Positions 1-64,000 of a stretch of 64,000 bases of DNA are shown piece by piece. This stretch comes from Bacillus sp. THAF10. GTDB taxonomy: Bacteria > Bacillota > Bacilli > Bacillales > Bacillaceae_I. Under the pieces are notes generated by a model. It was not told where the DNA came from and searched no databases. It saw only the letters and a program-made list of their open reading frames with translations. Within the stretch, counting starts at the first letter, position 1. The number at the start of each line of letters is the position of its first letter. Where the stretch lies: assembly GCF_009363695.1 (NCBI RefSeq), contig NZ_CP045403.1, positions 724,001-788,000 on the forward strand, written 5' to 3'. The translations under genes were made by a program, and so were the position numbers.

Positions 1-765
1 TTGATCTGTACTCGTGAGCGCGCTCAATAGGATGGCAGCATCTTGTACTGTTCGGGTCATGGGACCAGCAGTATCCTGACTAACGGAAATAGGAATGATA
101 CCTCGCCGGCTTAGAAGTCCTACGGTTGGCTTGATTCCAACGATCGAGTTGGAAGCTGCCGGACTTAAAATGGACCCAGATGTTTCCGTCCCGATTGCTG
201 CTGCAGCAAATCCACACGCAATAGCAGCACCAGAACCACTGCTTGACCCACCAACATCGAAAATTCCTGGACCATAAGGGTTTAGTACCTGTCCACCTCT
301 AGAACTGTAGCCATTGGGCATGTTTTGTGTCATAAAATTAGCCCATTCTGTTAGGTTCGTTTTTCCTAGGATAATTGCTCCCGCTTCTCGAAGTTGCGTC
401 ACAATGCTCGCGTCCTCTTGTGCAATATTATTTTCCAACGCAAGAGAGCCCGCACTTGTGTGTAACATATCTGCTGTGTCAATATTGTCCTTTAAGAGGA
501 TGGGGATGCCATGAAGAGGTCCACGTGCCCCGTTTTGCTTTCTTTCTAGGTCAAGCGCTTCTGCGATGTGAACGGCATCAGGGTTCACCTCAAGGACGGA
601 ATTAATTGTGGATGCATTCTTGTCATACTGACTTATGCGATGCAAGTACATCAGAACCAAATCCTTTGACGAAAGCGCACCTGTTTCCATTGCTTCCTGT
701 AGCATTTCAATGGTAGCCTCAGGTAACCATGTATCCACTATACTTGCGAGCTTTGGATGGTACAT
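1..765 (-). CDS. Amidase-signature family hydrolase, 3' part missing (window edge)
   Basis: The first 255 codons are present and the frame runs off the left edge. The family hydrolyses amides with a Ser-cisSer-Lys triad. Visible signatures are LLKDNID (Lys92), the Gly/Ser-rich GGSSSGSG (172-179) and TSGSI (195-199), where the nucleophilic Ser of the family sits. The start at 765 is set by GGAGG about 9 nt upstream. An ATG a few bases further upstream is out of frame and too close to that site. No signal peptide is seen, so it is probably cytosolic. The substrate cannot be inferred. The ABC exporter genes downstream diverge from it. Confidence 0.9.
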   Translation of the reverse strand, partial: MYHPKLASIVDTWLPEATIEMLQEAMETGALSSKDLVLMYLHRISQYDKNASTINSVLEVNPDAVHIAEALDLERKQNGARGPLHGIPILLKDNIDTADMLHTSAGSLALENNIAQEDASIVTQLREAGAIILGKTNLTEWANFMTQNMPNGYSSRGGQVLNPYGPGIFDVGGSSSGSGAAIACGFAAAAIGTETSGSILSPAASNSIVGIKPTVGLLSRRGIIPISVSQDTAGPMTRTVQDAAILLSALTSTDQ

Positions 766-978
766 CGAACATTGCCTCCTTCGAAGAATAATTACATATT
801 TTCACTTATAATAATAATTCAAACTATTTAAAAAACATAGCAAAAAAGGTATGATAAGAGAAGAAAATTTAAAATTCAAGATATTCGTTTCGCTAAACGA
901 AATATCATCGGCGTGAAAAATAGATTTGTGTCTTTCAACGCAGACTAAACAGAGTGAATGGTTTGGAGGATAAGTTAG

Positions 979-2721
979 ATGGGTAGAATTTTTTCTTTTT
1001 TAAAGCCTTATAAGCTCGCAGTCATCATCGCTTTGCTGTTAATGCTAACGGAACTGGTTGTCGAGTTGATGCATCCTTTATTAATGGCCAAAGTTATTGA
1101 TGAGGGGATTTTAACAGGAGATCTTAACGCAGTCTTAAAATGGGGCGGCATCATGGTGTTATTTTCTTTTATTGCCTTTGCAGCTGGAATTACCAACTCC
1201 TTTTTCGCAGCCCATGTCAGTCAAAGCTTCGGTTTTGATATCAGAAAAGGGTTGTTTGGAAAAATTCAGTCCTTTTCCTTTGCCAACTTCAACCTATTCC
1301 CGACGTCATCCCTCATTACCAGAATGACAAATGATGTTACACAAATACAAAACACGGTGTTTATGAGTTTACGGATTATGTTACGCGCCCCTTTACTGGT
1401 GATAGGCGGTGTGGTGATGGCGGTCATTGTGAACTGGCAGCTTGCAGTATTCCTTGTCGTTGGTGTGCCGGTGCTGTTCTTCTTCCTTGTTTGGGTGATG
1501 AAAAAGGGAGGAAAGCTTTTCAAAAATGTTCAAGAAAAGCTAGATGGTGTGAATAACGTGATGAGGGAGAATCTAGGAGGCATCAGGCATATTAAAGCGT
1601 TTCTCCGCAAAAAGCATGAGATCAAACGATTCCGTCATGCAAGCGAAGGGTTGAAGGACGAAACGGTGACTGCCCTTCGACTCATGGAGGTTACGATGCC
1701 AATACTTCTCCTAATAATGAACGCAAGTATTCTTGCTGTGCTTTGGTTTGGAAGTATCGGAGTAACCAATGGCGGAGCTCAGGTAGGAGAGGTTGTTGCT
1801 ATTGTTAACTATGCCACAAGAATTACTGGAGCATTATCGATTTTCTCCTTTATCATCATGGCGTTTGCCCGTGCAAAAGCATCTGCAAACAGAATTACCG
1901 ATGTGTTAGAGGAAGAGATAGATCTTGTTGATCGAGCAAATGCTAATGATAAAAAAGTTATTTTACATGGGGAAGTAACATTTGAGGATGTTTCTTTTCG
2001 ATATCCAAATACAGACATACCTGTGCTTGAGAATATCACGTTTACAGCAGAAGCTGGCTCCACAGTGGCTGTCATGGGAGCAACAGGAGCAGGAAAATCT
2101 TCTTTGTTTCAATTAATTCCGCGACTTTATGATGTACAGAGCGGTGTAATAAAAGTGGATGGTCAGGACATCACCGAGCTCTCTTTAAAACGTCTGCGCA
2201 AGCAAATTGGCTATGTACCACAGGAAGCTCTCCTTTTCTCTGGATCTGTAAAGGATAATATCGCCTGGGGAAAAGAGGATGCCACCCTAAAAGAGATAAT
2301 TAGTGTTGCAAAGGATGCTCAAATTCATGACACAATTGAAAGGCTGCCAAAAAAATATGATACCATTCTCGGTCAAAAAGGGGTCAATCTCTCTGGAGGT
2401 CAAAAGCAACGTCTATCGATTGCGAGAGCCCTTGTTCGAAAGCCGAAAATCCTCATGCTTGATGACAGCACAAGTGCATTGGATTTAAAAACAGAAGCAA
2501 AGCTCCTTTCCGCCATCAAACCGTACGACTGTACCATGTTTATCGTGACACAAAAAGTTAGCACCGCTATGGAAGCAGATAAAATCTTGTTAGTAGAAGA
2601 TGGCAGGTTATTAGAGGAAGGAAGTCATGAAGAGCTTCTACAATCCTCCACCCTTTATCAAAAGATTTATCAGTCACAGTTTGGAACGGAGGTGACACAG
2701 CATGTCGAGGCGTATAAGTAG
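979..2721 (+). CDS. ABC exporter half-transporter, degenerate-site subunit (YfiB-like)
   Basis: A 580-residue fusion of a six-helix membrane domain (about 1-310) and an ATPase domain. Walker A is GATGAGKSS near residue 367 and the signature is LSGGQKQR. Walker B ends in DD (ILMLDDSTSALD) instead of DE, and the H-loop His is Gln (IVTQKVS). This is the pattern of the non-catalytic half of heterodimeric exporters (the BmrCD, LmrCD and TM287/288 type). GGAGG precedes the ATG. The stop overlaps the start of the partner gene, so the two are co-translated. By family the pair probably exports drugs or lipid-like compounds; the substrate is unknown. Confidence 0.93.
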   Translation: MGRIFSFLKPYKLAVIIALLLMLTELVVELMHPLLMAKVIDEGILTGDLNAVLKWGGIMVLFSFIAFAAGITNSFFAAHVSQSFGFDIRKGLFGKIQSFSFANFNLFPTSSLITRMTNDVTQIQNTVFMSLRIMLRAPLLVIGGVVMAVIVNWQLAVFLVVGVPVLFFFLVWVMKKGGKLFKNVQEKLDGVNNVMRENLGGIRHIKAFLRKKHEIKRFRHASEGLKDETVTALRLMEVTMPILLLIMNASILAVLWFGSIGVTNGGAQVGEVVAIVNYATRITGALSIFSFIIMAFARAKASANRITDVLEEEIDLVDRANANDKKVILHGEVTFEDVSFRYPNTDIPVLENITFTAEAGSTVAVMGATGAGKSSLFQLIPRLYDVQSGVIKVDGQDITELSLKRLRKQIGYVPQEALLFSGSVKDNIAWGKEDATLKEIISVAKDAQIHDTIERLPKKYDTILGQKGVNLSGGQKQRLSIARALVRKPKILMLDDSTSALDLKTEAKLLSAIKPYDCTMFIVTQKVSTAMEADKILLVEDGRLLEEGSHEELLQSSTLYQKIYQSQFGTEVTQHVEAYK

Positions 2722-4510
2722 TAGCGCTGCAGCTGCAAGTAAAGCCAATCCAAAACCAAAAGCAAAGGATTGGTGGGGAACCATTAGCAGGGTTTGGCGA
2801 TACCTTGGGGAGAAGAAGAGTTTATTGAGCTTAGTATTGATTATGGTTGTCGCAAGCTCTGCCCTGGGTTTATTGGGTCCATTTATTGTAGGAATGGCAA
2901 TTGATGATTACGTTGTGGACCAAAACTCCGAAGGTCTTCTTCAAGTGATTGTTGGACTGGTGTTTGTGTATATTTTTTATTCTCTTTCCATGTGGCTACA
3001 GAACTATTGGATGGTTGGGATTGCACAAAATACGGTACTGAAGATGAGAATGCAGCTTTTTGAGCATTTGCACAAGCTCCCTATTCCTTATTTCGATAAA
3101 AGGCAGCATGGGGAGCTAATGAGTCGGGTTACAAACGATATGGAAAATGTCAGTTCCACGTTAAATAGCTCAGTAATCCAAATCTTTTCAAGCATTTTAA
3201 CTTTAGTGGGGACAGTTTCTGTGATGCTGTATTTAAGTCCATTACTGACCCTTATTACTTTAATTATTATTCCTGTCATGTTTCTTGGTTTAAAATGGAT
3301 TACGAACCGAACAGGTCCATTGTTTAAGGAAACGCAAAAAAATCTTGGAGAACTAAACGGGTACATCGAAGAAACTATCTCTGGCCAACGTATTGTAAAA
3401 ACCTTTTCGCAAGAGGATAAGGTGATGAAAGAGTTTACCGAGAAGAGTCTCAAGCTAAAGAAATCGGCTTATTGGGCCCAAACCTATTCAGGCTTTATTC
3501 CAAAGCTAATGAACATGCTCAATAATTTAAGCTTTGCGATAATTGCCGGAGTGGGAGGTTTGCTTGCCTTAAATACTCAATCTGGGATTACCATTGGTAT
3601 TATTGTCATTTTTGCGGAGTATTCTCGGCAGTTTACCCGTCCTTTAAATGATTTAGCAAACCAGTTCAATACGTTACTATCAGCAGTTGCTGGAGCAGAG
3701 CGGGTGTTTGATGTAATGGATGAGGTAGAGGAAGAGAGCGATGAAGTGGAGGCAATCGAGCTTGATGCTGTTAAAGGTGAAGTAGAATTTAGAGATGCAT
3801 CTTTTTCCTACGAAGACGATGACCATACAATCAATCAGATAAGCTTTCATGTGGAAGCAGGAGAAACAGTGGCGTTTGTTGGGCCAACAGGTGCTGGGAA
3901 AACGACAGTTATCAATCTGATTTCCCGCTTTTATGACGTAGATAGCGGTACAATTTTATTAGATGGTCACCCGTTAAAAAGGATAAAACGTTCAAGTTTG
4001 AGAAAGCATATGGCATTTGTTTTGCAGGATTCTTTTTTATTTGAAGGAACGGTACTGGAAAATATCCGATACGGAAGACTCGATGCTACTGACGAAGAGG
4101 TGGAGGAAGCAGCTAAGCTTGCCAATGCACATTCTTTTATCAAGAAATTACCTGGTGGGTATCATTTTCATCTGAAGCAGGACGGCAGCGGCATCAGTCA
4201 GGGACAAAAGCAATTATTGTCCATTGCGCGCGCAGTCCTTTCCAATCCCTCCATACTGGTGTTAGATGAAGCTACAAGTAGCATCGATACTATTACAGAA
4301 ATGAAAATACAAGAAGCCTTACAACGCTTAATGGAAGGGCGCACAAGCTTTGTCATCGCCCACCGCCTGAACACGATTCAAAATGCAGATCAAATCTTGG
4401 TGTTAAAAGATGGGGAAATCATTGAAAAGGGTTCGCATGATACTCTGCTAACTGAACAAGGATTCTACTATGAACTATTCACTAGTCAGTTGAAAAAAGA
4501 GGTTGGTTAA
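2702..4510 (+). CDS. ABC exporter half-transporter, catalytic-site subunit (YfiC-like)
   Basis: A 602-residue partner of the preceding gene, overlapping it by 20 nt, with a GGAGG site inside the upstream gene. It has an N-terminal Lys/Ala-rich tail, six membrane helices and an ATPase domain. Walker A is GPTGAGKTT near residue 393, Walker B is canonical (ILVLDEATSSID) and the H-loop is intact (FVIAHRLNTI). Its signature is altered to ISQGQKQL. The defects of the two subunits are complementary: this Walker site pairs with the intact LSGGQ of the partner to make the active site, and the altered signature falls at the degenerate site. This supports an obligate heterodimer. Confidence 0.93.
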   Translation: MSRRISSSAAAASKANPKPKAKDWWGTISRVWRYLGEKKSLLSLVLIMVVASSALGLLGPFIVGMAIDDYVVDQNSEGLLQVIVGLVFVYIFYSLSMWLQNYWMVGIAQNTVLKMRMQLFEHLHKLPIPYFDKRQHGELMSRVTNDMENVSSTLNSSVIQIFSSILTLVGTVSVMLYLSPLLTLITLIIIPVMFLGLKWITNRTGPLFKETQKNLGELNGYIEETISGQRIVKTFSQEDKVMKEFTEKSLKLKKSAYWAQTYSGFIPKLMNMLNNLSFAIIAGVGGLLALNTQSGITIGIIVIFAEYSRQFTRPLNDLANQFNTLLSAVAGAERVFDVMDEVEEESDEVEAIELDAVKGEVEFRDASFSYEDDDHTINQISFHVEAGETVAFVGPTGAGKTTVINLISRFYDVDSGTILLDGHPLKRIKRSSLRKHMAFVLQDSFLFEGTVLENIRYGRLDATDEEVEEAAKLANAHSFIKKLPGGYHFHLKQDGSGISQGQKQLLSIARAVLSNPSILVLDEATSSIDTITEMKIQEALQRLMEGRTSFVIAHRLNTIQNADQILVLKDGEIIEKGSHDTLLTEQGFYYELFTSQLKKEVG

Positions 4511-4513
4511 CTA

Positions 4514-4560
4514 CAAAAGCACCTTCTCGACTCGTATTCCGTCGTGAAGGGTGCTTTTTA
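4514..4560 (+). terminator. Intrinsic terminator of the ABC exporter operon
   Basis: AAAAGCACC and GGGTGCTTTT arms extended by TTCTCGAC/GTCGTGAA, followed by a short T run, directly after the second exporter gene. Confidence 0.85.
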
Positions 4561-4658
4561 TTGTAGTTCTTTTCTGAAGGAATGTTGATTAACTTGGAAA
4601 AAGTTGGCTCCTTTATGGTTGTGGAGTAGGTGATATAGCACAGGTAAAAAGTCTCGAG

Positions 4659-4687
4659 TTGTATTAATGAGTAGAATGCTTTATAAT
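4659..4687 (+). promoter_or_regulatory. Sigma-A-type promoter of the AlsT gene
   Basis: TTGTAT at 4659-4664, a 17-nt spacer and TATAAT at 4682-4687. The last bases of the -10 box contain an ATG (4686) that opens the longest reading frame. That ATG would therefore lie upstream of the transcript start and cannot be used from this promoter. Confidence 0.7.
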
Positions 4688-4742
4688 GCTGTACAGCAAG
4701 AAAATTCTAAATATTACAAATAAGTTAAAGGGGGATTACGAT

Positions 4743-6215
4743 TTGGAGTCATTTGAAAAATCGATAGAGACATTAGTCGGATATCTATGGAGTACACCGA
4801 TGATTGTCTTCTGTCTAGGAGTAGGATTACTATTTACCATTTTAACAAGATTTGTACAAGTAAGGCTTTTCAAGGATATGATTAAGCAAATATTCACTGG
4901 AAAAGCTTCCAGTGCTGGGGTTTCCCCGTTTCAGGCCTTATCGATTTCTTTATCGGGACGTGTAGGTACAGGTAATATTGCCGGAACTGCCACTGCGATT
5001 GCGATGGGTGGTCCTGGAGCAGTTTTTTGGATGTGGACCATCGCCTTTATTGGTGCTTCAAGTGCTTTTGTTGAATCCGCACTTGCTCAAGTATACAAAT
5101 CAAAGCAGGACGGTGAGTACCGAGGCGGACCTGCTTACTACATTGAAAAAGGAATTGGCTGGAGATGGTACGGAATTATTTTTGCATTCGCAGCACTATT
5201 GGCCATGAGCTTATTGATGCCAGGACTGCAAGCAAATGCCATCGGAACAGGTTTGACTAATGCATTTGGTATTGGAAAATACACTGTTGCAATCGGATTA
5301 GTTATTGTTATTGGTCTTATTATTTTTGGTGGAGTAAAGCGTATTGCACATGTTGCTCAACTTGTTGTTCCCTTCATGGCTATTGCTTATATGTTAGTTG
5401 CATTAGGAATCATCGCTGTGAACATCACAGAATTACCGGGAGTTTTCAGATTGATTTTTAGTAGTGCTTTTGGAATGGACTCTGCATTTGGAGGAATCCT
5501 TGGAGCAGCCATTTCATGGGGAGTAAAACGTGGAATATTCTCCAATGAAGCGGGTCAAGGGACAGGCCCACATGCTGCCGCTGCTGCTGAGGTATCTCAC
5601 CCTGCAAAGCAAGGTCTTGTTCAAGCGTTTTCCGTTTATATTGATACGATTTTAGTATGTTCAGCAACCGCATTTATGATTTTATTTACTGGTTCTTATA
5701 ATGTAGAAGACCCAAATAACGAAGGACAGTTCCTTGTAAATAATCTTGGAGCAAGTGTAGAAGCGGGCGCTGAATATACGCAGGCTGCCGTAGAATCTGT
5801 TCTTCCTGGATTTGGCGCTGGATTTGTAGGGATATCGCTTTTATTCTTTGCATTTACGACCATTATGGCATATTACTATATTGCCGAGACGAACATCGCT
5901 TACCTTGTTCGTGGTGGTAGCAATAAAATACCGATGTTCATCCTAAAAGTGGTGCTGTTGTTTGCAACGTTCTTTGGAGTAGTAAGACCAACAAAAGTTG
6001 CTTGGGGTCTTGGAGATGTCGGACTTGGAATCATGGTTTGGTTAAACCTAATTGCACTTCTCCTGCTTATTAAGCCAGCGCTTGCCGTATTGAAGGACTA
6101 CGACGAACAGCGAAAACGTGGAGTAGATCCAACCTTTAACCCTGATAAATTAGGTATCAAAAATGCCGAGTTCTGGACAAAGGAATATGAAAAAGACGAT
6201 GACCGAGCATCGTAA
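4743..6215 (+). CDS. alsT: Sodium:alanine/glycine symporter family protein (AGCS, AlsT-type)
   Basis: A polytopic membrane protein of 490 residues. It has family features such as the SLSGRVGTGNIAGTATAIA segment and GPAYYIEKG, with about ten hydrophobic helices. Family members import small neutral amino acids (alanine, glycine, glutamine) with sodium. TTG at 4743 is chosen because AAAGGGGGA lies 5-13 nt upstream and because the upstream in-frame ATG (4686) sits inside a -10 promoter box. The gene stands alone between terminators. The exact amino acid cannot be told from sequence. Confidence 0.92.
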   Translation: MESFEKSIETLVGYLWSTPMIVFCLGVGLLFTILTRFVQVRLFKDMIKQIFTGKASSAGVSPFQALSISLSGRVGTGNIAGTATAIAMGGPGAVFWMWTIAFIGASSAFVESALAQVYKSKQDGEYRGGPAYYIEKGIGWRWYGIIFAFAALLAMSLLMPGLQANAIGTGLTNAFGIGKYTVAIGLVIVIGLIIFGGVKRIAHVAQLVVPFMAIAYMLVALGIIAVNITELPGVFRLIFSSAFGMDSAFGGILGAAISWGVKRGIFSNEAGQGTGPHAAAAAEVSHPAKQGLVQAFSVYIDTILVCSATAFMILFTGSYNVEDPNNEGQFLVNNLGASVEAGAEYTQAAVESVLPGFGAGFVGISLLFFAFTTIMAYYYIAETNIAYLVRGGSNKIPMFILKVVLLFATFFGVVRPTKVAWGLGDVGLGIMVWLNLIALLLLIKPALAVLKDYDEQRKRGVDPTFNPDKLGIKNAEFWTKEYEKDDDRAS

Positions 6216-6227
6216 ATGTTCGAATCA

Positions 6228-6266
6228 AAGAGGAGCTCATCTACCGTGGTGTAGATGAGCTCTTTT
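6228..6266 (+). terminator. Intrinsic terminator after the AlsT gene
   Basis: A near-perfect stem, AAGAGGAGCTCATCTACC with its complement, and a T-rich tail. Confidence 0.9.
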
Positions 6267-6389
6267 CTATTTCTCCTACAAAAGTAACAAATAAAGCACA
6301 TTTATCGATAGAATATACAAGGATTTTCTGCTCCATTGTCGAAACAGTATTTTATATAGATATTTTTCATTAGATAAGGGGCGACTGAA

Positions 6390-7664
6390 ATGTTGGCTGA
6401 AAAGCTACTTTTGCATGTCTTAATAATCATTGCACCAGTGTTGATTTTATATGTCGTATCAGAAAATAGAAAAATAGGTCATTCCCCTTTATTTATCGGC
6501 TTGGTACAAGGAATTGCAGCGAGCCTTTGTCTTATCTTTTCCTTTATGGATTTAGGTTTTATGTGGGACCTTCGTTATATACCTTTAGTGATGGCCTTTT
6601 TATATGGTGGTCCGCGAGCGGGAATTATTGTGTTGTTTTCCATCCTAATAACAAGATTCTTCGTAGGAGGAGATTTGTTGTTATTCGGGTTGATTAGCGG
6701 AATAGTAGCTGCAATTATCCCTTTTTTAGCAATGAGATATTTCACGAACATAACGACGAAGAAAAAACGGATAGCCTTGGCAATTTTCATCGGCTTTTGG
6801 CCGAATCTAGTCTTTCTCTCAAAACTTGTTAATTATTTTTCGGATCAGCATTCCTTGGGAGAAACGACCAATATGATTTTTTACATTATTCTCTTTAGTT
6901 TGATTCAAGTGATAGGTGTTGGATTTGCTGCCGTCATTCACGAGGCTATTTTGGAAAGAGAAATCATGAAACAGGAAATCAGGCGTGCAGAAAAGCTAAA
7001 CATGCTAGGAGAGCTCGCGGCATCCATTGCACATGAGGTAAGAAATCCATTGACAGTAGTGAAAGGTTTTTTACAGCTGATGCAAAAGGATGAGAAAGGG
7101 AAAAATCATTCGTATATCAGTCTGGTGCTTAGTGAGCTTGCACGCGCTGAATCCATAATCAATGATTATCTTAATTTCGCTAAACCGGAATTTAAAAAAA
7201 TCGAGCAAGTTAATTTGGGTGATTTATTAAATGAAGTGAAACTGCTTTTGAATCCTCTAGCGATAAAAAATGGAGTTCATATAGAAAGCTATTTGGAGAA
7301 AAATGTCTATATGGATGCGGACAAAAACCAACTAAAGCAAGCACTCGTCAATATTATTAAAAATGCTATAGAAGCAACTCCTCAAGATGGAAGGGTTTAT
7401 GTTAAGTTAATTTCTAATGCAGGGGGCATCCAGATTGTTGTCAAGGATACCGGTGTAGGAATGTCCGAGGAACAAGTATCGCGAATTGGGACTCTTTTTT
7501 ATACCACAAAGGACAAAGGGACTGGACTTGGTACAACAGTATCCTTGCGTATAATTGACAGCATGAACGGAAAAGTTCTTTATCATAGTGAGATGGAGAA
7601 AGGAACAGAGGTGAAAATCTCTTTTCCACCTGTAAAAGCTGTAGAAAAATCTAACGCTGGGTAA
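6390..7664 (+). CDS. Orphan sensor histidine kinase, KinB-like with 5TM-LYT sensor
   Basis: A 424-residue membrane kinase. The N-terminal ~190 residues form about six hydrophobic segments resembling the 5TMR-LYT sensor domain (GPRAG near residue 74). The HisKA H-box is SIAHEVRNPLTVVKGF with the phospho-accepting His near 214. The ATPase part has an N-box (NIIKNAIEAT), DTGVGM and GTGLGT. No response regulator is adjacent. This domain layout is that of the Bacillus sporulation phosphorelay kinases such as KinB, so Spo0F is a plausible partner; that is inference. GGGGCGACTGAA precedes the ATG. Confidence 0.9.
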   Translation: MLAEKLLLHVLIIIAPVLILYVVSENRKIGHSPLFIGLVQGIAASLCLIFSFMDLGFMWDLRYIPLVMAFLYGGPRAGIIVLFSILITRFFVGGDLLLFGLISGIVAAIIPFLAMRYFTNITTKKKRIALAIFIGFWPNLVFLSKLVNYFSDQHSLGETTNMIFYIILFSLIQVIGVGFAAVIHEAILEREIMKQEIRRAEKLNMLGELAASIAHEVRNPLTVVKGFLQLMQKDEKGKNHSYISLVLSELARAESIINDYLNFAKPEFKKIEQVNLGDLLNEVKLLLNPLAIKNGVHIESYLEKNVYMDADKNQLKQALVNIIKNAIEATPQDGRVYVKLISNAGGIQIVVKDTGVGMSEEQVSRIGTLFYTTKDKGTGLGTTVSLRIIDSMNGKVLYHSEMEKGTEVKISFPPVKAVEKSNAG

Positions 7665-7672
7665 AAAAACAC

Positions 7673-7702
7673 TGCCCTTTTAAGAAAAAAAGACAGTGTC
7701 TC
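7673..7702. terminator. Hairpin that probably served as a shared convergent terminator
   Basis: ACACTG and CAGTGT arms extended by G-U pairs, with T/A runs on both sides. Read on the minus strand it ends in seven T. It lies directly after the kinase gene. Before the cassette at 7709-8699 inserted it would also have followed the stop codon of the oxidoreductase gene (8708). Confidence 0.6.
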
Positions 7703-7710
7703 ATTATACT
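7700..7710 (+). repeat. Left direct repeat of cassette (TCATTATACTA)
   Basis: An 11-nt sequence repeated exactly at 8700-8710. Its last two bases may belong to the terminal inverted repeat, so the true target duplication is 9-11 bp. Confidence 0.8.
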
Positions 7711-7877
7711 AACGGGTTCGGATTAGGAGTACAAAAACTTAATTGGCATATCAAATTTTGGTTCAAATCAGCCCGAAAACTGGGCATAAGCACAAAGAAA
7801 TTTGAATGGAATGATATTATTTATCTTAGATAAAAGGGTGGATATTAAAAATTAGAAATAAACGAGGTTCGTGAATT

Positions 7878-8546
7878 ATGGAATTAAGAGATTATTTAAA
7901 TACAACTTTTCCAGGACTAATCTTAAAGCCAAGTCTTTATAATCAATGGGATATTGGTCTGCACTTCGAGTTCGCACAAGGGATGTATCAGTTTAATGAC
8001 GATAATACCCTTAATCTTGATATGTTTAATCGTGTATATAATCAAGCGTTAGCTATTTTCCATTATCTTTTTTCGGACCAAGATGAGATTTTTCTTGTTA
8101 CGAATATATATCATCTTAAATGTTTGAAAGATAGGACAAACCCAATAAAAGTCTATCAACGTTCTATAAAAAATAAAAATTTGAAATTTAATATACGGCA
8201 AACGACATTACCATTTGTTTTTGATGATGAAGAAGATACGGATGAATATTACACTTCTCAGTTTTTTTTAAAGTGTAATAAAAGTGATATACGATACCTT
8301 TTGTTGATTAAAGCAGCTTGTAATGAAGATTTTCCCTTGAAACCTAAATTTGGAGGAAGAAATGGCTCGTATTATCCAGATGTATTTTTCATAAACGCTT
8401 CAAAAAATATCATTTTTTTTATTTATGATGATAGAGGTTGTGAAGTCATTGCAAATAATAAAGAAACCATTCGACCATTATATAATCAATACAAATATTG
8501 GCTTAGCGAATATGACAAGGAAAAGATTGAACGACTTTTCCACTAA
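7878..8546 (+). CDS. DUF3885 domain-containing protein, cassette passenger
   Basis: A 222-residue soluble protein, acidic and aromatic-rich, with no signal peptide or membrane segment. The C-terminal stretch with IYDDRGCEVIANNKETIRP and YNQYKYWLSEYDKEKIE matches my recollection of the DUF3885 family; its function is not established. The codons are noticeably more AT-rich than in neighbouring genes, consistent with acquisition on the surrounding cassette. A GAGG site lies about 12 nt upstream of the ATG. Small soluble proteins of this kind can be immunity proteins, but nothing here proves it. Confidence 0.8.
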   Translation: MELRDYLNTTFPGLILKPSLYNQWDIGLHFEFAQGMYQFNDDNTLNLDMFNRVYNQALAIFHYLFSDQDEIFLVTNIYHLKCLKDRTNPIKVYQRSIKNKNLKFNIRQTTLPFVFDDEEDTDEYYTSQFFLKCNKSDIRYLLLIKAACNEDFPLKPKFGGRNGSYYPDVFFINASKNIIFFIYDDRGCEVIANNKETIRPLYNQYKYWLSEYDKEKIERLFH

Positions 8547-8568
8547 CTAATATGAGCTGGTTAACCGT

Positions 8569-8602
8569 AAAAAATGGACCACCAAATGATGGTCCATTTT
8601 TA
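8569..8602 (+). terminator. Intrinsic terminator of the DUF3885 gene
   Basis: AAAAATGGACCA and TGGTCCATTTTT arms around a short loop, within the cassette. Confidence 0.9.
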
Positions 8603-8699
8603 TTGCTGTTTTATGGTTATTTGTACTCCGAATTTGTTGCTAAAACACCTGACATTCATTATGCTATTAACACTTTTGTACTTCAAAACTAACCCGTTA

Positions 8700-8710
8700 T
8701 CATTATACTA
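8700..8710 (+). repeat. Right direct repeat of cassette (TCATTATACTA)
   Basis: An exact copy of 7700-7710. It overlaps the stop codon of the minus-strand oxidoreductase gene (TAG at 8710-8708), so the insertion just preserved that gene's coding end. Confidence 0.8.
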
Positions 8711-10234
8711 AAGTTTTTTTAATGGCTTATCTGCTGGGCCTTCTAGTACATCACCGTGAACGGAGAAGCGGGAGCCGTGACAAGGACAGTCCCAGCTTCT
8801 GTCTCCATGATTCCATTCCACCTCACAGCCAAGGTGGGTACAGGTGGTGTCCACACAGAACAGTTCACCGTTATTATCCTTATAAGCCCCAGCTCGCTGG
8901 CCATTGATGGTGACAATCGCTCCTTCATCCAGTCCCAACTCATCTGTGGTCGTAGCAGGATGATCAAGCTTTCCTTCTATAAGGTGCCCAGCTACATCCA
9001 TATTGGTAGAAATAAACTTTTTCAGACTTGGGTCTGCAACGAATCTTGATGGTGTGAATAAATGCTCATATGGATTATCTCGATTCAAAATGAGGTCTTG
9101 AATAAGTAACGCTGCAGCTGTTCCATTGGTCATTCCCCACTTTCTGTATCCAGTGGCGAGGTAAATATTTGGATGACCTGACGTTATTCTGCCGATATAA
9201 GGGATTTTATCAAGCGTATACAAATCCTGTGCAGACCAGCGATAAAGGATCTCTTTTATGCCGAGGATTTCCTCGCCAAAGCTACGTAATGCTTCATAAT
9301 GCTTGATGGTATCCTTCCCTTGCCCTGTTTTATGGCCCTCTCCACCAATTAAAGCAATTTTTTCTCCGCCTATCGTCACATAACGCAAGGATCTGGTAGG
9401 CTCACCAGCACTATAGTACATTCCCTCTGGTGGTTGTTTTTCTGTTTTTGCTGCCAAAACGTAAGATCTCTCGGCATACATTCTTGTAAAAAAGAACCCC
9501 ATGCCATCGTAAAAAGGGAAGTGAGAAGCAATAACAAGATGATCACAGGAAACCTTTGACCCATTTTTTGTTACTACCTGAAGTCCATTGCTTTCCACCA
9601 CATCTGTTGCCACTGTGTGTTCAAAAATCTCTGCACCCTTTTCCACTAATTCATTCACAAGCACGCTCAAATATTGCAAAGGATGAAATTGTCCTTGATT
9701 TTTCATCGTAATGGCGGATTGAATTGGAAGGTTTAAAGGAATTTCCGTAAGTAGATCACTATCTATTCCAAGCTTTTGGTAGGCCTCCCATTCCTTCATC
9801 AGTTTTTGGTCATCCTGCTCATTCGCAGCATAAATGATGGCGTCTTGCTCGTTATAATCACAGGAGATTCTCTTTCGATTGACCATGTCTTTTATAAAGT
9901 GGAGTGCGTCTTGATTTGCCTGATAATAGAGCGTTGCTTTTTCCTTTCCAACATGCCCAATGAGTTCATCATAGATGATGCCGTGCTGAGCGGTAACTTT
10001 TGCTGTGGTATGCCCTGTTGTTCCGTTTAGCACTTGATCTGCCTCCAGCAAGATAACACTCATTCCTTCTTGCACAAGCTGATAGGCAGTAGTGATGCCA
10101 GTAATTCCCCCACCAACCACACATACATCTGCTTTCTTATCCTCTTTTAACGTTGGAAAAGAGGAAAGGGATGCGGCTTGTCGCCAATAAGGCTTGGGAG
10201 CTTCTGGGAGTGGATGAAATTGATTTGTACTCAT
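8708..10234 (-). CDS. yhfW: FAD-dependent oxidoreductase with C-terminal Rieske domain (YhfW-like)
   Basis: A 508-residue two-domain protein. The N-terminal DAO-type FAD domain has VVGGGITGITTAYQL near residue 40 and a long substrate region. The C-terminal Rieske [2Fe-2S] domain (about 420-508) keeps both ligand pairs, CTHLGCE and CPCHGSRF. The order and length match B. subtilis YhfW, whose substrate is unknown. GGAGG lies upstream of the ATG. The gene is single and points toward the DUF3885 cassette, whose right direct repeat overlaps the stop codon. The natural terminator now seems to lie about 1 kb away, beyond the cassette. Confidence 0.92.
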   Translation of the reverse strand: MSTNQFHPLPEAPKPYWRQAASLSSFPTLKEDKKADVCVVGGGITGITTAYQLVQEGMSVILLEADQVLNGTTGHTTAKVTAQHGIIYDELIGHVGKEKATLYYQANQDALHFIKDMVNRKRISCDYNEQDAIIYAANEQDDQKLMKEWEAYQKLGIDSDLLTEIPLNLPIQSAITMKNQGQFHPLQYLSVLVNELVEKGAEIFEHTVATDVVESNGLQVVTKNGSKVSCDHLVIASHFPFYDGMGFFFTRMYAERSYVLAAKTEKQPPEGMYYSAGEPTRSLRYVTIGGEKIALIGGEGHKTGQGKDTIKHYEALRSFGEEILGIKEILYRWSAQDLYTLDKIPYIGRITSGHPNIYLATGYRKWGMTNGTAAALLIQDLILNRDNPYEHLFTPSRFVADPSLKKFISTNMDVAGHLIEGKLDHPATTTDELGLDEGAIVTINGQRAGAYKDNNGELFCVDTTCTHLGCEVEWNHGDRSWDCPCHGSRFSVHGDVLEGPADKPLKKL

Positions 10235-10386
10235 CTTAATAACCTCCAGTTATGTTTCTGTTGATAATTTTTCCAATCTAGAGGATTTCATGTATTCGTT
10301 TTAAATGCTATTGGAAACTAATCATAAAAAAAGGTAGAATGTAATGTAACGTAATACCTCTAAAGAGGGCCATAAAGGAGAAAAAA

Positions 10387-11643
10387 ATGTCAAAATCATT
10401 TGTTGATACATTCCAACCATTTCTACAGGATCTATGGAGTAAAAGCACGTTTGAAACTCCAACTCCCATACAAGAACAAGCCATCCCTGAAATACTAGAT
10501 GGCAAAGATTTATTAGCAGAATCCCCGACAGGAACAGGGAAAACCTTAGCATACCTTTTGCCAATAATTGAACGAATCGACCTAAACAAGCAGCATCCAC
10601 AGGCTGTCATCGTTGCTCCCTCAAAAGAACTTGCTATGCAAATTCTGTCTGAAATTCAAAAGTGGACGGAAGGCAGCGCGGTAATTGGAGCATCCTTTAT
10701 TGGAGGAGCGAATGTCAAAAGGCAAATTGACAAGCTGAAAAAACGTCCGCATATATTGGTTGGTACCCCTGGACGCTTGCTGGAATTAATACAGATGAAA
10801 AAAATAAAAATGCATGAAGTTGCAACCATCGTCATGGACGAGGCTGATCAACTGTTTGTGCCAGAGCATAAAAAAACAGTCGATAGCATCATCAAATCCA
10901 CGATGCAGGATAGACAGGTACTCCTGTTCTCTGCAACCTTAAAAAAAGAAACAGAAGATGTAGCGTTAAGCTTCCTAAATAATCCGCTAGTATTGAAAAT
11001 ATCCAAATCAGAGCTTCCGCCAGTGAAGGTGCAACATCTTTACACAGTAGTAAAGGACCAACGCGATAAACCAAACGTATTAGGAAACCTGCTGCGCGAA
11101 CCAGGCATCAAAGCGTTGGCTTTTGTAAGGGATATCGGCAATCTAGCAGTTTTAACCGAGAAGCTGATCTATAAACAATTGAATGTCGGATTTATCCATT
11201 CGGAATCCTCCAAGCAAGAGCGGGAGGCGGCAATGAAAAATTTCCGCAAGGATGAATACCCTGTTCTTTTAGCAACAGATGTCGCTGCAAGGGGGCTGGA
11301 TATTAAAGAATTATCCCACGTGATTCACTACGACCTGCCAGAGGAGCTTGAAAGCTACGTACACCGTTCCGGGAGAACAGGCCGTCAGGGAGCGGAAGGA
11401 ACCGTCATCTCTATTGTGAACGAGCGTGAGGAGCGTAAACTCAAGCAATTTGCCCGCGAGCTAGGGGTAGAATTAGAAAAGCGCGAGGTATTTGCTGGAA
11501 AGTTAGTGAAGGAAGAAGATAGAAATACTTCCCCAAAGGTCAGACAAAGTAAATCAACTAGGATGATAAACGGGGGCAAGAAAAAGCACCCTTCTCCTAA
11601 AAACCGAAAAAATAGTACTGCTAGAACTGGAAAAAAGAAATAA
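10387..11643 (+). CDS. yfmL: DEAD-box RNA helicase, YfmL type
   Basis: A 418-residue ATP-dependent RNA helicase. Motif I is SPTGTGKT, Ib is VGTPGR, II is VMDEADQ, III is FSATL, and VI is HRSGRTGR, in order over two RecA-like domains (about 1-360). A basic tail rich in Lys/Arg/Ser follows. The sequence is closer to B. subtilis YfmL (ribosome assembly, cold adaptation) than to CshA or CshB, but the tail is longer than in YfmL. AAAGGAGAAAAAA precedes the ATG. It is a single gene with its own terminator. Confidence 0.93.
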   Translation: MSKSFVDTFQPFLQDLWSKSTFETPTPIQEQAIPEILDGKDLLAESPTGTGKTLAYLLPIIERIDLNKQHPQAVIVAPSKELAMQILSEIQKWTEGSAVIGASFIGGANVKRQIDKLKKRPHILVGTPGRLLELIQMKKIKMHEVATIVMDEADQLFVPEHKKTVDSIIKSTMQDRQVLLFSATLKKETEDVALSFLNNPLVLKISKSELPPVKVQHLYTVVKDQRDKPNVLGNLLREPGIKALAFVRDIGNLAVLTEKLIYKQLNVGFIHSESSKQEREAAMKNFRKDEYPVLLATDVAARGLDIKELSHVIHYDLPEELESYVHRSGRTGRQGAEGTVISIVNEREERKLKQFARELGVELEKREVFAGKLVKEEDRNTSPKVRQSKSTRMINGGKKKHPSPKNRKNSTARTGKKK

Positions 11644-11660
11644 GTGATGCTGATTATAAG

Positions 11661-11704
11661 AGAAAGCCGTCCAGGAGATTCACTCCTTTAGGACGGCTTT
11701 CTTG
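11661..11704. terminator. Bidirectional terminator between helicase and P450 genes
   Basis: AGAAAGCCGTCC and GGACGGCTTTCT arms between two convergent genes, with T tracts on both strands. Confidence 0.9.
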
Positions 11705-11706
11705 TA

Positions 11707-12915
11707 TTAATTTATTTCTCCTCGAAAATGTAGAGCTTCAAATCCACGTATTACAACACTGTTTCGTCTTTCAGGTTTTTTCAACAACTCCACATGCTCT
11801 ACTCTTCGCACAAGCATTTCTATTACAATTTCTGCTTCAAGCCTAGCAAGAGGTGCGCCTAAGCAAAAGTGGGCGCCGCTAGCAAACGACAAATGTTTGA
11901 TAGGAGAACGAGTTACAGAGAAAACATCTGGATTCTCCATTATTTCTGGGTCTCTATTTGCAGCACCAAGGGCCACAAAGATTGGCTGTGCTTTTTTCAA
12001 ATGCTGTCCGTAAAACTCCATATCTTCCCCAACCCATCTACTAGTCAAAAGAACAGGTGGATCAAAGCGCAGCATTTCCTCAACGGCATTTCGAATAAGT
12101 GTAGGGTTTTCCTTTATTTTTGCCATCTCTTCTGGGTGCTTTAATAATAAATAATATCCATTGGTAATTAGATTCACCGTTGTTTCATGACCAGCAATGA
12201 GTAGTAGTAAACAGGTCGCTACTAACTCGTCTTCATTAAGTTTGTCACCAGAATCTGAAACATCGATCAATCCGCTTAACAAATCTTCTGCTGGAGCATT
12301 CCGCTTTTGTTTTATCAACTTCCTCATGTAATGATCTGCTTCTTCTAAAGGAGGGGCGATCTCCACCAAATCTTCCTCTGTTGTATTAATATCAATAAAT
12401 TTCACAAAGGCTTCTGACCAAACCTTAAATTGATTTCTGTCATCTTTGGGCACACCTATTAGCTCTGCAATTACCATGACCGGCAAAGTATATGCTAGGT
12501 CAGAAATTAACTCATGTTCTAGCTTTCCTTTCATTTGATCCAATAAATAATGACACATGTCTGTAATCGCAGGCCGCAGCTTTTCCGTCATTCTAGGAGT
12601 AAAGGCTTTTGTCACAAGGGATCGTAATCTCGTGTGATGGGGAGCATCTCGAAAAAGCATCATATTCCGGTTCAGGTTAACAATGGGCATTAACGAAGGT
12701 GAAATGGGTGGCATATCTTCTTGGGGGACAATGTTTCTAATTTCTTTTATAAATCTAGTGTCCTTCAACACCGCTTCTGCTTCTTTATATCCTGTCACCA
12801 ACCAGCCTTCCACGTTAAAAAGTTGAACCCATTGAACTGCTTGGTAAGCATGCATCTTTTTAAAATAAGGAAATGGGTTCTCGATAAACGATTTTGCAGT
12901 ATCTGTTTCAATCAT
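11707..12915 (-). CDS. Cytochrome P450, class I bacterial type
   Basis: A 402-residue soluble P450. The I-helix oxygen-activation motif is AGHETT, the K-helix ExxR is EEMLR, and the heme loop is FASGAHFCLG with the axial Cys near residue 351. There is no fused reductase, so it needs external ferredoxin or flavodoxin partners, which are not encoded nearby. It resembles the CYP107/CYP109 group found in Bacillus. The substrate is unknown. AAAGGAG is placed 8 nt before the ATG. It is convergent with the helicase gene and transcribed alone. Confidence 0.93.
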   Translation of the reverse strand: MIETDTAKSFIENPFPYFKKMHAYQAVQWVQLFNVEGWLVTGYKEAEAVLKDTRFIKEIRNIVPQEDMPPISPSLMPIVNLNRNMMLFRDAPHHTRLRSLVTKAFTPRMTEKLRPAITDMCHYLLDQMKGKLEHELISDLAYTLPVMVIAELIGVPKDDRNQFKVWSEAFVKFIDINTTEEDLVEIAPPLEEADHYMRKLIKQKRNAPAEDLLSGLIDVSDSGDKLNEDELVATCLLLLIAGHETTVNLITNGYYLLLKHPEEMAKIKENPTLIRNAVEEMLRFDPPVLLTSRWVGEDMEFYGQHLKKAQPIFVALGAANRDPEIMENPDVFSVTRSPIKHLSFASGAHFCLGAPLARLEAEIVIEMLVRRVEHVELLKKPERRNSVVIRGFEALHFRGEIN

Positions 12916-13134
12916 AGAAAAACTCCTTTGAATTTACAATTTTTCATAATCTATCCTAAGTCATTCGTCAAAAATCGATGAATTCCTGTGTCAAACTTAT
13001 GAAATAGGAAAAAGTTTCTACCTTTTTTCTCCAAATTTTATGACCTCATTTGACACTTATTTCGAAAACTATTGTAAAATGGTGTAATAGTAGTTGAGTA
13101 GAGTAGCTTTGAAAAATGGAGGCTTTTAAATAGG

Positions 13135-14304
13135 ATGTTTTGTCACAATTGTGGAATGAAGGTATCATCCGAGGCGAATTTTTGCTCCCACTGTGGTGCA
13201 AGCTTGAAGGAAGATGCTTCTAATAACGAAGATAATAGATTAGAAGGCAGAGGAGCTTCCCGCAAAAAGAAGCATACATATCTCCCATTGCTGCCTCCAG
13301 TTATAAGCCTAATATTAGTAGTAGGTCTAATAGGAGGCTATTATAATCATGAGCAAAAAGTAAATGCCGAAGTTCTAACGATGAAAAATGAAGCAGAAGA
13401 GCATGCCCTAGAAGGTGATTTTGATCAAGCAAAAGTTACACTTAAGGATGCCATGGAGATTAGGCCCAATTATCACGTTTTACGGAACAATCTGGAGGTA
13501 GTGAAGATTACCGAGGAAGTCTACGTGGAGCTTGGGGAAATTAAAGCGCAAATTAAAGACAAGCAATTCTCTGAAGCGGAAAAAAACTTAACTAGATTGC
13601 ATGAGAAAATTAATAGGCTTGATGGCCCTATAATTAAACCATTAAAAGATGCAGTTTCCGAGACAGATGTCATGATAAAGGTTGGGAAAGTAAATGATGA
13701 GCTTGACCAATTGAAAACGGTAGAGGAGCTGTCTCGAAAACTAAATGTCATATCTTCTGTTCCGTCAGATGAGGGTAAAACGGTGAAAGAACAAATCATA
13801 AACCGAATTGTGCAGCTGACTATCGATGAGGCCGAAGAATATTTAGAGGATAACCAATTCACCAATGCCATGACGGTTGCAGATCGGGCCCTTCAATATG
13901 CGATAAACGATAAGCGCATTTTAGCATTGAAGGAAAAAATCGACCAATCACGTCATGCATTTGAACAAGCAGAATTTGAACGCATTGAAAAAGCAATGGA
14001 GGCAGCTGCTAAAGAGGAAGCCGCTCTTGAAATTGTTGAACTCCACACTGAGGAAGATGAAGTAGGTGGGTTGACGATTAAAGGAGAAGTGAAAAATGTC
14101 GTATCTGCCAATGTCTCTTCCATCACTGTTTATTACAATATTTTAAGCAAAGATAAAAACGTTCTCGACAAAGGCTTCACAACAGTGTATCCATTCAAAT
14201 TGGAACCAGGAAGCAAGGGGAAGTTTGAAGATTATTACTATGGCGTTTTTGAAGATGATGTCACAGTAGAAATCGCGAACATCACTTGGGTTGTGGAAGA
14301 TTAA
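13135..14304 (+). CDS. Zinc-ribbon membrane protein with FxLYD-type C-terminal domain
   Basis: A 389-residue protein. It starts with a four-Cys zinc ribbon (CHNCG, CSHCG, residues 3-21), then a basic linker, one membrane helix (about 51-70), a long charged and helical region suited to coiled coil (about 80-300), and a beta-rich C-terminal domain near 305-385 of FxLYD type. The ribbon would lie in the cytoplasm and the rest outside. The start is fixed by the ribbon beginning at Met1. The protease gene follows after 27 nt, so the two probably form an operon. Proteins of this layout (TcaA/YvbJ-like) are envelope proteins of unclear function. Confidence 0.8.
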   Translation: MFCHNCGMKVSSEANFCSHCGASLKEDASNNEDNRLEGRGASRKKKHTYLPLLPPVISLILVVGLIGGYYNHEQKVNAEVLTMKNEAEEHALEGDFDQAKVTLKDAMEIRPNYHVLRNNLEVVKITEEVYVELGEIKAQIKDKQFSEAEKNLTRLHEKINRLDGPIIKPLKDAVSETDVMIKVGKVNDELDQLKTVEELSRKLNVISSVPSDEGKTVKEQIINRIVQLTIDEAEEYLEDNQFTNAMTVADRALQYAINDKRILALKEKIDQSRHAFEQAEFERIEKAMEAAAKEEAALEIVELHTEEDEVGGLTIKGEVKNVVSANVSSITVYYNILSKDKNVLDKGFTTVYPFKLEPGSKGKFEDYYYGVFEDDVTVEIANITWVVED

Positions 14305-14331
14305 TCTGTGGTTTTTAAAGAAGGTGAATAA

Positions 14332-15462
14332 ATGAATATAAGATGGTTTGTGAGTATCCTTTTAACAATCGTTTTACTCGGAACAGGAACTTTCGGATAT
14401 TTTTATATAAAAAAGAACCTGCCAGCTCAGCTTACGGCTTCTTCTAATCTTTATTTAGAGTCACAGGTGGAGGAGGCAAAAGCAGTCCCGCAGGCGTTAA
14501 AGGAAATTATTTTTGAATCGCAAAAGCTTGTCGTAAAAATAGAGCTACCTGATGGCTCGTTTGGCTCAGGGTTTCTCTATAATCAAAAAGGCGATGTGGT
14601 TACAAACGCCCATGTTGTTGCAAATGCAAAGGATGTAAAGGTCACAACCGCAGACTCCAAGGAATTACAGGGACAAGTAATCGGGATAAGCAATGACACA
14701 GACATCGCCGTGGTGCGTGTGCCGGAGCTTGAAGAAACGGAGCCGTTTAAGCTTGCCAAAACTAGAAAAGCAGAGCTTGGTGATGATGTGATTGCACTCG
14801 GAAGCCCACTTGGTCTCCAAAATACCGTTACAACTGGAATCATTAGCGGAACAGGCAGAGCGTTTGAAATTGACGCCTTTAAATATGAGGACCTATTCCA
14901 AATTTCTGCACCAATTGCACCAGGTAACAGTGGAGGACCTTTAATTGATGCGAAAACGGGGGAAGTGGTAGGAATCAATTCTGCTACCATGGACCAAGGA
15001 ATTATTGGTTTTAGTATTCCGTTAGTAAATGTCCTTTCTCTCATTGAAAACTGGTCAGAGTCACCAATGGAAACACTGCCTCGTATTGGAGCTAATAATA
15101 CTGGTAGTGGTGGCGAGGAAGCATCAACAAACGCAGACATCGCAGAATATCTTGTAAACTACTTTTATGAGAGCATTAACTATCGCGACTATGTAACTGC
15201 CTATTCCTTACTCGGTAGCAGCTGGCAATCCAAGACAGCCTATGAGGATTTCCGTTCAGGCTATCTCGATTTCCTAACGATTGAAGTGGATGATTTATTG
15301 TCTCGAGAAGCAGGCCAAAATGTCGAGGTCATTACGGTCATCACGGCTCAGGAGCGCTCTGAAAATGGCGTTTCCTACGAGCAATTTAAGGTCACGTTTG
15401 AACTAGGTTTGGAAAACGATCAAATGAAAATTCTCTCAGAAAAGCGAGAGCCGATGGAATAA
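14332..15462 (+). CDS. Membrane-anchored trypsin-like serine protease with NTF2-like tail
   Basis: A 376-residue protein. One N-terminal membrane helix (about 5-25) is followed by an S1C (HtrA-type) protease domain with His94 (TNAHVV), Asp124 (NDTDIAVV) and Ser200 (GNSGGP). There is no PDZ domain. Instead, after a Gly/Ser linker, residues about 262-370 form a compact alpha/beta domain resembling the NTF2-like tail of TcaA-type proteins. The active site would face outside. The coupling to the upstream zinc-ribbon membrane protein suggests a common envelope role. Confidence 0.88.
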   Translation: MNIRWFVSILLTIVLLGTGTFGYFYIKKNLPAQLTASSNLYLESQVEEAKAVPQALKEIIFESQKLVVKIELPDGSFGSGFLYNQKGDVVTNAHVVANAKDVKVTTADSKELQGQVIGISNDTDIAVVRVPELEETEPFKLAKTRKAELGDDVIALGSPLGLQNTVTTGIISGTGRAFEIDAFKYEDLFQISAPIAPGNSGGPLIDAKTGEVVGINSATMDQGIIGFSIPLVNVLSLIENWSESPMETLPRIGANNTGSGGEEASTNADIAEYLVNYFYESINYRDYVTAYSLLGSSWQSKTAYEDFRSGYLDFLTIEVDDLLSREAGQNVEVITVITAQERSENGVSYEQFKVTFELGLENDQMKILSEKREPME

Positions 15463-15464
15463 GA

Positions 15465-15510
15465 AGAGAACTGTCGGGAAAGTTGTTGCTTTCCCGACAG
15501 TTCTTTTTTT
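15465..15510 (+). terminator. Intrinsic terminator of the zinc-ribbon/protease operon
   Basis: GAACTGTCGGGAAAG with CTTTCCCGACAGTTC and eight T. Confidence 0.95.
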
Positions 15511-15569
15511 ACAAAAGAGTATTTGAGCTCTCATTATTTATGAATGCATGGACGACTATGCCAACGGGT

Positions 15570-15703
15570 GGTTGTTGCGGAAAAAAGGATGGCGACAATG
15601 GAGGTGGCTGGCTCGTTGTGGTTGTCGCGGAAAAGGGGGAATCGCGACAACGGAGGTAGTAGGTCCGTTGTGGTTGTCCCGGAAAAGGAAGAATCGCGAC
15701 AAC
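15570..15703 (+). repeat. Palindromic repeat array, three units of 30-32 nt with 20-nt spacers
   Basis: Units at 15570-15599, 15620-15651 and 15672-15703 begin GGTTGTCGCGG (with variants) and end CGCGACAAC, forming a hairpin around a purine-rich loop. The spacers at 15600-15619 and 15652-15671 are both exactly 20 nt and closely related (both start GGAGGT and end CGTTGT). The array lies between two convergent genes. It has the same 52-bp architecture as the arrays at 17003 and 58296. Confidence 0.85.
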
Positions 15704-15724
15704 CAAGCAGTCTTTTACCAAAAA

Positions 15725-16132
15725 CTATAAAGCTATCACTCTACGCACACCACTTATTCGTTTTTTCCATTGGTTGCTTAGAGGAGCAAGAGACACCTTT
15801 TTTTCCACACGTGAGGTATGGAGCATCGTGTTGTTTCCGATGAAAATAGCTACATGACCAATTTTGGCATTGCCTTTTAGATTCTTTCTTTTTGATGTTG
15901 TAAAAAAGAGTAGGTCCCCCTTGCGGACAGAGTCGAGCGGAATCGGTTTTCCAGTGAGATATTGCTGGCGGGAGGTCCGAGGAAGAAGAATGCCATGTTG
16001 GGCATATACATATTGTACAAAGGAGCTGCAATCAAACGTATCTGATCGACCACTCGGAGCACCAAAAGTGTATGGTGTTCCTATAAAGCTTCTTCCTGTA
16101 TCTATTATTTTTTTTGATAGGGAGGAATTCAT
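15725..16132 (-). CDS. C40 family (NlpC/P60) peptidase without signal peptide
   Basis: A 135-residue single-domain protein. The catalytic Cys is in FDCSSFVQYVY, the His in IGHVAIFIG and the third polar residue is near MLHTS. NlpC/P60 enzymes cleave gamma-D-glutamyl-diamino acid bonds in peptidoglycan peptides. Unlike LytE, LytF or CwlO relatives it has neither a signal peptide nor LysM or other wall-binding repeats. It may therefore act on recycled muropeptides in the cytosol or in the spore or mother cell; that is inference. GAAAGGA precedes the ATG. Confidence 0.88.
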   Translation of the reverse strand: MNSSLSKKIIDTGRSFIGTPYTFGAPSGRSDTFDCSSFVQYVYAQHGILLPRTSRQQYLTGKPIPLDSVRKGDLLFFTTSKRKNLKGNAKIGHVAIFIGNNTMLHTSRVEKKVSLAPLSNQWKKRISGVRRVIAL

Positions 16133-16228
16133 GGTAGGGTCCTTTCAAATTGTTTTGATATATTAGTAGATGACGGTAGGTTTTGAAATGCTTGGACTTT
16201 TTACACTTTTTTTGGAGGGGAAGCTTAC

Positions 16229-17023
16229 ATGGGGGCAAAGGAGAAATTTTTACACTATCTTGGGGTTACTGAAAAATCACCAAGTATTACATATCTGAAT
16301 GAATTAATTTATGCCCATCAGTTTAAAGTTAGGTGGGAAACATGGACAAAATTCTTGGACTTTGAAGAGCTTGAGGAAAAAGATTTCTATCTTCCAAGTA
16401 TCGACGACTACGTAGAGCGGGTTGTCTCAACTGGTACCGGAGGCACGTGTTGGACGCTTGCCCGTGGCTTTCATTTTTTGTTGTCAGAACTTGGTTTTGA
16501 TGTAGAGTATCTGTACATGAAGCCTGGACACTTATGCCTTCAAGTAACTCTAGATCAAGCATACTATGTGGATGTTGGCTATTGTGCTCCGCTATACAAA
16601 GCATATCCGCTTCGTGAATCATTCACTGTGGTAACGGAAATGGAAATTTTCCGCTATCAGGTAGACGGTAAGGAGGTCTTGGTAGAACGGGAGCCAGGAC
16701 CAACTAAAACATTAAGCTTGCACCCTGTTAGTTGGGAGGAAATGAAAAAGCCCTTGCTAGAATCCCATAACTGGACAGACGGATTTGCGTTTCAATCCTT
16801 ACGTATGTTTGGTTATATAGAAGGGGAGCCGATTCAGTTGAGAGATAGTGCCATTCGCCGTTTTAAGAATCAAGCTATCAAGGAAGAGGCGCTGTCACCT
16901 GAAGAACTGCGGTTTTGGATTGAGGAGAAATTCCAATCAGACTACACATTATTTGAACGTGCCGCTGAAATAAAAAAGATCAGGATTAATAAAGAAGAGG
17001 GTGGAGGTCTTCATAGAAGGTGA
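16229..17023 (+). CDS. Arylamine N-acetyltransferase family protein
   Basis: A 264-residue protein with the NAT triad in order: Cys in GTGGTCWTLARGF (near residue 75), His in KPGHLCLQV, and Asp in YYVDVGYCAP. Family enzymes transfer acetyl groups from acetyl-CoA to arylamines or related amines. The loop around the Cys differs from the classical RGGxCxExN (Glu and Asn replaced), so activity on standard substrates is uncertain. GGAGGGG precedes the ATG. The last few codons are formed by the first unit of the 52-bp tandem repeat, so the array extends into the coding end. Confidence 0.82.
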   Translation: MGAKEKFLHYLGVTEKSPSITYLNELIYAHQFKVRWETWTKFLDFEELEEKDFYLPSIDDYVERVVSTGTGGTCWTLARGFHFLLSELGFDVEYLYMKPGHLCLQVTLDQAYYVDVGYCAPLYKAYPLRESFTVVTEMEIFRYQVDGKEVLVEREPGPTKTLSLHPVSWEEMKKPLLESHNWTDGFAFQSLRMFGYIEGEPIQLRDSAIRRFKNQAIKEEALSPEELRFWIEEKFQSDYTLFERAAEIKKIRINKEEGGGLHRR

Positions 17024-18071
17024 ATGAGGACAATCCACCGGAAAAATCATGAGAGGAAGTCTTCATAGAAGGTGAATGAGGACAACCCACCGAGAAAACC
17101 AAGAGAGGAAGTCTTCATAGAGGGTGAATGAGGACACCCCACCGGAAAAACCAAGAGAGGAAGTCTCCATAGAGGGTGAATGAGGACAACCGACAGAGAA
17201 AACCAAGAGAGGAAGTCTTCATAGAGGGTGAATGAGGACAACCGACAGAGAAAACCAAGAGAGGAAGTCTTCATAGAGGGTGAATGAGGACAACCGACCG
17301 GAAAAATCATGAGAGGAAGTCTTCATAGAGGGTGAATGAGGACAACCCACCAGAAAAATCATGATTGGAAGTCTTCATAGAAGGTGAATGAGGACAACCC
17401 ACCGGGAAAACCGAGAGAGGAAGTCTTCATAGAAGGTGAATGAGGACAACCCACCGAGAAAACCGAGAGAGGAAGTCTTCATAGAAGGTGAATGAGGACA
17501 ACCCACCGGGAAAAGCTAGAGAGGAAGTCTTTATAGAGGGTGAATGAAGACAACCCACCGAGAAAACCAAGGGTGGAAGTCTTCATAGAGGGTGAATGAA
17601 GACAACCCACCGGAAAAACCAAGAGAGGAAGTCTTCATAGAAGGTGAATGAGGACAACCCACTGGGAAAAGCAAGAGAGGAAGTCTTCATAGAGGGTGAA
17701 TGAGGACAACCCACCGAGAAAACCAAGAGAGGAAGTCTTCATAGAAGGTGAATGAGGACAACCCACCGAGAAAACCAAGAGAGGAAGTCTTCATAGAAGG
17801 TGAATGAGGACAACCCACCGGGAAAACCAAGAGAGGAAGTCTTCATAGAGGGTGAATGAGGACAACCGACCGAGAAAACCAAGAGAGGAAGTCTCCATAG
17901 AAGGTGAATGAGGACAACCCACCGGGAAAACCGAGAGAGGAAGTCTCCATAGAGGGTGAATGAGGAGAACCCACCGAGAAAACCAAGGGTGGAAGTCTTC
18001 ATAGAAGGTAAAACAACCCACCGAGAATTGTAAGCGAGGTAGTCCCCCATCGAAGACGAATGGGGACTACC
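17003..18071 (+). repeat. 52-bp tandem repeat array, 20 in-phase units plus a diverged unit
   Basis: Unit starts are exactly 52 nt apart from 17003 to 17991 (19 intervals with no indels). The 20th unit is 5 nt short, and a diverged 21st unit starts at 18038. Each unit contains GTCTTCAT and ATGAGGAC (ATGAAGAC in at least two units), an 8-bp hairpin around AGAAGGTGA. The remaining 20 nt form a constant spacer (CCACCGAGAAAACC...). The 21st unit has different stem bases, GTAGTCCCC and GGGGACTAC, which still pair perfectly. Minus-strand open frames here only reflect lack of stops. Confidence 0.93.
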
Positions 18072-18172
18072 ATACCTAAAACTAAGGCTTAGTGTCCCCA
18101 TACATTCTATAGGTAGTTAATTGAAGGCTTTTTGTTAATTACTTTACAAACGTCCATTTTCCTTACTAACAT

Positions 18173-18928
18173 TTACCCTTTCTTTTTAATAAACCCACCA
18201 AGCACTGTCATCACTAAAATCACCGCCGCCAGAGCATAGGCCACATAGGAAACCTCGCTATACTCCGCCATATTTTTTACTCCAATTCCAATAAAAGCCC
18301 AGACGAATACGAGAGGATATAGCCAATCATCATTGGACATTCGGAACCAAACAGCTAATAATGTTGCCACAACCAGCATGATTACCGTCCAAGTAACAGC
18401 TGACAATCCGAAGCCATCCCAGCCAAGCTCCACTAATACATAGCTAATGTTTGCAATCGTCGCGACACTAATCCAGCCGAGGTAAATTGAAAAGGTTGCA
18501 AGATCCAGCTTGCCAGGGTTAGAAGCGCGCATTTTTAGATAAAGCGCAATGAGGGTGCACAAAAGTCCAACCATCACTGCAACGGTGGTCACCCAAAATC
18601 CATAATGCCATAGTACGACCCAGGCACTGTTTAACAAACAGCTTAAAACAAAGAGGCTGCTTGTATTCACATAGATTGGGAGGTTTCTACGCGATTTCGG
18701 TATTTGGCGGATAATCCAAATTCCAAGCAAAAGGTAAATCAAGCTCCAAATAGAAAAAACATAGCCAGCTGGTTGAAAGAGTACGGTAATTCGATTTGCG
18801 ATGTCCCCTGTTGTCAAGCCGTTTAAAGGTAAAGCGTTCGCAAGGTAGTTCACTACAATCATCAAGACAAAAGCCAAGATATTTAATAGAAGTCTCGCCA
18901 CTAGCAACACCCCTTTCTTATACTTCAT
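18173..18928 (-). CDS. TspO/MBR-related (tryptophan-rich sensory) membrane protein
   Basis: A 251-residue very hydrophobic protein with about eight membrane segments. Residues near 53-65 (FQPAGYVFSIWSL) and tryptophans placed along the helices resemble the TspO/MBR group annotated as tryptophan-rich sensory proteins. It is longer than typical five-helix TspO (~160 residues), with additional C-terminal helices. A ligand or signalling role is unproven. AAAGGAATAGT precedes the ATG. It is divergent from the flippase gene. Confidence 0.65.
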   Translation of the reverse strand: MKYKKGVLLVARLLLNILAFVLMIVVNYLANALPLNGLTTGDIANRITVLFQPAGYVFSIWSLIYLLLGIWIIRQIPKSRRNLPIYVNTSSLFVLSCLLNSAWVVLWHYGFWVTTVAVMVGLLCTLIALYLKMRASNPGKLDLATFSIYLGWISVATIANISYVLVELGWDGFGLSAVTWTVIMLVVATLLAVWFRMSNDDWLYPLVFVWAFIGIGVKNMAEYSEVSYVAYALAAVILVMTVLGGFIKKKG

Positions 18929-19049
18929 ACTATTCCTTTAAAAGAAGGGACATAACCATTTCGATGTACAAATAGCCATATTTTCATCACTTGTCTCATA
19001 AAATAGGAAATGGATTTCGAACAGAGTCGGAGAGGGGACAAGGCAGGGA

Positions 19050-20381
19050 ATGAATAAATTTTTCAAAGGAACATTGCTACTAGCAACTGCAGCTTTCTTA
19101 GGGGAAAGCATTGAGTTTATTGTAAATATGGTGCTTGCCAAAAACCTGGGAGAGGAAGGAATGGGGCTTTATATGTCTGTATTGCCTATCGTTTTCCTCG
19201 TGGTTGTTATTTCAAGCTTGGAACTGCCGATTTCTATCTCCAAATTTGTCGCAGCCAAAGAAGAAAAATATCACCAAAGCATGCTGCAGCATGCAATGAG
19301 ACTCACCATTATTTTTACGATAATGGTTTTGGTGATAGGAGCATGCCTGTTACCTCTTCTGCCAGTGTTTCAACACTACCATCCACTCGTAAAATGGCTG
19401 GTTTTGATTATGATTCCTGTCATTTCCTTTTCGTCTATTGCCAGAGGCTACTTTATGGGACTCCAGCACATGGGGAAAATCGCCATTTCTAACTTTTTAA
19501 GAAAAGCAGTACAGTTAACACTACTTGTTGTCATGTATCATTTTTTTCATTTTTCCTTAGAAGTCTCGCTGCTCATTGCCATTATGACTTTAATCGGAAC
19601 GGAGGCTATCGTGTGTCTTTATCTCCTATATATGTACAGGCTTCAATTTGTTCAGCTCAAGGCAAAGCCAGGAGCGAAAATGGACGGCAGAACAGTTAGA
19701 AAAAAGCTGCTCGAGGTTTCCATTCCAACCACTGGCATGCGCTTGTTTCACGCGGTCACAAACGCCATTCAGCCAGTTTTAATAAAAATAGCCCTTGTGA
19801 AAGCTGGGCTGTCTCATACCATTGCTTTAGAGGAGTTTGGACTGCTAGCGGGAGTAGCACTAACGATTGGCTTTTTCCCAGGCTTTATCGCACATTCCCT
19901 CATGATTGTGTTAATTCCAACCGTGTCAGCAGCCTATGAAAACCAGGAATTTTCCAAGCTTCAGCGGCTGTTGAAGCAGGTTATGTTATTAACATTTTTA
20001 TATGGTATTCCCGTGGTCATGGTGTTTTATCATTTTGCTATACCACTTACTAATGTCTTTTTTGAGAATTCACATGCAGCGTCCTATGTACAGCTGCTAT
20101 GGCCATTTTTTCTATTTCACCTGTTTGTATCCCCATTGCAGGCTTATCTAATAGGACTTGGGCTGATTAAGGATGCCTTTCTTCATTCTATTTGGTCCAC
20201 CTGCATTTCATTTTTGCTTATGTTTCTGCTTGGATCCTTACCAAGCTTGCAAATGAATGGAGTCATCTTAGGGATGAACACGGGAATGGTTTTGCTAACG
20301 CTGATGCACTATTTTACCGTCTGCAACCAAATCAAAGTCACCCTTTGGCTAAGGGATACCCATTCACATAAGGCAGCATAA
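19050..20381 (+). CDS. Polysaccharide/lipid flippase of the MOP superfamily (SpoVB-like)
   Basis: A 443-residue polytopic protein with about 12 hydrophobic helices. The N-terminus resembles SpoVB/MurJ-type exporters (NLGEEGMGLY, ISKFVAAKEE). The family moves lipid-linked sugar precursors across the membrane; SpoVB acts in spore cortex formation. This protein is shorter than B. subtilis SpoVB, so a paralogous role is possible. The gene is alone, divergent from the TspO-like gene and upstream of a YitT-family gene. Confidence 0.82.
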   Translation: MNKFFKGTLLLATAAFLGESIEFIVNMVLAKNLGEEGMGLYMSVLPIVFLVVVISSLELPISISKFVAAKEEKYHQSMLQHAMRLTIIFTIMVLVIGACLLPLLPVFQHYHPLVKWLVLIMIPVISFSSIARGYFMGLQHMGKIAISNFLRKAVQLTLLVVMYHFFHFSLEVSLLIAIMTLIGTEAIVCLYLLYMYRLQFVQLKAKPGAKMDGRTVRKKLLEVSIPTTGMRLFHAVTNAIQPVLIKIALVKAGLSHTIALEEFGLLAGVALTIGFFPGFIAHSLMIVLIPTVSAAYENQEFSKLQRLLKQVMLLTFLYGIPVVMVFYHFAIPLTNVFFENSHAASYVQLLWPFFLFHLFVSPLQAYLIGLGLIKDAFLHSIWSTCISFLLMFLLGSLPSLQMNGVILGMNTGMVLLTLMHYFTVCNQIKVTLWLRDTHSHKAA

Positions 20382-20504
20382 AGAGACGGTAGTCAAATAA
20401 ATCCGCTTTCAATTGTGCAACTTCTTTCTTATGTGTTTACATGTGTGTGAAAGGTCTTTATAATCCCTACTGGATGAATAAATACCAGGGGGAGGATGAG
20501 TGGA

Positions 20505-21359
20505 TTGAACAAGCTAATTAAAACTCTACTATTCTTGCATATTGGTCCTCTTTTTGTTGCAATACATGTTCACTTTTTCTTATCACCAAATAGTCTAGCT
20601 ACTGGAGGAGTCAGTGGGCTGTCTATTATTCTGAATGACGTTTTCTCAGGTGTTTCCATAGGGATGTTCATGTTACTTGTTAACATTGCCCTGTTTATCA
20701 TAGGATTTTTAGTGCTTGGATTTGGTTTTGGAGCAAAAACAATTTATGCGAGCTTTATGCTTTCGGTTATGGTTTGGGCGCTTGAAAAATTCTTTCCGGT
20801 AAATGCACCACTGAGCGAAGATATTCTCATTCAACTCATCATTGGACAATGCATTGCAGCACTAGGGATGGCGCTAGTTTTCAATGAGCGTGCGTCAACC
20901 GGAGGTACAGATATACTTGCATTAATTTTAAATAAATATTTTTCCATCGATATGGGAAGAGGGGTACTTTTCTCCGATATCTTTATCGCGTTATCTTCCA
21001 TTCTGGTGTTTGGTGCAGAAGTGGGTATGTACGCGGTGTTTGGAGTGATCTTGAACGGTCTTGTTATTGATTATGTGCTCCAGCAGGTCAATCAAATGCG
21101 CGAAGTTGTCATTATAAGCAGCAAGAGTGAGCAAATTCGCACCTACATCGTTGGGCAACTCGGACGCGGGGCAACCCTTCATTATGCGCGCGGTGCCTTC
21201 ACATCTGACGAAAAGGAAGTAATTACGACGATCTTGAACAAGAAGGACTTTTCTCGTTTGAAAAAATTTATCGGAACCACGGACGAGCAAGCGTTCATCA
21301 CTGTTCACAATATGAAGGAAATACTAGGACAAAACTTCAAACAATTAGTATCAAAATAA
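20505..21359 (+). CDS. YitT family membrane protein (DUF161 plus DUF2179)
   Basis: About 284 residues. Five or six membrane helices (about 1-190, with the SLATGGVSGLSIIL and ASTGGTDILA Gly-rich motifs of this family) are followed by a cytosolic ~80-residue domain of DUF2179 type. Function is unknown. TTG at 20505 is favoured because GGGGGAGG ends 9 nt upstream. The in-frame ATG at 20496 directly abuts that site and would leave no spacing. Confidence 0.85.
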   Translation: MNKLIKTLLFLHIGPLFVAIHVHFFLSPNSLATGGVSGLSIILNDVFSGVSIGMFMLLVNIALFIIGFLVLGFGFGAKTIYASFMLSVMVWALEKFFPVNAPLSEDILIQLIIGQCIAALGMALVFNERASTGGTDILALILNKYFSIDMGRGVLFSDIFIALSSILVFGAEVGMYAVFGVILNGLVIDYVLQQVNQMREVVIISSKSEQIRTYIVGQLGRGATLHYARGAFTSDEKEVITTILNKKDFSRLKKFIGTTDEQAFITVHNMKEILGQNFKQLVSK

Positions 21360-21392
21360 CCAAGGTCAAATGGGACTTTGGTTATTTTTTTT
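21357..21392 (+). terminator. Intrinsic terminator after the YitT gene
   Basis: AACCAAGGTC and GACTTTGGTT arms followed by nine T. Confidence 0.9.
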
Positions 21393-21394
21393 TG

Positions 21395-21556
21395 AAAGGA
21401 TATTTTCGCAAACTTTGTGGCAGCTGCGTATAGAGATCAAACGAGCAATCATCGTTGCTGTCGTGCTTTTTCGTGGAGGAGTTTTAAGCATGTGGCAATT
21501 TTTATTAGCTTGAATATTGGAAAATGCAACAATCCTTTAGAAAAGAGCTTTTTGAA
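21395..21556 (+). repeat. Dispersed repeat family R, copy 1
   Basis: About 160 bp starting AAAGGATATTTTCGCAAAC and ending AGAAAAGAGCTTTTT. It shares the core ATCGTTGCTGTCGTGCT, then GGAGGAG and ATGTGGCAA, with copies at 27925, 45034 and 50284 and the reverse copy at 31119. Confidence 0.8.
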
Positions 21557-21667
21557 GAAACTGTGACAATGTAGGAAACGGAGAATTTACCAGTAGGCTA
21601 AACGTTTCATTTCCTGTGTCAAAAGGCTTAAAATAAGGAAAGGAACTAGATAGTTGAGGTGGACGTT

Positions 21668-22756
21668 TTGTTAAAAGATAAAATCACACTCCTAGCAAAA
21701 GCGACAGAATTTATTGAGCAATGCTATGCAGAGCTTGGGATACCAGATGACGTAACTGGGGATAGACTAAAAGACATTGAAAATCAAATAAATCTTCATG
21801 GTTATTATGAACATACATACGAGGAGCTCGAGCATGGAGCGAAAATGGCGTGGCGCAACAGCAATCGCTGTATAGGCCGGCTTTTTTGGAATGCGCTTCA
21901 TGTGGTGGATAAGAGACATTTGAATGCTGAGGTAGACATGGCAAGCTCGCTGTTTGACCATATCGAAACTGCTACAAATGGTGGAAAGATACGACCAACT
22001 ATTACGATTTTCCGTCAGAAAAAAGAGAATGAGGAAATCCGTATTTGGAATCATCAGCTGCTTCGCTATGCCGGATATGAAACGGAGTACGGAATCATAG
22101 GGGATCCCGCATCCATTTCCTTCACAAAAACGTGTCAGGAGCTCGGATGGGAAGGGGCGCGTACTCATTTTGATATTCTCCCGCTCGTCTTATCTGTTGA
22201 TGGAAAGGAACCAATGCTTTTCCCTGTACCAAAGGACATTGTGTTGGAAGTCCCTATTCATCACCCAGAATTGGAAGCGTTCCGTGACCTCGGTTTGAAA
22301 TGGTATGGTATTCCGCTCATTTCCGATATGCGCTTAGAGATTGGTGGAATTGATTATACGGCCGCCCCATTTAACGGCTGGTACATGGAAACAGAAATTG
22401 GGGCAAGAAATTTTGCCGATACGGACCGATACAATATGCTGCCAAAGGTTGCTTCATTAATGGGGCTGGATATGAGCACGAATGCAACGATGTGGAAGGA
22501 TAAGGCGCTGATTGAGTTAAATGTGGCGGTGATGCATTCCTTTAAAGAAGCAGGTGTTAGCATCGTTGACCATCATACAGCTGCCATGCAATTTAAACAC
22601 TTTGAGGAAAAGGAAGCAGCGAGTTGCCGGCATGTGACAGGAGAATGGGCATGGTTGATTCCACCGGTTTCTCCAGCAACGACGCACATATTTCACCACT
22701 CCTACGAGGATAAAATAGTGTTGCCGAATTATTTTTATCAAGAAAAACGATACTAA
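21668..22756 (+). CDS. nos: Bacterial nitric oxide synthase oxygenase
   Basis: About 362 residues of the NOS oxygenase domain only, as in Bacillus. The heme-binding Cys is in [12 protein letters not shown] (near residue 67) and the substrate Glu is in [10 protein letters not shown]. The C-terminal region with [18 protein letters not shown] matches the pterin and dimer region. It converts arginine to NO and citrulline using cellular flavodoxin or ferredoxin reductases, as there is no fused reductase. TTG at 21668 is preferred because GAGGTGG lies about 6 nt upstream; GTG at 21659 is the alternative. Confidence 0.96.
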
Positions 22757-22794
22757 TTTACAGGTTTTTGGATAATTAAATGAATTTAAATGGA

Positions 22795-22826
22795 GGAGAG
22801 CTGATTGGGGGCTCTCTTTTTTTTAT
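22795..22826 (+). terminator. Intrinsic terminator after nos
   Basis: GGAGAGC and GCTCTC arms followed by eight T. Confidence 0.85.
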
Positions 22827-22859
22827 GTAGATGTGGAAAAAGGGGGCAGGGGCTGTTTT

Positions 22860-22931
22860 TGGGAGATAATTAATCCGCTTTTTGTATAATTAATCCAACT
22901 TTTCAATAATTGATCCACTTTAGCGATTATT
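22860..22931 (+). repeat. About 20-bp periodic repeats, left part (split by IS copy 1)
   Basis: Successive units of the form ATTAATCCGCTTTTTGTATA, ATTAATCCAACTTTTC and ATTGATCCACTTTAGCG, each about 20 nt. The array resumes at 24418 after the IS element (TTTAATCCACTTTTTC). Confidence 0.7.
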
Positions 22932-23019
22932 CGGTTCAACCCCCTAAGTTTGGACACATACTACTATTTACTAGGGTTATCTCATTATTTTAATCTTCTA
23001 CCGCGCTTGCGCTTGGTTG

Positions 23020-23068
23020 CCCCGAGAAGAAAGGTTAAAGTGAATCGCTTTAACCTTTCTTCTCGGGG
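23020..23068. repeat. 21-bp perfect inverted repeat inside IS copy 1
   Basis: Arms CCCCGAGAAGAAAGG... and its exact complement, with a 7-nt loop, just after orfB. There is no T tract, so it is not a standard terminator. The same structure occurs in copy 2 at 43353-43401. Confidence 0.9.
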
Positions 23069-23074
23069 TAAACG

Positions 23075-24049
23075 TTACATCGTTAGCTCTACTGGATCCA
23101 TGGATTTTGCCAACCATTTGGCATAATACTCACTTGGACTGTAGTCGTTTAAACTGCCGTGATACCTTCTATTATTATAAAATTCAATATAAGCATCCAC
23201 AGTATTAAACGCATGATCAAAAGTTATAAATTCGTTTTTCTGATAACATTCTCTTTCAAGCACACTATGAAAAGACTCTATATAAGCGTTCATATTTGGT
23301 GATTTTGGTGGAATTCGTTCGTGTTCGAATTTATCCTCACTAAACTGTTGGAAATGGTTGCTGATAAACTGAGGGCCATTATCTGAACGAATAATGAGTC
23401 TACTTTCCCCTTGTCCAACTTCTTCAGCTGATGTCATTTTGACACCACGTTTCATCATAGCTTTCATCAACATCTTGGTAACTTTAGTCGCTTCACACGT
23501 CTTCCCAAGATAGTACCCCACAATCTTTCGATCAAACACATCTATTGCGCTCACAAGATAGAAAAAACGGCGAGAATTCATCACATATCCATATTTAATA
23601 TCTACTTGCCACAACTGATTAGGACCTGTAATCTTACGATTCTTTGCGAGTCTGCGTAGGTGTTTCTGCTTCTTTTCCCTTTGAGGCATCAAGATATCAA
23701 GCTCTTTACATAGACGATACACTTTCTTTTTGTTGATAATGAGATGATGTTTTCTTCTTAAAGCTTTTGTTAACTTCCTATATCCGTATATCTCTTCTTC
23801 CCCTTCGATAAGCTGCATGAGATACACTTTGATTGACGTATCTTTTACTTTCTTTTTCGTCTTTCTGTTCAGGGAATAGCCAGGTATAGGTCTTCCCCCT
23901 GTAGGAACCTTAGCTTTTGGTGGATTGGCCAAACGGTAATAATAAGTAGAACGAGTAATGGAAGCATACTTTAATACACGGCTGGCAGGGAATCCCTCGT
24001 CAATCCACTCTTTAGCGAAAGTTATTTGTTCCGAAAGGTTGGTAAGTTT
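23075..24049 (-). CDS. IS3-family transposase OrfB (DDE integrase), copy 1
   Basis: The open frame (324 codons) begins in the A run where a -1 shift from orfA is expected. A TTG at 23932 could give a 285-residue free form. It has an HTH_21-type region (GYRKLTKALRRKHHL) and an rve catalytic core with Asp (LWQVDIKYG), Asp (IRSDNGPQF) and Glu (AYIESFHSVLE), so the DDE triad is intact. As the OrfAB fusion (440 residues) it would catalyse IS3-type circle-forming transposition. Translation is identical to that of copy 2. Confidence 0.93.
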   Translation of the reverse strand, partial: KLTNLSEQITFAKEWIDEGFPASRVLKYASITRSTYYYRLANPPKAKVPTGGRPIPGYSLNRKTKKKVKDTSIKVYLMQLIEGEEEIYGYRKLTKALRRKHHLIINKKKVYRLCKELDILMPQREKKQKHLRRLAKNRKITGPNQLWQVDIKYGYVMNSRRFFYLVSAIDVFDRKIVGYYLGKTCEATKVTKMLMKAMMKRGVKMTSAEEVGQGESRLIIRSDNGPQFISNHFQQFSEDKFEHERIPPKSPNMNAYIESFHSVLERECYQKNEFITFDHAFNTVDAYIEFYNNRRYHGSLNDYSPSEYYAKWLAKSMDPVELTM

Positions 24050-24342
24050 TTTTTTACCATTTGGCGAAGCATCGCTACCTCTAGTTCTTTTTCACCTAAA
24101 AGTTTCATGGCATGGTCATACTTCTTTTGAAGTTCTTGAGTAGAAGTAGACTCTGAAAGTGGCCTAACACCGTCTTTTTCCATCTCTGCTTCTATTTCAT
24201 CGCGATACTGTCTTATCCAATTTCCTAGAGTAGAACTGCTCACTCCAGTTTTCCTAGCGATAAAAGCAGTATTCCCAGATTCAAGTGCCATTCTCACATA
24301 TTGCTTTTTTACATCTTCCATCGGTCCATTACGTTTACTCAT
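24022..24342 (-). CDS. IS3-family OrfA (helix-turn-helix protein), copy 1
   Basis: 106 residues from the ATG with AAAGGAGGAG upstream. The longer frame starting in the inverted repeat lacks a ribosome site. The N-terminal HTH_Tnp_1-like part (ARKTGVSSSTLGNWIRQY) is followed by a Lys/Glu-rich leucine-zipper-like segment. It ends just after an A9 run used for the -1 shift into orfB. Confidence 0.92.
   Translation of the reverse strand: MSKRNGPMEDVKKQYVRMALESGNTAFIARKTGVSSSTLGNWIRQYRDEIEAEMEKDGVRPLSESTSTQELQKKYDHAMKLLGEKELEVAMLRQMVKKNLPTFRNK
24046..24055 (-). promoter_or_regulatory. Putative -1 programmed frameshift site, IS copy 1
   Basis: A run of nine A then C on the coding strand, near the end of orfA. 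Slipping back one base joins orfA to the orfB frame without a stop, giving 440 residues. Confidence 0.75.
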
Positions 24343-24417
24343 TTGGACTCCTCCTTTGATACTTCTATGATAATATCTTTTGAAGTAGGTGTCCAAATCA
24401 GTTAGGGGGCTAAATAG

Positions 24418-24480
24418 TATTTAATCCACTTTTTCATTTATTTGTCCAACTGGGGCAAGATAAATGCCATTCGACAATAA
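24418..24480 (+). repeat. About 20-bp periodic repeats, right part (split by IS copy 1)
   Basis: Continues the array interrupted at 22931 with TATTTAATCCACTTTTTC and TTATTTGTCCAACTGGGG. Confidence 0.6.
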
Positions 24481-24528
24481 TCAGCAAAATTCAACAAACA
24501 CCACTTGTAGGATACTACTCTCTAAAAT

Positions 24529-24566
24529 TAAAACCGACCCATTAAAAAAATGGGCCGGTATTTTTT
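24529..24566 (-). terminator. Intrinsic terminator of mreBH
   Basis: On the minus strand ACCGGCCCATT and AATGGGTCGGT, then TTTTAATTTT. Confidence 0.9.
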
Positions 24567-24570
24567 GAGA

Positions 24571-25578
24571 TTATGTTGCTGCTTTTTGTAATTTATGAAT
24601 AACAGATAATGATTTACCTGTACCAATGGCAACAGATTCTAGAGGGTTCGGAGCTACATAGACTGGTACCACGATTTCTTCGCTTAACCATTCTTGCATG
24701 CCGTTTAATAGGGCTCCACCACCTGTGATGATTACCCCTCTGTCCACGATGTCTCCGCTTAGTTCTGGTGGGCAGTCTTCAAGGGTTGCGCGGATTGCTT
24801 CTAAAATATGAAGCAGAGATTCTTTGATCGCTTTTTGGATTTCAGTTGATTGTAGTTCAATGGTTTTTGGTAGACCAGTAACAAGGTCACGGCCACGGAT
24901 TTCCATCGTTTTTTCTTCATGTTCTACTAATGCATAGCCGATTTCCATTTTGATTTGCTCCGCTGTGCGTTCACCAATTAGTAGATTATAGTTTTTGCGA
25001 ACGTGGTGCACGATGTCCTCGTCAAATTGGTCTCCGCCGACACGAATGGAGTTGCAGGAAACCACACCACCGTAGGAGATGATGGCCACCTCTGTTGTGC
25101 CTCCTCCGATGTCAACAACCACATTTGCAACAGGTTCATCAACAGGTAAGTCGGCACCAATAGCTGCTGCAACAGGCTCTTCAATTAAATGTACGTGCTT
25201 TGCACCACAGTTCTTTACTGCATCCTGAATAGCACGACGCTCTACGGAAGTGGAGCCAGATGGTGTACATACGACCACACTTGGCTTACGGATAGAGAAG
25301 CCCATTGTTTTGCTTGCTTGTTTCATGATTTGTTTTAGCATGCTTGTCGTAATGTCGAAATCTGCGATAACGCCATCTTTTAATGGACGGACAGCAACAA
25401 TTCTTCCTGGTGTTTTCCCAATCATATTTTTCGCTTCTGTTCCCACGGCAAGTACCGCTTTTGTTTCAAGGTCAATTGCCACAACGGAAGGTTCATTGAA
25501 GACAATTCCCTTACTTTTACTATAAACCAGCGTATTAGCTGTACCTAAGTCGATCCCGATTTCTGTAGTTGAAAACAT
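24571..25578 (-). CDS. mreBH: Rod shape-determining protein MreBH
   Basis: A 335-residue actin-like ATPase. The phosphate-1 motif is [13 protein letters not shown], phosphate-2 is [12 protein letters not shown] and the adenosine motif is [11 protein letters not shown]. Length and the N-terminus starting [10 protein letters not shown] fit MreBH (335 residues in B. subtilis) rather than MreB or Mbl. It forms membrane filaments that guide lateral wall synthesis, with LytE as a known partner in B. subtilis. ATG at 25578 is chosen over the GTG four codons upstream because GGGTG lies 9 nt before it. It is a single gene with its own terminator. Confidence 0.93.
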
Positions 25579-25760
25579 AGTCAAATTCACCCAATCATAA
25601 AAGTTATAGTTAATTTAGGTCTCTTATATATCTTCAAAGAACTTTGTCGGTTTGTGGGGGTAAAAGTAGATGAATATATTGGTAATTTTAAGCTGAATAA
25701 TGATAGATTTATTTTACATATTATGCTATATTTTAGAAAAATATTAGGGAAGTTGGCGCG

Positions 25761-26324
25761 ATGGAGATACGAGAAAAAGAGGAAGAAATGCATGATGAAC
25801 AGCGGAAGTTTTCATCCCAAATAATAAATTTTATGTTAATAGGGTTAACTATCATTGTTGGTGTGATTACTTGTTTGAGTTTTATAGATGGGTATAAAGT
25901 GAAGCAACAGCAGAAAATTGCCACTTATATTGAGGCTACAGACAGAATCATTCAGGGTAGTGGTTTGTACGAAAATAAAATAATGGATGGATATAGTAAT
26001 AACAATTTACCTGTATTCTCCAATGAGGATGCCGAGCTATTGAAAGCGTTAGTGAGGGAAGCATCTTCTTTACAAGCTCCGAAGCATTGGGGCGAACATA
26101 AATTAGCTGTGGAAACACTTCTTGCTGAAAGGTATGAAATGTTTACTCAATATAATAGTGGTGCAGTATCTTGGAATGAGGAAGCGCTTTTGGTAATGCA
26201 AGAAAAAAGTGACCAGTTAGAAAAAGTGGAAAAAGAAGCACTCATAGACGGATTAGAACGTTACGAAATACCCTTTGAAGAGAGTGAAAATGGCAACATT
26301 CGCTTTTCCGTAAAGACATACTAA
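25761..26324 (+). CDS. Hypothetical protein with N-terminal membrane anchor
   Basis: 187 residues. A charged N-terminus (MEIREKEEEMHDEQRK) is followed by one membrane helix (about 21-42) and an acidic, helical external domain. I recognise no family. A GGAAG site lies upstream. It is divergent from mreBH and convergent with the sortase gene, with a shared terminator. No operon partner helps to assign a role. Confidence 0.75.
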   Translation: MEIREKEEEMHDEQRKFSSQIINFMLIGLTIIVGVITCLSFIDGYKVKQQQKIATYIEATDRIIQGSGLYENKIMDGYSNNNLPVFSNEDAELLKALVREASSLQAPKHWGEHKLAVETLLAERYEMFTQYNSGAVSWNEEALLVMQEKSDQLEKVEKEALIDGLERYEIPFEESENGNIRFSVKTY

Positions 26325-26369
26325 AAGAAACCTGAATTTCTACAGTAATAGAAATTCAGGTTTCTTTTA
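26323..26369. terminator. Bidirectional terminator between hypothetical and sortase genes
   Basis: AAAAGAAACCTGAATTTCTA with its exact complement around CAGTAA. It overlaps the sortase coding end. Confidence 0.93.
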
Positions 26370-27012
26370 ATTCTGTATAAACAACAAGCCTTTGTTCGTG
26401 GTTATTTGTTTTGCGATCATAAAGACCTGTGCAGGTAATAAGGTTTAATCTCTGCTTGTTTGAAGGGCCGTAGATTTTGCGCAAAGGAGCTTCATTATAA
26501 GGATAAGCTTCCTTGTGAGTAACGACGAATGTGAGTGTGCGTTCCCCGTCATTTACGTGAACTTCGTCTCCTGGATTCAATTCCTTTAAGTCAAAAAAGA
26601 CAGCAGGTCCTGTATAATCATCTACATGTGCCGCGAACACTGCATTTCCATTTGAACCAGGTTTTGTACCAGGCTCAAACCAAGCAACGGTTTCCCCGTC
26701 CTCAGGAACTTCCATTGCCCCGGAACTGTCTAAACCAAATGGCTCAACCTTAGCATCCACATTTATCGAAGGGATGGTTATTTGTGTTGGAACTATTCCA
26801 GATGGTGATGGGTTAGGTGACTTCGGTTTCTCGTCTCCCTCATTTACAGCAGTGTTTTCCTTACTAGCGATTTTTTCCTCTGGAGCTGCTACAGACTCCT
26901 GGGGAAGTAAGCGATCTTCTTCATCATCTTGTACAAGGGGTGTACAAGATGATGAGAAAATCAGGATGAACGTGAGAATCGTGAATAAACTAATCTTATT
27001 TTTGTGAAGCAA
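26356..27012 (-). CDS. Class F-type sortase with lipoprotein-like N-terminus
   Basis: 218 residues. The signal region KNKISLFTILTFILIF is followed by SSSC, a likely lipobox, then a Pro/Glu-rich linker. The sortase beta-barrel keeps His (FAAHVDDY), Cys (ITCTG) and Arg (EQRLVVYTE). The class resembles the short class E/F enzymes annotated in Bacillus. TTG at 27012 has GGAG 9 nt upstream; an earlier in-frame TTG (27027) has none. The gene overlaps by 17 nt the end of the DUF4397 gene, which carries a sorting signal, so enzyme and substrate are encoded together. Confidence 0.85.
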   Translation of the reverse strand: MLHKNKISLFTILTFILIFSSSCTPLVQDDEEDRLLPQESVAAPEEKIASKENTAVNEGDEKPKSPNPSPSGIVPTQITIPSINVDAKVEPFGLDSSGAMEVPEDGETVAWFEPGTKPGSNGNAVFAAHVDDYTGPAVFFDLKELNPGDEVHVNDGERTLTFVVTHKEAYPYNEAPLRKIYGPSNKQRLNLITCTGLYDRKTNNHEQRLVVYTELKET

Positions 27013-27796
27013 AACGGCGTGCTCCAATTACGGCTGCACCTATCACCATTAATCCTGCAATTAACATCCAGCTGTTGATGCTAGAAGAATTGCTTGCTCC
27101 ACCCATACCTGTTTGAGGCATTTCATTTGGCATCATGGTGTTGTCTTCAAGTAAAAGTACTTCTAAACTATCAGCTGTGTTGATGGCATAAACGGAATAT
27201 ACTTTGTTCTCTTCTAGCATCGTACCAGATAAATCCAGTACCTGTTCTCCGCCATCGGCTGTTCTAATTTCAAGATCATACGTACCAGCATCAAGCGTCA
27301 TATAATCTGTAACTGCTTTGAACTCAGCTCCTGAAAAGACATCATCTCCATCAATGAGACCAACATTTACAGCAGGTGCATCAGGTGAAAAATGACCAAC
27401 ACGCACTTTTGCTTGACCTTCTGCTACTGCATTATCATCTTGTGTTACAGACAATTCAAGATTTTCCACTTTGTTGATTGCAGCCACTGTATAAGACATT
27501 CCTGCCTCCACTGTTAAATCTGTTGCAATGACAGGATCTGCTTCCCCCATTGTTCCAGCTGCATAAATTTCCACTTTGTGAGTCCCAGCTGGTAGATTCA
27601 TATAATCAGTTGCTGCTTTGAACTCAGCTCCTTCTACTACTGCCTCATCATTTACATATACATCAACTGCAGGTGCATCTGGGGATGCGTGAATAATACG
27701 AACCATCGCGTGATCATCCGCGCTAGCGATTCCTCCTAAAGTGGCAAATGCAACAATACTCACGATACTTAGTACTAACATTCTTAGCTTTTTCAA
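26996..27796 (-). CDS. DUF4397 cell-wall-anchored surface protein
   Basis: 266 residues. An Ala-ending signal peptide (about 1-26, GGIASA) is followed by two DUF4397 repeats marked by IIHASPDAPAVDVYV and VGHFSPDAPAVNVG. A short linker leads to a sorting signal: MPQTG, a hydrophobic helix and the basic tail ARRFASQK. The motif varies from LPxTG in its first position. The adjacent sortase gene is the obvious anchoring enzyme. The exported domain has no known catalytic residues. The gene starts an operon of two. Confidence 0.9.
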   Translation of the reverse strand: MKKLRMLVLSIVSIVAFATLGGIASADDHAMVRIIHASPDAPAVDVYVNDEAVVEGAEFKAATDYMNLPAGTHKVEIYAAGTMGEADPVIATDLTVEAGMSYTVAAINKVENLELSVTQDDNAVAEGQAKVRVGHFSPDAPAVNVGLIDGDDVFSGAEFKAVTDYMTLDAGTYDLEIRTADGGEQVLDLSGTMLEENKVYSVYAINTADSLEVLLLEDNTMMPNEMPQTGMGGASNSSSINSWMLIAGLMVIGAAVIGARRFASQK

Positions 27797-27924
27797 ATTC
27801 TAACCTCTCCTTTGGTTTTTATTATGTACAGGAATTGTTTAAAACCTGTATAAGTTATGTATACCACCAATTATCTCGAATTTAAACTAATAATGTGCGA
27901 TGAATGTGTTTTTAATTTTTTTTT

Positions 27925-28088
27925 CTGGCTGTTTTCGTAAACTTTGTTGCTACTACGTTTAGGTAAAACACCGCAATCAACGTTGCTGTCGTGCTCTTTT
28001 TTTGGAGGAGCATTAAATATGTGTCATTTTTCTTAGCATAATGATTGGAAAAATCTTAAAGCCGACTTCATAAAAGAGCTTTTTGTTT
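27925..28088 (+). repeat. Dispersed repeat family R, copy 2
   Basis: Begins CTGGCTGTTTTCGTAAAC, has the core CAACGTTGCTGTCGTGCTC, then TTGGAGGAG and ATGTGTCA, and ends AAAAGAGCTTTTTG. Confidence 0.8.
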
Positions 28089-28139
28089 TACAGTTTTCAT
28101 TGAGGGGTAATTATAAGAAAAGAAGAGGAGGCGTTTTAA

Positions 28140-28256
28140 ATGGGAAAACTATTTAAAAGAGTATTTGTAGCTATTTTGCCAATTTTAGTTAAAGAAGGAT
28201 TCCGCTATTATAAAGAAAGAAAGCGAACATCAACCAAGGCAGAAAGCACATCCTAA
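28140..28256 (+). CDS. Small basic protein, 38 residues
   Basis: ATG preceded by AGAGGAGGCG at good spacing. The product starts MGKLFKRVFVAILPILVKEG and continues with a Lys/Arg-rich tail: an amphipathic hydrophobic helix followed by basic residues. Family not recognised. The next gene starts 15 nt after its stop, so the two are probably co-transcribed. Confidence 0.65.
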   Translation: MGKLFKRVFVAILPILVKEGFRYYKERKRTSTKAESTS

Positions 28257-28271
28257 TAGGAGGTGGAGACC

Positions 28272-28589
28272 ATGGAAAAATACACGTATTTTGTAACCCT
28301 TGACACGATGCAAGTGCATGAAGAACCATATGATACTCAAGTGAAATATTATGAAGTGCTAGCAACAAAAGAAGAGATCCACGAAATCAATCGGTGGATG
28401 GAAGAGCTGCATAAGTCAGAGTATGGACCAGGTCCTTATAAGAATCCATTAAGTGAAAAGAGTACTCAAAAAGAACGAGATAAGCAACAACTACTAATTG
28501 ATAAAATCTTTGTTGCCGTTTACGAGCTTGGAACAGAACAGACAAAAGAAGAAATCAAAACGATGAATGGTTTGAACCAGCGGGTATAG
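28272..28589 (+). CDS. Hypothetical protein, 105 residues
   Basis: A soluble, acidic protein starting MEKYTYFVTLDTMQVHEEPY. There is no membrane segment and no recognised family. ATG at 28272 has AGGAGGTGG upstream; a GTG three codons earlier lies within that site. It ends at a clear terminator. It follows a 38-residue basic protein, suggesting a two-gene unit. Confidence 0.75.
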   Translation: MEKYTYFVTLDTMQVHEEPYDTQVKYYEVLATKEEIHEINRWMEELHKSEYGPGPYKNPLSEKSTQKERDKQQLLIDKIFVAVYELGTEQTKEEIKTMNGLNQRV

Positions 28590-28610
28590 CTATCTGCTGG
28601 TTTTTTTGTG
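28575..28610 (+). terminator. Intrinsic terminator after the 105-residue protein gene
   Basis: AACCAGC and GCTGGTT arms with seven T. The left arm overlaps the end of the coding region. Confidence 0.85.
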
Positions 28611-28774
28611 GGGGTAGATTGATAGATTGGTAGCTTCTGACCATTAATAAGAACATTTTGGAATGTTTTTTCCTGGAGGAAAGTCCTATTTTTGATGGGT
28701 GTTCGTGCTATTCGTTGAAAAATAGGGGGGACACACGTTAGACTAGTGAAAAAAGTAGTGTTAGGAGTATTCCT

Positions 28775-29224
28775 ATGATGAATAAGAAAAAACCAGTCAT
28801 TATGTATCCTGCCGTAGCAGTGATAATTTTTGACGATCAAAAAAGAATTCTTTTACAAAAACGAGCGGATGTTGGGTTGTGGACGATTCCTGCCGGGCAT
28901 GTAGAGCCTGGGGAAACGGTAGAAGAAGCAGCGGTCCGTGAGGTTTATCAAGATACAGGTCTAATTGTCGATCCTCATAGATTAATAGGCGTTTATTCTG
29001 ATCCAGAATCCCAAACCTTTGAGTATCCAGATGGGAGGCTGGTTCAATTTGTGACCTCCTACTTTGAAGCGGAGATTACGGGGGGCTCTACATCAAAAAA
29101 GGACCCATCTTTAATAGAACTAGAATATTTTGCACCGAACAAGCTTCCTCATGATTTGTTACCTATGCACCCACGCTGGTTAGTTGATGCATTCTCCGAT
29201 AGAAGAGAAGCCTTTGTTCGTTGA
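28775..29224 (+). CDS. Nudix family protein with altered catalytic box
   Basis: A 149-residue single Nudix domain. The box reads GHVEPGETVEEAAVREVYQD followed by TGL. The first Gly, Glu and the Arg-Glu pair are conserved, but the EE pair of the consensus REUXEE is Gln-Asp. Those glutamates bind the catalytic metal, so activity may be lowered or changed. The fold is otherwise complete (IPAGHV, LIGVYSDP). AGGAG precedes the ATG. It is followed by a terminator. Confidence 0.88.
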   Translation: MMNKKKPVIMYPAVAVIIFDDQKRILLQKRADVGLWTIPAGHVEPGETVEEAAVREVYQDTGLIVDPHRLIGVYSDPESQTFEYPDGRLVQFVTSYFEAEITGGSTSKKDPSLIELEYFAPNKLPHDLLPMHPRWLVDAFSDRREAFVR

Positions 29225-29230
29225 GTAACT

Positions 29231-29274
29231 AAAAAAACACCACCTCAGCTAAAATAGCCAAAGTGGTGTTTTGT
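29231..29274. terminator. Bidirectional terminator between Nudix and permease genes
   Basis: AAACACCAC and GTGGTGTTT arms between convergent genes, with A/T runs on both sides. Confidence 0.8.
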
Positions 29275-29285
29275 ATATATACCAA

Positions 29286-30581
29286 TTAATGCACATTTGT
29301 TAAAAACGTTAGGAAAAACAGCGCAGCAATCACATAAAGTGGTGCAGACACTTCTTTTGCCTTTCCAAGAGCGAGCTTCATTAGTGGGTAGGCAATAAAA
29401 CCAAACGCAATACCATCTGCAATGGAATAAGAGAATGGAATAATGACAATCACTAAGAATGCTGGAAATCCTTCCGATAAATCTTGAAAATCAATTTGCT
29501 TCACCGCTTGAAGCATGAGGACACCAATAATAATTAAAATTGGTGCAATCGCACTTCCAGGTATGATTTTAATGAAAGGAATCGCAAAAATGGAAAGTAA
29601 AAAGAGACTTCCTGTCGTTATTGCTGTAACACCAGTTCTTCCGCCAGCAGTAATTCCAGCAGCCGTTTCCACCGTTGAAACGGTAGGGCTTGAGCCAAAG
29701 AATCCACTAGTTAAAATGGACAACCCTTGAGCCTGGAAGGAACGCTTGAATTTCTCTGGACGATTAATCATTCCAAGGTGACCGTTAATTAGCCCGATGT
29801 TCTCAAAAAGCAGCACCATCGTTAAAGAAAAGACAGCTACTAAAAAGGTAAACTCTCCAATCTTAGCAAAAGAAACGGCACCGAATAAGGAAAGATAGCT
29901 ATCCAAAGGAATCGCAGTCCCACCTGCATCAGAAAAGCTAACGACTCCAAAAGCAGCTGCAATGACCGTACCCGCGATGATGCTAATGAGGAAATTAGCT
30001 GGGACATTGCGCATGAATAAAATAACAGCTAGGATAATGGTTAAAATCGTAGTAATCACAAATGGACTTGTGACATCCCCTAAAGATAAAAGAGAATTGT
30101 CTCCTTTAACAATGAGGCCGCCTTTTTCTAGCCCAATCAGCGTTAAAAACAACCCTAATCCAACTGTTATTCCATGCTTTAAGGAGCTTGGAATGGCTTC
30201 AAGAAGTACCTGAGCAAGCTTTGTAAACGAAACAATCGTTACAATAACTCCGGAAACCACGACAACGCCGAGAGCTTCCTGCCAGGTTAATCCCATGGAA
30301 TGTACCAATGTATAAGTAAACATCGCGTTTATCCCCATACCTGGAACTAGGATAATTGGAGCGTTTGCCCAAAATCCCATCAACCAGCACCCAACTACAC
30401 ATGTGATAATGGTAGCGATAATACCAGCTTCCAACGGAATTCCAGCTTCTGCAAGAATCGTTGCATTCACAGCAATAATGTACACAATGGTAAAGAAAGA
30501 AATCAAACCAGCCATCATTTCGCGCTTAAGCGTCGTTTCATGACCAGCAAGATCAAATGAATTCTTCATCCATTGAAGCAT
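29286..30581 (-). CDS. NCS2/AzgA-type purine permease (PbuG/PbuO-like)
   Basis: A 431-residue polytopic transporter of the AzgA group of NCS2, importing hypoxanthine, guanine or adenine by proton symport. Family segments include GMGINAMFTY and SGFFGSSPTVSTVE. ATG at 30581 has AAGGTG 7 nt upstream. A longer frame back to 30632 would begin within the leader. The promoter at 30641-30669 is well formed. No purine riboswitch or evident PurR box is seen in the leader of about 55 nt. Confidence 0.9.
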   Translation of the reverse strand: MLQWMKNSFDLAGHETTLKREMMAGLISFFTIVYIIAVNATILAEAGIPLEAGIIATIITCVVGCWLMGFWANAPIILVPGMGINAMFTYTLVHSMGLTWQEALGVVVVSGVIVTIVSFTKLAQVLLEAIPSSLKHGITVGLGLFLTLIGLEKGGLIVKGDNSLLSLGDVTSPFVITTILTIILAVILFMRNVPANFLISIIAGTVIAAAFGVVSFSDAGGTAIPLDSYLSLFGAVSFAKIGEFTFLVAVFSLTMVLLFENIGLINGHLGMINRPEKFKRSFQAQGLSILTSGFFGSSPTVSTVETAAGITAGGRTGVTAITTGSLFLLSIFAIPFIKIIPGSAIAPILIIIGVLMLQAVKQIDFQDLSEGFPAFLVIVIIPFSYSIADGIAFGFIAYPLMKLALGKAKEVSAPLYVIAALFFLTFLTNVH

Positions 30582-30640
30582 AAAAAACACCTTATTCAGT
30601 TTCCCTCTCCCACCCGGTCGCACAGGACCCACAATCTAGT

Positions 30641-30669
30641 ATTATAACGTGGAGCAGTATCATTGACAA
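30641..30669 (-). promoter_or_regulatory. Sigma-A-type promoter of the purine permease
   Basis: TTGTCA, 17 nt, TATAAT on the minus strand. The leader contains GGTC-CTGTGC-GACC and a G-rich stretch before the ribosome site. Confidence 0.75.
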
Positions 30670-30751
30670 TTATTAAGAATGTTCAGAAAACAGACACAAA
30701 CCTTCCTGGAAAAAAAGGGTATAATAGTAGTAACGAAGAGGGGTGAACGCG

Positions 30752-31120
30752 ATGGATTTTTTTCGACTAACAGATGAAAAAATTAAAAAAGCGTATGAAG
30801 ACGGAGAGTTCGAGAGTTTGCCAGGCTACGGTAAGCCACTAGATCTTGAAGATCTTTCAAATGTCCCACCTGAGATGCGGATGGCATACAAAATTATGAA
30901 AAATTCCGGCATGATGGAGGAAGAGCAGGTACGGTCAGAAATTGACTATATCGAAGACTTGATAAAGAATGCCCATAGTGATGCTGATGAAGCTAGACTA
31001 ACCCAACGATTAAATGAAAAACAATTACGACTACAGCAAATCATTCAAAAGAAAAAGAAACAAACCAATTCAGCCGCCCTAAAAGATTATCAAAATCAAA
31101 TGATGAAGCGATTTGATTAA
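30752..31120 (+). CDS. DUF1992 (DnaJ homologue subfamily C28-type) protein
   Basis: 122 residues. The N-terminal DUF1992 core has YEDGEFESLPGYGKPLDLED, typical of this small family (PF09350). The C-terminal half is a charged helix with Lys-rich ends. Function is unknown and it has no J domain. ATG at 30752 has GAGGGGTG upstream at 7 nt; the GTG at 30743 lies inside that site. A reverse copy of repeat family R begins at its stop codon. Confidence 0.88.
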   Translation: MDFFRLTDEKIKKAYEDGEFESLPGYGKPLDLEDLSNVPPEMRMAYKIMKNSGMMEEEQVRSEIDYIEDLIKNAHSDADEARLTQRLNEKQLRLQQIIQKKKKQTNSAALKDYQNQMMKRFD

Positions 31121-31290
31121 GCTCTTTTATGTAAACAAGGAAAAACCGGCATTTGGATTTTTCCATTCTTTAAACGGATAAAAATTGTATAAGTTTGAAC
31201 TCCCTCCACGAAAAGAGCATGACAGCGCCGTTGATTAGGTGTAGCTTCCATATACGCTGAAGCAACAGATATTGCGAACAGAACTTTAAT
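31119..31290 (-). repeat. Dispersed repeat family R, reverse copy 3
   Basis: On the minus strand it contains TTCGCAATATCTGTTGCT, ATCAACGGCGCTGTCATG and CTCTTTTCGTGGAGGGAG, and ends AAAAGAGCTTA. It begins exactly at the stop codon of the DUF1992 gene. Confidence 0.75.
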
Positions 31291-31317
31291 CAAAGACCTT
31301 AAGTAAGGTCTTTTTTT
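31287..31317 (+). terminator. Intrinsic terminator downstream of DUF1992 gene
   Basis: AAAGACCTT and AAGGTCTTT arms followed by T. It is separated from the stop codon by the R repeat. From here to 31497 no further gene or clear signal is seen. Confidence 0.85.
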
Positions 31318-31497
31318 GGTGGAGTTAAACAAGATTGTTGATTTCCGCAAACTGGTGCGATTTGTAAGCCTCCTCATGCTTCATCCTCGTGGGAGTCTAC
31401 GCCTTTTGTTCCATTCAACAACTAGATACGTCTTGTTAAGATAGATATTCCCCATTTATTCTTTTACAGCAGGATTACAAACGTATTACACTTTCAA

Positions 31498-31515
31498 TTC
31501 TCATTAAATTCTCAT
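31498..31515 (+). promoter_or_regulatory. Direct repeat TTCTCAT-N4-TTCTCAT upstream of the two-component operon
   Basis: Two TTCTCAT motifs 11 nt apart, the spacing of one DNA turn typical for OmpR-family regulator dimers. It lies about 25 nt upstream of a possible -10 (TATTAT at 31541). The same repeat occurs before the htrA-type gene at 33718. Confidence 0.65.
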
Positions 31516-31619
31516 CCCAAACAAGCCTAATTTTAGGTAGTATTATAGTAAGGCTTAAAATGAAATGATTTGTGCAAAAATAGATAGAGTCCCACTTTGA
31601 AAGTGGAGGTGTACATAAA

Positions 31620-32297
31620 ATGTGTAAAGTCTTGATAATTGAAGATGAAAAGAACCTTGCCCGATTTATAGAGCTGGAATTACAATATGAAGGTTTTCAG
31701 GTGGCATCTACCTATGATGGCAGGGAAGGACTTGAAACCGCATTAAAGGAAGACTGGGACATTATTCTTCTCGATCTTATGCTTCCGGGGCTTAGTGGGA
31801 TGGAAGTATGCCGCAGGATTCGTGCTGTGAAGGAAACGCCCATTATCATGCTAACAGCAAGAGATAGTGTGATGGACAAGGTTTCCGGGCTTGACAGCGG
31901 GGCGGATGATTATATGTCTAAGCCCTTTGCAATTGAAGAACTGCTGGCAAGAATTCGAGCACTTTTTCGTCGGATGGATAGCAAAAAGGAAGTAAAGCAA
32001 AACATCCTTACGTTCGAGGACTTAAAGGTGGACCTTGATGCGAGAACGGTGACACGTGATGATCAACAGATTGAATTAACGAAGAGAGAGTTTGACTTGC
32101 TTGTTGTGTTTATGACAAATATAAACAGGGTACTGACACGAGAAATCCTTCTGGATAAGGTATGGGAGCTCGGGTCATATGCAGAAACAAATGTTGTGGA
32201 TGTGTATGTGCGATACCTGCGCAACAAAATCGATAAGGAAAATGTAGAAAGCTATATTCAAACTGTACGTGGGACTGGTTATGTGATGAGAAAATGA
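31620..32297 (+). CDS. OmpR-family response regulator (YkoG/ArlR-like)
   Basis: 225 residues. The receiver domain has acidic EDE near residue 9, the phospho-accepting Asp in LLDLMLPGLSG, Thr in MLTARD and Lys in SKPFAIEEL. The C-terminal winged helix (about 130-225) ends NVVDVYVRYLRNKID and GTGYVMRK. The ATG follows GTGGAGGTG. The stop overlaps the kinase start (ATGA), so the pair is co-translated. It probably binds the TTCTCAT direct repeats before its own operon and before the HtrA gene. Confidence 0.92.
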   Translation: MCKVLIIEDEKNLARFIELELQYEGFQVASTYDGREGLETALKEDWDIILLDLMLPGLSGMEVCRRIRAVKETPIIMLTARDSVMDKVSGLDSGADDYMSKPFAIEELLARIRALFRRMDSKKEVKQNILTFEDLKVDLDARTVTRDDQQIELTKREFDLLVVFMTNINRVLTREILLDKVWELGSYAETNVVDVYVRYLRNKIDKENVESYIQTVRGTGYVMRK

Positions 32298-33715
32298 AAA
32301 AGCTCTATACTTATTTTTCGCAGCTTCCAATTAGATGGAAGATAACAATCTGGTCATCTATTGTCATCCTCATACTTTTTGTCGCATATAATTCTGTTCA
32401 GTACTATGTGATGCGTACCTGGATGATTGAACAGGAAGAACGCAACATTCAGGAGAAAATGAAAGAAATTCAAGCCTATTATTCTGAGCAACCATTTTTC
32501 ATTGGTAGAACGGAAATTATCAATAGCAGCAGTTTCTTAGAAAAAGCGAATGAGGCCAATGAGTTAATAAGAGTGATTGACCGAAAAGGACAACTCATCG
32601 TTGCGATAGCAACCAACCTGCCAAGAGAGTTATTAATTACTCCAGTTGAAAGCGAGAACCTTGAGCATGTAAAGGTGAATGGAAAACATTATTTAATTCA
32701 TCGAGAACCTGTTATCACGAATGGATTTATTGGGTACATAGAAATTATCAGAGACTTAAAGAACTATGAGAGACTTCGCGGACTCATTTTCCTCGTAACC
32801 TGGTCAGCTGGGGCTGGAGCTATATTGCTTAGTGGGGTAGGTGGGATGCTCATCGCCAAACAATTACTCTCACCTATTGCAGCTCTTACTCATACCATGA
32901 AAAGCATCAAGATGCGCGGCTTTAAAGAAAGAGTGCAACAAGATAAAAATCAGAAGGACGAAATTGCCGAGCTATCAAATGTTTTTAATGAAATGATGGA
33001 TGATGTGGAGCTGTCCTTTCAGAAGCAGAAACAGTTTGTGGAGGATGCCTCCCATGAGCTTCGAACGCCAATCTCTATTTTAGAAGGCCATCTAAAGCTC
33101 TTAAATCGTTGGGGCAAAAACGACCCAGCCGTCCTGGAAGAGTCGTTAAAAGCCTCCCAACAAGAAGTTGAAAGATTAAAGATGCTTGTCTATGAATTGC
33201 TTGAACTGACACGTCTCGAATCTGATCGTTTTGAAGTAGTGGAAGACATGACAGAGCCTATACAAGTGATAGAAGATGTGATGAAAAAATTCACCATCTT
33301 GCACCCGGATTACTCCTTTCAATTGAACAATAGCCTTTATGAAAAAGCTCAAGTTTCCATGGCACAAAGGCATTTAGAACAAGTCCTGATCATCCTTTTA
33401 GATAATGCCGTAAAGTATTCAAAAGGCTCTACAAAAATAGAAATTGCTACATCTAGAGTGGAAGATGCTTTTGTGTTATCGATTAAAGATTACGGAATCG
33501 GTATTCCTGAGGATGATTTAGAAAAAATATTTAACCGCTTCTACCGAGTGGACAAAGCTCGGAGCAGAGAAAAGGGTGGACAAGGCCTCGGACTTTCCAT
33601 TGCAAGGCGAATGATCGAAAATTACAATGGTTCTATTTCTGCAAAAAGCAATGAAGGGGAGTGGACGGAAATAACCTTTACGCTTCCTGGAGATTTCAGT
33701 AAAGAGGAAAATTAA
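32294..33715 (+). CDS. Sensor histidine kinase with HAMP domain (YkoH/ArlS-like)
   Basis: 473 residues. Two membrane helices (about 17-38 and 160-185) flank an extracellular sensor domain of about 120 residues. A HAMP linker and HisKA with VEDASHELRTPISILEGH follow, then an ATPase domain with N-box (ILLDNAVKYS), DYGIGIPE, FNRFYRVD and GQGLGLSIARRM. The architecture is that of ArlS. The signal is unknown. The downstream HtrA-type protease gene suggests envelope or secretion stress. Confidence 0.92.
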   Translation: MKKLYTYFSQLPIRWKITIWSSIVILILFVAYNSVQYYVMRTWMIEQEERNIQEKMKEIQAYYSEQPFFIGRTEIINSSSFLEKANEANELIRVIDRKGQLIVAIATNLPRELLITPVESENLEHVKVNGKHYLIHREPVITNGFIGYIEIIRDLKNYERLRGLIFLVTWSAGAGAILLSGVGGMLIAKQLLSPIAALTHTMKSIKMRGFKERVQQDKNQKDEIAELSNVFNEMMDDVELSFQKQKQFVEDASHELRTPISILEGHLKLLNRWGKNDPAVLEESLKASQQEVERLKMLVYELLELTRLESDRFEVVEDMTEPIQVIEDVMKKFTILHPDYSFQLNNSLYEKAQVSMAQRHLEQVLIILLDNAVKYSKGSTKIEIATSRVEDAFVLSIKDYGIGIPEDDLEKIFNRFYRVDKARSREKGGQGLGLSIARRMIENYNGSISAKSNEGEWTEITFTLPGDFSKEEN

Positions 33716-33717
33716 TA

Positions 33718-33735
33718 TTCTCATCAATTTCTCAT
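33718..33735 (+). promoter_or_regulatory. Direct repeat TTCTCAT-N4-TTCTCAT upstream of the HtrA-type gene
   Basis: The same two heptamers with the same 11-nt period as at 31498-31515, placed just after the kinase stop codon and ahead of the protease gene. Confidence 0.65.
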
Positions 33736-33814
33736 TTTTCTTTAAGCGTTCTTTCATACTGTTAGGGTTTAATAAAGGTAGATGATATTAGATTCATATG
33801 ATGAGGTGAGTGAT

Positions 33815-35053
33815 ATGGGTTATTATGATGATCATGTAACTCAAAAACGGCGCAGAAAAGAAAAATCGTTTGGTAAGATGGTTCTTGCATCTGTTACAGG
33901 TGGTATCGTAGGTGCATTAGGAATTGTTGCTATGCTCCCGGTTTTACTTGATTGGGGAGTCTATCTTGATAAGGATAGCAGTACTTCTCTAGAATCTCCA
34001 AACTCTGTAGAAACTAATTCTGCTGTCAGGACAGATCAAGTAGAATACGAAAAAATACAAACCAATATTACAAGTGCTGTGGAAAACGTTTCTGAAGCAG
34101 TTGTAGGGGTAGTAAATATTCAAAGAGGTGGAAATTCCCTTTTTGATCCCCGAGGTAGTCAAGGGGACCAGGAAGCAGGAACAGGTTCAGGTGTTGTTTA
34201 TAAAAAGGAAAATGGCAAAGCTTACATCGTAACCAATGCGCATGTTATCGACGGTGCTTCCAAAGTAGAAGTCAGTCTTGCAGATGGAACAAGGGTGGAA
34301 GCAGAGGTAGTGGGAAGTGACACTCTTACTGATTTGGCTGTATTAACGGTGGATGATGCCAATATTACTCAAGTTGCAACTTTTGGGAATTCAGATGTCA
34401 TTACGTTAGGAGAACCAGTCATTGCGATTGGTAACCCTCTTGGACTTGAATTTTTCGGTAGTGTTACACAAGGTATTATTAGTGGAAAAGAACGGGTCAT
34501 TCCCGTTGATATAGATCAAAATGGTCAACCAGACTGGGAGGCGGATGTCATCCAAACAGATGCAGCCATTAACCCAGGAAACAGTGGAGGCGCACTTGTT
34601 AACTTGCGCGGTGAAGTAATTGGGATAAACTCGATGAAAATCGCGCAATCAAGAGTAGAAGGGATCGGTTTTGCCATTCCAACTTCTGTAGTGACACCAA
34701 TCATTGAAGATTTAGAGAAGCATAAAGAAGTTCAACGTCCATTTATGGGAGTAGGACTTGCCTCTTTAGCTGAGGTCCCTTTAGAAGCACAAAGGTCCAC
34801 ACTAAAGCTACCAGAGGATGTTAAAAATGGCATTGTAGTCACAGGAGTGGAGCCAACCTCCCCTGCTGACAAAGCTGGAATCAAGCAATATGATGTTATT
34901 GTTAAATTGGATGATCAGGATATAAAAGATGCGCTAAGCTTACGAAAATTCTTATACAATGAAAAAAATATTGGTGACACCATGAAAGTTACTTATTATC
35001 GTGATGGAGAGTTAAAAGAAACGGAAATGAAACTTGTAAAGCAAATGTTTTAG
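33815..35053 (+). CDS. HtrA/DegP-type serine protease with PDZ domain
   Basis: 412 residues. A basic N-terminus (QKRRRKEKSF) leads to one membrane helix (about 24-45). The S1C protease domain has His143 (TNAHVIDG), Asp173 (LTDLAVL) and Ser257 (GNSGGAL). One PDZ domain follows (about 315-405, GIVVTGVEPTSPADKAGI). The protease faces the cell exterior and degrades misfolded exported proteins. ATG at 33815 has GAGGTGAGTG upstream; an earlier ATG at 33782 lacks a ribosome site. The shared direct repeat upstream suggests control by the adjacent two-component system. Confidence 0.92.
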   Translation: MGYYDDHVTQKRRRKEKSFGKMVLASVTGGIVGALGIVAMLPVLLDWGVYLDKDSSTSLESPNSVETNSAVRTDQVEYEKIQTNITSAVENVSEAVVGVVNIQRGGNSLFDPRGSQGDQEAGTGSGVVYKKENGKAYIVTNAHVIDGASKVEVSLADGTRVEAEVVGSDTLTDLAVLTVDDANITQVATFGNSDVITLGEPVIAIGNPLGLEFFGSVTQGIISGKERVIPVDIDQNGQPDWEADVIQTDAAINPGNSGGALVNLRGEVIGINSMKIAQSRVEGIGFAIPTSVVTPIIEDLEKHKEVQRPFMGVGLASLAEVPLEAQRSTLKLPEDVKNGIVVTGVEPTSPADKAGIKQYDVIVKLDDQDIKDALSLRKFLYNEKNIGDTMKVTYYRDGELKETEMKLVKQMF

Positions 35054-35106
35054 GAATATGTATGTGAGAATGTCTTAAAATCCTAAGGAATAGAGGCGAG
35101 AAAAAC

Positions 35107-35241
35107 ATGCAAAAGACCCCTGAAAAAAATAAAAAAGGCATTGACGTAAAAAAGATTGTTGCGAAATATAAAGCTAAAGGAATTAAAGTGGAAGTCGTTA
35201 AACCAAGGCTAGATTTAATTAAAGGGCTTAGCCCACAATAG
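35107..35241 (+). CDS. Small basic protein, 44 residues
   Basis: ATG after GAGGCGAG. It begins MQKTPEKNKKGIDVKKIVAK and is rich in Lys and Val. No membrane segment. Unrecognised. It is followed by a strong terminator and lies 53 nt after the htrA-type gene, possibly on the same transcript. Confidence 0.6.
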   Translation: MQKTPEKNKKGIDVKKIVAKYKAKGIKVEVVKPRLDLIKGLSPQ

Positions 35242-35264
35242 ATCACTCCCCCCTAATTTTAAAT

Positions 35265-35302
35265 ATAAAAAGGCGACCGGTTAATTTACCGGTCGCCTTT
35301 TA
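35265..35302. terminator. Strong bidirectional terminator
   Basis: AAAAGGCGACCGGT and ACCGGTCGCCTTTT around TAATTT. Confidence 0.95.
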
Positions 35303-35355
35303 CATGTACCTGTATTTAGAATTTGTCATAATTTCTCGGGAAATGACTGATTATG

Positions 35356-35520
35356 TTATTTGGATATTAATTCTTGTACCATGTACTTTTGATATACATG
35401 GATAATTTCCTCATCATCCATGCTTAACACTTCTTCACTCAGGTGGCCTTTGTTTGTCAGGGTCTGCTCTACACTTTCACGTTCCATGTCTGTTAAAAAG
35501 TATCTCTTCGAAACTAGCAT
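35356..35520 (-). CDS. BH0509-like small protein, 54 residues
   Basis: ATG with GAGGTG 8 nt upstream. The C-terminal half (SEEVLSMDDEEIIHVYQKYM) resembles the small BH0509 family also encoded at 40908-41057. The N-terminus has LTDMERESVEQ. Function is unknown. It is a separate minus-strand gene downstream of the membrane hydrolase gene. Confidence 0.7.
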   Translation of the reverse strand: MLVSKRYFLTDMERESVEQTLTNKGHLSEEVLSMDDEEIIHVYQKYMVQELISK

Positions 35521-35640
35521 TCTACAGCACCTCGTTTTTAGTTATTTATTCTGTTATTCCCAATAGTGTCCAAAAATATACCTTTTTGAGAAAAAAACTT
35601 AGAAAACGCTGAAGATTGCTGTTTCTGGAATATCGTGGAG

Positions 35641-36507
35641 CTAGTTTTTTTCCATGAATTCGAATAGAAAGGATTGTCCGTTTCTGTAGAATCTTGGGTC
35701 ATAGATGCCAAGGCGTTCTTCATCATCCACGATGACAACAAAGGGAGACCAATCATATAGTGTCTTTGCTTCTGGGACTTGTGCAAATAGCGTATTTAGG
35801 TCTGCCTCCTCAGCGGAAGTTAATGTGTATTTAAGTGTGGGCTTTGTAAATAAAGCATCATCTATGATTTCTACTTTGTTCTCGTTCTTTCCTATAACAG
35901 TAAAGTGCCATGGAAGGAAGCTTGCTGATAAAGCGATTTGTTCATACTTATCTTCGTATTGATGATGAAGCATATAGCCTTGACTCGTTTGAATGGTAAC
36001 ATGTGCAAAAATCAAGATCCACACAAGCCTATACAGCTGATGACGCTCCTTTGACCAAAGCTTCCTTGCGAAAAAGGCAATCGCAATAATCGTCCAAATG
36101 ACAAAATCGACAATCGGAATCGTTCCAAAGGTGATGCGAATGTCAGAAAACGGCTCTAGATATCCGGTACCCCATGCATTGAACAAATCAGATGTATTAT
36201 GAATGAATACAGCGATAAGAGGGACCCAAAAAAATCGCTTGTCTTTTCGTTTTAAGAATACGATGCTTAGAAGATATAAGAGCAGTGCCCATATAGGTAC
36301 CATGAACAAGGAGTGCGTGATACCTCTGTGCCACATTTGATAAAGTCCTTCTGTATCCCAAAGCTTTGAAATAACATCACTATCTGGAATTTGACTTGCC
36401 GCAACAGCAGTAACAAACATAGCCATTTTGGTTTTTTTATCGTCATGGCTCTTATCAACGGCCCCATATATAGTCATCCCAAATAAAGTGTGAGTAATGG
36501 TATCCAT
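35641..36507 (-). CDS. Membrane-bound metal-dependent hydrolase family protein (YfhP-like)
   Basis: 288 residues. The N-terminal part carries the DUF457/YdjM-type motifs MDTITHTLFG, PDSD and HRGITHSL, whose His and Asp residues are proposed metal ligands, and about four membrane helices (about 60-190). A soluble C-terminal domain follows (about 195-288). B. subtilis YfhP has this layout. AGGAGGAAAACGG precedes the ATG. The reaction is not established for the family. Confidence 0.85.
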   Translation of the reverse strand: MDTITHTLFGMTIYGAVDKSHDDKKTKMAMFVTAVAASQIPDSDVISKLWDTEGLYQMWHRGITHSLFMVPIWALLLYLLSIVFLKRKDKRFFWVPLIAVFIHNTSDLFNAWGTGYLEPFSDIRITFGTIPIVDFVIWTIIAIAFFARKLWSKERHQLYRLVWILIFAHVTIQTSQGYMLHHQYEDKYEQIALSASFLPWHFTVIGKNENKVEIIDDALFTKPTLKYTLTSAEEADLNTLFAQVPEAKTLYDWSPFVVIVDDEERLGIYDPRFYRNGQSFLFEFMEKN

Positions 36508-36567
36508 CTTCCGTTTTCCTCCTAATTCACCACGCTATCTTATTCGTATTTTACCTTATGAAGGGAA

Positions 36568-36606
36568 AGGAAACAAAAAAGAAACAACCATAACTGGCTG
36601 TTTCTT
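36568..36606 (-). terminator. Intrinsic terminator of the 55-residue membrane protein gene
   Basis: Minus strand AAAGAAACAGCC and GGTTGTTTCTTT with T run. Confidence 0.85.
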
Positions 36607-36773
36607 TAAGAGTGTATAATATTGGATTCTTCTTCTGATGGCTCTGGAGGAAGTGGGTCAATTTCAATCGCATCCTCGCGATTTAGTCCAAGAGAGACAT
36701 TGTAAAGAAATACGCCCATCAAGAGAAAAAGTAATAAAACAAAGCCAATTGTGGCTGCGTATAAGAATAACAT
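36606..36773 (-). CDS. Small single-helix membrane protein, 55 residues
   Basis: One membrane helix (MLFLYAATIGFVLLLFLLMG) and an acidic Pro/Glu-rich tail. ATG at 36773 has AAAGGAGGGG 8 nt upstream; a longer in-frame start at 36806 would place that site within the coding region. No family recognised. Confidence 0.65.
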   Translation of the reverse strand: MLFLYAATIGFVLLLFLLMGVFLYNVSLGLNREDAIEIDPLPPEPSEEESNIIHS

Positions 36774-36850
36774 AATAAAACCCCTCCTTTGTACACTTAT
36801 ATGCACAACTGGAGGGGTTGAGTACTAAACTTGTCCATAAGTAAAGGTTA

Positions 36851-37075
36851 TTATTTTTTTCGAAGATTTCCAAGCTCTTCTGCAATAGCTTGCATTTCAT
36901 TTGGACTGAAGGATGGCTTTCTCATCACAAGATCGTAAATATCCTTTAAGTCTTCATACATTTCTTCATCAAAGTGACTAGGTTTAATGGCACCTAAATT
37001 TAACACTTTTAACTTTCCTTTAATGGCTTCAATCATATATTCTACATTTTCAGTTGATTTTTCAGTTAGATTCAT
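36851..37075 (-). CDS. DUF1128 family protein (YfkK-like)
   Basis: 74 residues, all helical, beginning [20 protein letters not shown]. Length and sequence fit DUF1128, to which B. subtilis YfkK belongs. AAAGGACG precedes the ATG; the longer frame to 37150 lacks a site. Function unknown. It is divergent from the YtxH-like and YfkH-like genes, as in the B. subtilis yfk region. Confidence 0.88.
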
Positions 37076-37256
37076 GAGTAAAAACGTCCTTTCGTACCGT
37101 GTTTGTCCTATTTTAACACGAAACGTAAGAAATAAGTAACAATCTTTCAATAAGTCCGGTTTATGCCACTACAAGAGTCGTGGAAAAATCGAAAGTTGTT
37201 TATAATAAGGGTAAGTGATTTTAGCTGAAAATAAAAAATGAAAGGGAGAGATTTTC

Positions 37257-37616
37257 ATGGGGAATAGAAATAAATTATTGGACGGAATGCTTATCGGTGC
37301 GCTTGTTGGAGGTGCCTTCACATTACTAGATAAGAACACCAGAGAAACTGTCATACATAATGGCAGATGTGTTGGTGGAAAAATAAAGTATGCCGTCCAG
37401 CACCCACAGGAAATAGCGGATGACGTTAAACAACGTATTCAAACCTTAAAAACAACGGTTGATGACGTGACAAAAGATATTGATTATTTGCGTTCAAAAG
37501 TAAATCAACTAAAAGAAACAACTCCGCAAGTGCTGGAAATTGTTAATGAAACAAAAGAAGTGATAGCAAAGCATTTAGATTCTCCAGGTGAGTCAAAAAA
37601 CAAAAATCTGTCGTAA
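37257..37616 (+). CDS. YtxH-like/YfkI-type protein
   Basis: 119 residues. A Gly-rich hydrophobic N-terminal segment (MLIGALVGGAFTLL) is followed by a coiled helical region, as in YtxH-domain general stress proteins. By position, next to yfkH- and yfkK-like genes, it may correspond to B. subtilis YfkI. GGGAGAG precedes the ATG. Confidence 0.75.
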   Translation: MGNRNKLLDGMLIGALVGGAFTLLDKNTRETVIHNGRCVGGKIKYAVQHPQEIADDVKQRIQTLKTTVDDVTKDIDYLRSKVNQLKETTPQVLEIVNETKEVIAKHLDSPGESKNKNLS

Positions 37617-37669
37617 AAGGGACGTGCTCACCATAGAATAGAGAATAAATTCGTGTTGGAGGAAGGTGG

Positions 37670-38488
37670 ATGGGAATATTACGTTTTGGAAAGCAACTGC
37701 TTCAGCGCCTTGACCGCAATGAAGCGTTAGGAATGTCAGCAGAGTTGGCGTATTTTTTCTTATTATCACTTTTTCCATTTCTTATCTTTGTTCTCACGTT
37801 GATTGCCTATGTTCCTATCACTCAAGAGGACGTGCTTGGTGTTATTCGTCAATATGCTCCTGGAGAATCGATGAGATTAATTGAAACGAATGTGTCGAGA
37901 ATTTTGAATGAGCAACGTGGCGATCTATTGTCCTTCGGGATTATCGCTACCATTTGGTTTGCATCAAACGGTATTAATGCGATTGTCCGGGCTTTTAACA
38001 GAGCATTTGATGTGAATGAAAACAGGCACTTTTTCATTGTTAGGGGCACCGCTGTTTTGTTGACTCTGGCAATGGTGTTTGTCATAATCGTTGCTTTGTT
38101 ATTGCCTGTTTTTGGACGGGAAATAGGATTATTTATTTTCTCTTCTTATGGTTTGTCCCATGAGTTTATCACCATTTGGAACACTATTAGGTGGGGAGTT
38201 AGCTTTTTCATTTTACTTTTTGTCTTTATCTGTCTCTATCTTGCAGCACCTAACATTCACTTACGTCTAAGAGATGTGCTGGCAGGATCTCTATTTGCAA
38301 CCATCGGATGGATGACTGTATCAGTATTATTTTCATACTACGTTAGCAACTTTGGTAATTATACGGCAATGTATGGGAGCCTTGGTGGTATCATTGTTTT
38401 GTTAATCTGGTTTTACCTCTCCGGGCTGATGATTATTATTGGAGGAGAAATAAACGCAACGTTGTTAATGACCCATAAAAGACCGTAA
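37670..38488 (+). CDS. YihY/BrkB family membrane protein (YfkH-like)
   Basis: 272 residues with six membrane helices. Family motifs are AYFFLLSLFPFLIF near residue 27, FGIIATIWFASNGI near 91 and YGSLGGIIVLLIWFY near 234. Once annotated as RNase BN in error; the true function is unknown. GGAGGAAGGTGG precedes the ATG. It lies 53 nt after the YtxH-like gene and is probably co-transcribed with it. Confidence 0.92.
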   Translation: MGILRFGKQLLQRLDRNEALGMSAELAYFFLLSLFPFLIFVLTLIAYVPITQEDVLGVIRQYAPGESMRLIETNVSRILNEQRGDLLSFGIIATIWFASNGINAIVRAFNRAFDVNENRHFFIVRGTAVLLTLAMVFVIIVALLLPVFGREIGLFIFSSYGLSHEFITIWNTIRWGVSFFILLFVFICLYLAAPNIHLRLRDVLAGSLFATIGWMTVSVLFSYYVSNFGNYTAMYGSLGGIIVLLIWFYLSGLMIIIGGEINATLLMTHKRP

Positions 38489-38574
38489 GTCCCACCAATT
38501 TCCGCGTAACGGTTTATGGGATAAAGGGAATTCTAGTCATGAAAGACACTCTAACAAATCTGGAGGGAACTTTC

Positions 38575-38679
38575 ATGGCAAAGCAGTCAAAAAAAGATGG
38601 CGGTACAAAACAAAACGCAAAGCATAAGCCGAAGAATAAAACTTCAGGCAGTGCGAACGGCCAAAACGGCTACCATTAA
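38575..38679 (+). CDS. Small Lys/Asn/Gly-rich protein, 34 residues
   Basis: ATG after GGAGGG. It begins MAKQSKKDGGTKQNAKHKPK and is strongly basic and disordered in composition. Such peptides resemble minor spore proteins, but I cannot assign it to a named Ssp family. It ends at the terminator shared with the metal ATPase gene. Confidence 0.6.
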   Translation: MAKQSKKDGGTKQNAKHKPKNKTSGSANGQNGYH

Positions 38680-38716
38680 AAGAAAAGCAGCAGGCTCAAA
38701 CCTGCTGCTTTTTATC
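38680..38716. terminator. Bidirectional terminator between small basic gene and metal ATPase gene
   Basis: AAAAGCAGCAGG and CCTGCTGCTTTT around CTCAAA, between convergent genes. Confidence 0.95.
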
Positions 38717-40604
38717 GTAATAGTCGCAATCCGTTTAGAATAACAAGTATGGTGCTACCTTCATGCCCAATTACTCCAAAAGGTAAATCGATGACTTGAA
38801 AGAAATTAGAACAAATTAGGAGCATGATGACCGCAATAGAAAAGATGACATTTTGCTTGATAATTCTGTTCATTCGTTTGGAAAGCTTTATGGCTTCTGC
38901 AATTTTTTCTAAATCATTTTTCATCAAGACAACATCTGCCGTTTCAAGCGCTACGTCCGTTCCTTCTCCCATGGCAATCCCAACATTTGCTGTGGCAAGC
39001 GCAGGTGCGTCATTGATCCCGTCACCAACCATCCCAACTATTTTGTATTCTTCTTTCAGATTTTTTAAGGTGTTTACTTTTGTTTCTGGTAAGCAATCCG
39101 CCACATATTTTTCGATGGTAGCTTCCTTCGCAACTGCTTCTGCTGTTTCTGCGCTGTCTCCTGTTATCATAATCGATTTAACATTTAGGGAGTGTAGCAG
39201 GTTAATGGCTTGCACTGTTTCTTTTCGAATAACATCTTTAAGTGCAAGGATCCCAACTATTCCTTTCTTGTCCTTTACATAGACAACAGTTTTACCTGAG
39301 GAGGTGAAATCAGTGGCAAGTCCGTTAGCAAAATCCGCTGCTAATTCTTTTCCTACAAAATCAGCTTTGCCAATAAAATACTCAGTGTTTTGCAGGCGTC
39401 CTTTCACACCCCACCCTGCCTTGTCATCTAACTGCTCTGGACGCACGAGCGCTCTATTAGTATTTTTCTTGGCATAGGTTGTAATAGCCTGTGCGAGAGG
39501 ATGGTTCGAATAGCTTTCAATCGAGCCAACAAGAAACAAAAACTCCTCTTTCGTCATGCCATCCCGCACATGTACATCTGTTACTTCTGGCTTTCCTTTC
39601 GTAAGTGTACCGGTTTTGTCAAAAGCGATGGCTTGTAAGTGGCTCAAGTTTTCTAAATGAACTCCGCCTTTAAATAGAATTCCTTTACGGGCACCATTTG
39701 ATATTGCTGACAAGGTCGCAGGCATGATGGAAGCCACCAGTGCACATGGGGATGCAACAACAAGCAAAATCATGGCGCGATAGAAAGTTTCATTCCAGCT
39801 CCAATCCAGCAAGAAGTGCGGCAGAAACATCATTAATGCCACAACACCGAGCACAATTTTTACATATGGGCCTTCAAAACGTTCTAAATATTGCTGTGAA
39901 GGAGACTTTTCACTTTGTGCGTTTTGTACAAGGTTTATAATTTTTTGAAATAATGTTTCTGTGGATAACTTAGTCACCTCAACCACAATAGATCCATTGG
40001 TATTCATCGTACCTGCATAAACACTATCACCGGGTTGCTTTTCAAGAGGGAGGGATTCTCCTGTGATGGCCGCCTCATCAATGGCAGTCTCTCCACTAGT
40101 AATTTCACCATCTGTTGGGATACGCTCCCCTGGCTTTACTAGAACAAGGTCTCCAATTTTCAGCTCGGAGATATGAACAGTTTCTTCTTTTTCTTCAACC
40201 AGACGTACTGCTTCCTCTGGTTGGATGTCCATCAGCGCAGAAATCTCCTTATGGCTGCGGTTTAATGTATACGTTTCTAATGCACCACTTAACGCAAAAA
40301 TAAATATTAGAATTGCGCCTTCCATCCAGTATCCAATGATAGCTGCACCAATTGCTGCAATAATCATCAGCATTTCTACATTGAGTTCCCTTTCTGCAAT
40401 GGTATCCTCTAGACCTTCCTTTGCTTTGAAAAAACCACCGATAAGGTAGGCCAGTATGAATACAGGAACAGCAACAGCTGAAATCTCCAGTTTCAGCAAT
40501 AACCATCCAGCAAAAATAAAAACTCCAGAAGTGATCGCAAATATTAGTTCAATATGTGTGGTGAAAAAGCTTCCTTTTTTTACTACAGCTGTTGTTTCGC
40601 TCAT
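38712..40604 (-). CDS. pfeT: P1B-4-type metal-exporting ATPase (PfeT/ZosA-like)
   Basis: 630 residues, no N-terminal metal-binding domain. The membrane metal-site motif is SPC (ASPCALVAS, near 285) and the last helix has HEGST (near 613), the two marks of the P1B-4 subgroup. Phosphorylation Asp329 is in DKTGTLTKG; the TGES and GDGINDAPAL motifs are intact. B. subtilis PfeT (earlier ZosA) exports Fe(II) under PerR control. The upstream region has an AT-rich stretch and a hairpin but no PerR box I can defend. GGGGGATAAGAAA precedes the ATG. Confidence 0.9.
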   Translation of the reverse strand: MSETTAVVKKGSFFTTHIELIFAITSGVFIFAGWLLLKLEISAVAVPVFILAYLIGGFFKAKEGLEDTIAERELNVEMLMIIAAIGAAIIGYWMEGAILIFIFALSGALETYTLNRSHKEISALMDIQPEEAVRLVEEKEETVHISELKIGDLVLVKPGERIPTDGEITSGETAIDEAAITGESLPLEKQPGDSVYAGTMNTNGSIVVEVTKLSTETLFQKIINLVQNAQSEKSPSQQYLERFEGPYVKIVLGVVALMMFLPHFLLDWSWNETFYRAMILLVVASPCALVASIMPATLSAISNGARKGILFKGGVHLENLSHLQAIAFDKTGTLTKGKPEVTDVHVRDGMTKEEFLFLVGSIESYSNHPLAQAITTYAKKNTNRALVRPEQLDDKAGWGVKGRLQNTEYFIGKADFVGKELAADFANGLATDFTSSGKTVVYVKDKKGIVGILALKDVIRKETVQAINLLHSLNVKSIMITGDSAETAEAVAKEATIEKYVADCLPETKVNTLKNLKEEYKIVGMVGDGINDAPALATANVGIAMGEGTDVALETADVVLMKNDLEKIAEAIKLSKRMNRIIKQNVIFSIAVIMLLICSNFFQVIDLPFGVIGHEGSTILVILNGLRLLR

Positions 40605-40664
40605 TTTCTTATCCCCCTAATTGAGAAAAATAATCAACATCAATACCTTGATTAAAAGACGAAT

Positions 40665-40690
40665 GCTGCCATCAATTATTGATAGCAGCA
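40665..40690. promoter_or_regulatory. Leader hairpin upstream of the metal ATPase gene
   Basis: GCTGCTATCAA and TTGATGGCAGC on the minus strand, with one G-U pair, about 60 nt before the ATPase start. The inner part TATCAATAATTGATG is also a short palindrome that could be an operator. Confidence 0.45.
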
Positions 40691-40852
40691 CTACTTATAC
40701 GTTTTTTTGTATTGAGAGTAATTTTCAATTAATTATATTTATTATTATTTAATGTTTATTATAGATTATTTAATTGAGAATTGCCAGTAATTTATCACCG
40801 TAAGCTTACATTATGTATAAGGGGCAGAATATGTTCAAAGGAGATGGGCAAA

Positions 40853-40898
40853 AAAATAAAAAAACTGCCACCGTCCATTAAATAGGAGGGTGACAGTC
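40853..40898 (-). terminator. Intrinsic terminator of the BH0509-family gene
   Basis: Minus strand ACTGTCACC and GGTGGCAGT arms extended by CTCC/GGAC, then seven T. Confidence 0.9.
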
Positions 40899-40907
40899 TC
40901 AATCGTA

Positions 40908-41057
40908 TTATAAACTATCCTGAATCATCATTTGTTCATAAACATTGTTATACATGTGCTCAATGTCCGCGTCCGTCATTAGTGCAAGTGTCTCACGATC
41001 TGCTTTTCTCATTACTTCAATAAATTGAATCATGTTTTTACGTTCCTGTCTGCTCAT
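40908..41057 (-). CDS. BH0509 family protein, 49 residues
   Basis: ATG after AAGGAGGAAAAAG. The start MSRQERKNMIQFIEVM and the following LALMTDADIEHMYNNVY are characteristic of this small family of Bacillaceae. Function unknown. A related 54-residue protein is encoded at 35356-35520. It lies upstream of the metal ATPase gene on the same strand but has its own terminator. Confidence 0.8.
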   Translation of the reverse strand: MSRQERKNMIQFIEVMRKADRETLALMTDADIEHMYNNVYEQMMIQDSL

Positions 41058-41278
41058 TTCTTTTTCCTCCTTCGTTTGGTTAGAAGCAGGAGAACCGTCC
41101 CTCTGCTTCGTTTGTATTAATACAGTTTGATTATTATTAATAGTATTATATAACAGTAATCTCGGAAAGGGAACTGTTTTTTAAATTTTTTTTTGAAATG
41201 GGTAATTTGTCCTTACGTTCATTTAGGGTAGAATAGAAAATAGGATTGTGATATGGAGAAAATGAGGAGGAACGGAAG

Positions 41279-41716
41279 TTGGTCGATGTTAAGACAGAAG
41301 TAGTGATTAACTGCCCTAAATCGAAGGTGGCAGACTATGCATCTAATCCAGACCATGCACCTAAATGGTATGACAATATTCAACGTGTGGAATGGAAAAC
41401 AGAAAAGCCATTGAAATTAGGCTCTCAGGTTGCGTTTTGTGCACAGTTTTTAGGAAAAAAGCTTGAGTATACCTATGAGATTGTCGAGTTTATACCAAGA
41501 GAAAAGCTAGTTATGAGGACTGCTGAAGGACCATTTCCAATGGAAACGACGTATGAGTGGTTCGAAGTCACCTCGGATAGTACGAAGATGACGCTGCAAA
41601 ATCGTGGTGAACCTAAGGGGTTTTCGAAAGTTTTTGCTCCTTTCATGGCTACGATGATGAAGAAAGCCAATCAAAGAGATTTGAAAAAGATAAAGAGCAT
41701 ATTAGAGGGGAGCTAA
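41279..41716 (+). CDS. SRPBCC family protein
   Basis: 145 residues. START/Bet v1-like fold pattern with an N-terminal [20 protein letters not shown] and a segment [15 protein letters not shown] typical of polyketide cyclase-like SRPBCC proteins. Such proteins bind hydrophobic ligands; the ligand is unknown. TTG start with GAGGAGGAACGG upstream. The next small zinc-binding ORF begins 4 nt after its stop. Confidence 0.85.
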
Positions 41717-41720
41717 AACA

Positions 41721-41861
41721 GTGTTTTTCAAAAAGAAATGTTACTTTTGCAAAAGAAAGGTAAGACCCTATTTTACCTACTTGGAAAAGGGCAAAAAGAT
41801 ACACTGTTGTTCGCTTTGTAAAACGTATGCAGACAGAAGAGCGTTTGTTCCAGTGAAGTAA
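41721..41861 (+). CDS. Small Cys-rich putative zinc-binding protein, 46 residues
   Basis: GTG start with GAGGGGAG upstream overlapping the preceding stop. The sequence has CYFCKRK and, after a basic stretch, CCSLC, a C-x2-C/C-x2-C arrangement that could bind one zinc. It is strongly basic. Translation is probably coupled to the SRPBCC gene. No named family recognised. Confidence 0.65.
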   Translation: MFFKKKCYFCKRKVRPYFTYLEKGKKIHCCSLCKTYADRRAFVPVK

Positions 41862-41927
41862 AAGAGTTGGGAGGAGCGAAGGAGGAGGGAGTGGCGTGTC
41901 GCGCGTGGCGAAATTTGTCGGTTTATG

Positions 41928-42003
41928 ACATTTGGCTGATAAATCGCAAAAGTGGCTGAAAAAGTAGCCGTTTTGGCTGATAAATCGCAAAAGTGGCTGA
42001 AAA
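41928..42003 (+). repeat. About 41-bp tandem repeats, left part (split by IS copy 2)
   Basis: Two copies of TTGGCTGATAAATCGCAAAA followed by GTGGCTGAAAAAGTAGCCG. The array continues at 43490 after the IS element. Confidence 0.9.
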
Positions 42004-42078
42004 CTATTTAGCCCCCTAACTGATTTGGACACCTACTTCAAAAGATATTATCATAGAAGTATCAAAGGAGGAGTCCAA

Positions 42079-42399
42079 ATGAGTAAACGTAATGGACCGA
42101 TGGAAGATGTAAAAAAGCAATATGTGAGAATGGCACTTGAATCTGGGAATACTGCTTTTATCGCTAGGAAAACTGGAGTGAGCAGTTCTACTCTAGGTAA
42201 TTGGATAAGACAGTATCGCGATGAAATAGAAGCAGAGATGGAAAAAGACGGTGTTAGGCCACTTTCAGAGTCTACTTCTACTCAAGAACTTCAAAAGAAG
42301 TATGACCATGCCATGAAACTTTTAGGTGAAAAAGAACTAGAGGTAGCGATGCTTCGCCAAATGGTAAAAAAAAACTTACCAACCTTTCGGAACAAATAA
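42079..42399 (+). CDS. IS3-family OrfA (helix-turn-helix protein), copy 2
   Basis: 106 residues from the ATG following AAAGGAGGAG. Identical to copy 1: HTH motif ARKTGVSSSTLGNWIRQY and a charged dimerisation helix. It ends after the A9 slippery run at 42366-42374. Confidence 0.92.
   Translation: MSKRNGPMEDVKKQYVRMALESGNTAFIARKTGVSSSTLGNWIRQYRDEIEAEMEKDGVRPLSESTSTQELQKKYDHAMKLLGEKELEVAMLRQMVKKNLPTFRNK
42366..42375 (+). promoter_or_regulatory. Putative -1 programmed frameshift site, IS copy 2
   Basis: Nine A then C. A -1 shift at AAA-AAA joins orfA to the orfB frame, giving a 440-residue OrfAB product. Confidence 0.75.
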
Positions 42400-43346
42400 C
42401 TTTCGCTAAAGAGTGGATTGACGAGGGATTCCCTGCCAGCCGTGTATTAAAGTATGCTTCCATTACTCGTTCTACTTATTATTACCGTTTGGCCAATCCA
42501 CCAAAAGCTAAGGTTCCTACAGGGGGAAGACCTATACCTGGCTATTCCCTGAACAGAAAGACGAAAAAGAAAGTAAAAGATACGTCAATCAAAGTGTATC
42601 TCATGCAGCTTATCGAAGGGGAAGAAGAGATATACGGATATAGGAAGTTAACAAAAGCTTTAAGAAGAAAACATCATCTCATTATCAACAAAAAGAAAGT
42701 GTATCGTCTATGTAAAGAGCTTGATATCTTGATGCCTCAAAGGGAAAAGAAGCAGAAACACCTACGCAGACTCGCAAAGAATCGTAAGATTACAGGTCCT
42801 AATCAGTTGTGGCAAGTAGATATTAAATATGGATATGTGATGAATTCTCGCCGTTTTTTCTATCTTGTGAGCGCAATAGATGTGTTTGATCGAAAGATTG
42901 TGGGGTACTATCTTGGGAAGACGTGTGAAGCGACTAAAGTTACCAAGATGTTGATGAAAGCTATGATGAAACGTGGTGTCAAAATGACATCAGCTGAAGA
43001 AGTTGGACAAGGGGAAAGTAGACTCATTATTCGTTCAGATAATGGCCCTCAGTTTATCAGCAACCATTTCCAACAGTTTAGTGAGGATAAATTCGAACAC
43101 GAACGAATTCCACCAAAATCACCAAATATGAACGCTTATATAGAGTCTTTTCATAGTGTGCTTGAAAGAGAATGTTATCAGAAAAACGAATTTATAACTT
43201 TTGATCATGCGTTTAATACTGTGGATGCTTATATTGAATTTTATAATAATAGAAGGTATCACGGCAGTTTAAACGACTACAGTCCAAGTGAGTATTATGC
43301 CAAATGGTTGGCAAAATCCATGGATCCAGTAGAGCTAACGATGTAA
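42372..43346 (+). CDS. IS3-family transposase OrfB (DDE integrase), copy 2
   Basis: Frame open from the slippery run; a TTG at 42489 could start a shorter 285-residue form. DDE residues are in LWQVDIKYG, IRSDNGPQF and AYIESFHSV. The predicted protein is identical to copy 1 over its whole length, so both copies look intact and could be active. Confidence 0.93.
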   Translation, partial: KLTNLSEQITFAKEWIDEGFPASRVLKYASITRSTYYYRLANPPKAKVPTGGRPIPGYSLNRKTKKKVKDTSIKVYLMQLIEGEEEIYGYRKLTKALRRKHHLIINKKKVYRLCKELDILMPQREKKQKHLRRLAKNRKITGPNQLWQVDIKYGYVMNSRRFFYLVSAIDVFDRKIVGYYLGKTCEATKVTKMLMKAMMKRGVKMTSAEEVGQGESRLIIRSDNGPQFISNHFQQFSEDKFEHERIPPKSPNMNAYIESFHSVLERECYQKNEFITFDHAFNTVDAYIEFYNNRRYHGSLNDYSPSEYYAKWLAKSMDPVELTM

Positions 43347-43352
43347 CGTTTA

Positions 43353-43401
43353 CCCCGAGAAGAAAGGTTAAAGCGATTCACTTTAACCTTTCTTCTCGGG
43401 G
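43353..43401. repeat. 21-bp perfect inverted repeat inside IS copy 2
   Basis: Same hairpin as in copy 1 (arms starting CCCCGAGAAG), directly after orfB. Confidence 0.9.
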
Positions 43402-43489
43402 CAACCAAGCGCAAGCGCGGTAGAAGATTAAAATAATGAGATAACCCTAGTAAATAGTAGTATGTGTCCAAACTTAGGGGGTTGAACCG

Positions 43490-43735
43490 AAAAATAGCCG
43501 TTTTGGCTGATAAATCGCAAAAGTGGCTGAAAAAGTAGCCGTATTGGCTGATAAATCGCAAAAGTGGCTGAAAAGTAGCCGTATTGGCTGATAAATCGCA
43601 AAAGTGGCTGAAAAAATAGCCGTTTTGGCTGATAAATCGCAAAAGTGGCTGAAAAAGTAGCCGTATTGGCTGATAAATCGCAAAAACGGCTGATAAATGC
43701 CAAGTTTGGCTGATATTCCAACGGCTACCTGAAAA
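43490..43735 (+). repeat. About 41-bp tandem repeats, right part
   Basis: Five further copies of GGCTGATAAATCGCAAAA separated by GTGGCTGAAAAAGTAGCCGT, with units of 40-42 nt because of A-run length changes, ending in degenerate pieces. Three overlapping minus-strand open frames here reflect the repeat, not genes. Confidence 0.9.
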
Positions 43736-43790
43736 TTCCTTAGCTCACCCACATCAATCTCTCGAGATTCCACCCCGCACTTCATAAAAA

Positions 43791-44954
43791 CTACCCCTTC
43801 ACCGCCACTAATCCACGCTGCCCATAAGTATAAGTCAGTAGAAAGATTACGAACAGCAAAAAGCTAATGATATGGAAAAAGCTCACGCCACTGAAGAACT
43901 GTATGAATAATCCTCCAAAAAATGGCCCTCCAAGGCTTCCTAAACTAAAGGCAATGCCGCACATCAAATTACCAGTCGGGAGAAGGTTTTTCGGCATCAA
44001 ATCGGTCATATAACTAATTCCTAGTGAAAAGGTAGAACCAACTAACATTCCGGCAATAAAAATACATACAGCAAGCCCAACGATGGTTTGCTCTAAAAAG
44101 CTTGCTACAATAAAGCTCAAGCAGCCAAGAGAAAGAATGATCAACAAAATATTTCGGCGTCCAAACTTATCGCTAAGCATTCCAAGTGGAATTTGAAAAA
44201 CGATCCCACCAACTGCAAAGGAGGCGAGCAAAATGGAAACGACTCCAACATCTATTCCTGAACGCAGCGCATAAATCGGAAAGCTACCATTTAATGACGC
44301 TTCTAAAAACCCGTACCCCAAAGGTGGAAGGAAAGCGATCCAGCCATATTTCCATGCTTTGCGAAATCGTCTGATAGTGTCAAAGAACGAGTTCACCCCA
44401 ACCTCCTGCTCCGGAAGTTCATTTTTCAAAAAGAATAAAAATAACCAGCCAATAAAGCATAGAAGTGAAGATAGTATGAATGGCAAGGCTTGATTGACAT
44501 TCACGAGCGGAGTCATCAAGGGTCCTGAGGCAAAGCCAATCCCAAAGAACACCCCATACAACGAAATATTGCGTCCTCGCACATTTTCTGCGGAAAAAGA
44601 AGTAATCCAGGTTTGGGTTGCGAAATGCAATGCGTGATCTCCAATTCCTATTAGTAATCGTAAGAAGAACCAAAACCAAAAGCTTTGCCATAAAGGAAAC
44701 AACGCAAGCGAGACGACGACTAACAAGCCTCCAATCAATATAACTGGACGGTAGCCATATTTCCGTAAAGGCTGTTCCATAAAGGGAGAAGCCAATAATA
44801 TTCCAATATACAACGCAGTAGCATTCAATCCATTCAAAGTGGAGGAAACACCACTGTTTTCAAAAATAACGGCGATTAACGGAAGCAGCATGCCCTGGCT
44901 AAAGCCTGATACTGCTACGATGGATACTAGGATCCAAAAACGAAAACGATTCAT
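43791..44954 (-). CDS. MFS transporter (YfkF-like)
   Basis: 387 residues with 12 membrane helices. The loop 2-3 region (MEQPLRKYGYRPVILIGG) and the second-half motif MLSDKFGRRNIL are typical of DHA1 drug exporters. The ATG at 44954 begins MNRFRFWILV; the longer frame to 45215 runs through a copy of repeat R and is not coding. A YfkF homologue would fit the yfk-type surroundings. The substrate is unknown. Confidence 0.88.
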   Translation of the reverse strand: MNRFRFWILVSIVAVSGFSQGMLLPLIAVIFENSGVSSTLNGLNATALYIGILLASPFMEQPLRKYGYRPVILIGGLLVVVSLALFPLWQSFWFWFFLRLLIGIGDHALHFATQTWITSFSAENVRGRNISLYGVFFGIGFASGPLMTPLVNVNQALPFILSSLLCFIGWLFLFFLKNELPEQEVGVNSFFDTIRRFRKAWKYGWIAFLPPLGYGFLEASLNGSFPIYALRSGIDVGVVSILLASFAVGGIVFQIPLGMLSDKFGRRNILLIILSLGCLSFIVASFLEQTIVGLAVCIFIAGMLVGSTFSLGISYMTDLMPKNLLPTGNLMCGIAFSLGSLGGPFFGGLFIQFFSGVSFFHIISFLLFVIFLLTYTYGQRGLVAVKG

Positions 44955-45033
44955 AAGTTGCAACCTGCCTATCGGTATTTTTTCCACTCCTAATTCTACA
45001 TAAAATGTGAGGGTTTTGGAATGGATAATATAT

Positions 45034-45215
45034 TGAAAGGCTGTTTTCGCAAACTTTGTTGCTCTGCGTATTATGAGAATTTCCGTAATTATCGTTGCTG
45101 TCGTGCTCTTTTCTTGGGTAGTAGTTTTAAAAGGGTGGCAATATCTCTTGATTGTGTTATTGGAAAAGGTCCTAATTCCGACTTCTTCCTGGATAATAGA
45201 AAAGAGCCTATTCAA
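45034..45215 (+). repeat. Dispersed repeat family R, copy 4
   Basis: Starts AAAGGCTGTTTTCGCAAAC, has core ATCGTTGCTGTCGTGCTC and ends AGAAAAGAGCCTATTC. The GGAGGAG of other copies is changed here. Confidence 0.75.
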
Positions 45216-45277
45216 AAAAAAAACTAGCAGAAAACGGATAGATTTTGCTATTGTGGAAGAAAGGAGCTGACAGTCAC

Positions 45278-45658
45278 ATGGAATTTAAAATGAAGGAAGT
45301 AGGATTTAGCACAGAATTAGAATTTGGTGAATTGCAAGTTGCAGGCGATGAACAACACGGATTTCGCCCATTTCAGTTAATGGTTTCATCCATTGCAGTT
45401 TGTAGTGGTGGTGTATTACGAACCATTCTAAGTAAAAAACGCATGGAAATTGAAGACATCTCGATGAAGGCAAACGTAACCCGCAATGAAAAAGAAGCAA
45501 ACCGAATTGAAGAAATACATATCCATTACACGATTAAGGGCAAGGATCTTGATGAAAGTAAAATTTCCTCTGCTATTGAGCTTGCAAGTAAAAATTGCCC
45601 GATGGCACAGTCTGTAAAAGACAGCATCAAAATTGAAGAAACGTTTGAATTAGTGTGA
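45278..45658 (+). CDS. OsmC family protein
   Basis: 126 residues. OsmC/Ohr fold with two Cys in AVCSGGVLRTIL and SKNCPMAQSV, the positions that carry peroxidatic and resolving Cys in this family. It likely reduces organic peroxides or serves another thiol function. ATG at 45278 has AAAGGAG upstream; the earlier in-frame ATG (45245) does not. Confidence 0.88.
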   Translation: MEFKMKEVGFSTELEFGELQVAGDEQHGFRPFQLMVSSIAVCSGGVLRTILSKKRMEIEDISMKANVTRNEKEANRIEEIHIHYTIKGKDLDESKISSAIELASKNCPMAQSVKDSIKIEETFELV

Positions 45659-45796
45659 GTCACCTGATTTTGGGTGGCTTTTTTTGTACGAAAAAAGGAA
45701 ATGATGACCCGTTTAAAGAATACATATAACCAACTTCTTACTAATGGCATAAACTAAAATACTGCAAAAATACTTCCTAAAAGGATGATTGAGCGT

Positions 45797-46543
45797 ATGA
45801 TTATTTTAAAATCGGAACGAGAAATTAAGATGATGGCGGAAGCTGGTAAGCTATTGGCTGATTGTCATAAAAAGCTGGCGAAGTTGATTCAGCCTGGTAT
45901 AACAACAATGGAAATAAATGATTTTGTGGCAGAGTACTTGAAAAAACACGGAGCAAAACCAGAACAAGATGGTTACCGTGGCTATCAATACGCCACCTGT
46001 GCATCTATCAATGATGAGATTTGCCATGGCTTCCCGCGTAAAACTCCTCTTAAAAATGGAGACATTGTCACGATTGATTTTGTCGTCAACTTAAAAGGTG
46101 CACTAGCGGACTCTGCCTGGACCTATGCCGTCGGAGAAGTGAGTGAGGCTGCAAAAAATTTGATGAAAGTGACAAAGGAATCTTTGTATAAAGGCATTGA
46201 ACAGGCAGTTGCAGGAAATAGATTAGGTGATATTGGCCATGCCATTCAGACGTTTGTAGAAGGAGAAGGCTATTCGGTAGTAAGAGATTACACTGGACAT
46301 GGAATCGGCCGAACCATTCACGAGGAGCCGCAAATTCTTCATTTTGGCAATCCGGGCAGAGGAGTAAGACTGCGTGAAGGGATGGTCATTACGATTGAGC
46401 CGATGGTAAACGAAGGCACGTGGCATTCTAAGGTTGATAAGAACGGCTGGACAGCTCGGACTATGGATGGAAAGCTTTGCGCACAGTATGAGCACACGAT
46501 TGCGATTACGAAGGATGGCCCGATTATTTTGACTGAGCAATAG
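45797..46543 (+). CDS. map: Methionine aminopeptidase type I
   Basis: 248 residues. Metal ligands lie in DFVVNLKGALADSAWT (two Asp), GHGIGRTIHEEP (His), TIEPMVN (Glu) and QYEHTIAIT (Glu). It removes N-terminal Met from new proteins. Not in the ribosomal protein operon, so it is probably the second Map of the cell, as YflG is in B. subtilis. ATG at 45797 chosen; an in-frame ATG four codons earlier directly abuts its AAAGG. Confidence 0.92.
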   Translation: MIILKSEREIKMMAEAGKLLADCHKKLAKLIQPGITTMEINDFVAEYLKKHGAKPEQDGYRGYQYATCASINDEICHGFPRKTPLKNGDIVTIDFVVNLKGALADSAWTYAVGEVSEAAKNLMKVTKESLYKGIEQAVAGNRLGDIGHAIQTFVEGEGYSVVRDYTGHGIGRTIHEEPQILHFGNPGRGVRLREGMVITIEPMVNEGTWHSKVDKNGWTARTMDGKLCAQYEHTIAITKDGPIILTEQ

Positions 46544-46554
46544 AGGAGGAAGAG

Positions 46555-47259
46555 ATGGTAAAAAGATTAGAAAAATTAACACCATATCAATGGATAAAAG
46601 ACGAAACGCTCGAAATAGATTGGGATAAAGGAATTTATGTATCACATTTATTACCTCAGCGATATTCACACTATTGTAAAATTTTTAACCCGTTGTTTCG
46701 GGATAAAAATTTTACAGATGAAAATGTTTTTTACTTCGAGTGTGACCCTGATGTTGATAAAGTTGAATCTGGTGAAAAAATAACCTTGAAAGCAGTTGTG
46801 GATAAGTATCAAATTCCTTACACAAAAGAAATCAATTCAAGAGCAATTAAGAAAAAGCTTGGAGGTTATCCACGCTACCTTATTTATGGTAATGAAGGAA
46901 AATTGGACACGGATGAGTTAAAGGAGGTTGTTTCAGAGTTACGTGCTTTTACAAATGATCAGGAATGTTATTTTTACTATGAAGTGCTAAAAACTATTTA
47001 TGCACAGCCAGAAGATATCGGGGAGCATCTATATTCAGGTAGATTGAATGATGTACTACCTCTTTCTAGAATCGGTGAAATGGGTGGTTTAGGGTCTCCG
47101 ACTTCTTGGTGGCCAGAGGACAAAAGTTGGTGTGTCTTTACAGGTTATGATCTAGAATATTCCCTTGTAGGCGGAAGTAAGAATTTAATCACCGCTTTGT
47201 TATCTAACCCTAATTTAGAGTGCTTGGAAGTGGATTTGGATACGAGAATTGATGTTTAG
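46555..47259 (+). CDS. Hypothetical protein, 234 residues
   Basis: A soluble acidic protein with many aromatic residues. The C-terminal part has SPTSWWPEDKSWCVFTGYD and LVGGSKNLITALL. No family recognised. GAGGAGGAAGAG precedes the ATG, 12 nt after the map stop, so the two genes are probably co-transcribed. The sequence style (Trp/Tyr-rich, no catalytic pattern) resembles immunity-type proteins, which is only a guess. Confidence 0.75.
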   Translation: MVKRLEKLTPYQWIKDETLEIDWDKGIYVSHLLPQRYSHYCKIFNPLFRDKNFTDENVFYFECDPDVDKVESGEKITLKAVVDKYQIPYTKEINSRAIKKKLGGYPRYLIYGNEGKLDTDELKEVVSELRAFTNDQECYFYYEVLKTIYAQPEDIGEHLYSGRLNDVLPLSRIGEMGGLGSPTSWWPEDKSWCVFTGYDLEYSLVGGSKNLITALLSNPNLECLEVDLDTRIDV

Positions 47260-47260
47260 G

Positions 47261-47292
47261 AGACCGATCTTTCATAGTGGATTGGTCTTTTT
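47261..47292 (+). terminator. Intrinsic terminator after the map operon
   Basis: AGACCGATC and GATTGGTCT arms and five T. Confidence 0.85.
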
Positions 47293-47336
47293 CACTGTAC
47301 AATTAAAGAATGAAAGACAACGAAGGGGAGTAAGTC

Positions 47337-48305
47337 ATGATTATTGGAATTGATGGTGGAGGTACAAAAACAACGGGGATCGCAGTAGATGATTATGGAA
47401 AGGTGTTGGGGCTTGCAACGGTGGGGCCGACCAATCCTAACAGTGCAGATGAATTAGCGATAAAAAAGGAGCTCTCAACTCTGTTTGCGGAGCTGCTTTC
47501 TACTAGTAAGCTAGGAAAAGAAGATATTGTGTTTGCTGGTATATCTGGAGCGGAAAGTGGTGGAAAGAAGGAATGGTTTCAACAAATTCTAGAGGAGCTT
47601 TTGGGAAATGCTCCAAAGATTATGATTGACAATGATGCCATAACCGCCCTTTATTCAGAAACCAAGGGAGAAGCAGGAATCGTCTGTATTAGCGGCACCG
47701 GCTCTATTGCATTTGGGATAAATGAGGAGTTAAAGCGTGCAAGAGTTGGTGGTTGGGGATATTTAATTAACGATGGATACAGTGGATTTACTGTGGGAAA
47801 ACGATTATTAGAATATGTGTTTACTAGCTTTGACGAAGGAAAAGATAGCTGTGAGCTTTCAGATGAAGTATTAGCCCATTTTCAGGTAGGCTCCGTTACA
47901 GAATTAATTCCTGTTGTTTATGAGTTGGGGAAAACTCGTGATCGTGTGGCTTCCGTAGCGAGAATCGTGGTGGATAAAGCAAATACTGGGGATAAAGTGT
48001 GCACAAGTATTATGGAAAATGCTGCTGAGGTGTTGTTGAAGGATATAAAACTACTTTTCCACAGGTTGACTGATAGCAAAAAAGAGATGGTGAGTCAATT
48101 TCCTATTGTTTTAACAGGCGGAATAATTAAGCATTCATCTGTATTGATATCCTATCTGCAACAAAAAGTTACAGAAGAAAGCTTGCCGTTCAAGTTTAGC
48201 CTAGCAACGGGTGAACCTGTTCTTGGGACTGTTTATGGAGGACTTAAATTCGCGGATAGAGAGATTACAGGTGAGTTTATAGAGAATTTGGAAAGAAAAA
48301 AATAG
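47337..48305 (+). CDS. BadF/BadG/BcrA/BcrD-type ATPase, probable amino-sugar kinase
   Basis: 322 residues of the actin-like ATPase fold. Phosphate-1 is GIDGGGTKTTGIAVDDYG, the middle acidic site is IDNDAITALY and phosphate-2 is ISGTGSIAFG. These match N-acetylglucosamine kinase/MurK-like members of the family. There is no 4Fe-4S Cys pattern of the anaerobic activators. GGGGAG precedes the ATG. No sugar transport genes adjoin it, so the substrate is a family-based inference. Confidence 0.85.
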   Translation: MIIGIDGGGTKTTGIAVDDYGKVLGLATVGPTNPNSADELAIKKELSTLFAELLSTSKLGKEDIVFAGISGAESGGKKEWFQQILEELLGNAPKIMIDNDAITALYSETKGEAGIVCISGTGSIAFGINEELKRARVGGWGYLINDGYSGFTVGKRLLEYVFTSFDEGKDSCELSDEVLAHFQVGSVTELIPVVYELGKTRDRVASVARIVVDKANTGDKVCTSIMENAAEVLLKDIKLLFHRLTDSKKEMVSQFPIVLTGGIIKHSSVLISYLQQKVTEESLPFKFSLATGEPVLGTVYGGLKFADREITGEFIENLERKK

Positions 48306-48388
48306 TGATTTTGTACTAGGTATTTTGTATATTATGTTAAATTTTCTGTTCTTCTGTCGATACATAGGGAGAACAGGAGGGAAACAAA

Positions 48389-49651
48389 TTGAAAACAAAA
48401 CTAATTATGGTGCTAAGCTTAGTATTAATGGTCACTTCTTTTAGCACAACGGGTAAGGTTTACGGAAACAATGAAATTACATACGGGCATTGTGAAATGA
48501 CCATTCCGATGACAAACGTCGGTTTTGAAAATAGTGTAAATGCTACCAACCATTGTGAGGAAGTAATTTGGGGTTATTTTGGCGCAGGAGAATTCCATTT
48601 GAGCGGAGCGTATAGTGGTGTAGTTGAATATAGTGGGCAGCAATTTACCATTTCCAATCCATTTTCACCTAATATTCATGAAATATTGACAGTCTATCTC
48701 GAAGATACAAAGGGTGAAGAAGTGAAGGGAGCTATTCGGCTTTCTGGTAGCACACGTTTAGATACTGCGCTTGCAGTATCAAAGCAAGCTTTTGCGGAGG
48801 GATTGCCTCATCCAGAAAAATCTATTATTCTCGCTAGATCGGATAACCCTGCGGATGCTCTTGCAGCGTCTAGTTTATCAGGAGTGAAAATGGCTCCAAT
48901 TTTATTAACCAAATCATCTAGCATTGATCAATCCGTGCTTAATGAAATAAAAAGATTAAATCCTAAGAAAATCTATATGTTAGGTGGAAACTCGGCAATA
49001 AGTAGTTCAATTGAAAAAAAACTAGAAACTCTAGGGTATGATACCCACCGGATTGCAGGAAACACACGCTATGAAACAGCTGCAAAAATCAATGACATAT
49101 CTATGAGCGTTTCTAAATCAGTTACAAATGCTATCATTGCAAATGGTCTTACTATTGCAGATGCCTTAGCTGCTTCCGCAAGTGCGGCATTGACAGGAAC
49201 ACCTATTTATCTAGCAAAGAAAGACACAATGCCTATTGACCTTCCAAAAAATATTAAAACCGTGGATGTTTATGGAGGAACTGCTGTTATTTCAGAAAGT
49301 GTAACAAAAAAACTAGAAAAGCAAGGAATTAAAGTAAATCGGGTTTCAGGTGCCAATAGATATGAAACAAGTGTGAAAGCAGCAGAAAAAATAACTGCAG
49401 CAATTCCAAAAGTCATTCTTGTTAGAGGGAATTCTACCTCTTCAACTAAGGCGGATTATCCTGATGCGGTAGTCGCTTCTAGTTTGGCTAGTAGATTTGG
49501 TGCGCAAATACTATTAGTTCATCCAACGAAGGTAAATGAACAAGTCAAAAAGCATTTACAGAAACATCAAGGACGTGTATATGTGCTTGGTGGACAAAAT
49601 GCCATTCCAGACGATATGTTGAATCTTTTAGGTGTTGGAGGAAATGAGTAG
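48389..49651 (+). CDS. Secreted protein with three cell-wall-binding type 2 repeats
   Basis: 420 residues. Signal peptide (about 1-26), then a domain of about 100 residues with no recognised family. Three CW_binding_2 (PF04122) repeats follow, marked by RLSGSTRLDTALAVS, RIAGNTRYETAAKI and RVSGANRYETSVKA, each ending in a LGGxxAIS-type motif. The repeats bind wall teichoic polymers in clostridial and Bacillus proteins. TTG start with AGGAGGG upstream. Confidence 0.9.
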   Translation: MKTKLIMVLSLVLMVTSFSTTGKVYGNNEITYGHCEMTIPMTNVGFENSVNATNHCEEVIWGYFGAGEFHLSGAYSGVVEYSGQQFTISNPFSPNIHEILTVYLEDTKGEEVKGAIRLSGSTRLDTALAVSKQAFAEGLPHPEKSIILARSDNPADALAASSLSGVKMAPILLTKSSSIDQSVLNEIKRLNPKKIYMLGGNSAISSSIEKKLETLGYDTHRIAGNTRYETAAKINDISMSVSKSVTNAIIANGLTIADALAASASAALTGTPIYLAKKDTMPIDLPKNIKTVDVYGGTAVISESVTKKLEKQGIKVNRVSGANRYETSVKAAEKITAAIPKVILVRGNSTSSTKADYPDAVVASSLASRFGAQILLVHPTKVNEQVKKHLQKHQGRVYVLGGQNAIPDDMLNLLGVGGNE

Positions 49652-49754
49652 GGAAGTTTTCTAGTTCGATAGGTAAGGAATGAAGATATAGGCACCTCCC
49701 CTTCCCAAAGCGCATACATTATGATTATCATGCCGGGAAAGGGGATTGAGCAGC

Positions 49755-50285
49755 ATGTACAATCCATACCAATATTGGAATGCATCCTACGCTTATCCTG
49801 CATCAAATTATTATCGAGGTTTACAAAATCATTATTACTCGCCTTACCAATCACCGTATTATCCAAGAATTACAATTCAGGATTTTGGTCCTTATCCTTA
49901 TGTTTTAAACATCGATGAGGCAACCAAACAAAATGACACATTTCGAACGGCCCTTTGGACAGGAGAGCATCTTCAGGTAACCCTGATGAGCATCCCTGTT
50001 GGAGGGGATATTGGACTTGAAATACATCCAGATACCGATCAGTTCTTAAGATTAGAAGCAGGGCAAGGATTGGTAATGATGGGAGATAGTCCTAATAATC
50101 TTGACTTCCGGCAACAGGTCTACGACGATTATGCCATTCTGATTCCAGCAGGAACATGGCATAATGTTGTCAACATGGGGAACCAGCCGCTCAAGCTGTA
50201 TTCCATTTATGCACCTCCACATCATCCGTTTGGTACTGTGCATAAAACCCAGCAGGATGCCATAGATGCAGAGGAAGGTAATTAA
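49755..50285 (+). CDS. Cupin-domain protein with Tyr/Pro-rich N-terminus
   Basis: 176 residues. The first ~45 are rich in Tyr, Asn and Pro (MYNPYQYWNASYAYP), unlike a normal enzyme and reminiscent of spore-coat proteins. The cupin barrel has GLEIHPDTDQFLRLEAG and PAGTWHNVVN, with the usual metal His residues. ATG at 49755 has AAAGGGG 10 nt upstream; TTG three codons earlier is too close. Coat association is inference. Confidence 0.82.
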   Translation: MYNPYQYWNASYAYPASNYYRGLQNHYYSPYQSPYYPRITIQDFGPYPYVLNIDEATKQNDTFRTALWTGEHLQVTLMSIPVGGDIGLEIHPDTDQFLRLEAGQGLVMMGDSPNNLDFRQQVYDDYAILIPAGTWHNVVNMGNQPLKLYSIYAPPHHPFGTVHKTQQDAIDAEEGN

Positions 50286-50418
50286 AGGTTGTTGCTACTG
50301 CGTATAGGTAAGCAACATGTAGTCAACGTTGCTGCCGTGCTCTTTTCGTGGAGGAAGTAATATGTGGCAACTTTTCTTGTAATAATGAATGAATCTTTTA
50401 GAAAAGTGCTTTACTAAA
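50284..50418 (+). repeat. Dispersed repeat family R, copy 5 (5'-shortened)
   Basis: GTTGTTGCTACTGCGTATAG, core TCAACGTTGCTGCCGTGCTC, then GTGGAGGAAG, ATGTGGCAA and AGAAAAGTGCTTTACT. It lacks the TTTTCGCAAAC portion. It directly follows the cupin gene. Confidence 0.75.
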
Positions 50419-50461
50419 AAAGGAGAAATCAGCCCATTCAAGCTGAGTTCTCCTTTTCTTT
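50419..50461 (-). terminator. Intrinsic terminator overlapping the glcF stop codon
   Basis: Minus strand GAAAAGGAGAACTCAGC and GCTGATTTCTCC followed by six T; the stop codon lies within the loop region. Confidence 0.85.
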
Positions 50462-51781
50462 TTGCAAGGCTTCCCAAAGGAAATCCACAATATGCACAGC
50501 GCGAAAAATACCACTAAGTCCTTCGCGCTCAATCCCAAGCTTCATTTGTAAAAGACAGCCTGGGTTGGCGGTAACAATGGTGGTTGCTTCACTTTCTGCT
50601 ACTTTTTCCATTTTATGATTAAGAATTTGCATCGACATTTCAGATTCCACTATATTATATATTCCTGCAGATCCACAGCATCGATCGGCATCCTTCATTT
50701 CGATGAATTCCGCACCATTCACAGCTTGTAATAGCAGCCTCGGTTGTAAAAAGGTTCCTTGCACGTTACGAAGGTGACAGGAATCCTGATAGGTGACGCG
50801 CTGCTTCTCAACAGTAAGTTTTTGGTTTCTGTGAAAATCAAGCTCCACCAAGACTGCGGAAATGTCTTTTATTTTTGCTTTGAACGCTACAGCCCTATTT
50901 GCCCATACAGGGTCATCTTTTAAGAGGTGATCGTAATCAACAAGAAACGCACCGCAGCCTCCTGCATTAGTAATGATGTAATCTGCATCTAGTTCTTCAA
51001 AGGCTTCAATGTTTCTTTTTGCAAGTTCCTTTGCTTTGCTTTTCTCACCACTATGGCCATGGAGAGCACCACAGCAATTTTGGGAGGGTGGAATGATAAT
51101 TTCACAGCCTGCATGCTGCAAAAGGTTCATGGTTGCATTGTTTGTTTCAAGAAACATAGTGTCCATTAAACAGCCTGAGAAAAAGGCGACGCGCTTTTGC
51201 TTTGGTGCGAACGGAGCAAGCTGAGTGGGGCGATCTTTCATCTGTTTCATAGTGGGTACTTTTGGTAACACTTTTTCCATTGTTGCTAGACTATCAGGCA
51301 ACACGTTCAAAATTCCAGCTTTATGCACGGCCGCTTGTAAACCGGAACGTTGATAGACTCCTAGCATCCCAGTCATCCATCTTAGTCGGTTTTGGTGAGG
51401 AAACAAACCGTCAAATGCAGCCTTTCTTACTAACCGTATAGGCAGGGAGTGGATTTTATTTTGATTGATGATATCACGAGCTTCCTCGAGCAGGTGACCA
51501 TATTTGACTCCAGATGGACACACAGGCTCACAGGCACGACATCCAAGACAAAGGTCAAGTGTTCGTTCCACATCTTCATCGGGCTCAATCACCCCATCGA
51601 CCACTGCCTTCATGAGGGCAATTCGTCCCCTTGGAGAATGTGACTCTTGAAAGCCTGACTCGACATAGGTAGGACAGGAGGGAAGACAAAAGCCGCAACG
51701 CATACAATTGAGGAGTTCGTCTTGATCCATACGCTCTTTAAATTTTTGTTGGATGGAGGTTTTTTCTGATGAGGTTGTCAT
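50438..51781 (-). CDS. glcF: Glycolate oxidase iron-sulfur subunit (YsfD-like)
   Basis: 447 residues. Two ferredoxin-type cluster motifs, CMRCGFCLPSCP (about 25-36) and CLGCRACEPVCP, are followed by two CCG domains with FFSGCLMD, NCCGALHGHSG and RCCGSAGIY. It passes electrons from the flavin subunit to the membrane quinone pool. Start overlaps the glcD stop by 4 nt, so translation is coupled. The third subunit GlcE of enterobacteria is absent, as in Bacillus. Confidence 0.93.
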   Translation of the reverse strand: MTTSSEKTSIQQKFKERMDQDELLNCMRCGFCLPSCPTYVESGFQESHSPRGRIALMKAVVDGVIEPDEDVERTLDLCLGCRACEPVCPSGVKYGHLLEEARDIINQNKIHSLPIRLVRKAAFDGLFPHQNRLRWMTGMLGVYQRSGLQAAVHKAGILNVLPDSLATMEKVLPKVPTMKQMKDRPTQLAPFAPKQKRVAFFSGCLMDTMFLETNNATMNLLQHAGCEIIIPPSQNCCGALHGHSGEKSKAKELAKRNIEAFEELDADYIITNAGGCGAFLVDYDHLLKDDPVWANRAVAFKAKIKDISAVLVELDFHRNQKLTVEKQRVTYQDSCHLRNVQGTFLQPRLLLQAVNGAEFIEMKDADRCCGSAGIYNIVESEMSMQILNHKMEKVAESEATTIVTANPGCLLQMKLGIEREGLSGIFRAVHIVDFLWEALQKEKENSA

Positions 51782-53190
51782 CCTGAAACCACCACCCGTT
51801 TTCTTGCTTCCTTCGCAAAGACTTTACCAGGGTTCATAATATTATTTGGGTCAAAAGCAAGCTTGATGGCTTTCATGGCGGAGACTCCTTCTGTGCCAAG
51901 CTTCCACTCTAAGTATGGTGCCTTCATCATACCGACTCCGTGCTCTCCTGTGATGGTGCCACCAAGTTCGATTGCTTTTGCGAAAATATCTTCAAATGCC
52001 GCTTCCACTCTTTCCATCTCCTCTTGGTCTCTTGCATCCGTTGCCACTGTAGGATGAAGATTTCCATCACCTGCATGACCAAAGGTACATATTTTCACAT
52101 CATGCTTGACGGCAATTTCGTTGATGGCTTTGACCATTTTTGCAATTTCAGAGCGAGGAACGGTTGCGTCCTCTAAGATAGTGGTTGGTTTTAGCCGAGC
52201 GAGCGCTGAAAGGGCGGAGCGGCGTGCGGTACGGAGTGCTTCTGCCTCTAGTTCCGTTTGCGCCATTTCTACTGAAACTGCCCCTGATGATATGCAGAGT
52301 TCCTGAATTTTTTTCATATCACGCAAAACGACCTCTTGCGGCCCGTCCTGCTCAATTAAAAGAACAGCTTTCACATCTGTTGGTAATCCAATCCTAGCGA
52401 AATCTTCTACCACTTCAAGGGTCGGTTGGTCCAAAAACTCCAAAGTTGCTGGAATAATTTTGTTGGAGATGATGGTAGATACCGTTTGTGCTGCAGCCTC
52501 GAGATCCTGATAGAGTGCGAGCATGGTTTGTTTTGTTTCTGGCATTGGAACAAGCTTTAGCGTAGCTTCTGTGACAATGGCAAGTGTTCCTTCCGAGCCT
52601 ACCAACAGCCGGGTAAGGTCATAGCCGGCAACATCTTTGGCTAGCTTCCCTCCAGTCCGAATGATGTCTCCATTTGGCATCACAGCTTCCAAGCCCAGTA
52701 CATAATCTCTTGTTACTCCGTATTTAAGGCCGCGAAGTCCACCTGAGTTTTCATTGATATTGCCGCCAATGGTGGAGATTTTCATGGAGCTTGGGTCTGG
52801 CGGATAAAACAACCCTATGGCTTCTACTGCATGGATCAAATCTAGTGTAATCAGACCAGGTTGAACGGAAATGGTCAAATTTTCTTCATCTAATTCTAGT
52901 ATTCTGTTCATATGAGTAAAAAGAAGAACAATGCCACCTTCTGTTGGACAGGTCCCTGCACAAAGGTTAGTACCAGACCCTCTAGGTACTAGAGGGATCT
53001 TATTTATGTTGCATACTTTTACAATCTCGGAAACTTCTTGTGTATTTCTAGGAACAATGATGGCATCAGGCATGCTTTGATAGTTAGGAGTTGCGTCATA
53101 GGAATAGACAAGCTTTTCTGACATGCTATCACGGTAGTTTTCAGCACCAACGATTTCGATGAATTTCTGTTTTATCTCTTTCGTGATCAC
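51778..53190 (-). CDS. glcD: Glycolate oxidase FAD subunit (YsfC-like)
   Basis: 470 residues, FAD_binding_4/FAD-oxidase_C architecture. The FAD pocket includes PRGSGTNLCAGT and STIGGNINENSGG; the C-terminal catalytic region has GHAGDGNLHPT and GEHGVGMMK. It oxidises glycolate or D-lactate-type 2-hydroxyacids. GTG start with GGGAGG upstream. First gene of the two-gene unit with glcF; no permease adjoins. Confidence 0.93.
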   Translation of the reverse strand: MITKEIKQKFIEIVGAENYRDSMSEKLVYSYDATPNYQSMPDAIIVPRNTQEVSEIVKVCNINKIPLVPRGSGTNLCAGTCPTEGGIVLLFTHMNRILELDEENLTISVQPGLITLDLIHAVEAIGLFYPPDPSSMKISTIGGNINENSGGLRGLKYGVTRDYVLGLEAVMPNGDIIRTGGKLAKDVAGYDLTRLLVGSEGTLAIVTEATLKLVPMPETKQTMLALYQDLEAAAQTVSTIISNKIIPATLEFLDQPTLEVVEDFARIGLPTDVKAVLLIEQDGPQEVVLRDMKKIQELCISSGAVSVEMAQTELEAEALRTARRSALSALARLKPTTILEDATVPRSEIAKMVKAINEIAVKHDVKICTFGHAGDGNLHPTVATDARDQEEMERVEAAFEDIFAKAIELGGTITGEHGVGMMKAPYLEWKLGTEGVSAMKAIKLAFDPNNIMNPGKVFAKEARKRVVVSG

Positions 53191-53338
53191 ACGAAGTCCT
53201 CCCTATATTGTTAATGAGTGCATCTCACATAATGTAGGTACTCTCAGAATTTGATTGTTTTTTGAATAGTATAACATTTCAATCGTGGGTTTGGAGGAAG
53301 AAGTTGTGCTTTCAGGGGTGAAGTTTTTCTTAAGCAAA

Positions 53339-53370
53339 ATAAAAAAACACCTGACAAAGTCAGATGTTTA
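53339..53370 (-). terminator. Intrinsic terminator of the YdaG-like gene
   Basis: Minus strand ACATCTGAC and GTCAGGTGT followed by seven T. Confidence 0.92.
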
Positions 53371-53382
53371 GTAGCAAACATG

Positions 53383-53805
53383 TTACCCTTCCCAAACCTC
53401 AGCAGCTGCACCTGCTTTTTCGAAATAACGGATGGTTGTGGGGGTAAGTTTTAACAGGAGGTAATTAGGATCATCTGGGCTCTTGATCCACTCGGAAAGC
53501 TTTTCATTCCAAAATTTTTGCTTATAATCGTTATTATTTTCAAAGCTTGCTTCTGCTTCAATCTCCACATACGGACTGCTCCAGCTGCCACCTTCCATTC
53601 CTAGGAGAATATGTACGTGAGGATTTGTCTTTATGTCCTCTATCTTGTGCGTATGTTCGTTTGTCGCACAAAATAAAGTAAGCTCTTCATGGAAGAAAAG
53701 CATAAAACGGGAATAAGGGCGATCTCGTCGAATGGTAGCCAAAGTTCCAATGTGGTGATCGGAGAACATGGCAGTAATTTTACTTTTTAAATCAGTGCTC
53801 ATCAT
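53383..53805 (-). CDS. Pyridoxamine 5'-phosphate oxidase-fold general stress protein (YdaG-like)
   Basis: 140 residues, split-barrel flavin-binding fold, with GTLATIRRDRPYSRFM near residue 20 and FCATNEHTHKIEDIKTNPHV. Length and sequence fit B. subtilis YdaG (general stress protein 26 group). It lacks most PNPOx substrate residues, so it is probably a flavin or F420-like cofactor binder of unknown activity. GAAAGG precedes the two adjacent ATG codons. A truncated R repeat and a candidate small RNA lie upstream on the same strand. Confidence 0.87.
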   Translation of the reverse strand: MMSTDLKSKITAMFSDHHIGTLATIRRDRPYSRFMLFFHEELTLFCATNEHTHKIEDIKTNPHVHILLGMEGGSWSSPYVEIEAEASFENNNDYKQKFWNEKLSEWIKSPDDPNYLLLKLTPTTIRYFEKAGAAAEVWEG

Positions 53806-53937
53806 GTATCAACGCCTTTCTATTAATTTGCCTCCCAATTAATGTGTGAATTTAATCGAAATTTTACTCAGGATTAAGAACGGTTTTACAGTTGAAAGGA
53901 AAAATTCAGGGTATAATAACGCTGAAAAAATAAAGCT

Positions 53938-53990
53938 CTTTTCTAAAGGCTCTTTCCTAAAAGATTGTTGCTAAAAACTTAAGAAAAAAT
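53938..53990 (-). repeat. Fragment of dispersed repeat family R
   Basis: On the minus strand GCAACAATCTTTTAGGAAAG and TTTAGAAAAGAGCTTTA match the tail of copy 1 (GCAACAATCCTTTAGAAAAG). Only this end is present. Confidence 0.5.
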
Positions 53991-54028
53991 CGGCTCTAGG
54001 ACTTAAGAAAACTGCTGCTGTTTTTAGA

Positions 54029-54064
54029 CAAAAAAAGACCCTGTGCGGTAGGCAGCACAGGATC
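54029..54064 (-). terminator. Intrinsic terminator of the candidate small RNA
   Basis: Minus strand GATCCTGTGC and GCACAGGGTC (10 bp, one G-U) followed by seven T. Confidence 0.92.
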
Positions 54065-54212
54065 CCAAACATGTAGGACAAACAGAAACAATTTAAGTAC
54101 GCAATAGGAGGTAAATTTACTTAACTTCAGGAATAAAAAGCTTTTATATGCTTGTGTCGGAAAATCACTCCTTCACTCTAGGTTGTCGAGCTTTAAATCC
54201 CTCCTTCGTTAT
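54029..54212 (-). ncRNA. Candidate small RNA or leader RNA, about 184 nt
   Basis: A well-formed sigma-A promoter (54219-54247) and a strong intrinsic terminator (54029-54064) on the same strand bound a stretch with no convincing reading frame. The RNA would contain GAAGGAGGGA near its 5' end and ACCTCCT near position 110, which can pair. It could be an independent RNA or an attenuated leader of the YdaG-like gene 224 nt downstream. No Rfam family is recognised by eye. Confidence 0.6.
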
Positions 54213-54218
54213 AAGAGT

Positions 54219-54247
54219 ATTATAGTATATATGCGGAATGTTGTAAA
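54219..54247 (-). promoter_or_regulatory. Sigma-A-type promoter of the candidate small RNA
   Basis: TTTACA (54247-54242), 17-nt spacer, TATAAT (54224-54219) on the minus strand. The start would fall near 54212. Confidence 0.8.
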
Positions 54248-54345
54248 TATTCTGATTTATTTTTTATTTTTTCATATTTTGTTGTTTTCCGATTAGAATG
54301 GTAAAGTAGGACAGGTGAAAAGTATTATGTAGAGGAGTAATTAGC

Positions 54346-54954
54346 GTGCTTATTCGGTCTTTATTTTACTTGATTGGACTTTTTGTCTTATCCTTTGGGA
54401 TTAGTTTGACCATTAAATCCAACATGGGAGCTGGTGCCTGGGATGCACTAAATGTGGGACTTTCTACGACATTTGGGCTAACCGTTGGGAGCTGGGTTTT
54501 CATTGTAGGGATTATATTAATCGGAGTGAATGCTTGGTTGCATAAAAGCAGACCAGACTATCTTGCAATTATTACCATATTTCTTGTTGGAGCTTTCATT
54601 GATTTTTGGCTTATTCAGGTCTTTCCACAGTGGGAGCCAGAAAATTTCATTATGCGCTTAGGAATCCTTCTTGCAGGGATGACGATTATGGCTATTGGAA
54701 TCTCTGCGTATTTACAGTCAAAATTCCCTGTGATTCCTATTGATAATCTAATGCTTGGAATCCAAAACCGTTTGAAGGTCAAAATGATGACTGCCAAAAC
54801 AATTGGGGAAGTCTGTGCGCTTATTGCCGCTCTAATCTTTAAAGGGCCTATTGGAATTGGAACCTTTATCATTACCTTTGGAATTGGTCCACTAATCCAG
54901 ATTTTCTTCCCTCGTTTAGAAAATCTCTATAAAAAATTACGACACGAGAGCTAA
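54346..54954 (+). CDS. YczE/YyaS/YitT family membrane protein
   Basis: 202 residues with five or six hydrophobic helices and family motifs SFGISLTIKSNMGAGAWDAL near residue 16 and IGTFIITFGIGPLIQIFF. B. subtilis YczE is an example, with an unclear role linked to lipopeptide production. GTG start with GAGGAG upstream. A terminator follows. It is divergent from the candidate small RNA. Confidence 0.88.
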   Translation: MLIRSLFYLIGLFVLSFGISLTIKSNMGAGAWDALNVGLSTTFGLTVGSWVFIVGIILIGVNAWLHKSRPDYLAIITIFLVGAFIDFWLIQVFPQWEPENFIMRLGILLAGMTIMAIGISAYLQSKFPVIPIDNLMLGIQNRLKVKMMTAKTIGEVCALIAALIFKGPIGIGTFIITFGIGPLIQIFFPRLENLYKKLRHES

Positions 54955-54974
54955 AGTTGGCTCTTGTGTTTTTT
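54941..54974. terminator. Terminator after the YczE-like gene
   Basis: ACACGAGAGC and GCTCTTGTGT arms followed by seven T. Confidence 0.9.
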
Positions 54975-54981
54975 TATACTT

Positions 54982-55287
54982 TTACCACAGCGGTTCATTT
55001 TCGTTGCTTAGCTCATACAAGTTTGGCATCCAAAAAATAAGTAGTAAGAATACCGCCAGATAAACCATTGCTGAGACAATAATATCTACGTCATAGTATA
55101 TTAGTGGTATATTAACAAATGGAACGATGAATGGATATATAGCAAGCTTCTTCCTTGATTTCTTCGTTAAGTATTGAGTTCCTCCACAAAGCGGGCAAAT
55201 GATTTCTTGTTTGAACGTAAACATCTTTCTCCACGCCATCTTCCAATTCCACTGTCTCTTACATTGCATGCATGTAGGTGTGTTCAT
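54982..55287 (-). CDS. TIGR04104-type putative zinc-finger membrane protein
   Basis: 101 residues. An N-terminal four-Cys ribbon (CMQCKRQW, CPLCGG) carries basic and aromatic residues between the Cys pairs; two membrane helices follow (about 48-90). This matches the TIGR04104 family of Bacillus cysteine-rich membrane proteins of unknown function. GGAGGGGAAATAC precedes the ATG. Confidence 0.85.
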   Translation of the reverse strand: MNTPTCMQCKRQWNWKMAWRKMFTFKQEIICPLCGGTQYLTKKSRKKLAIYPFIVPFVNIPLIYYDVDIIVSAMVYLAVFLLLIFWMPNLYELSNENEPLW

Positions 55288-55417
55288 GTATTTCCCCTCC
55301 GTTCTTTCTTACGTTATTCCCACAAAAAAAGTTTCACTTTCAATGGATAATCTTACAAGCCTTCGAAAAAGATAACAGTACATAAAACTTAAGCTAACTG
55401 AAAGGAGTCTTTTTTAC

Positions 55418-56227
55418 ATGCGTCTTCTACAAATGCTAGTGGTCTTCTTTGTTTCCTTAGGATTCACATTTGGCGGTGTTCACGCAGAAGAAACAAAGGT
55501 GAACGATAATAAGAAAAAGCTTGAGGTGCCAAACTCTGTTTTGGATATTTCAAAGGACAATACGTACCCGAATCCATCACAGGATGTCCCTTATTTGCAG
55601 CCAAGTGAACTATCTCAAGAACTAATCGACTCTTCTAATGTAAAAATTGAAAACCCAAAGCTGATTAAAATATTGAATGAATCGAACATCTCTCCGTCCC
55701 CGGTTGCAATTGGGTACCGAGCGACTATCTATCTTGGTCAATGGCCTCTATCCTACGAGTCCACTGAAACGAGCGTGAACTGGGAATATCAAAAAATAAA
55801 CACCAACTATACGGACAACCGTGGAGGAAAAGCTCCTCAGCAATTACATTACCGCCAAGAGCAGCAAAAAAGTGTGAAGGGTGGACTAACCTCTAAGGTT
55901 GCAGATGCTGAAGATGTAAAAGAAATGATGATGCTTAAAGCAATGGATAAAACGAAGCTGCCATTGTCGTTTCAAACTATAGTAGGTGCAGGGACGAAAA
56001 AGGATCAGGTTTATAACATTCCGGTCAAAAAACTAGGCTACCTTTACGCATACTCTCCTGCGGTAAATGAAAAAGGGAAGGTCACTTATGGGGAAGTATA
56101 CTTAGTCCTTAAGGGCAAAGAGATGAAGATTGTGGTGAAGAATGTGACCTCGCAAGGAATTGGTGCATGGATTCCTGTGCAGGATCATGTAAGTTTTATT
56201 TTTGCAGCATCTGATCGTCCGAGATAA
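55418..56227 (+). CDS. yfkD: YfkD family protein
   Basis: 269 residues with a signal peptide (about 1-23, ending VHA), so exported. The body has IALGYRATIYLGQWPLSY-like segments and KKDQVYNIPVKKLGYLYAYS, characteristic of the YfkD-like family, whose function is unknown. GAAAGGAG precedes the ATG. The order YfkD then YfkAB (minus strand) resembles the B. subtilis yfk region. Confidence 0.87.
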   Translation: MRLLQMLVVFFVSLGFTFGGVHAEETKVNDNKKKLEVPNSVLDISKDNTYPNPSQDVPYLQPSELSQELIDSSNVKIENPKLIKILNESNISPSPVAIGYRATIYLGQWPLSYESTETSVNWEYQKINTNYTDNRGGKAPQQLHYRQEQQKSVKGGLTSKVADAEDVKEMMMLKAMDKTKLPLSFQTIVGAGTKKDQVYNIPVKKLGYLYAYSPAVNEKGKVTYGEVYLVLKGKEMKIVVKNVTSQGIGAWIPVQDHVSFIFAASDRPR

Positions 56228-56236
56228 AAGAGAGAT

Positions 56237-56272
56237 AGCATCAGCCTTAAGGTTGGTGTTATTTTCTTTAAT
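56237..56272 (+). terminator. Probable terminator after the YfkD gene
   Basis: ATAGCATCAGCC and GGTTGGTGTTAT arms with G-U pairs and T-rich tail. Confidence 0.6.
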
Positions 56273-56412
56273 TTATGGGGTTGGCAGACGAACTAGGGGA
56301 AGTTTGGAACACAGCCTTTTAAAAATACTTCAAAATTCGCTTGGCTTTCCTGAAACTTTTTCCACACTCAAACGTCTGAATAATTAAGAAAACAAAGGAG
56401 GTCATCAGCAGC

Positions 56413-56736
56413 ATGATGCACCTAATATTACTCCTAACAGGCTTGATTTGTTTGGTGATTATTGTGAGAAAAATGGTGAAGGTAGAAATGAAGGGAACGC
56501 CAACTGACATTGGCAATGAAGCGAAGCATAATGCCGTCATTTTGCTATGGGGGATTGGCATATTGTTTCTCATTCTCTTTATCCCCTACCAAGTATGGAA
56601 ATTCGCCGGAGGCTCGCTTGGGCTTGATGGGGTAGTGGTGCTAGGGTTAAGTCTGATTGGCAGTGTGCTTCTTTGCTTTAGTTCGTACTATATAATCAAA
56701 GGAAGGCAGCTCAAATCGAAAATGCCTTCCTTGTAA
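56413..56736 (+). CDS. Hypothetical membrane protein, 107 residues
   Basis: Three hydrophobic segments (about 3-20, 43-60 and 73-95) separated by short charged loops. No family recognised. GGAGG lies about 11 nt before the double ATG; the second Met (56416) is equally possible. It is convergent with the YfkAB gene across a shared terminator. Confidence 0.7.
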   Translation: MMHLILLLTGLICLVIIVRKMVKVEMKGTPTDIGNEAKHNAVILLWGIGILFLILFIPYQVWKFAGGSLGLDGVVVLGLSLIGSVLLCFSSYYIIKGRQLKSKMPSL

Positions 56737-56737
56737 A

Positions 56738-56777
56738 AAAGATGCCTGAGGAGCATGTTTCCCCAGGCATCTTTTAT
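56738..56777. terminator. Bidirectional terminator between membrane protein and YfkAB genes
   Basis: AAAGATGCCTG and CAGGCATCTTT arms with A/T runs on both sides; it overlaps the YfkAB stop codon. Confidence 0.92.
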
Positions 56778-57898
56778 TTTGTTATTTTCGTTTCCCGCAA
56801 AGAAAAATCTACTTGAGGATAATAGGCGTTTTTCACTAAAATATTCGGCCCAAGACACGCGACAGCAGGGCAATGACAATCAAGCTCTTTGGCAATCGAC
56901 GTCTCTTTCCAACGAGCATAGGCGGTCGGCAGGTCTGTATCCTGAATATTTCCAAGCGGAGGAGTATCACCAAAGTCCGTGACAATCACATCGCCATTAA
57001 AAATATTCACATTCAAACGTGAGCGGCCGTCCGGGTCATTTCTCACCGTAACATTTTTTGCCTTATATACACGATTCAGTAACTCTAAATCTTCAGGATT
57101 ATCGCTGCAAGGGTAAAAAGGAAGAGTGCCAAACAGCATCCACGTATTTTCATCACGCATATCAAGCAAGCGGTGTATAGCGCTGCGCATTTCTTCCAAC
57201 GACAGTACTTCCATCCCACTAGCAAAGTCGCTTGGGTACATAGGGTGCACCTCATGCCTTTGACAATGCATTTCCTCGACAATTTGCTTATGAATGTTCT
57301 CGATATGAGGAAGAGTGCGTGTATTTAACATAGTCTCTGCCGACACAATCACTCCAGCAGCAGTCAAAGCTCTAGAATTCTCAATCATCCGTTCAAAATA
57401 CTTTGCACGCTGCTCATAGGTTGGTTTGCGCTCCATCATGGCAAATCCACCCTCGACAAAGTCATCCATTGTACCCCAGTTATGAGAAATATGTAAAACA
57501 TCCAAATAAGGAATGATTTTTTCATACCTTGCTAAATCTAAGGTTAGGTTAGAATTAATCTGTGTCCGCACTCCACGTTCATGCGCATATTTTAACAAAG
57601 GAACAACATACTCGTTTACCGATTTCATGCTCATCATCGGTTCGCCGCCGGTAATGCTAATGGAACGTAGACGTGGAATTTCCTCCAAACGCTTCTGCAA
57701 AAGGTCCATCGGCAAAGCTTTCGGATCCTTTGGTTGCAATGTATACCCAACCGCACAGTGCTCGCAGCGCATATTACAAAGAGTGGTTGTCGTAAATTCC
57801 ACATTCGTCAATTCTGTTTGACCGTATTCTTGCACATCTAAATAAGCTTCCCATGGATCATAGGAAGGTGTAATTGGAGGTAGGATTGTTGTTTTCAT
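56774..57898 (-). CDS. yfkAB: Radical SAM protein YfkAB
   Basis: 374 residues. The radical SAM cluster motif is CNMRCEHC near residue 41, with GGEP (SITGGEPMM) for SAM binding. A C-terminal Cys-rich stretch (CHCPAVACLG) could hold an auxiliary iron-sulfur cluster. It fits the single-chain YfkAB family; the reaction is unknown. AAAGGAG precedes the ATG. No obvious peptide substrate gene is adjacent. Confidence 0.9.
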   Translation of the reverse strand: MKTTILPPITPSYDPWEAYLDVQEYGQTELTNVEFTTTTLCNMRCEHCAVGYTLQPKDPKALPMDLLQKRLEEIPRLRSISITGGEPMMSMKSVNEYVVPLLKYAHERGVRTQINSNLTLDLARYEKIIPYLDVLHISHNWGTMDDFVEGGFAMMERKPTYEQRAKYFERMIENSRALTAAGVIVSAETMLNTRTLPHIENIHKQIVEEMHCQRHEVHPMYPSDFASGMEVLSLEEMRSAIHRLLDMRDENTWMLFGTLPFYPCSDNPEDLELLNRVYKAKNVTVRNDPDGRSRLNVNIFNGDVIVTDFGDTPPLGNIQDTDLPTAYARWKETSIAKELDCHCPAVACLGPNILVKNAYYPQVDFSLRETKITK

Positions 57899-58048
57899 TG
57901 TAAATCTCCTTTATAAAAAAACCTTACCCCTCATTGTATCATGAAACGAGAATAGACAGACCGGTAAATTTACACATGGTTGCTCAAAATGATTCCGTGC
58001 GTTAGTATAAAGACAAACTTAGAGTAAGTTAAGAAAGGTGCGATATAA

Positions 58049-58231
58049 ATGGGCAAAGCTACAGACAATAAAGATTCCCAAATGGATTATTTGAAAAATA
58101 GATTGAACATGTTTTTAGAGGTAGTCGATTCTTTGGATCCAGAATCAACGGACGTAGAGGATATTGACCGCTTAATTGAAATGCTTGATGACCTTGAAGG
58201 GAAATACAATCAATTTAAGAAGGATTGGTAA
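58049..58231 (+). CDS. SE1561 family protein
   Basis: 60 residues, acidic and helical (RLNMFLEVVDSLDPESTDVE), matching the small SE1561 family of Firmicutes. Function unknown. AAGGTGCG precedes the ATG. It ends at a strong terminator. Confidence 0.85.
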   Translation: MGKATDNKDSQMDYLKNRLNMFLEVVDSLDPESTDVEDIDRLIEMLDDLEGKYNQFKKDW

Positions 58232-58260
58232 TGCCGGGTGAATGCTACCCGGTTTTTTTT
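58230..58260 (+). terminator. Intrinsic terminator after the SE1561 gene
   Basis: CCGGGT and ACCCGG arms with eight T. Confidence 0.92.
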
Positions 58261-58295
58261 ATGTAGTGTTCTATAGAGGCGCCGAGCGTTGAACT

Positions 58296-58398
58296 GCGAC
58301 AACATGGAGGGAAATCCCAAGGTGGTTGTCGCGAAAAGGGGTGAATCGCGACAACTAAGCCTCGAACTCACCTAAGTTGTCGCGAACAAGCGATAAGC
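58296..58398 (+). repeat. Palindromic repeat array with 20-nt spacers
   Basis: A right half-unit (GCGACAAC ending 58303), a full 32-nt unit (58324-58355, arms GTTGTCGCG and CGCGACAAC) and a left half-unit (GTTGTCGCG at 58376). They are separated by two spacers of exactly 20 nt with different sequences. Same unit as at 15570-15703. Confidence 0.85.
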
Positions 58399-58610
58399 TA
58401 CATTCCTGCCCCTGTTTTAACGCGATCTTTTACTATCATTCGTTCCAAAATACTGCTGACTCCAAGACCGACAAACCCATTGAACAGGGCAAGAAAGGCT
58501 ATTACTACTTCGATTCCAAAATTACCGGTGAATACACTCATAATAAGGGTTATTACGGAAAAAGAGATGATGATAATTGCTCCGATATTAATCATGCTAC
58601 AAATTTTCAT
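58398..58610 (-). CDS. Small hydrophobic protein, 70 residues
   Basis: Two membrane helices (about 5-27 and 33-55). AAAGGATAAGCAC precedes the ATG. It begins 24 nt after the haloacid dehalogenase stop on the same strand, so they probably share a transcript. No family recognised. Confidence 0.65.
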   Translation of the reverse strand: MKICSMINIGAIIIISFSVITLIMSVFTGNFGIEVVIAFLALFNGFVGLGVSSILERMIVKDRVKTGAGM

Positions 58611-58634
58611 GTGCTTATCCTTTCAAGGGTAATA

Positions 58635-59297
58635 TTACCATTCCATTATATCGTTTAAATTCTTATACGTCTTATCCGGTTTTAGATTGAGTGTTTCCAT
58701 TGGTAACTCATTGCGGTTAATCCAGGCTGTGTGAAAGCCGAAATTTTTGGCACCTGCAATGTCCCAGCCGTTTGAGGACAGGAACAATACCTCTTCTCTT
58801 TTTACGCCTAGCGTTTTTAGTGCGTAATTGTAGGAAGCTAGGGATGGTTTATACTGCTTAATCTCATCCACACTTAGAATGTGATCGAAATAGTGAGCAA
58901 TCCCAGCGTTTTCTGCTAATGGAGTAAGCATATTAGCTGTTCCGTTTGAAAAAATGGCCAGTTTTTTGTTCTGTAATTTCTCTAGAACATGTTGCACTTC
59001 GGGATATAGAGAAAGGTTCAGATAAGCGTCCATTAGAGAATGTTCGATTTCTGGTGTCCATTGTTGATTGTGTTCCGATAATGCATATTTTAAGGCGGCC
59101 TCTGTGACCTTTTGAAAGTCTTCATAATTCCCCATGATCTGCCTTAGGAAAAAATACTCTAGCTGTTTTTTACGCCAAGTTATGCTAATGCTTTCCCCCT
59201 GATTTGGGAAGAATTCTTCGCATTTTTCTTTTACAGAATGAACATCAAAAAGTGTTCCATAAACATCAAAAACATAGGCTTTGATGGTTGCTGTCAT
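58635..59297 (-). CDS. Haloacid dehalogenase type II
   Basis: 220 residues, HAD superfamily. The nucleophile Asp is in YVFDVYGTLFD (near 10), the halide-binding Arg is in TWRKKQLEYFF, motif II is FSNGT, the Lys is in KQYKPSL and SSNGWDIAGAKN completes the set. It hydrolyses L-2-haloacids in known members, though many genomic copies may act on other substrates. GGAGG lies before the ATG. Confidence 0.9.
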   Translation of the reverse strand: MTATIKAYVFDVYGTLFDVHSVKEKCEEFFPNQGESISITWRKKQLEYFFLRQIMGNYEDFQKVTEAALKYALSEHNQQWTPEIEHSLMDAYLNLSLYPEVQHVLEKLQNKKLAIFSNGTANMLTPLAENAGIAHYFDHILSVDEIKQYKPSLASYNYALKTLGVKREEVLFLSSNGWDIAGAKNFGFHTAWINRNELPMETLNLKPDKTYKNLNDIMEW

Positions 59298-59614
59298 AAT
59301 TGAACCTCCTTTATTGTTATCCTAACAAGTCACCAGTGCCAGCAGGTGTTGGCCTCCTACCATTGTGTGCCACTCATTCTTTCTCTTACCCGTTTTTTCA
59401 TTCCATTTTAGCATAAGATAGATTATGCCTTACTTTCCATCAGCAAATCTCCTTGAAAGGTATGGTATCCAAAAATGTAATCCAGCTTACTTCGGGAGCA
59501 TCATTTGTTGGGGAGTACTAGTAACAGTGGTATATTGTATGTACATAGAGCGTATTTCTTATAGATAAGTAAAGGCATTTACATAACCCATAAAATAAGA
59601 GAGGGAAGATGCGG

Positions 59615-60844
59615 ATGAAAAAGCTAGCGTGGTTAATAATGGGCATGTTGCTGTTAACAGCATGTCAAGGTAATAGTCAGCAAAACGAAGAGGAGATCCT
59701 TCAAAAGGATTGGAGTGAAGTGGAAAAGACGGCAGATGGATCGACGGTAAGGGTCTTCATGTGGGGTGGAGACGATGGAATCAATCGATACATAGATGAA
59801 TGGGCAGCCCCTGCATTAAAGGAAGCGTATAATATTACCCTTGAAAGAGTGCCAATGGACACAAATGAAATTTTGCAAAAGCTATATAACGAAAAGAGAG
59901 CTGGCAAAAACGAGGGGACAATCGATGTAATCTGGATAAATGGAGAGAATTTTAAAAATGCCAAAGAGAATGAGCTTTTATTTGGCCCAATTTTAGAGAA
60001 GCTTCCGAATGCCCAAGAATACGTGGACTTAGATAGTCCAGATATACAGTACGATTTTGGTACAGAGGTGGAAGGAATGGAAGCGCCTTGGGGTAAGGTG
60101 CAGTTTGTTTATTTTTATGATGAAGAAAAGGTGCCAAACCCGCCAAAGAGTTTTGATGAATTAGCGGCATGGGTAAAAGAAAACCCTGGAAAATTCACTT
60201 ATCCAGAGGCAAATGATTTTACGGGGAATGCATTTTTGCGTCAGGTTATGTACGAAAAGCTGGCATCTCCAGATCAATTGTTAGAGGAAGGGTATAGCGA
60301 AAAGCTGCTAGAGGAGAAGCAAGAAAGCTTCTGGAGCTATTTAAAAGATTTGAAGCCTTATTTGTGGCGGGAGGGGAAGACCTATCCTTCTGACCTGACA
60401 GCTTTAGACAGATTGTATAGTCAGGGAGAGGTTTGGATGACACTTGGCTACAACGAGGCGAGAGCAGAAAGCTTGATTGCTGAAGGGAATTTTCCTTCAA
60501 GTACAAGGTCGTTCAAAATGGAATCTGGTTCACTTGGAAACACTCATTATTTGGCTGTGCCTTTTAATAGCCCAAACAAAGAAGGAGCGATGGCAGCCAT
60601 TAACTTCTTTTTATCGCCAGATGCACAAATTGCGAAGTATGATCCGGAATATTGGGGGGAGAGCATTTCGCTTGATCCACAAAAATTGTCCGAAGAGGAC
60701 TTGGCGAGATTGGAAGAGTTCGAACGGGGAGCTTCTGTTTTATCTGCAGAGGAATTGGGAGAAAATATCCTTCCCGAAGTGGATAGCGGGTATGTGAACT
60801 GGATAAAGGAGAACTGGGTGGATGAAGTGGTACGCAAAAAATAA
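59615..60844 (+). CDS. ABC transporter substrate-binding lipoprotein (YnjB-like)
   Basis: 409 residues. Signal with lipobox LLLTACQGN, so lipid-anchored outside the membrane. The mature part resembles YnjB-type binding proteins, with VFMWGGDDGINRYIDEW near the start and VIWINGENFKN. The ligand of YnjB is not established. ATG at 59615 has GAGAGGG 9 nt upstream; the ATG two codons earlier is too close. First gene of a four-gene operon. Confidence 0.88.
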   Translation: MKKLAWLIMGMLLLTACQGNSQQNEEEILQKDWSEVEKTADGSTVRVFMWGGDDGINRYIDEWAAPALKEAYNITLERVPMDTNEILQKLYNEKRAGKNEGTIDVIWINGENFKNAKENELLFGPILEKLPNAQEYVDLDSPDIQYDFGTEVEGMEAPWGKVQFVYFYDEEKVPNPPKSFDELAAWVKENPGKFTYPEANDFTGNAFLRQVMYEKLASPDQLLEEGYSEKLLEEKQESFWSYLKDLKPYLWREGKTYPSDLTALDRLYSQGEVWMTLGYNEARAESLIAEGNFPSSTRSFKMESGSLGNTHYLAVPFNSPNKEGAMAAINFFLSPDAQIAKYDPEYWGESISLDPQKLSEEDLARLEEFERGASVLSAEELGENILPEVDSGYVNWIKENWVDEVVRKK

Positions 60845-61688
60845 AAGAATGTTAGCCCTGCTACCAGCAGTTTTGTTTATTGGTTTAATTGTAGTGTATG
60901 GGTTGCTTATGTCATTTTTAGAGAGTATTTCAGGAGCATACGGATGGACTATAGAGCATTATCTTGGCATCTTTAAGGAAGAAAGATTTGTTGATTCTTT
61001 GAGCTACAGCCTCTATATTGCGGGAATTTCTACCTTGGCCTCTCTAATTATTGGTCTAGTAGTCACAAAGCTAATTTATCATTATCTCAAAAATGTAGAA
61101 TCTCGCATGCTCGTGTGGATTCCGATGCTCTTTCCTCATTTTGTGTGGGGATATATGATGGTTTTACTTTTTTCACAAACAGGATGGTTTTCTTCGCTTT
61201 TGCTTGCAGGTGGACTCATTCAGGAGTCGAGTGACTTTCCTATTTTGATAACTGATGAAAAAGGGATAGGAATTATCCTCACTTACATCTGGAAAGAGGT
61301 CCCCTTTGTCGTGCTGTTGCTTTTGCCTGTCTATTTGAACATGCCTAAGCAGCTGCCGATGGTGGTGAAAACACTTGGAGGCAACAGCTGGAATGTTTTT
61401 AGGACAGTCGAGTGGCCTTGGGTATTTCCAGTCATAGTGGAAGCGGGCATTATCGTTTTTGCCTTTGTGTTTTCAGCATTTGAATTGCCGTATTTACTTG
61501 GAACGACTTATCCTCAAATGGTTCCAGTATTGGCTTATGAGTGGTTCTATCAAGGAGATTGGAGCAAACGACCATTAGCTTATGTGGCCATGATTCTAAT
61601 CACACTCATCATTCTTATGCTTGCATTGGCAGCGTCAGCATTAATGAATAAAAAACGCTACTATTTATCGAGAGGAAGCAGTGAGTAA
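60822..61688 (+). CDS. ABC transporter permease 1 (YnjC N-half-like)
   Basis: 288 residues with six membrane helices. The EAA loop is LGGNSWNVFRTVEWPWVFPV. It overlaps the binding-protein gene by 23 nt and the next permease by one base. In E. coli YnjC is a single fused permease; here the two halves are separate genes. Confidence 0.9.
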   Translation: MKWYAKNKRMLALLPAVLFIGLIVVYGLLMSFLESISGAYGWTIEHYLGIFKEERFVDSLSYSLYIAGISTLASLIIGLVVTKLIYHYLKNVESRMLVWIPMLFPHFVWGYMMVLLFSQTGWFSSLLLAGGLIQESSDFPILITDEKGIGIILTYIWKEVPFVVLLLLPVYLNMPKQLPMVVKTLGGNSWNVFRTVEWPWVFPVIVEAGIIVFAFVFSAFELPYLLGTTYPQMVPVLAYEWFYQGDWSKRPLAYVAMILITLIILMLALAASALMNKKRYYLSRGSSE

Positions 61689-62485
61689 TGAAGAATATCA
61701 TCAAAAAACTTTGCTTTCTGGGATTGATTGCTTTTTGTATCCTCCCAGTTCTCCTTCTAATCTTAAATAGTGTAGCTTTTGGCTGGAAATGGGGAGAATT
61801 ATTACCAAGCATGTACAGTTTAAGAGGCTGGACTGTCCTTTTTTCTGAGCCACAGTTAATACGCGCGATCCTTACAAGTATTTTCATTGGGATTGCTGTG
61901 ATCCTTTTAAATTTTGCCATTGCTCTTCCTGCAGCAAGAATGCTTGCATTTTATACGTTTAAGGGGAAGGCCTGGATAGAAACGGTGCTAATTTTGCCGA
62001 TTTTGATTCCAAGTCTTGCAGTAGTCATGGGCATTCACCTTGCGATGATTCGATTAGGCTTGAGTGACTCCATAGTCGGTGTTATCCTTGTGCACCTTCT
62101 TCCAACTGTCCCCTATTCTATAAAAATATTTCGAGCTGGCTTTGAGCGATTAGGGGAAAAGTGGGAAGAACAGGTTGTTACCCTCGGTGGTAGTCGTGGT
62201 TATGCCTATTATTCCGTTTATTTTCCAAGGATGCTTGGGAGCTTCAGAAGTGTTGTGTTTCTTGTTTTTGTCATTTCACTTAGTCAGTTTGCTTTAACGG
62301 CGATTATTGGTGGAGGGAATGTGTTGACACTCGCCTTACTTTATTTTCCGTTTCTTGATAGTGTGGACACCGCAACGATTGCTAGTTTTTCGTTGGTGTT
62401 TGCGATGTTACCTTTAGGGGTGATAGCAATAATGGAGGGGTTATTCTTCCTTCTTCGCCCTAACAAAAGATTGTTCAGGATGTGA
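61688..62485 (+). CDS. ABC transporter permease 2 (YnjC C-half-like)
   Basis: 265 residues with six membrane helices and the coupling loop TLGGSRGYAYYSVYFPRML. The ATG shares its A with the stop of permease 1 (TAATG). It forms the membrane channel with permease 1. Confidence 0.9.
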   Translation: MKNIIKKLCFLGLIAFCILPVLLLILNSVAFGWKWGELLPSMYSLRGWTVLFSEPQLIRAILTSIFIGIAVILLNFAIALPAARMLAFYTFKGKAWIETVLILPILIPSLAVVMGIHLAMIRLGLSDSIVGVILVHLLPTVPYSIKIFRAGFERLGEKWEEQVVTLGGSRGYAYYSVYFPRMLGSFRSVVFLVFVISLSQFALTAIIGGGNVLTLALLYFPFLDSVDTATIASFSLVFAMLPLGVIAIMEGLFFLLRPNKRLFRM

Positions 62486-62491
62486 CAACAG

Positions 62492-63451
62492 ATGATTTCG
62501 GTTCAGCAATTAGGAAAAGCATTTCAACAACATTATATTTTCCAGTCGGTTGATTTTACGGTCGAAAAAGGGGAGATTATCAGTATTGTTGGCCCCTCTG
62601 GTACAGGGAAATCTACTCTATTGAAGTGCTTGGCAGGTTTAGAGGATATCACAGAAGGTGGCTTGATTATTGAGGGCAAAGACGTCACAAAGGTTCCTGC
62701 AAATAAACGGCCGGTGGTGATGATGTTTCAGCAATCGCTCTTATTTCCCCATTTGACGGTTCTAGAAAATGTGATGTATGGCTTGAAATTTCAGATGAAA
62801 AGCAAGCAGGAAAGGCAAAAGAAGGCACAGGCGTTTTTAGAAAAAGTCAATATGGCGCCATTTGCAAATGCTATGCCTCATGAACTATCAGGTGGTCAAC
62901 AACAGCGCGTAGCCCTTGTCCGTGCATTGTTAACACAACCAAGTCTTTTACTGTTAGATGAACCGTTTAGTAGCCTTGATAATGAGCTCCGACAAGAAAC
63001 AAGGGATTGGGTAAAATGGCTGCTTAAAGAGCAAAACTCAACTGCCATTTTTGTCACACACGATATCGAAGAAGCCATGATTTTAGGTGATCGTGTAGCT
63101 GTTTTTGGGGAGAACAAGCTCCAACAGATTGGGGCTCCAATGGATGTTTATCACCAACCAAATAGCAGGTTTGTCGCAAAGTTCTATTGTGATGGACTCA
63201 TGCTTGACGATACTTCATTTGTACATACGACCAGATTGCAATTGTTAGCTGCGGAGTCAGAAGAAATTTTCTTCCTTTCTTTTGACGGAAGCATTAGGAA
63301 CACTAGGCTAAAGCATGGCAAGCTCTTTTATGATGTATCCTTACCTGCTTTAAAACAAAAAATCACCCTGCAAAGTGACAGGGTGTATCAAGCGGATGAA
63401 AAAATAAAAATTGGCATAGCATCTCAGCAGGATATTGTGCAGCTCACCTGA
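62492..63451 (+). CDS. ABC transporter ATP-binding protein (YnjD-like)
   Basis: 319 residues. Walker A is GPSGTGKST, Q-loop MMFQQSL, signature LSGGQQQR, Walker B LLLLDEPFSSLD and H-loop THD. The C-terminal ~100 residues form a TOBE-like regulatory domain, as in CUT1/iron-type ATPases. It powers the two permeases. Its stop overlaps the end of the convergent FAD oxidoreductase gene by 8 nt. Confidence 0.92.
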   Translation: MISVQQLGKAFQQHYIFQSVDFTVEKGEIISIVGPSGTGKSTLLKCLAGLEDITEGGLIIEGKDVTKVPANKRPVVMMFQQSLLFPHLTVLENVMYGLKFQMKSKQERQKKAQAFLEKVNMAPFANAMPHELSGGQQQRVALVRALLTQPSLLLLDEPFSSLDNELRQETRDWVKWLLKEQNSTAIFVTHDIEEAMILGDRVAVFGENKLQQIGAPMDVYHQPNSRFVAKFYCDGLMLDDTSFVHTTRLQLLAAESEEIFFLSFDGSIRNTRLKHGKLFYDVSLPALKQKITLQSDRVYQADEKIKIGIASQQDIVQLT

Positions 63452-64000
63452 ATTTGTCCATAAACGCCCTATCAATTCTGTTTTTTATCCTCCAGGGAAT
63501 GGTCCCGTGGATGTGGACAGAATCATATAGGAGCAATGCTTCCTTGTTTCCAGTTGATAGTATGGAGAGAAAACGCTTTTGCGGTTGAAACGGTTTAAGG
63601 CTTTTTCCTGCTACAACCTGTTGGAGGTTTTTCCATAAAACAGGACCTTGGCGAACGGCGAAGACACCGTTCTTTGGAAGGTTCGGATGAGCGGAAAGTG
63701 TCACACAATCTCCAGCACCAAAAATCGATGGATCACTTTCGCTTTGCAGATGATTGTTTACTAGCAAAAATCCATCCTCTGAACAACGTAGGCCGCTCTC
63801 TTTAAACATGGAAGCAGAAGAAGGTCCAGTTAGCAGCAAAACCCCTGAGTGTGTAAGTGTTCTTTTGTCGGTTTGAAGCTTAGTTTCAGAAACATGTTCC
63901 ACGTTTTCACCTGTATACACTTTTAACCCTTTCTTCCTGCAAAGAGTTGTAAGTTTGTTTGAAAGTTCTTCAGACAACAATCCTGTAGAGCTCACTAGGG
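63444..64000 (-). CDS. FAD-dependent pyridine nucleotide oxidoreductase, N-terminal part outside window
   Basis: The C-terminal 185 codons are seen and the frame is open through the right edge. Features are a strand/helix with YTGENVEHVS, the FAD-binding IFGAGDCVTL motif, and a C-terminal Ndh-type end (GVFAVRQGPVLWKNL). It resembles the NADH dehydrogenase-like/SelD-associated group of this family. Cofactor and role cannot be fixed from the fragment. Confidence 0.85.
   Translation of the reverse strand, partial: LVSSTGLLSEELSNKLTTLCRKKGLKVYTGENVEHVSETKLQTDKRTLTHSGVLLLTGPSSASMFKESGLRCSEDGFLLVNNHLQSESDPSIFGAGDCVTLSAHPNLPKNGVFAVRQGPVLWKNLQQVVAGKSLKPFQPQKRFLSILSTGNKEALLLYDSVHIHGTIPWRIKNRIDRAFMDKFR

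What the first reader, a model, noticed from the sequence alone, without database searches (positions are those of the whole stretch)
15570..18071. A hairpin repeat family with fixed 32 + 20 nt architecture at several loci and covarying stems
Seen: three loci (15570-15703, 17003-18071, 58296-58398) are built from about 32-nt palindromic units separated by exactly 20 nt, giving a 52-bp period. The units align over their length (GG-N2-GTC ... GGTGAAT-N3-GACAAC), yet the stem bases differ: GTTGTCGCG/CGCGACAAC, GTCTTCAT/ATGAGGAC and GTAGTCCCC/GGGGACTAC. Pairing is kept each time, which is compensatory change. Inference: selection acts on the RNA or DNA hairpin and its spacing, not on primary sequence. 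I know of no named Bacillus repeat with this build.
Basis: partly seen in the sequence, partly recalled or inferred. Interest (0 to 1): 0.82.

Follow-up and report, generated by a model that had tools for sequence, protein, structure and literature searches.

The report
52-bp hairpin satellite arrays in Sutcliffiella
These are tandem DNA repeats between genes with an almost fixed 52-base unit that often folds into a hairpin; the class was already described in Bacillus but is unexplained, and the new comparisons show where the arrays sit, which way they point, and that the 52-base length outlasts the sequence.

Summary
Locus A has 3 units, B about 19 plus an end hairpin, and C one intact unit with two half units, all in a 52-bp register. 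The genome holds seven further arrays. Related arrays occur in other Sutcliffiella and in Robertmurraya, Neobacillus and others.

The class is in print: 52-nt and 20-21-nt repeats of constant size and variable sequence in Bacillus, B. horikoshii included (PMC8161180). So this is a new member of a known, unexplained kind.

Added here: 446 of 510 unit spacings are exactly 52, with loops of 7 or 9 nt. Stems covary, but not strictly. G-U and A-C mismatches are about equal, so no sign of RNA-strand selection. The purine-rich strand is the leading strand at 29 of 35 loci. Eight of 49 arrays follow rRNA operons. At one orthologous site different species carry different 52-bp families, some mostly without a hairpin. 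No RAYT gene examined is flanked by these repeats. The likeliest mechanism, DNA-level arrays phased at five helical turns and bound by an unidentified protein, is inferred.

The parts
15570..15703 (+). Locus A: three hairpin units (15570-15599, 15620-15651, 15672-15703) in a 52-bp array
17003..18009 (+). Locus B: 19.4 tandem 52-bp units, each a hairpin of about 32 nt plus a 20-nt spacer
18038..18071 (+). Locus D: single strong hairpin that ends array B, with the family's loop but a different stem
58296..58384 (+). Locus C: one intact unit (58324-58355) between half units at 58296-58303 and from 58376, all in a 52-nt register
14332..15462 (+). Gene upstream of locus A (trypsin-like peptidase domain)
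15460..15511 (+). Inverted repeat followed by a T-run after that gene (terminator-like); locus A lies beyond it
15725..16132 (-). NlpC/P60 gene, convergent on locus A
16229..17023 (+). N-acetyltransferase gene (Pfam Acetyltransf_2) upstream of locus B; its stop codon lies in the first array unit
18173..18928 (-). Gene convergent on locus B (no Pfam match)

Best explanation
The loci are members of the known 52-nt tandem-repeat (satellite) class of Bacillus. Shown: the unit is held at 52 bp while its sequence drifts, covaries and is even replaced at the same site; arrays sit between genes; the purine-rich strand is usually the leading strand. Fifty-two bp is five turns of B-DNA at 10.4 bp per turn (the turn value is general knowledge). 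Inferred: palindromes repeated on one face of the helix form a DNA-level docking array for an unidentified chromosome-binding protein, which is close to the nucleoid idea of Subirana and Messeguer. Also inferred: copy number changes by slippage or unequal recombination, conversion keeps each array uniform, and replication polarity affects which orientation lasts. I put class membership near 0.95 and the DNA-docking mechanism near 0.4.
For: Spacing 52 in 446 of 510 pairs, 51 in 37, 53 in 5; loop 7 (201 of 215) and loop 9 (245 of 293) both keep 52. In a 464-kb sample of the genome 15 of 19 non-coding arrays of period 18-70 have period 20-21 or 51-52. Two-sided stem changes exceed controls. A significant palindromic stem, mostly of unlike sequence, is present in 17 of the 27 published 52-nt-class consensuses listed in the paper's Table 1 (13 of 21, 4 of 6). 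G-U 255 against A-C 308 in stems, 38 arrays richer in G-U and 47 in A-C of 106, as expected if neither RNA strand is selected. Direction agrees with replication at 27 of 35 independent loci by family model and 29 of 35 by purine-rich strand. Two loci, each in two genomes, follow replication against both flanking genes. Different 52-bp families at one orthologous site.
Against: No binding protein was sought or found. Two 52-bp families mostly lack a significant palindrome, so the palindrome cannot be the only thing read. Loops of 7 and 9 nt would turn a two-armed protein site by about 70 degrees. Arrays of three turns (about 31 bp) were not seen, which helical phasing alone does not explain. 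Nine of 49 arrays run against replication by the family model; three arrays in tandem-gene contexts (G002:4082076, G013:2196210, G015:2973595) run against both genes and replication, and G015:2385724, near the terminus, runs with its genes against replication. B. coagulans repeats are transcribed (PMC8625621, passages).
Confidence: 0.5

Rival explanations
1. Neutral or selfish satellite. Arrays grow and shrink by replication slippage or recombination; hairpin-forming, phased units are merely those that slip or survive best, and there is no host function. Polarity would come from orientation-dependent stability on the lagging-strand template.
For: Copy number and family differ between species at the same site, and many genomes lack an array there. 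Repeat families are patchy: G014 has a single weak match. Palindromes are dispensable.
Against: It does not by itself explain why unit length stays at 52 while sequence and loop length change, or why 20-21 and 52 are preferred.
Confidence: 0.28
2. RNA element: arrays are transcribed as 3' extensions or small RNAs, and the RNA hairpins act on mRNA stability or bind a protein such as Hfq.
For: Two-sided stem changes. Arrays commonly lie downstream of a gene. Published RNA-seq shows transcription in B. coagulans (PMC8625621, passages).
Against: G-U is no commoner than A-C in stems. The eight arrays after rRNA operons lie past a T-run in the printed sequence. Two loci run antisense to both neighbours. 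No Rfam family at gathering score in the window or in any array.
Confidence: 0.17
3. REP/BIME-type repeats mobilised by a RAYT (Y1 transposase).
For: Palindromic and intergenic; each of the 16 genus genomes has a Y1_Tnp match, one only a fragment.
Against: In 21 Y1_Tnp neighbourhoods the family hairpin is not beside the gene; the four loose pattern hits are more than 700 bp away and do not look like units. The own RAYT is flanked by a different GGGAC repeat. G014 has the gene but a single weak repeat match. No conserved GTAG or CGTC tag in 51 consensuses.
Confidence: 0.03

Closest known systems
52-nt tandem repeats of Bacillus (Subirana and Messeguer 2021, PMC8161180; parts 1-4 of 5 and passages read)
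   Same: Unit of 51-53 nt with constant size and variable sequence, several families per genome, mostly non-coding, 20-21-nt repeats alongside. A B. horikoshii family (22_52_12) has the same arms; B. coagulans 8_52_18 and B. litoralis 42_52_9 have similar hairpins with loop AAGGGTG.
   Different: The words hairpin, palindrom and orientation do not occur in that main text; it does say that signals and their reverse often share a unit and shows RNA folds. Polarity, covariation counts and family replacement at orthologous sites are added here.
STAR elements of staphylococci (PMC3532100; part 1 of 5 and passages read)
   Same: Intergenic arrays of about 50-nt units with locus-specific spacers; function unknown.
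   Different: Defined by a 14-bp GGCCC motif with 40-44-nt spacers; mostly one to seven copies; the motif is not in these units.
REP/BIME elements with RAYTs (PMC3733652, passages; BIME details recalled)
   Same: Short palindromes in intergenic DNA, sometimes in clusters.
   Different: No conserved tag, no RAYT flanked by the repeat, fixed 52-bp register in direct orientation.

Membership tests
52-nt tandem repeats of Bacillus (PMC8161180) | Repeat unit of 51-53 nt, constant within a genome | tested here: met
   488 of 510 spacings are 51-53
52-nt tandem repeats of Bacillus (PMC8161180) | At least four repeats in an array | tested here: met
   B has 19.4 copies; A and C alone would fall short
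52-nt tandem repeats of Bacillus (PMC8161180) | Several families of one size and different sequence in a genome | tested here: met
   Main family, and L273 and L277 arrays in the same genome
52-nt tandem repeats of Bacillus (PMC8161180) | Not coding for amino-acid repeats | tested here: met
   Unit not a multiple of three; arrays lie between genes
REP/BIME with RAYT | RAYT gene flanked by its repeat | tested here: not met
   0 of 21 neighbourhoods
REP/BIME with RAYT | GTAG or CGTC tag at one end | tested here: not met
   No such conserved tag in 51 consensuses
STAR element | Motif T(G/A/T)TGTTG(G/T)GGCCC(C/A) | tested here: not met
   Absent from the aligned units (by reading, no separate search)
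CRISPR array | Unique spacers between repeats | tested here: not met
   Spacers are near copies within each array; cas genes were not searched
Known structured RNA (Rfam 15) | Score at or above a family's gathering score | tested here: not met
   0 matches in the window; only sub-threshold matches at 15500-18150

The most novel reading that the evidence does not exclude
A chromosome-wide system of phased docking sites in which the fixed five-turn register and the replication polarity, not the sequence, are what selection keeps. A protein or an alternative DNA structure reads palindromes on one helical face; stems may be swapped as long as pairing and register are kept, so whole repeat families replace each other at the same site between species.
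Probability: 0.25. Interest if true: 0.82.

Novelty: new member of a known kind. Interest (0 to 1): 0.48.

Why it matters
The 52-nt satellites of Bacillus have no known function, and constant length with free sequence is an open puzzle. These results narrow it: they favour a DNA-level over an RNA-level constraint, give a polarity, show that unit length persists where the hairpin does not, argue against the RAYT route, and give paired occupied and empty orthologous sites for genetic tests.

Tried and rejected
RAYT mobilisation: disfavoured. Rfam: no family for the arrays (matches in array loci were rRNA, tRNA, riboswitches and a ribosomal-protein leader). Plasmid or phage carriage: no match for 218 bases of array B. 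A common upstream gene function: none seen in 20 upstream proteins (EF-Tu, agmatinase, FabF, transporters, regulators; six had no family). Plain blastn of locus A found only A, C and one decayed copy (L004), so a covariance model was needed. A first pattern gave no match, not even to the window. My idea that all 52-bp arrays need a hairpin failed.

That all 52-bp families share one origin is only partly supported (66 comparisons, 100 shuffles each): the main family joins its variant and locus A; family 2 joins the L083 and L121 arrays; L273 joins L124 and L277; links between these groups are weak.

Limits. The 51 units came partly from a pattern that fixed the core, so core conservation is inflated; only the outer stem and the free central pair test covariation fairly, and relatedness was not modelled. 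In some searches only the best 150 first-look candidates per genome were scored, and only 16, so counts are lower bounds. The 49 arrays come from a listing cut at 150 rows. One search removed duplicate arrays only when their first two units were identical. Gene calls are longest reading frames. The control outside Bacillaceae had 2 arrays in 291 kb and says little; the other two groups there (74 of 82, 9 of 10) were chosen for having arrays. Of the published consensuses, I first tested 21 and, on checking, the other 6. Literature: ten searches; the class came up. PMC6749651 was seen only in a listing, and the 2020 J. Bacteriol. paper only in a reference list.

Full report
What is there. The window is 724001-788000 of a 4,087,834-bp single-contig genome. 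Locus A (15570-15703), B (17003-18009, 19.4 copies) and C (around 58324-58355) share a 52-bp register, and D (18038-18071) ends array B.

The family. A covariance model from eight window units gave 142 matches in the genome at E up to 1, in the window loci and in seven further arrays near 827, 994, 1057, 2395, 3849, 3951 and 3985 kb. They are on the + strand in the first 1.06 Mb, apart from one weak opposite-strand duplicate, and on the - strand from 2.39 Mb on. With this model 14 of 41 genomes matched at E up to 0.05, 11 of them of the 16 in the genus. A second model from 51 array consensuses matched 5 of 5 genus genomes given, G014 by one weak match, and 65 of 397 genomes of the order. Named arrays with a period of 51-53 occur in S. 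horikoshii and S. rhizosphaerae, Bacillus sp. CHD6a, RO1 and OV166, Robertmurraya, Neobacillus and Alkalihalobacillus macyae.

Register. In 106 arrays and 635 units the start-to-start spacing is 52 in 446 of 510 pairs, 51 in 37 and 53 in 5; loops of 7 and 9 nt both keep 52. In 464 kb of the genome (20 stretches of 20 kb plus the window, which was not drawn at random) 15 of 19 non-coding arrays of period 18-70 have period 20-21 or 51-52.

Pairing. On 51 array consensuses 62 of 765 cells change on both sides against 34.7 in shuffles and 5 to 26 when slid; 32 change on one side, and 141 are unpaired, mostly in the outer columns. The number of pairs with a two-sided change (8) is less striking (6.4 in shuffles, 26 of 500 as high). 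Within single arrays stems switch together, for example ATTGTC/GACAAT, GTGTC/GACAC and AGGTC/GACCT in L236 (read). Against strict pairing, the central pair is Watson-Crick in 278 of 616 units, and G-U (255) is no commoner than A-C (308). Among published 52-nt-class consensuses from other species 17 of 27 have a stem better than shuffled sequence at p below 0.05 (13 of 21; 4 of 6); the B. horikoshii consensus itself has p 0.095. In my own set it is 81 of 91 main-family units, 1 of 11 of family 2, 1 of 9 of the variant at the array-B site, and 13 of 20 unclassified.

Place and direction. In five genomes with dnaA located I examined 49 arrays: 40 agree in direction with replication (12 of 17 convergent, 26 of 30 tandem, 2 of 2 scored divergent). 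Merging orthologous loci, 27 of 35 agree by family model (p = 0.002) and 29 of 35 by purine-rich strand (p = 0.0001); outside the terminus third of the map (0.4-0.6) it is 23 of 28 by family model. Two loci, each present in G015 and G002, follow replication against both neighbours; the neighbours were confirmed by Pfam in both genomes for one and in G015 for the other. Three arrays (G002:4082076, G013:2196210, G015:2973595) oppose both genes and replication, and G015:2385724 follows its genes against replication; some of these score weakly or lie near the terminus. Eight of 49 arrays lie about 180-370 bp after a 5S gene, past a T-run. One lies between EF-Tu and a ribosomal-protein leader.

Turnover. 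Downstream of speB in 16 genomes: the window's genome has the main family; six others have family 2 in tandem at 52 bp; one more is cut by its contig end after about two units; four have other short repeats by eye; four have none evident. At the array-B site: main family in the window's genome, a variant with a changed 3' arm in seven, remnants by eye in one, no array in seven. Site and unit length thus outlast sequence and hairpin.

Known or new. Subirana and Messeguer describe 52-nt and 20-21-nt tandem repeats in Bacillus with constant size and variable sequence, list a B. horikoshii family with the same arms, and suggest nucleoid binding or small RNAs (PMC8161180, parts 1-4 of 5 and passages). 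B. coagulans repeats are transcribed (PMC8625621, passages). The kind is known and its function open. This is a new member, with polarity, covariation counts and site-level turnover as added evidence; the paper's main text does not contain the words hairpin, palindrom or orientation, and its supplements and the 2020 paper were not seen.

Noticed in passing
window 22866-22921, 41933-42000, 43489-43715: Tandem repeats with periods of 20 and 41 bp, the second size class of the same published phenomenon.
   Followed up: partly
window 16229-17023: The N-acetyltransferase frame takes its stop codon from the first array unit; in 13 of 15 relatives the match ends at residue 250-255 and in 2 at 256 of 264.
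   Followed up: partly
L001:1071-1096 and 2030-2055: The genome's one Y1_Tnp (RAYT-like) gene is flanked by copies of a different palindromic GGGAC/GTCCC repeat.
   Followed up: partly
L253, L257, L261, L264: A 43-bp tandem repeat containing GGGTCAGACCC (or its complement) lies on several stretches fetched around RAYT-like genes of relatives.
   Followed up: no
L089, L108, L112, L120, L150: An uncultured Olsenella carries single-copy hairpins with TTGTCATCAT and ATGATGACAA arms followed by CCCTGTCACC, apparently an unrelated palindromic repeat.
   Followed up: no
L236, L237, L273: 20-21-bp repeats and 52-bp arrays often lie side by side in the same intergenic region.
   Followed up: no
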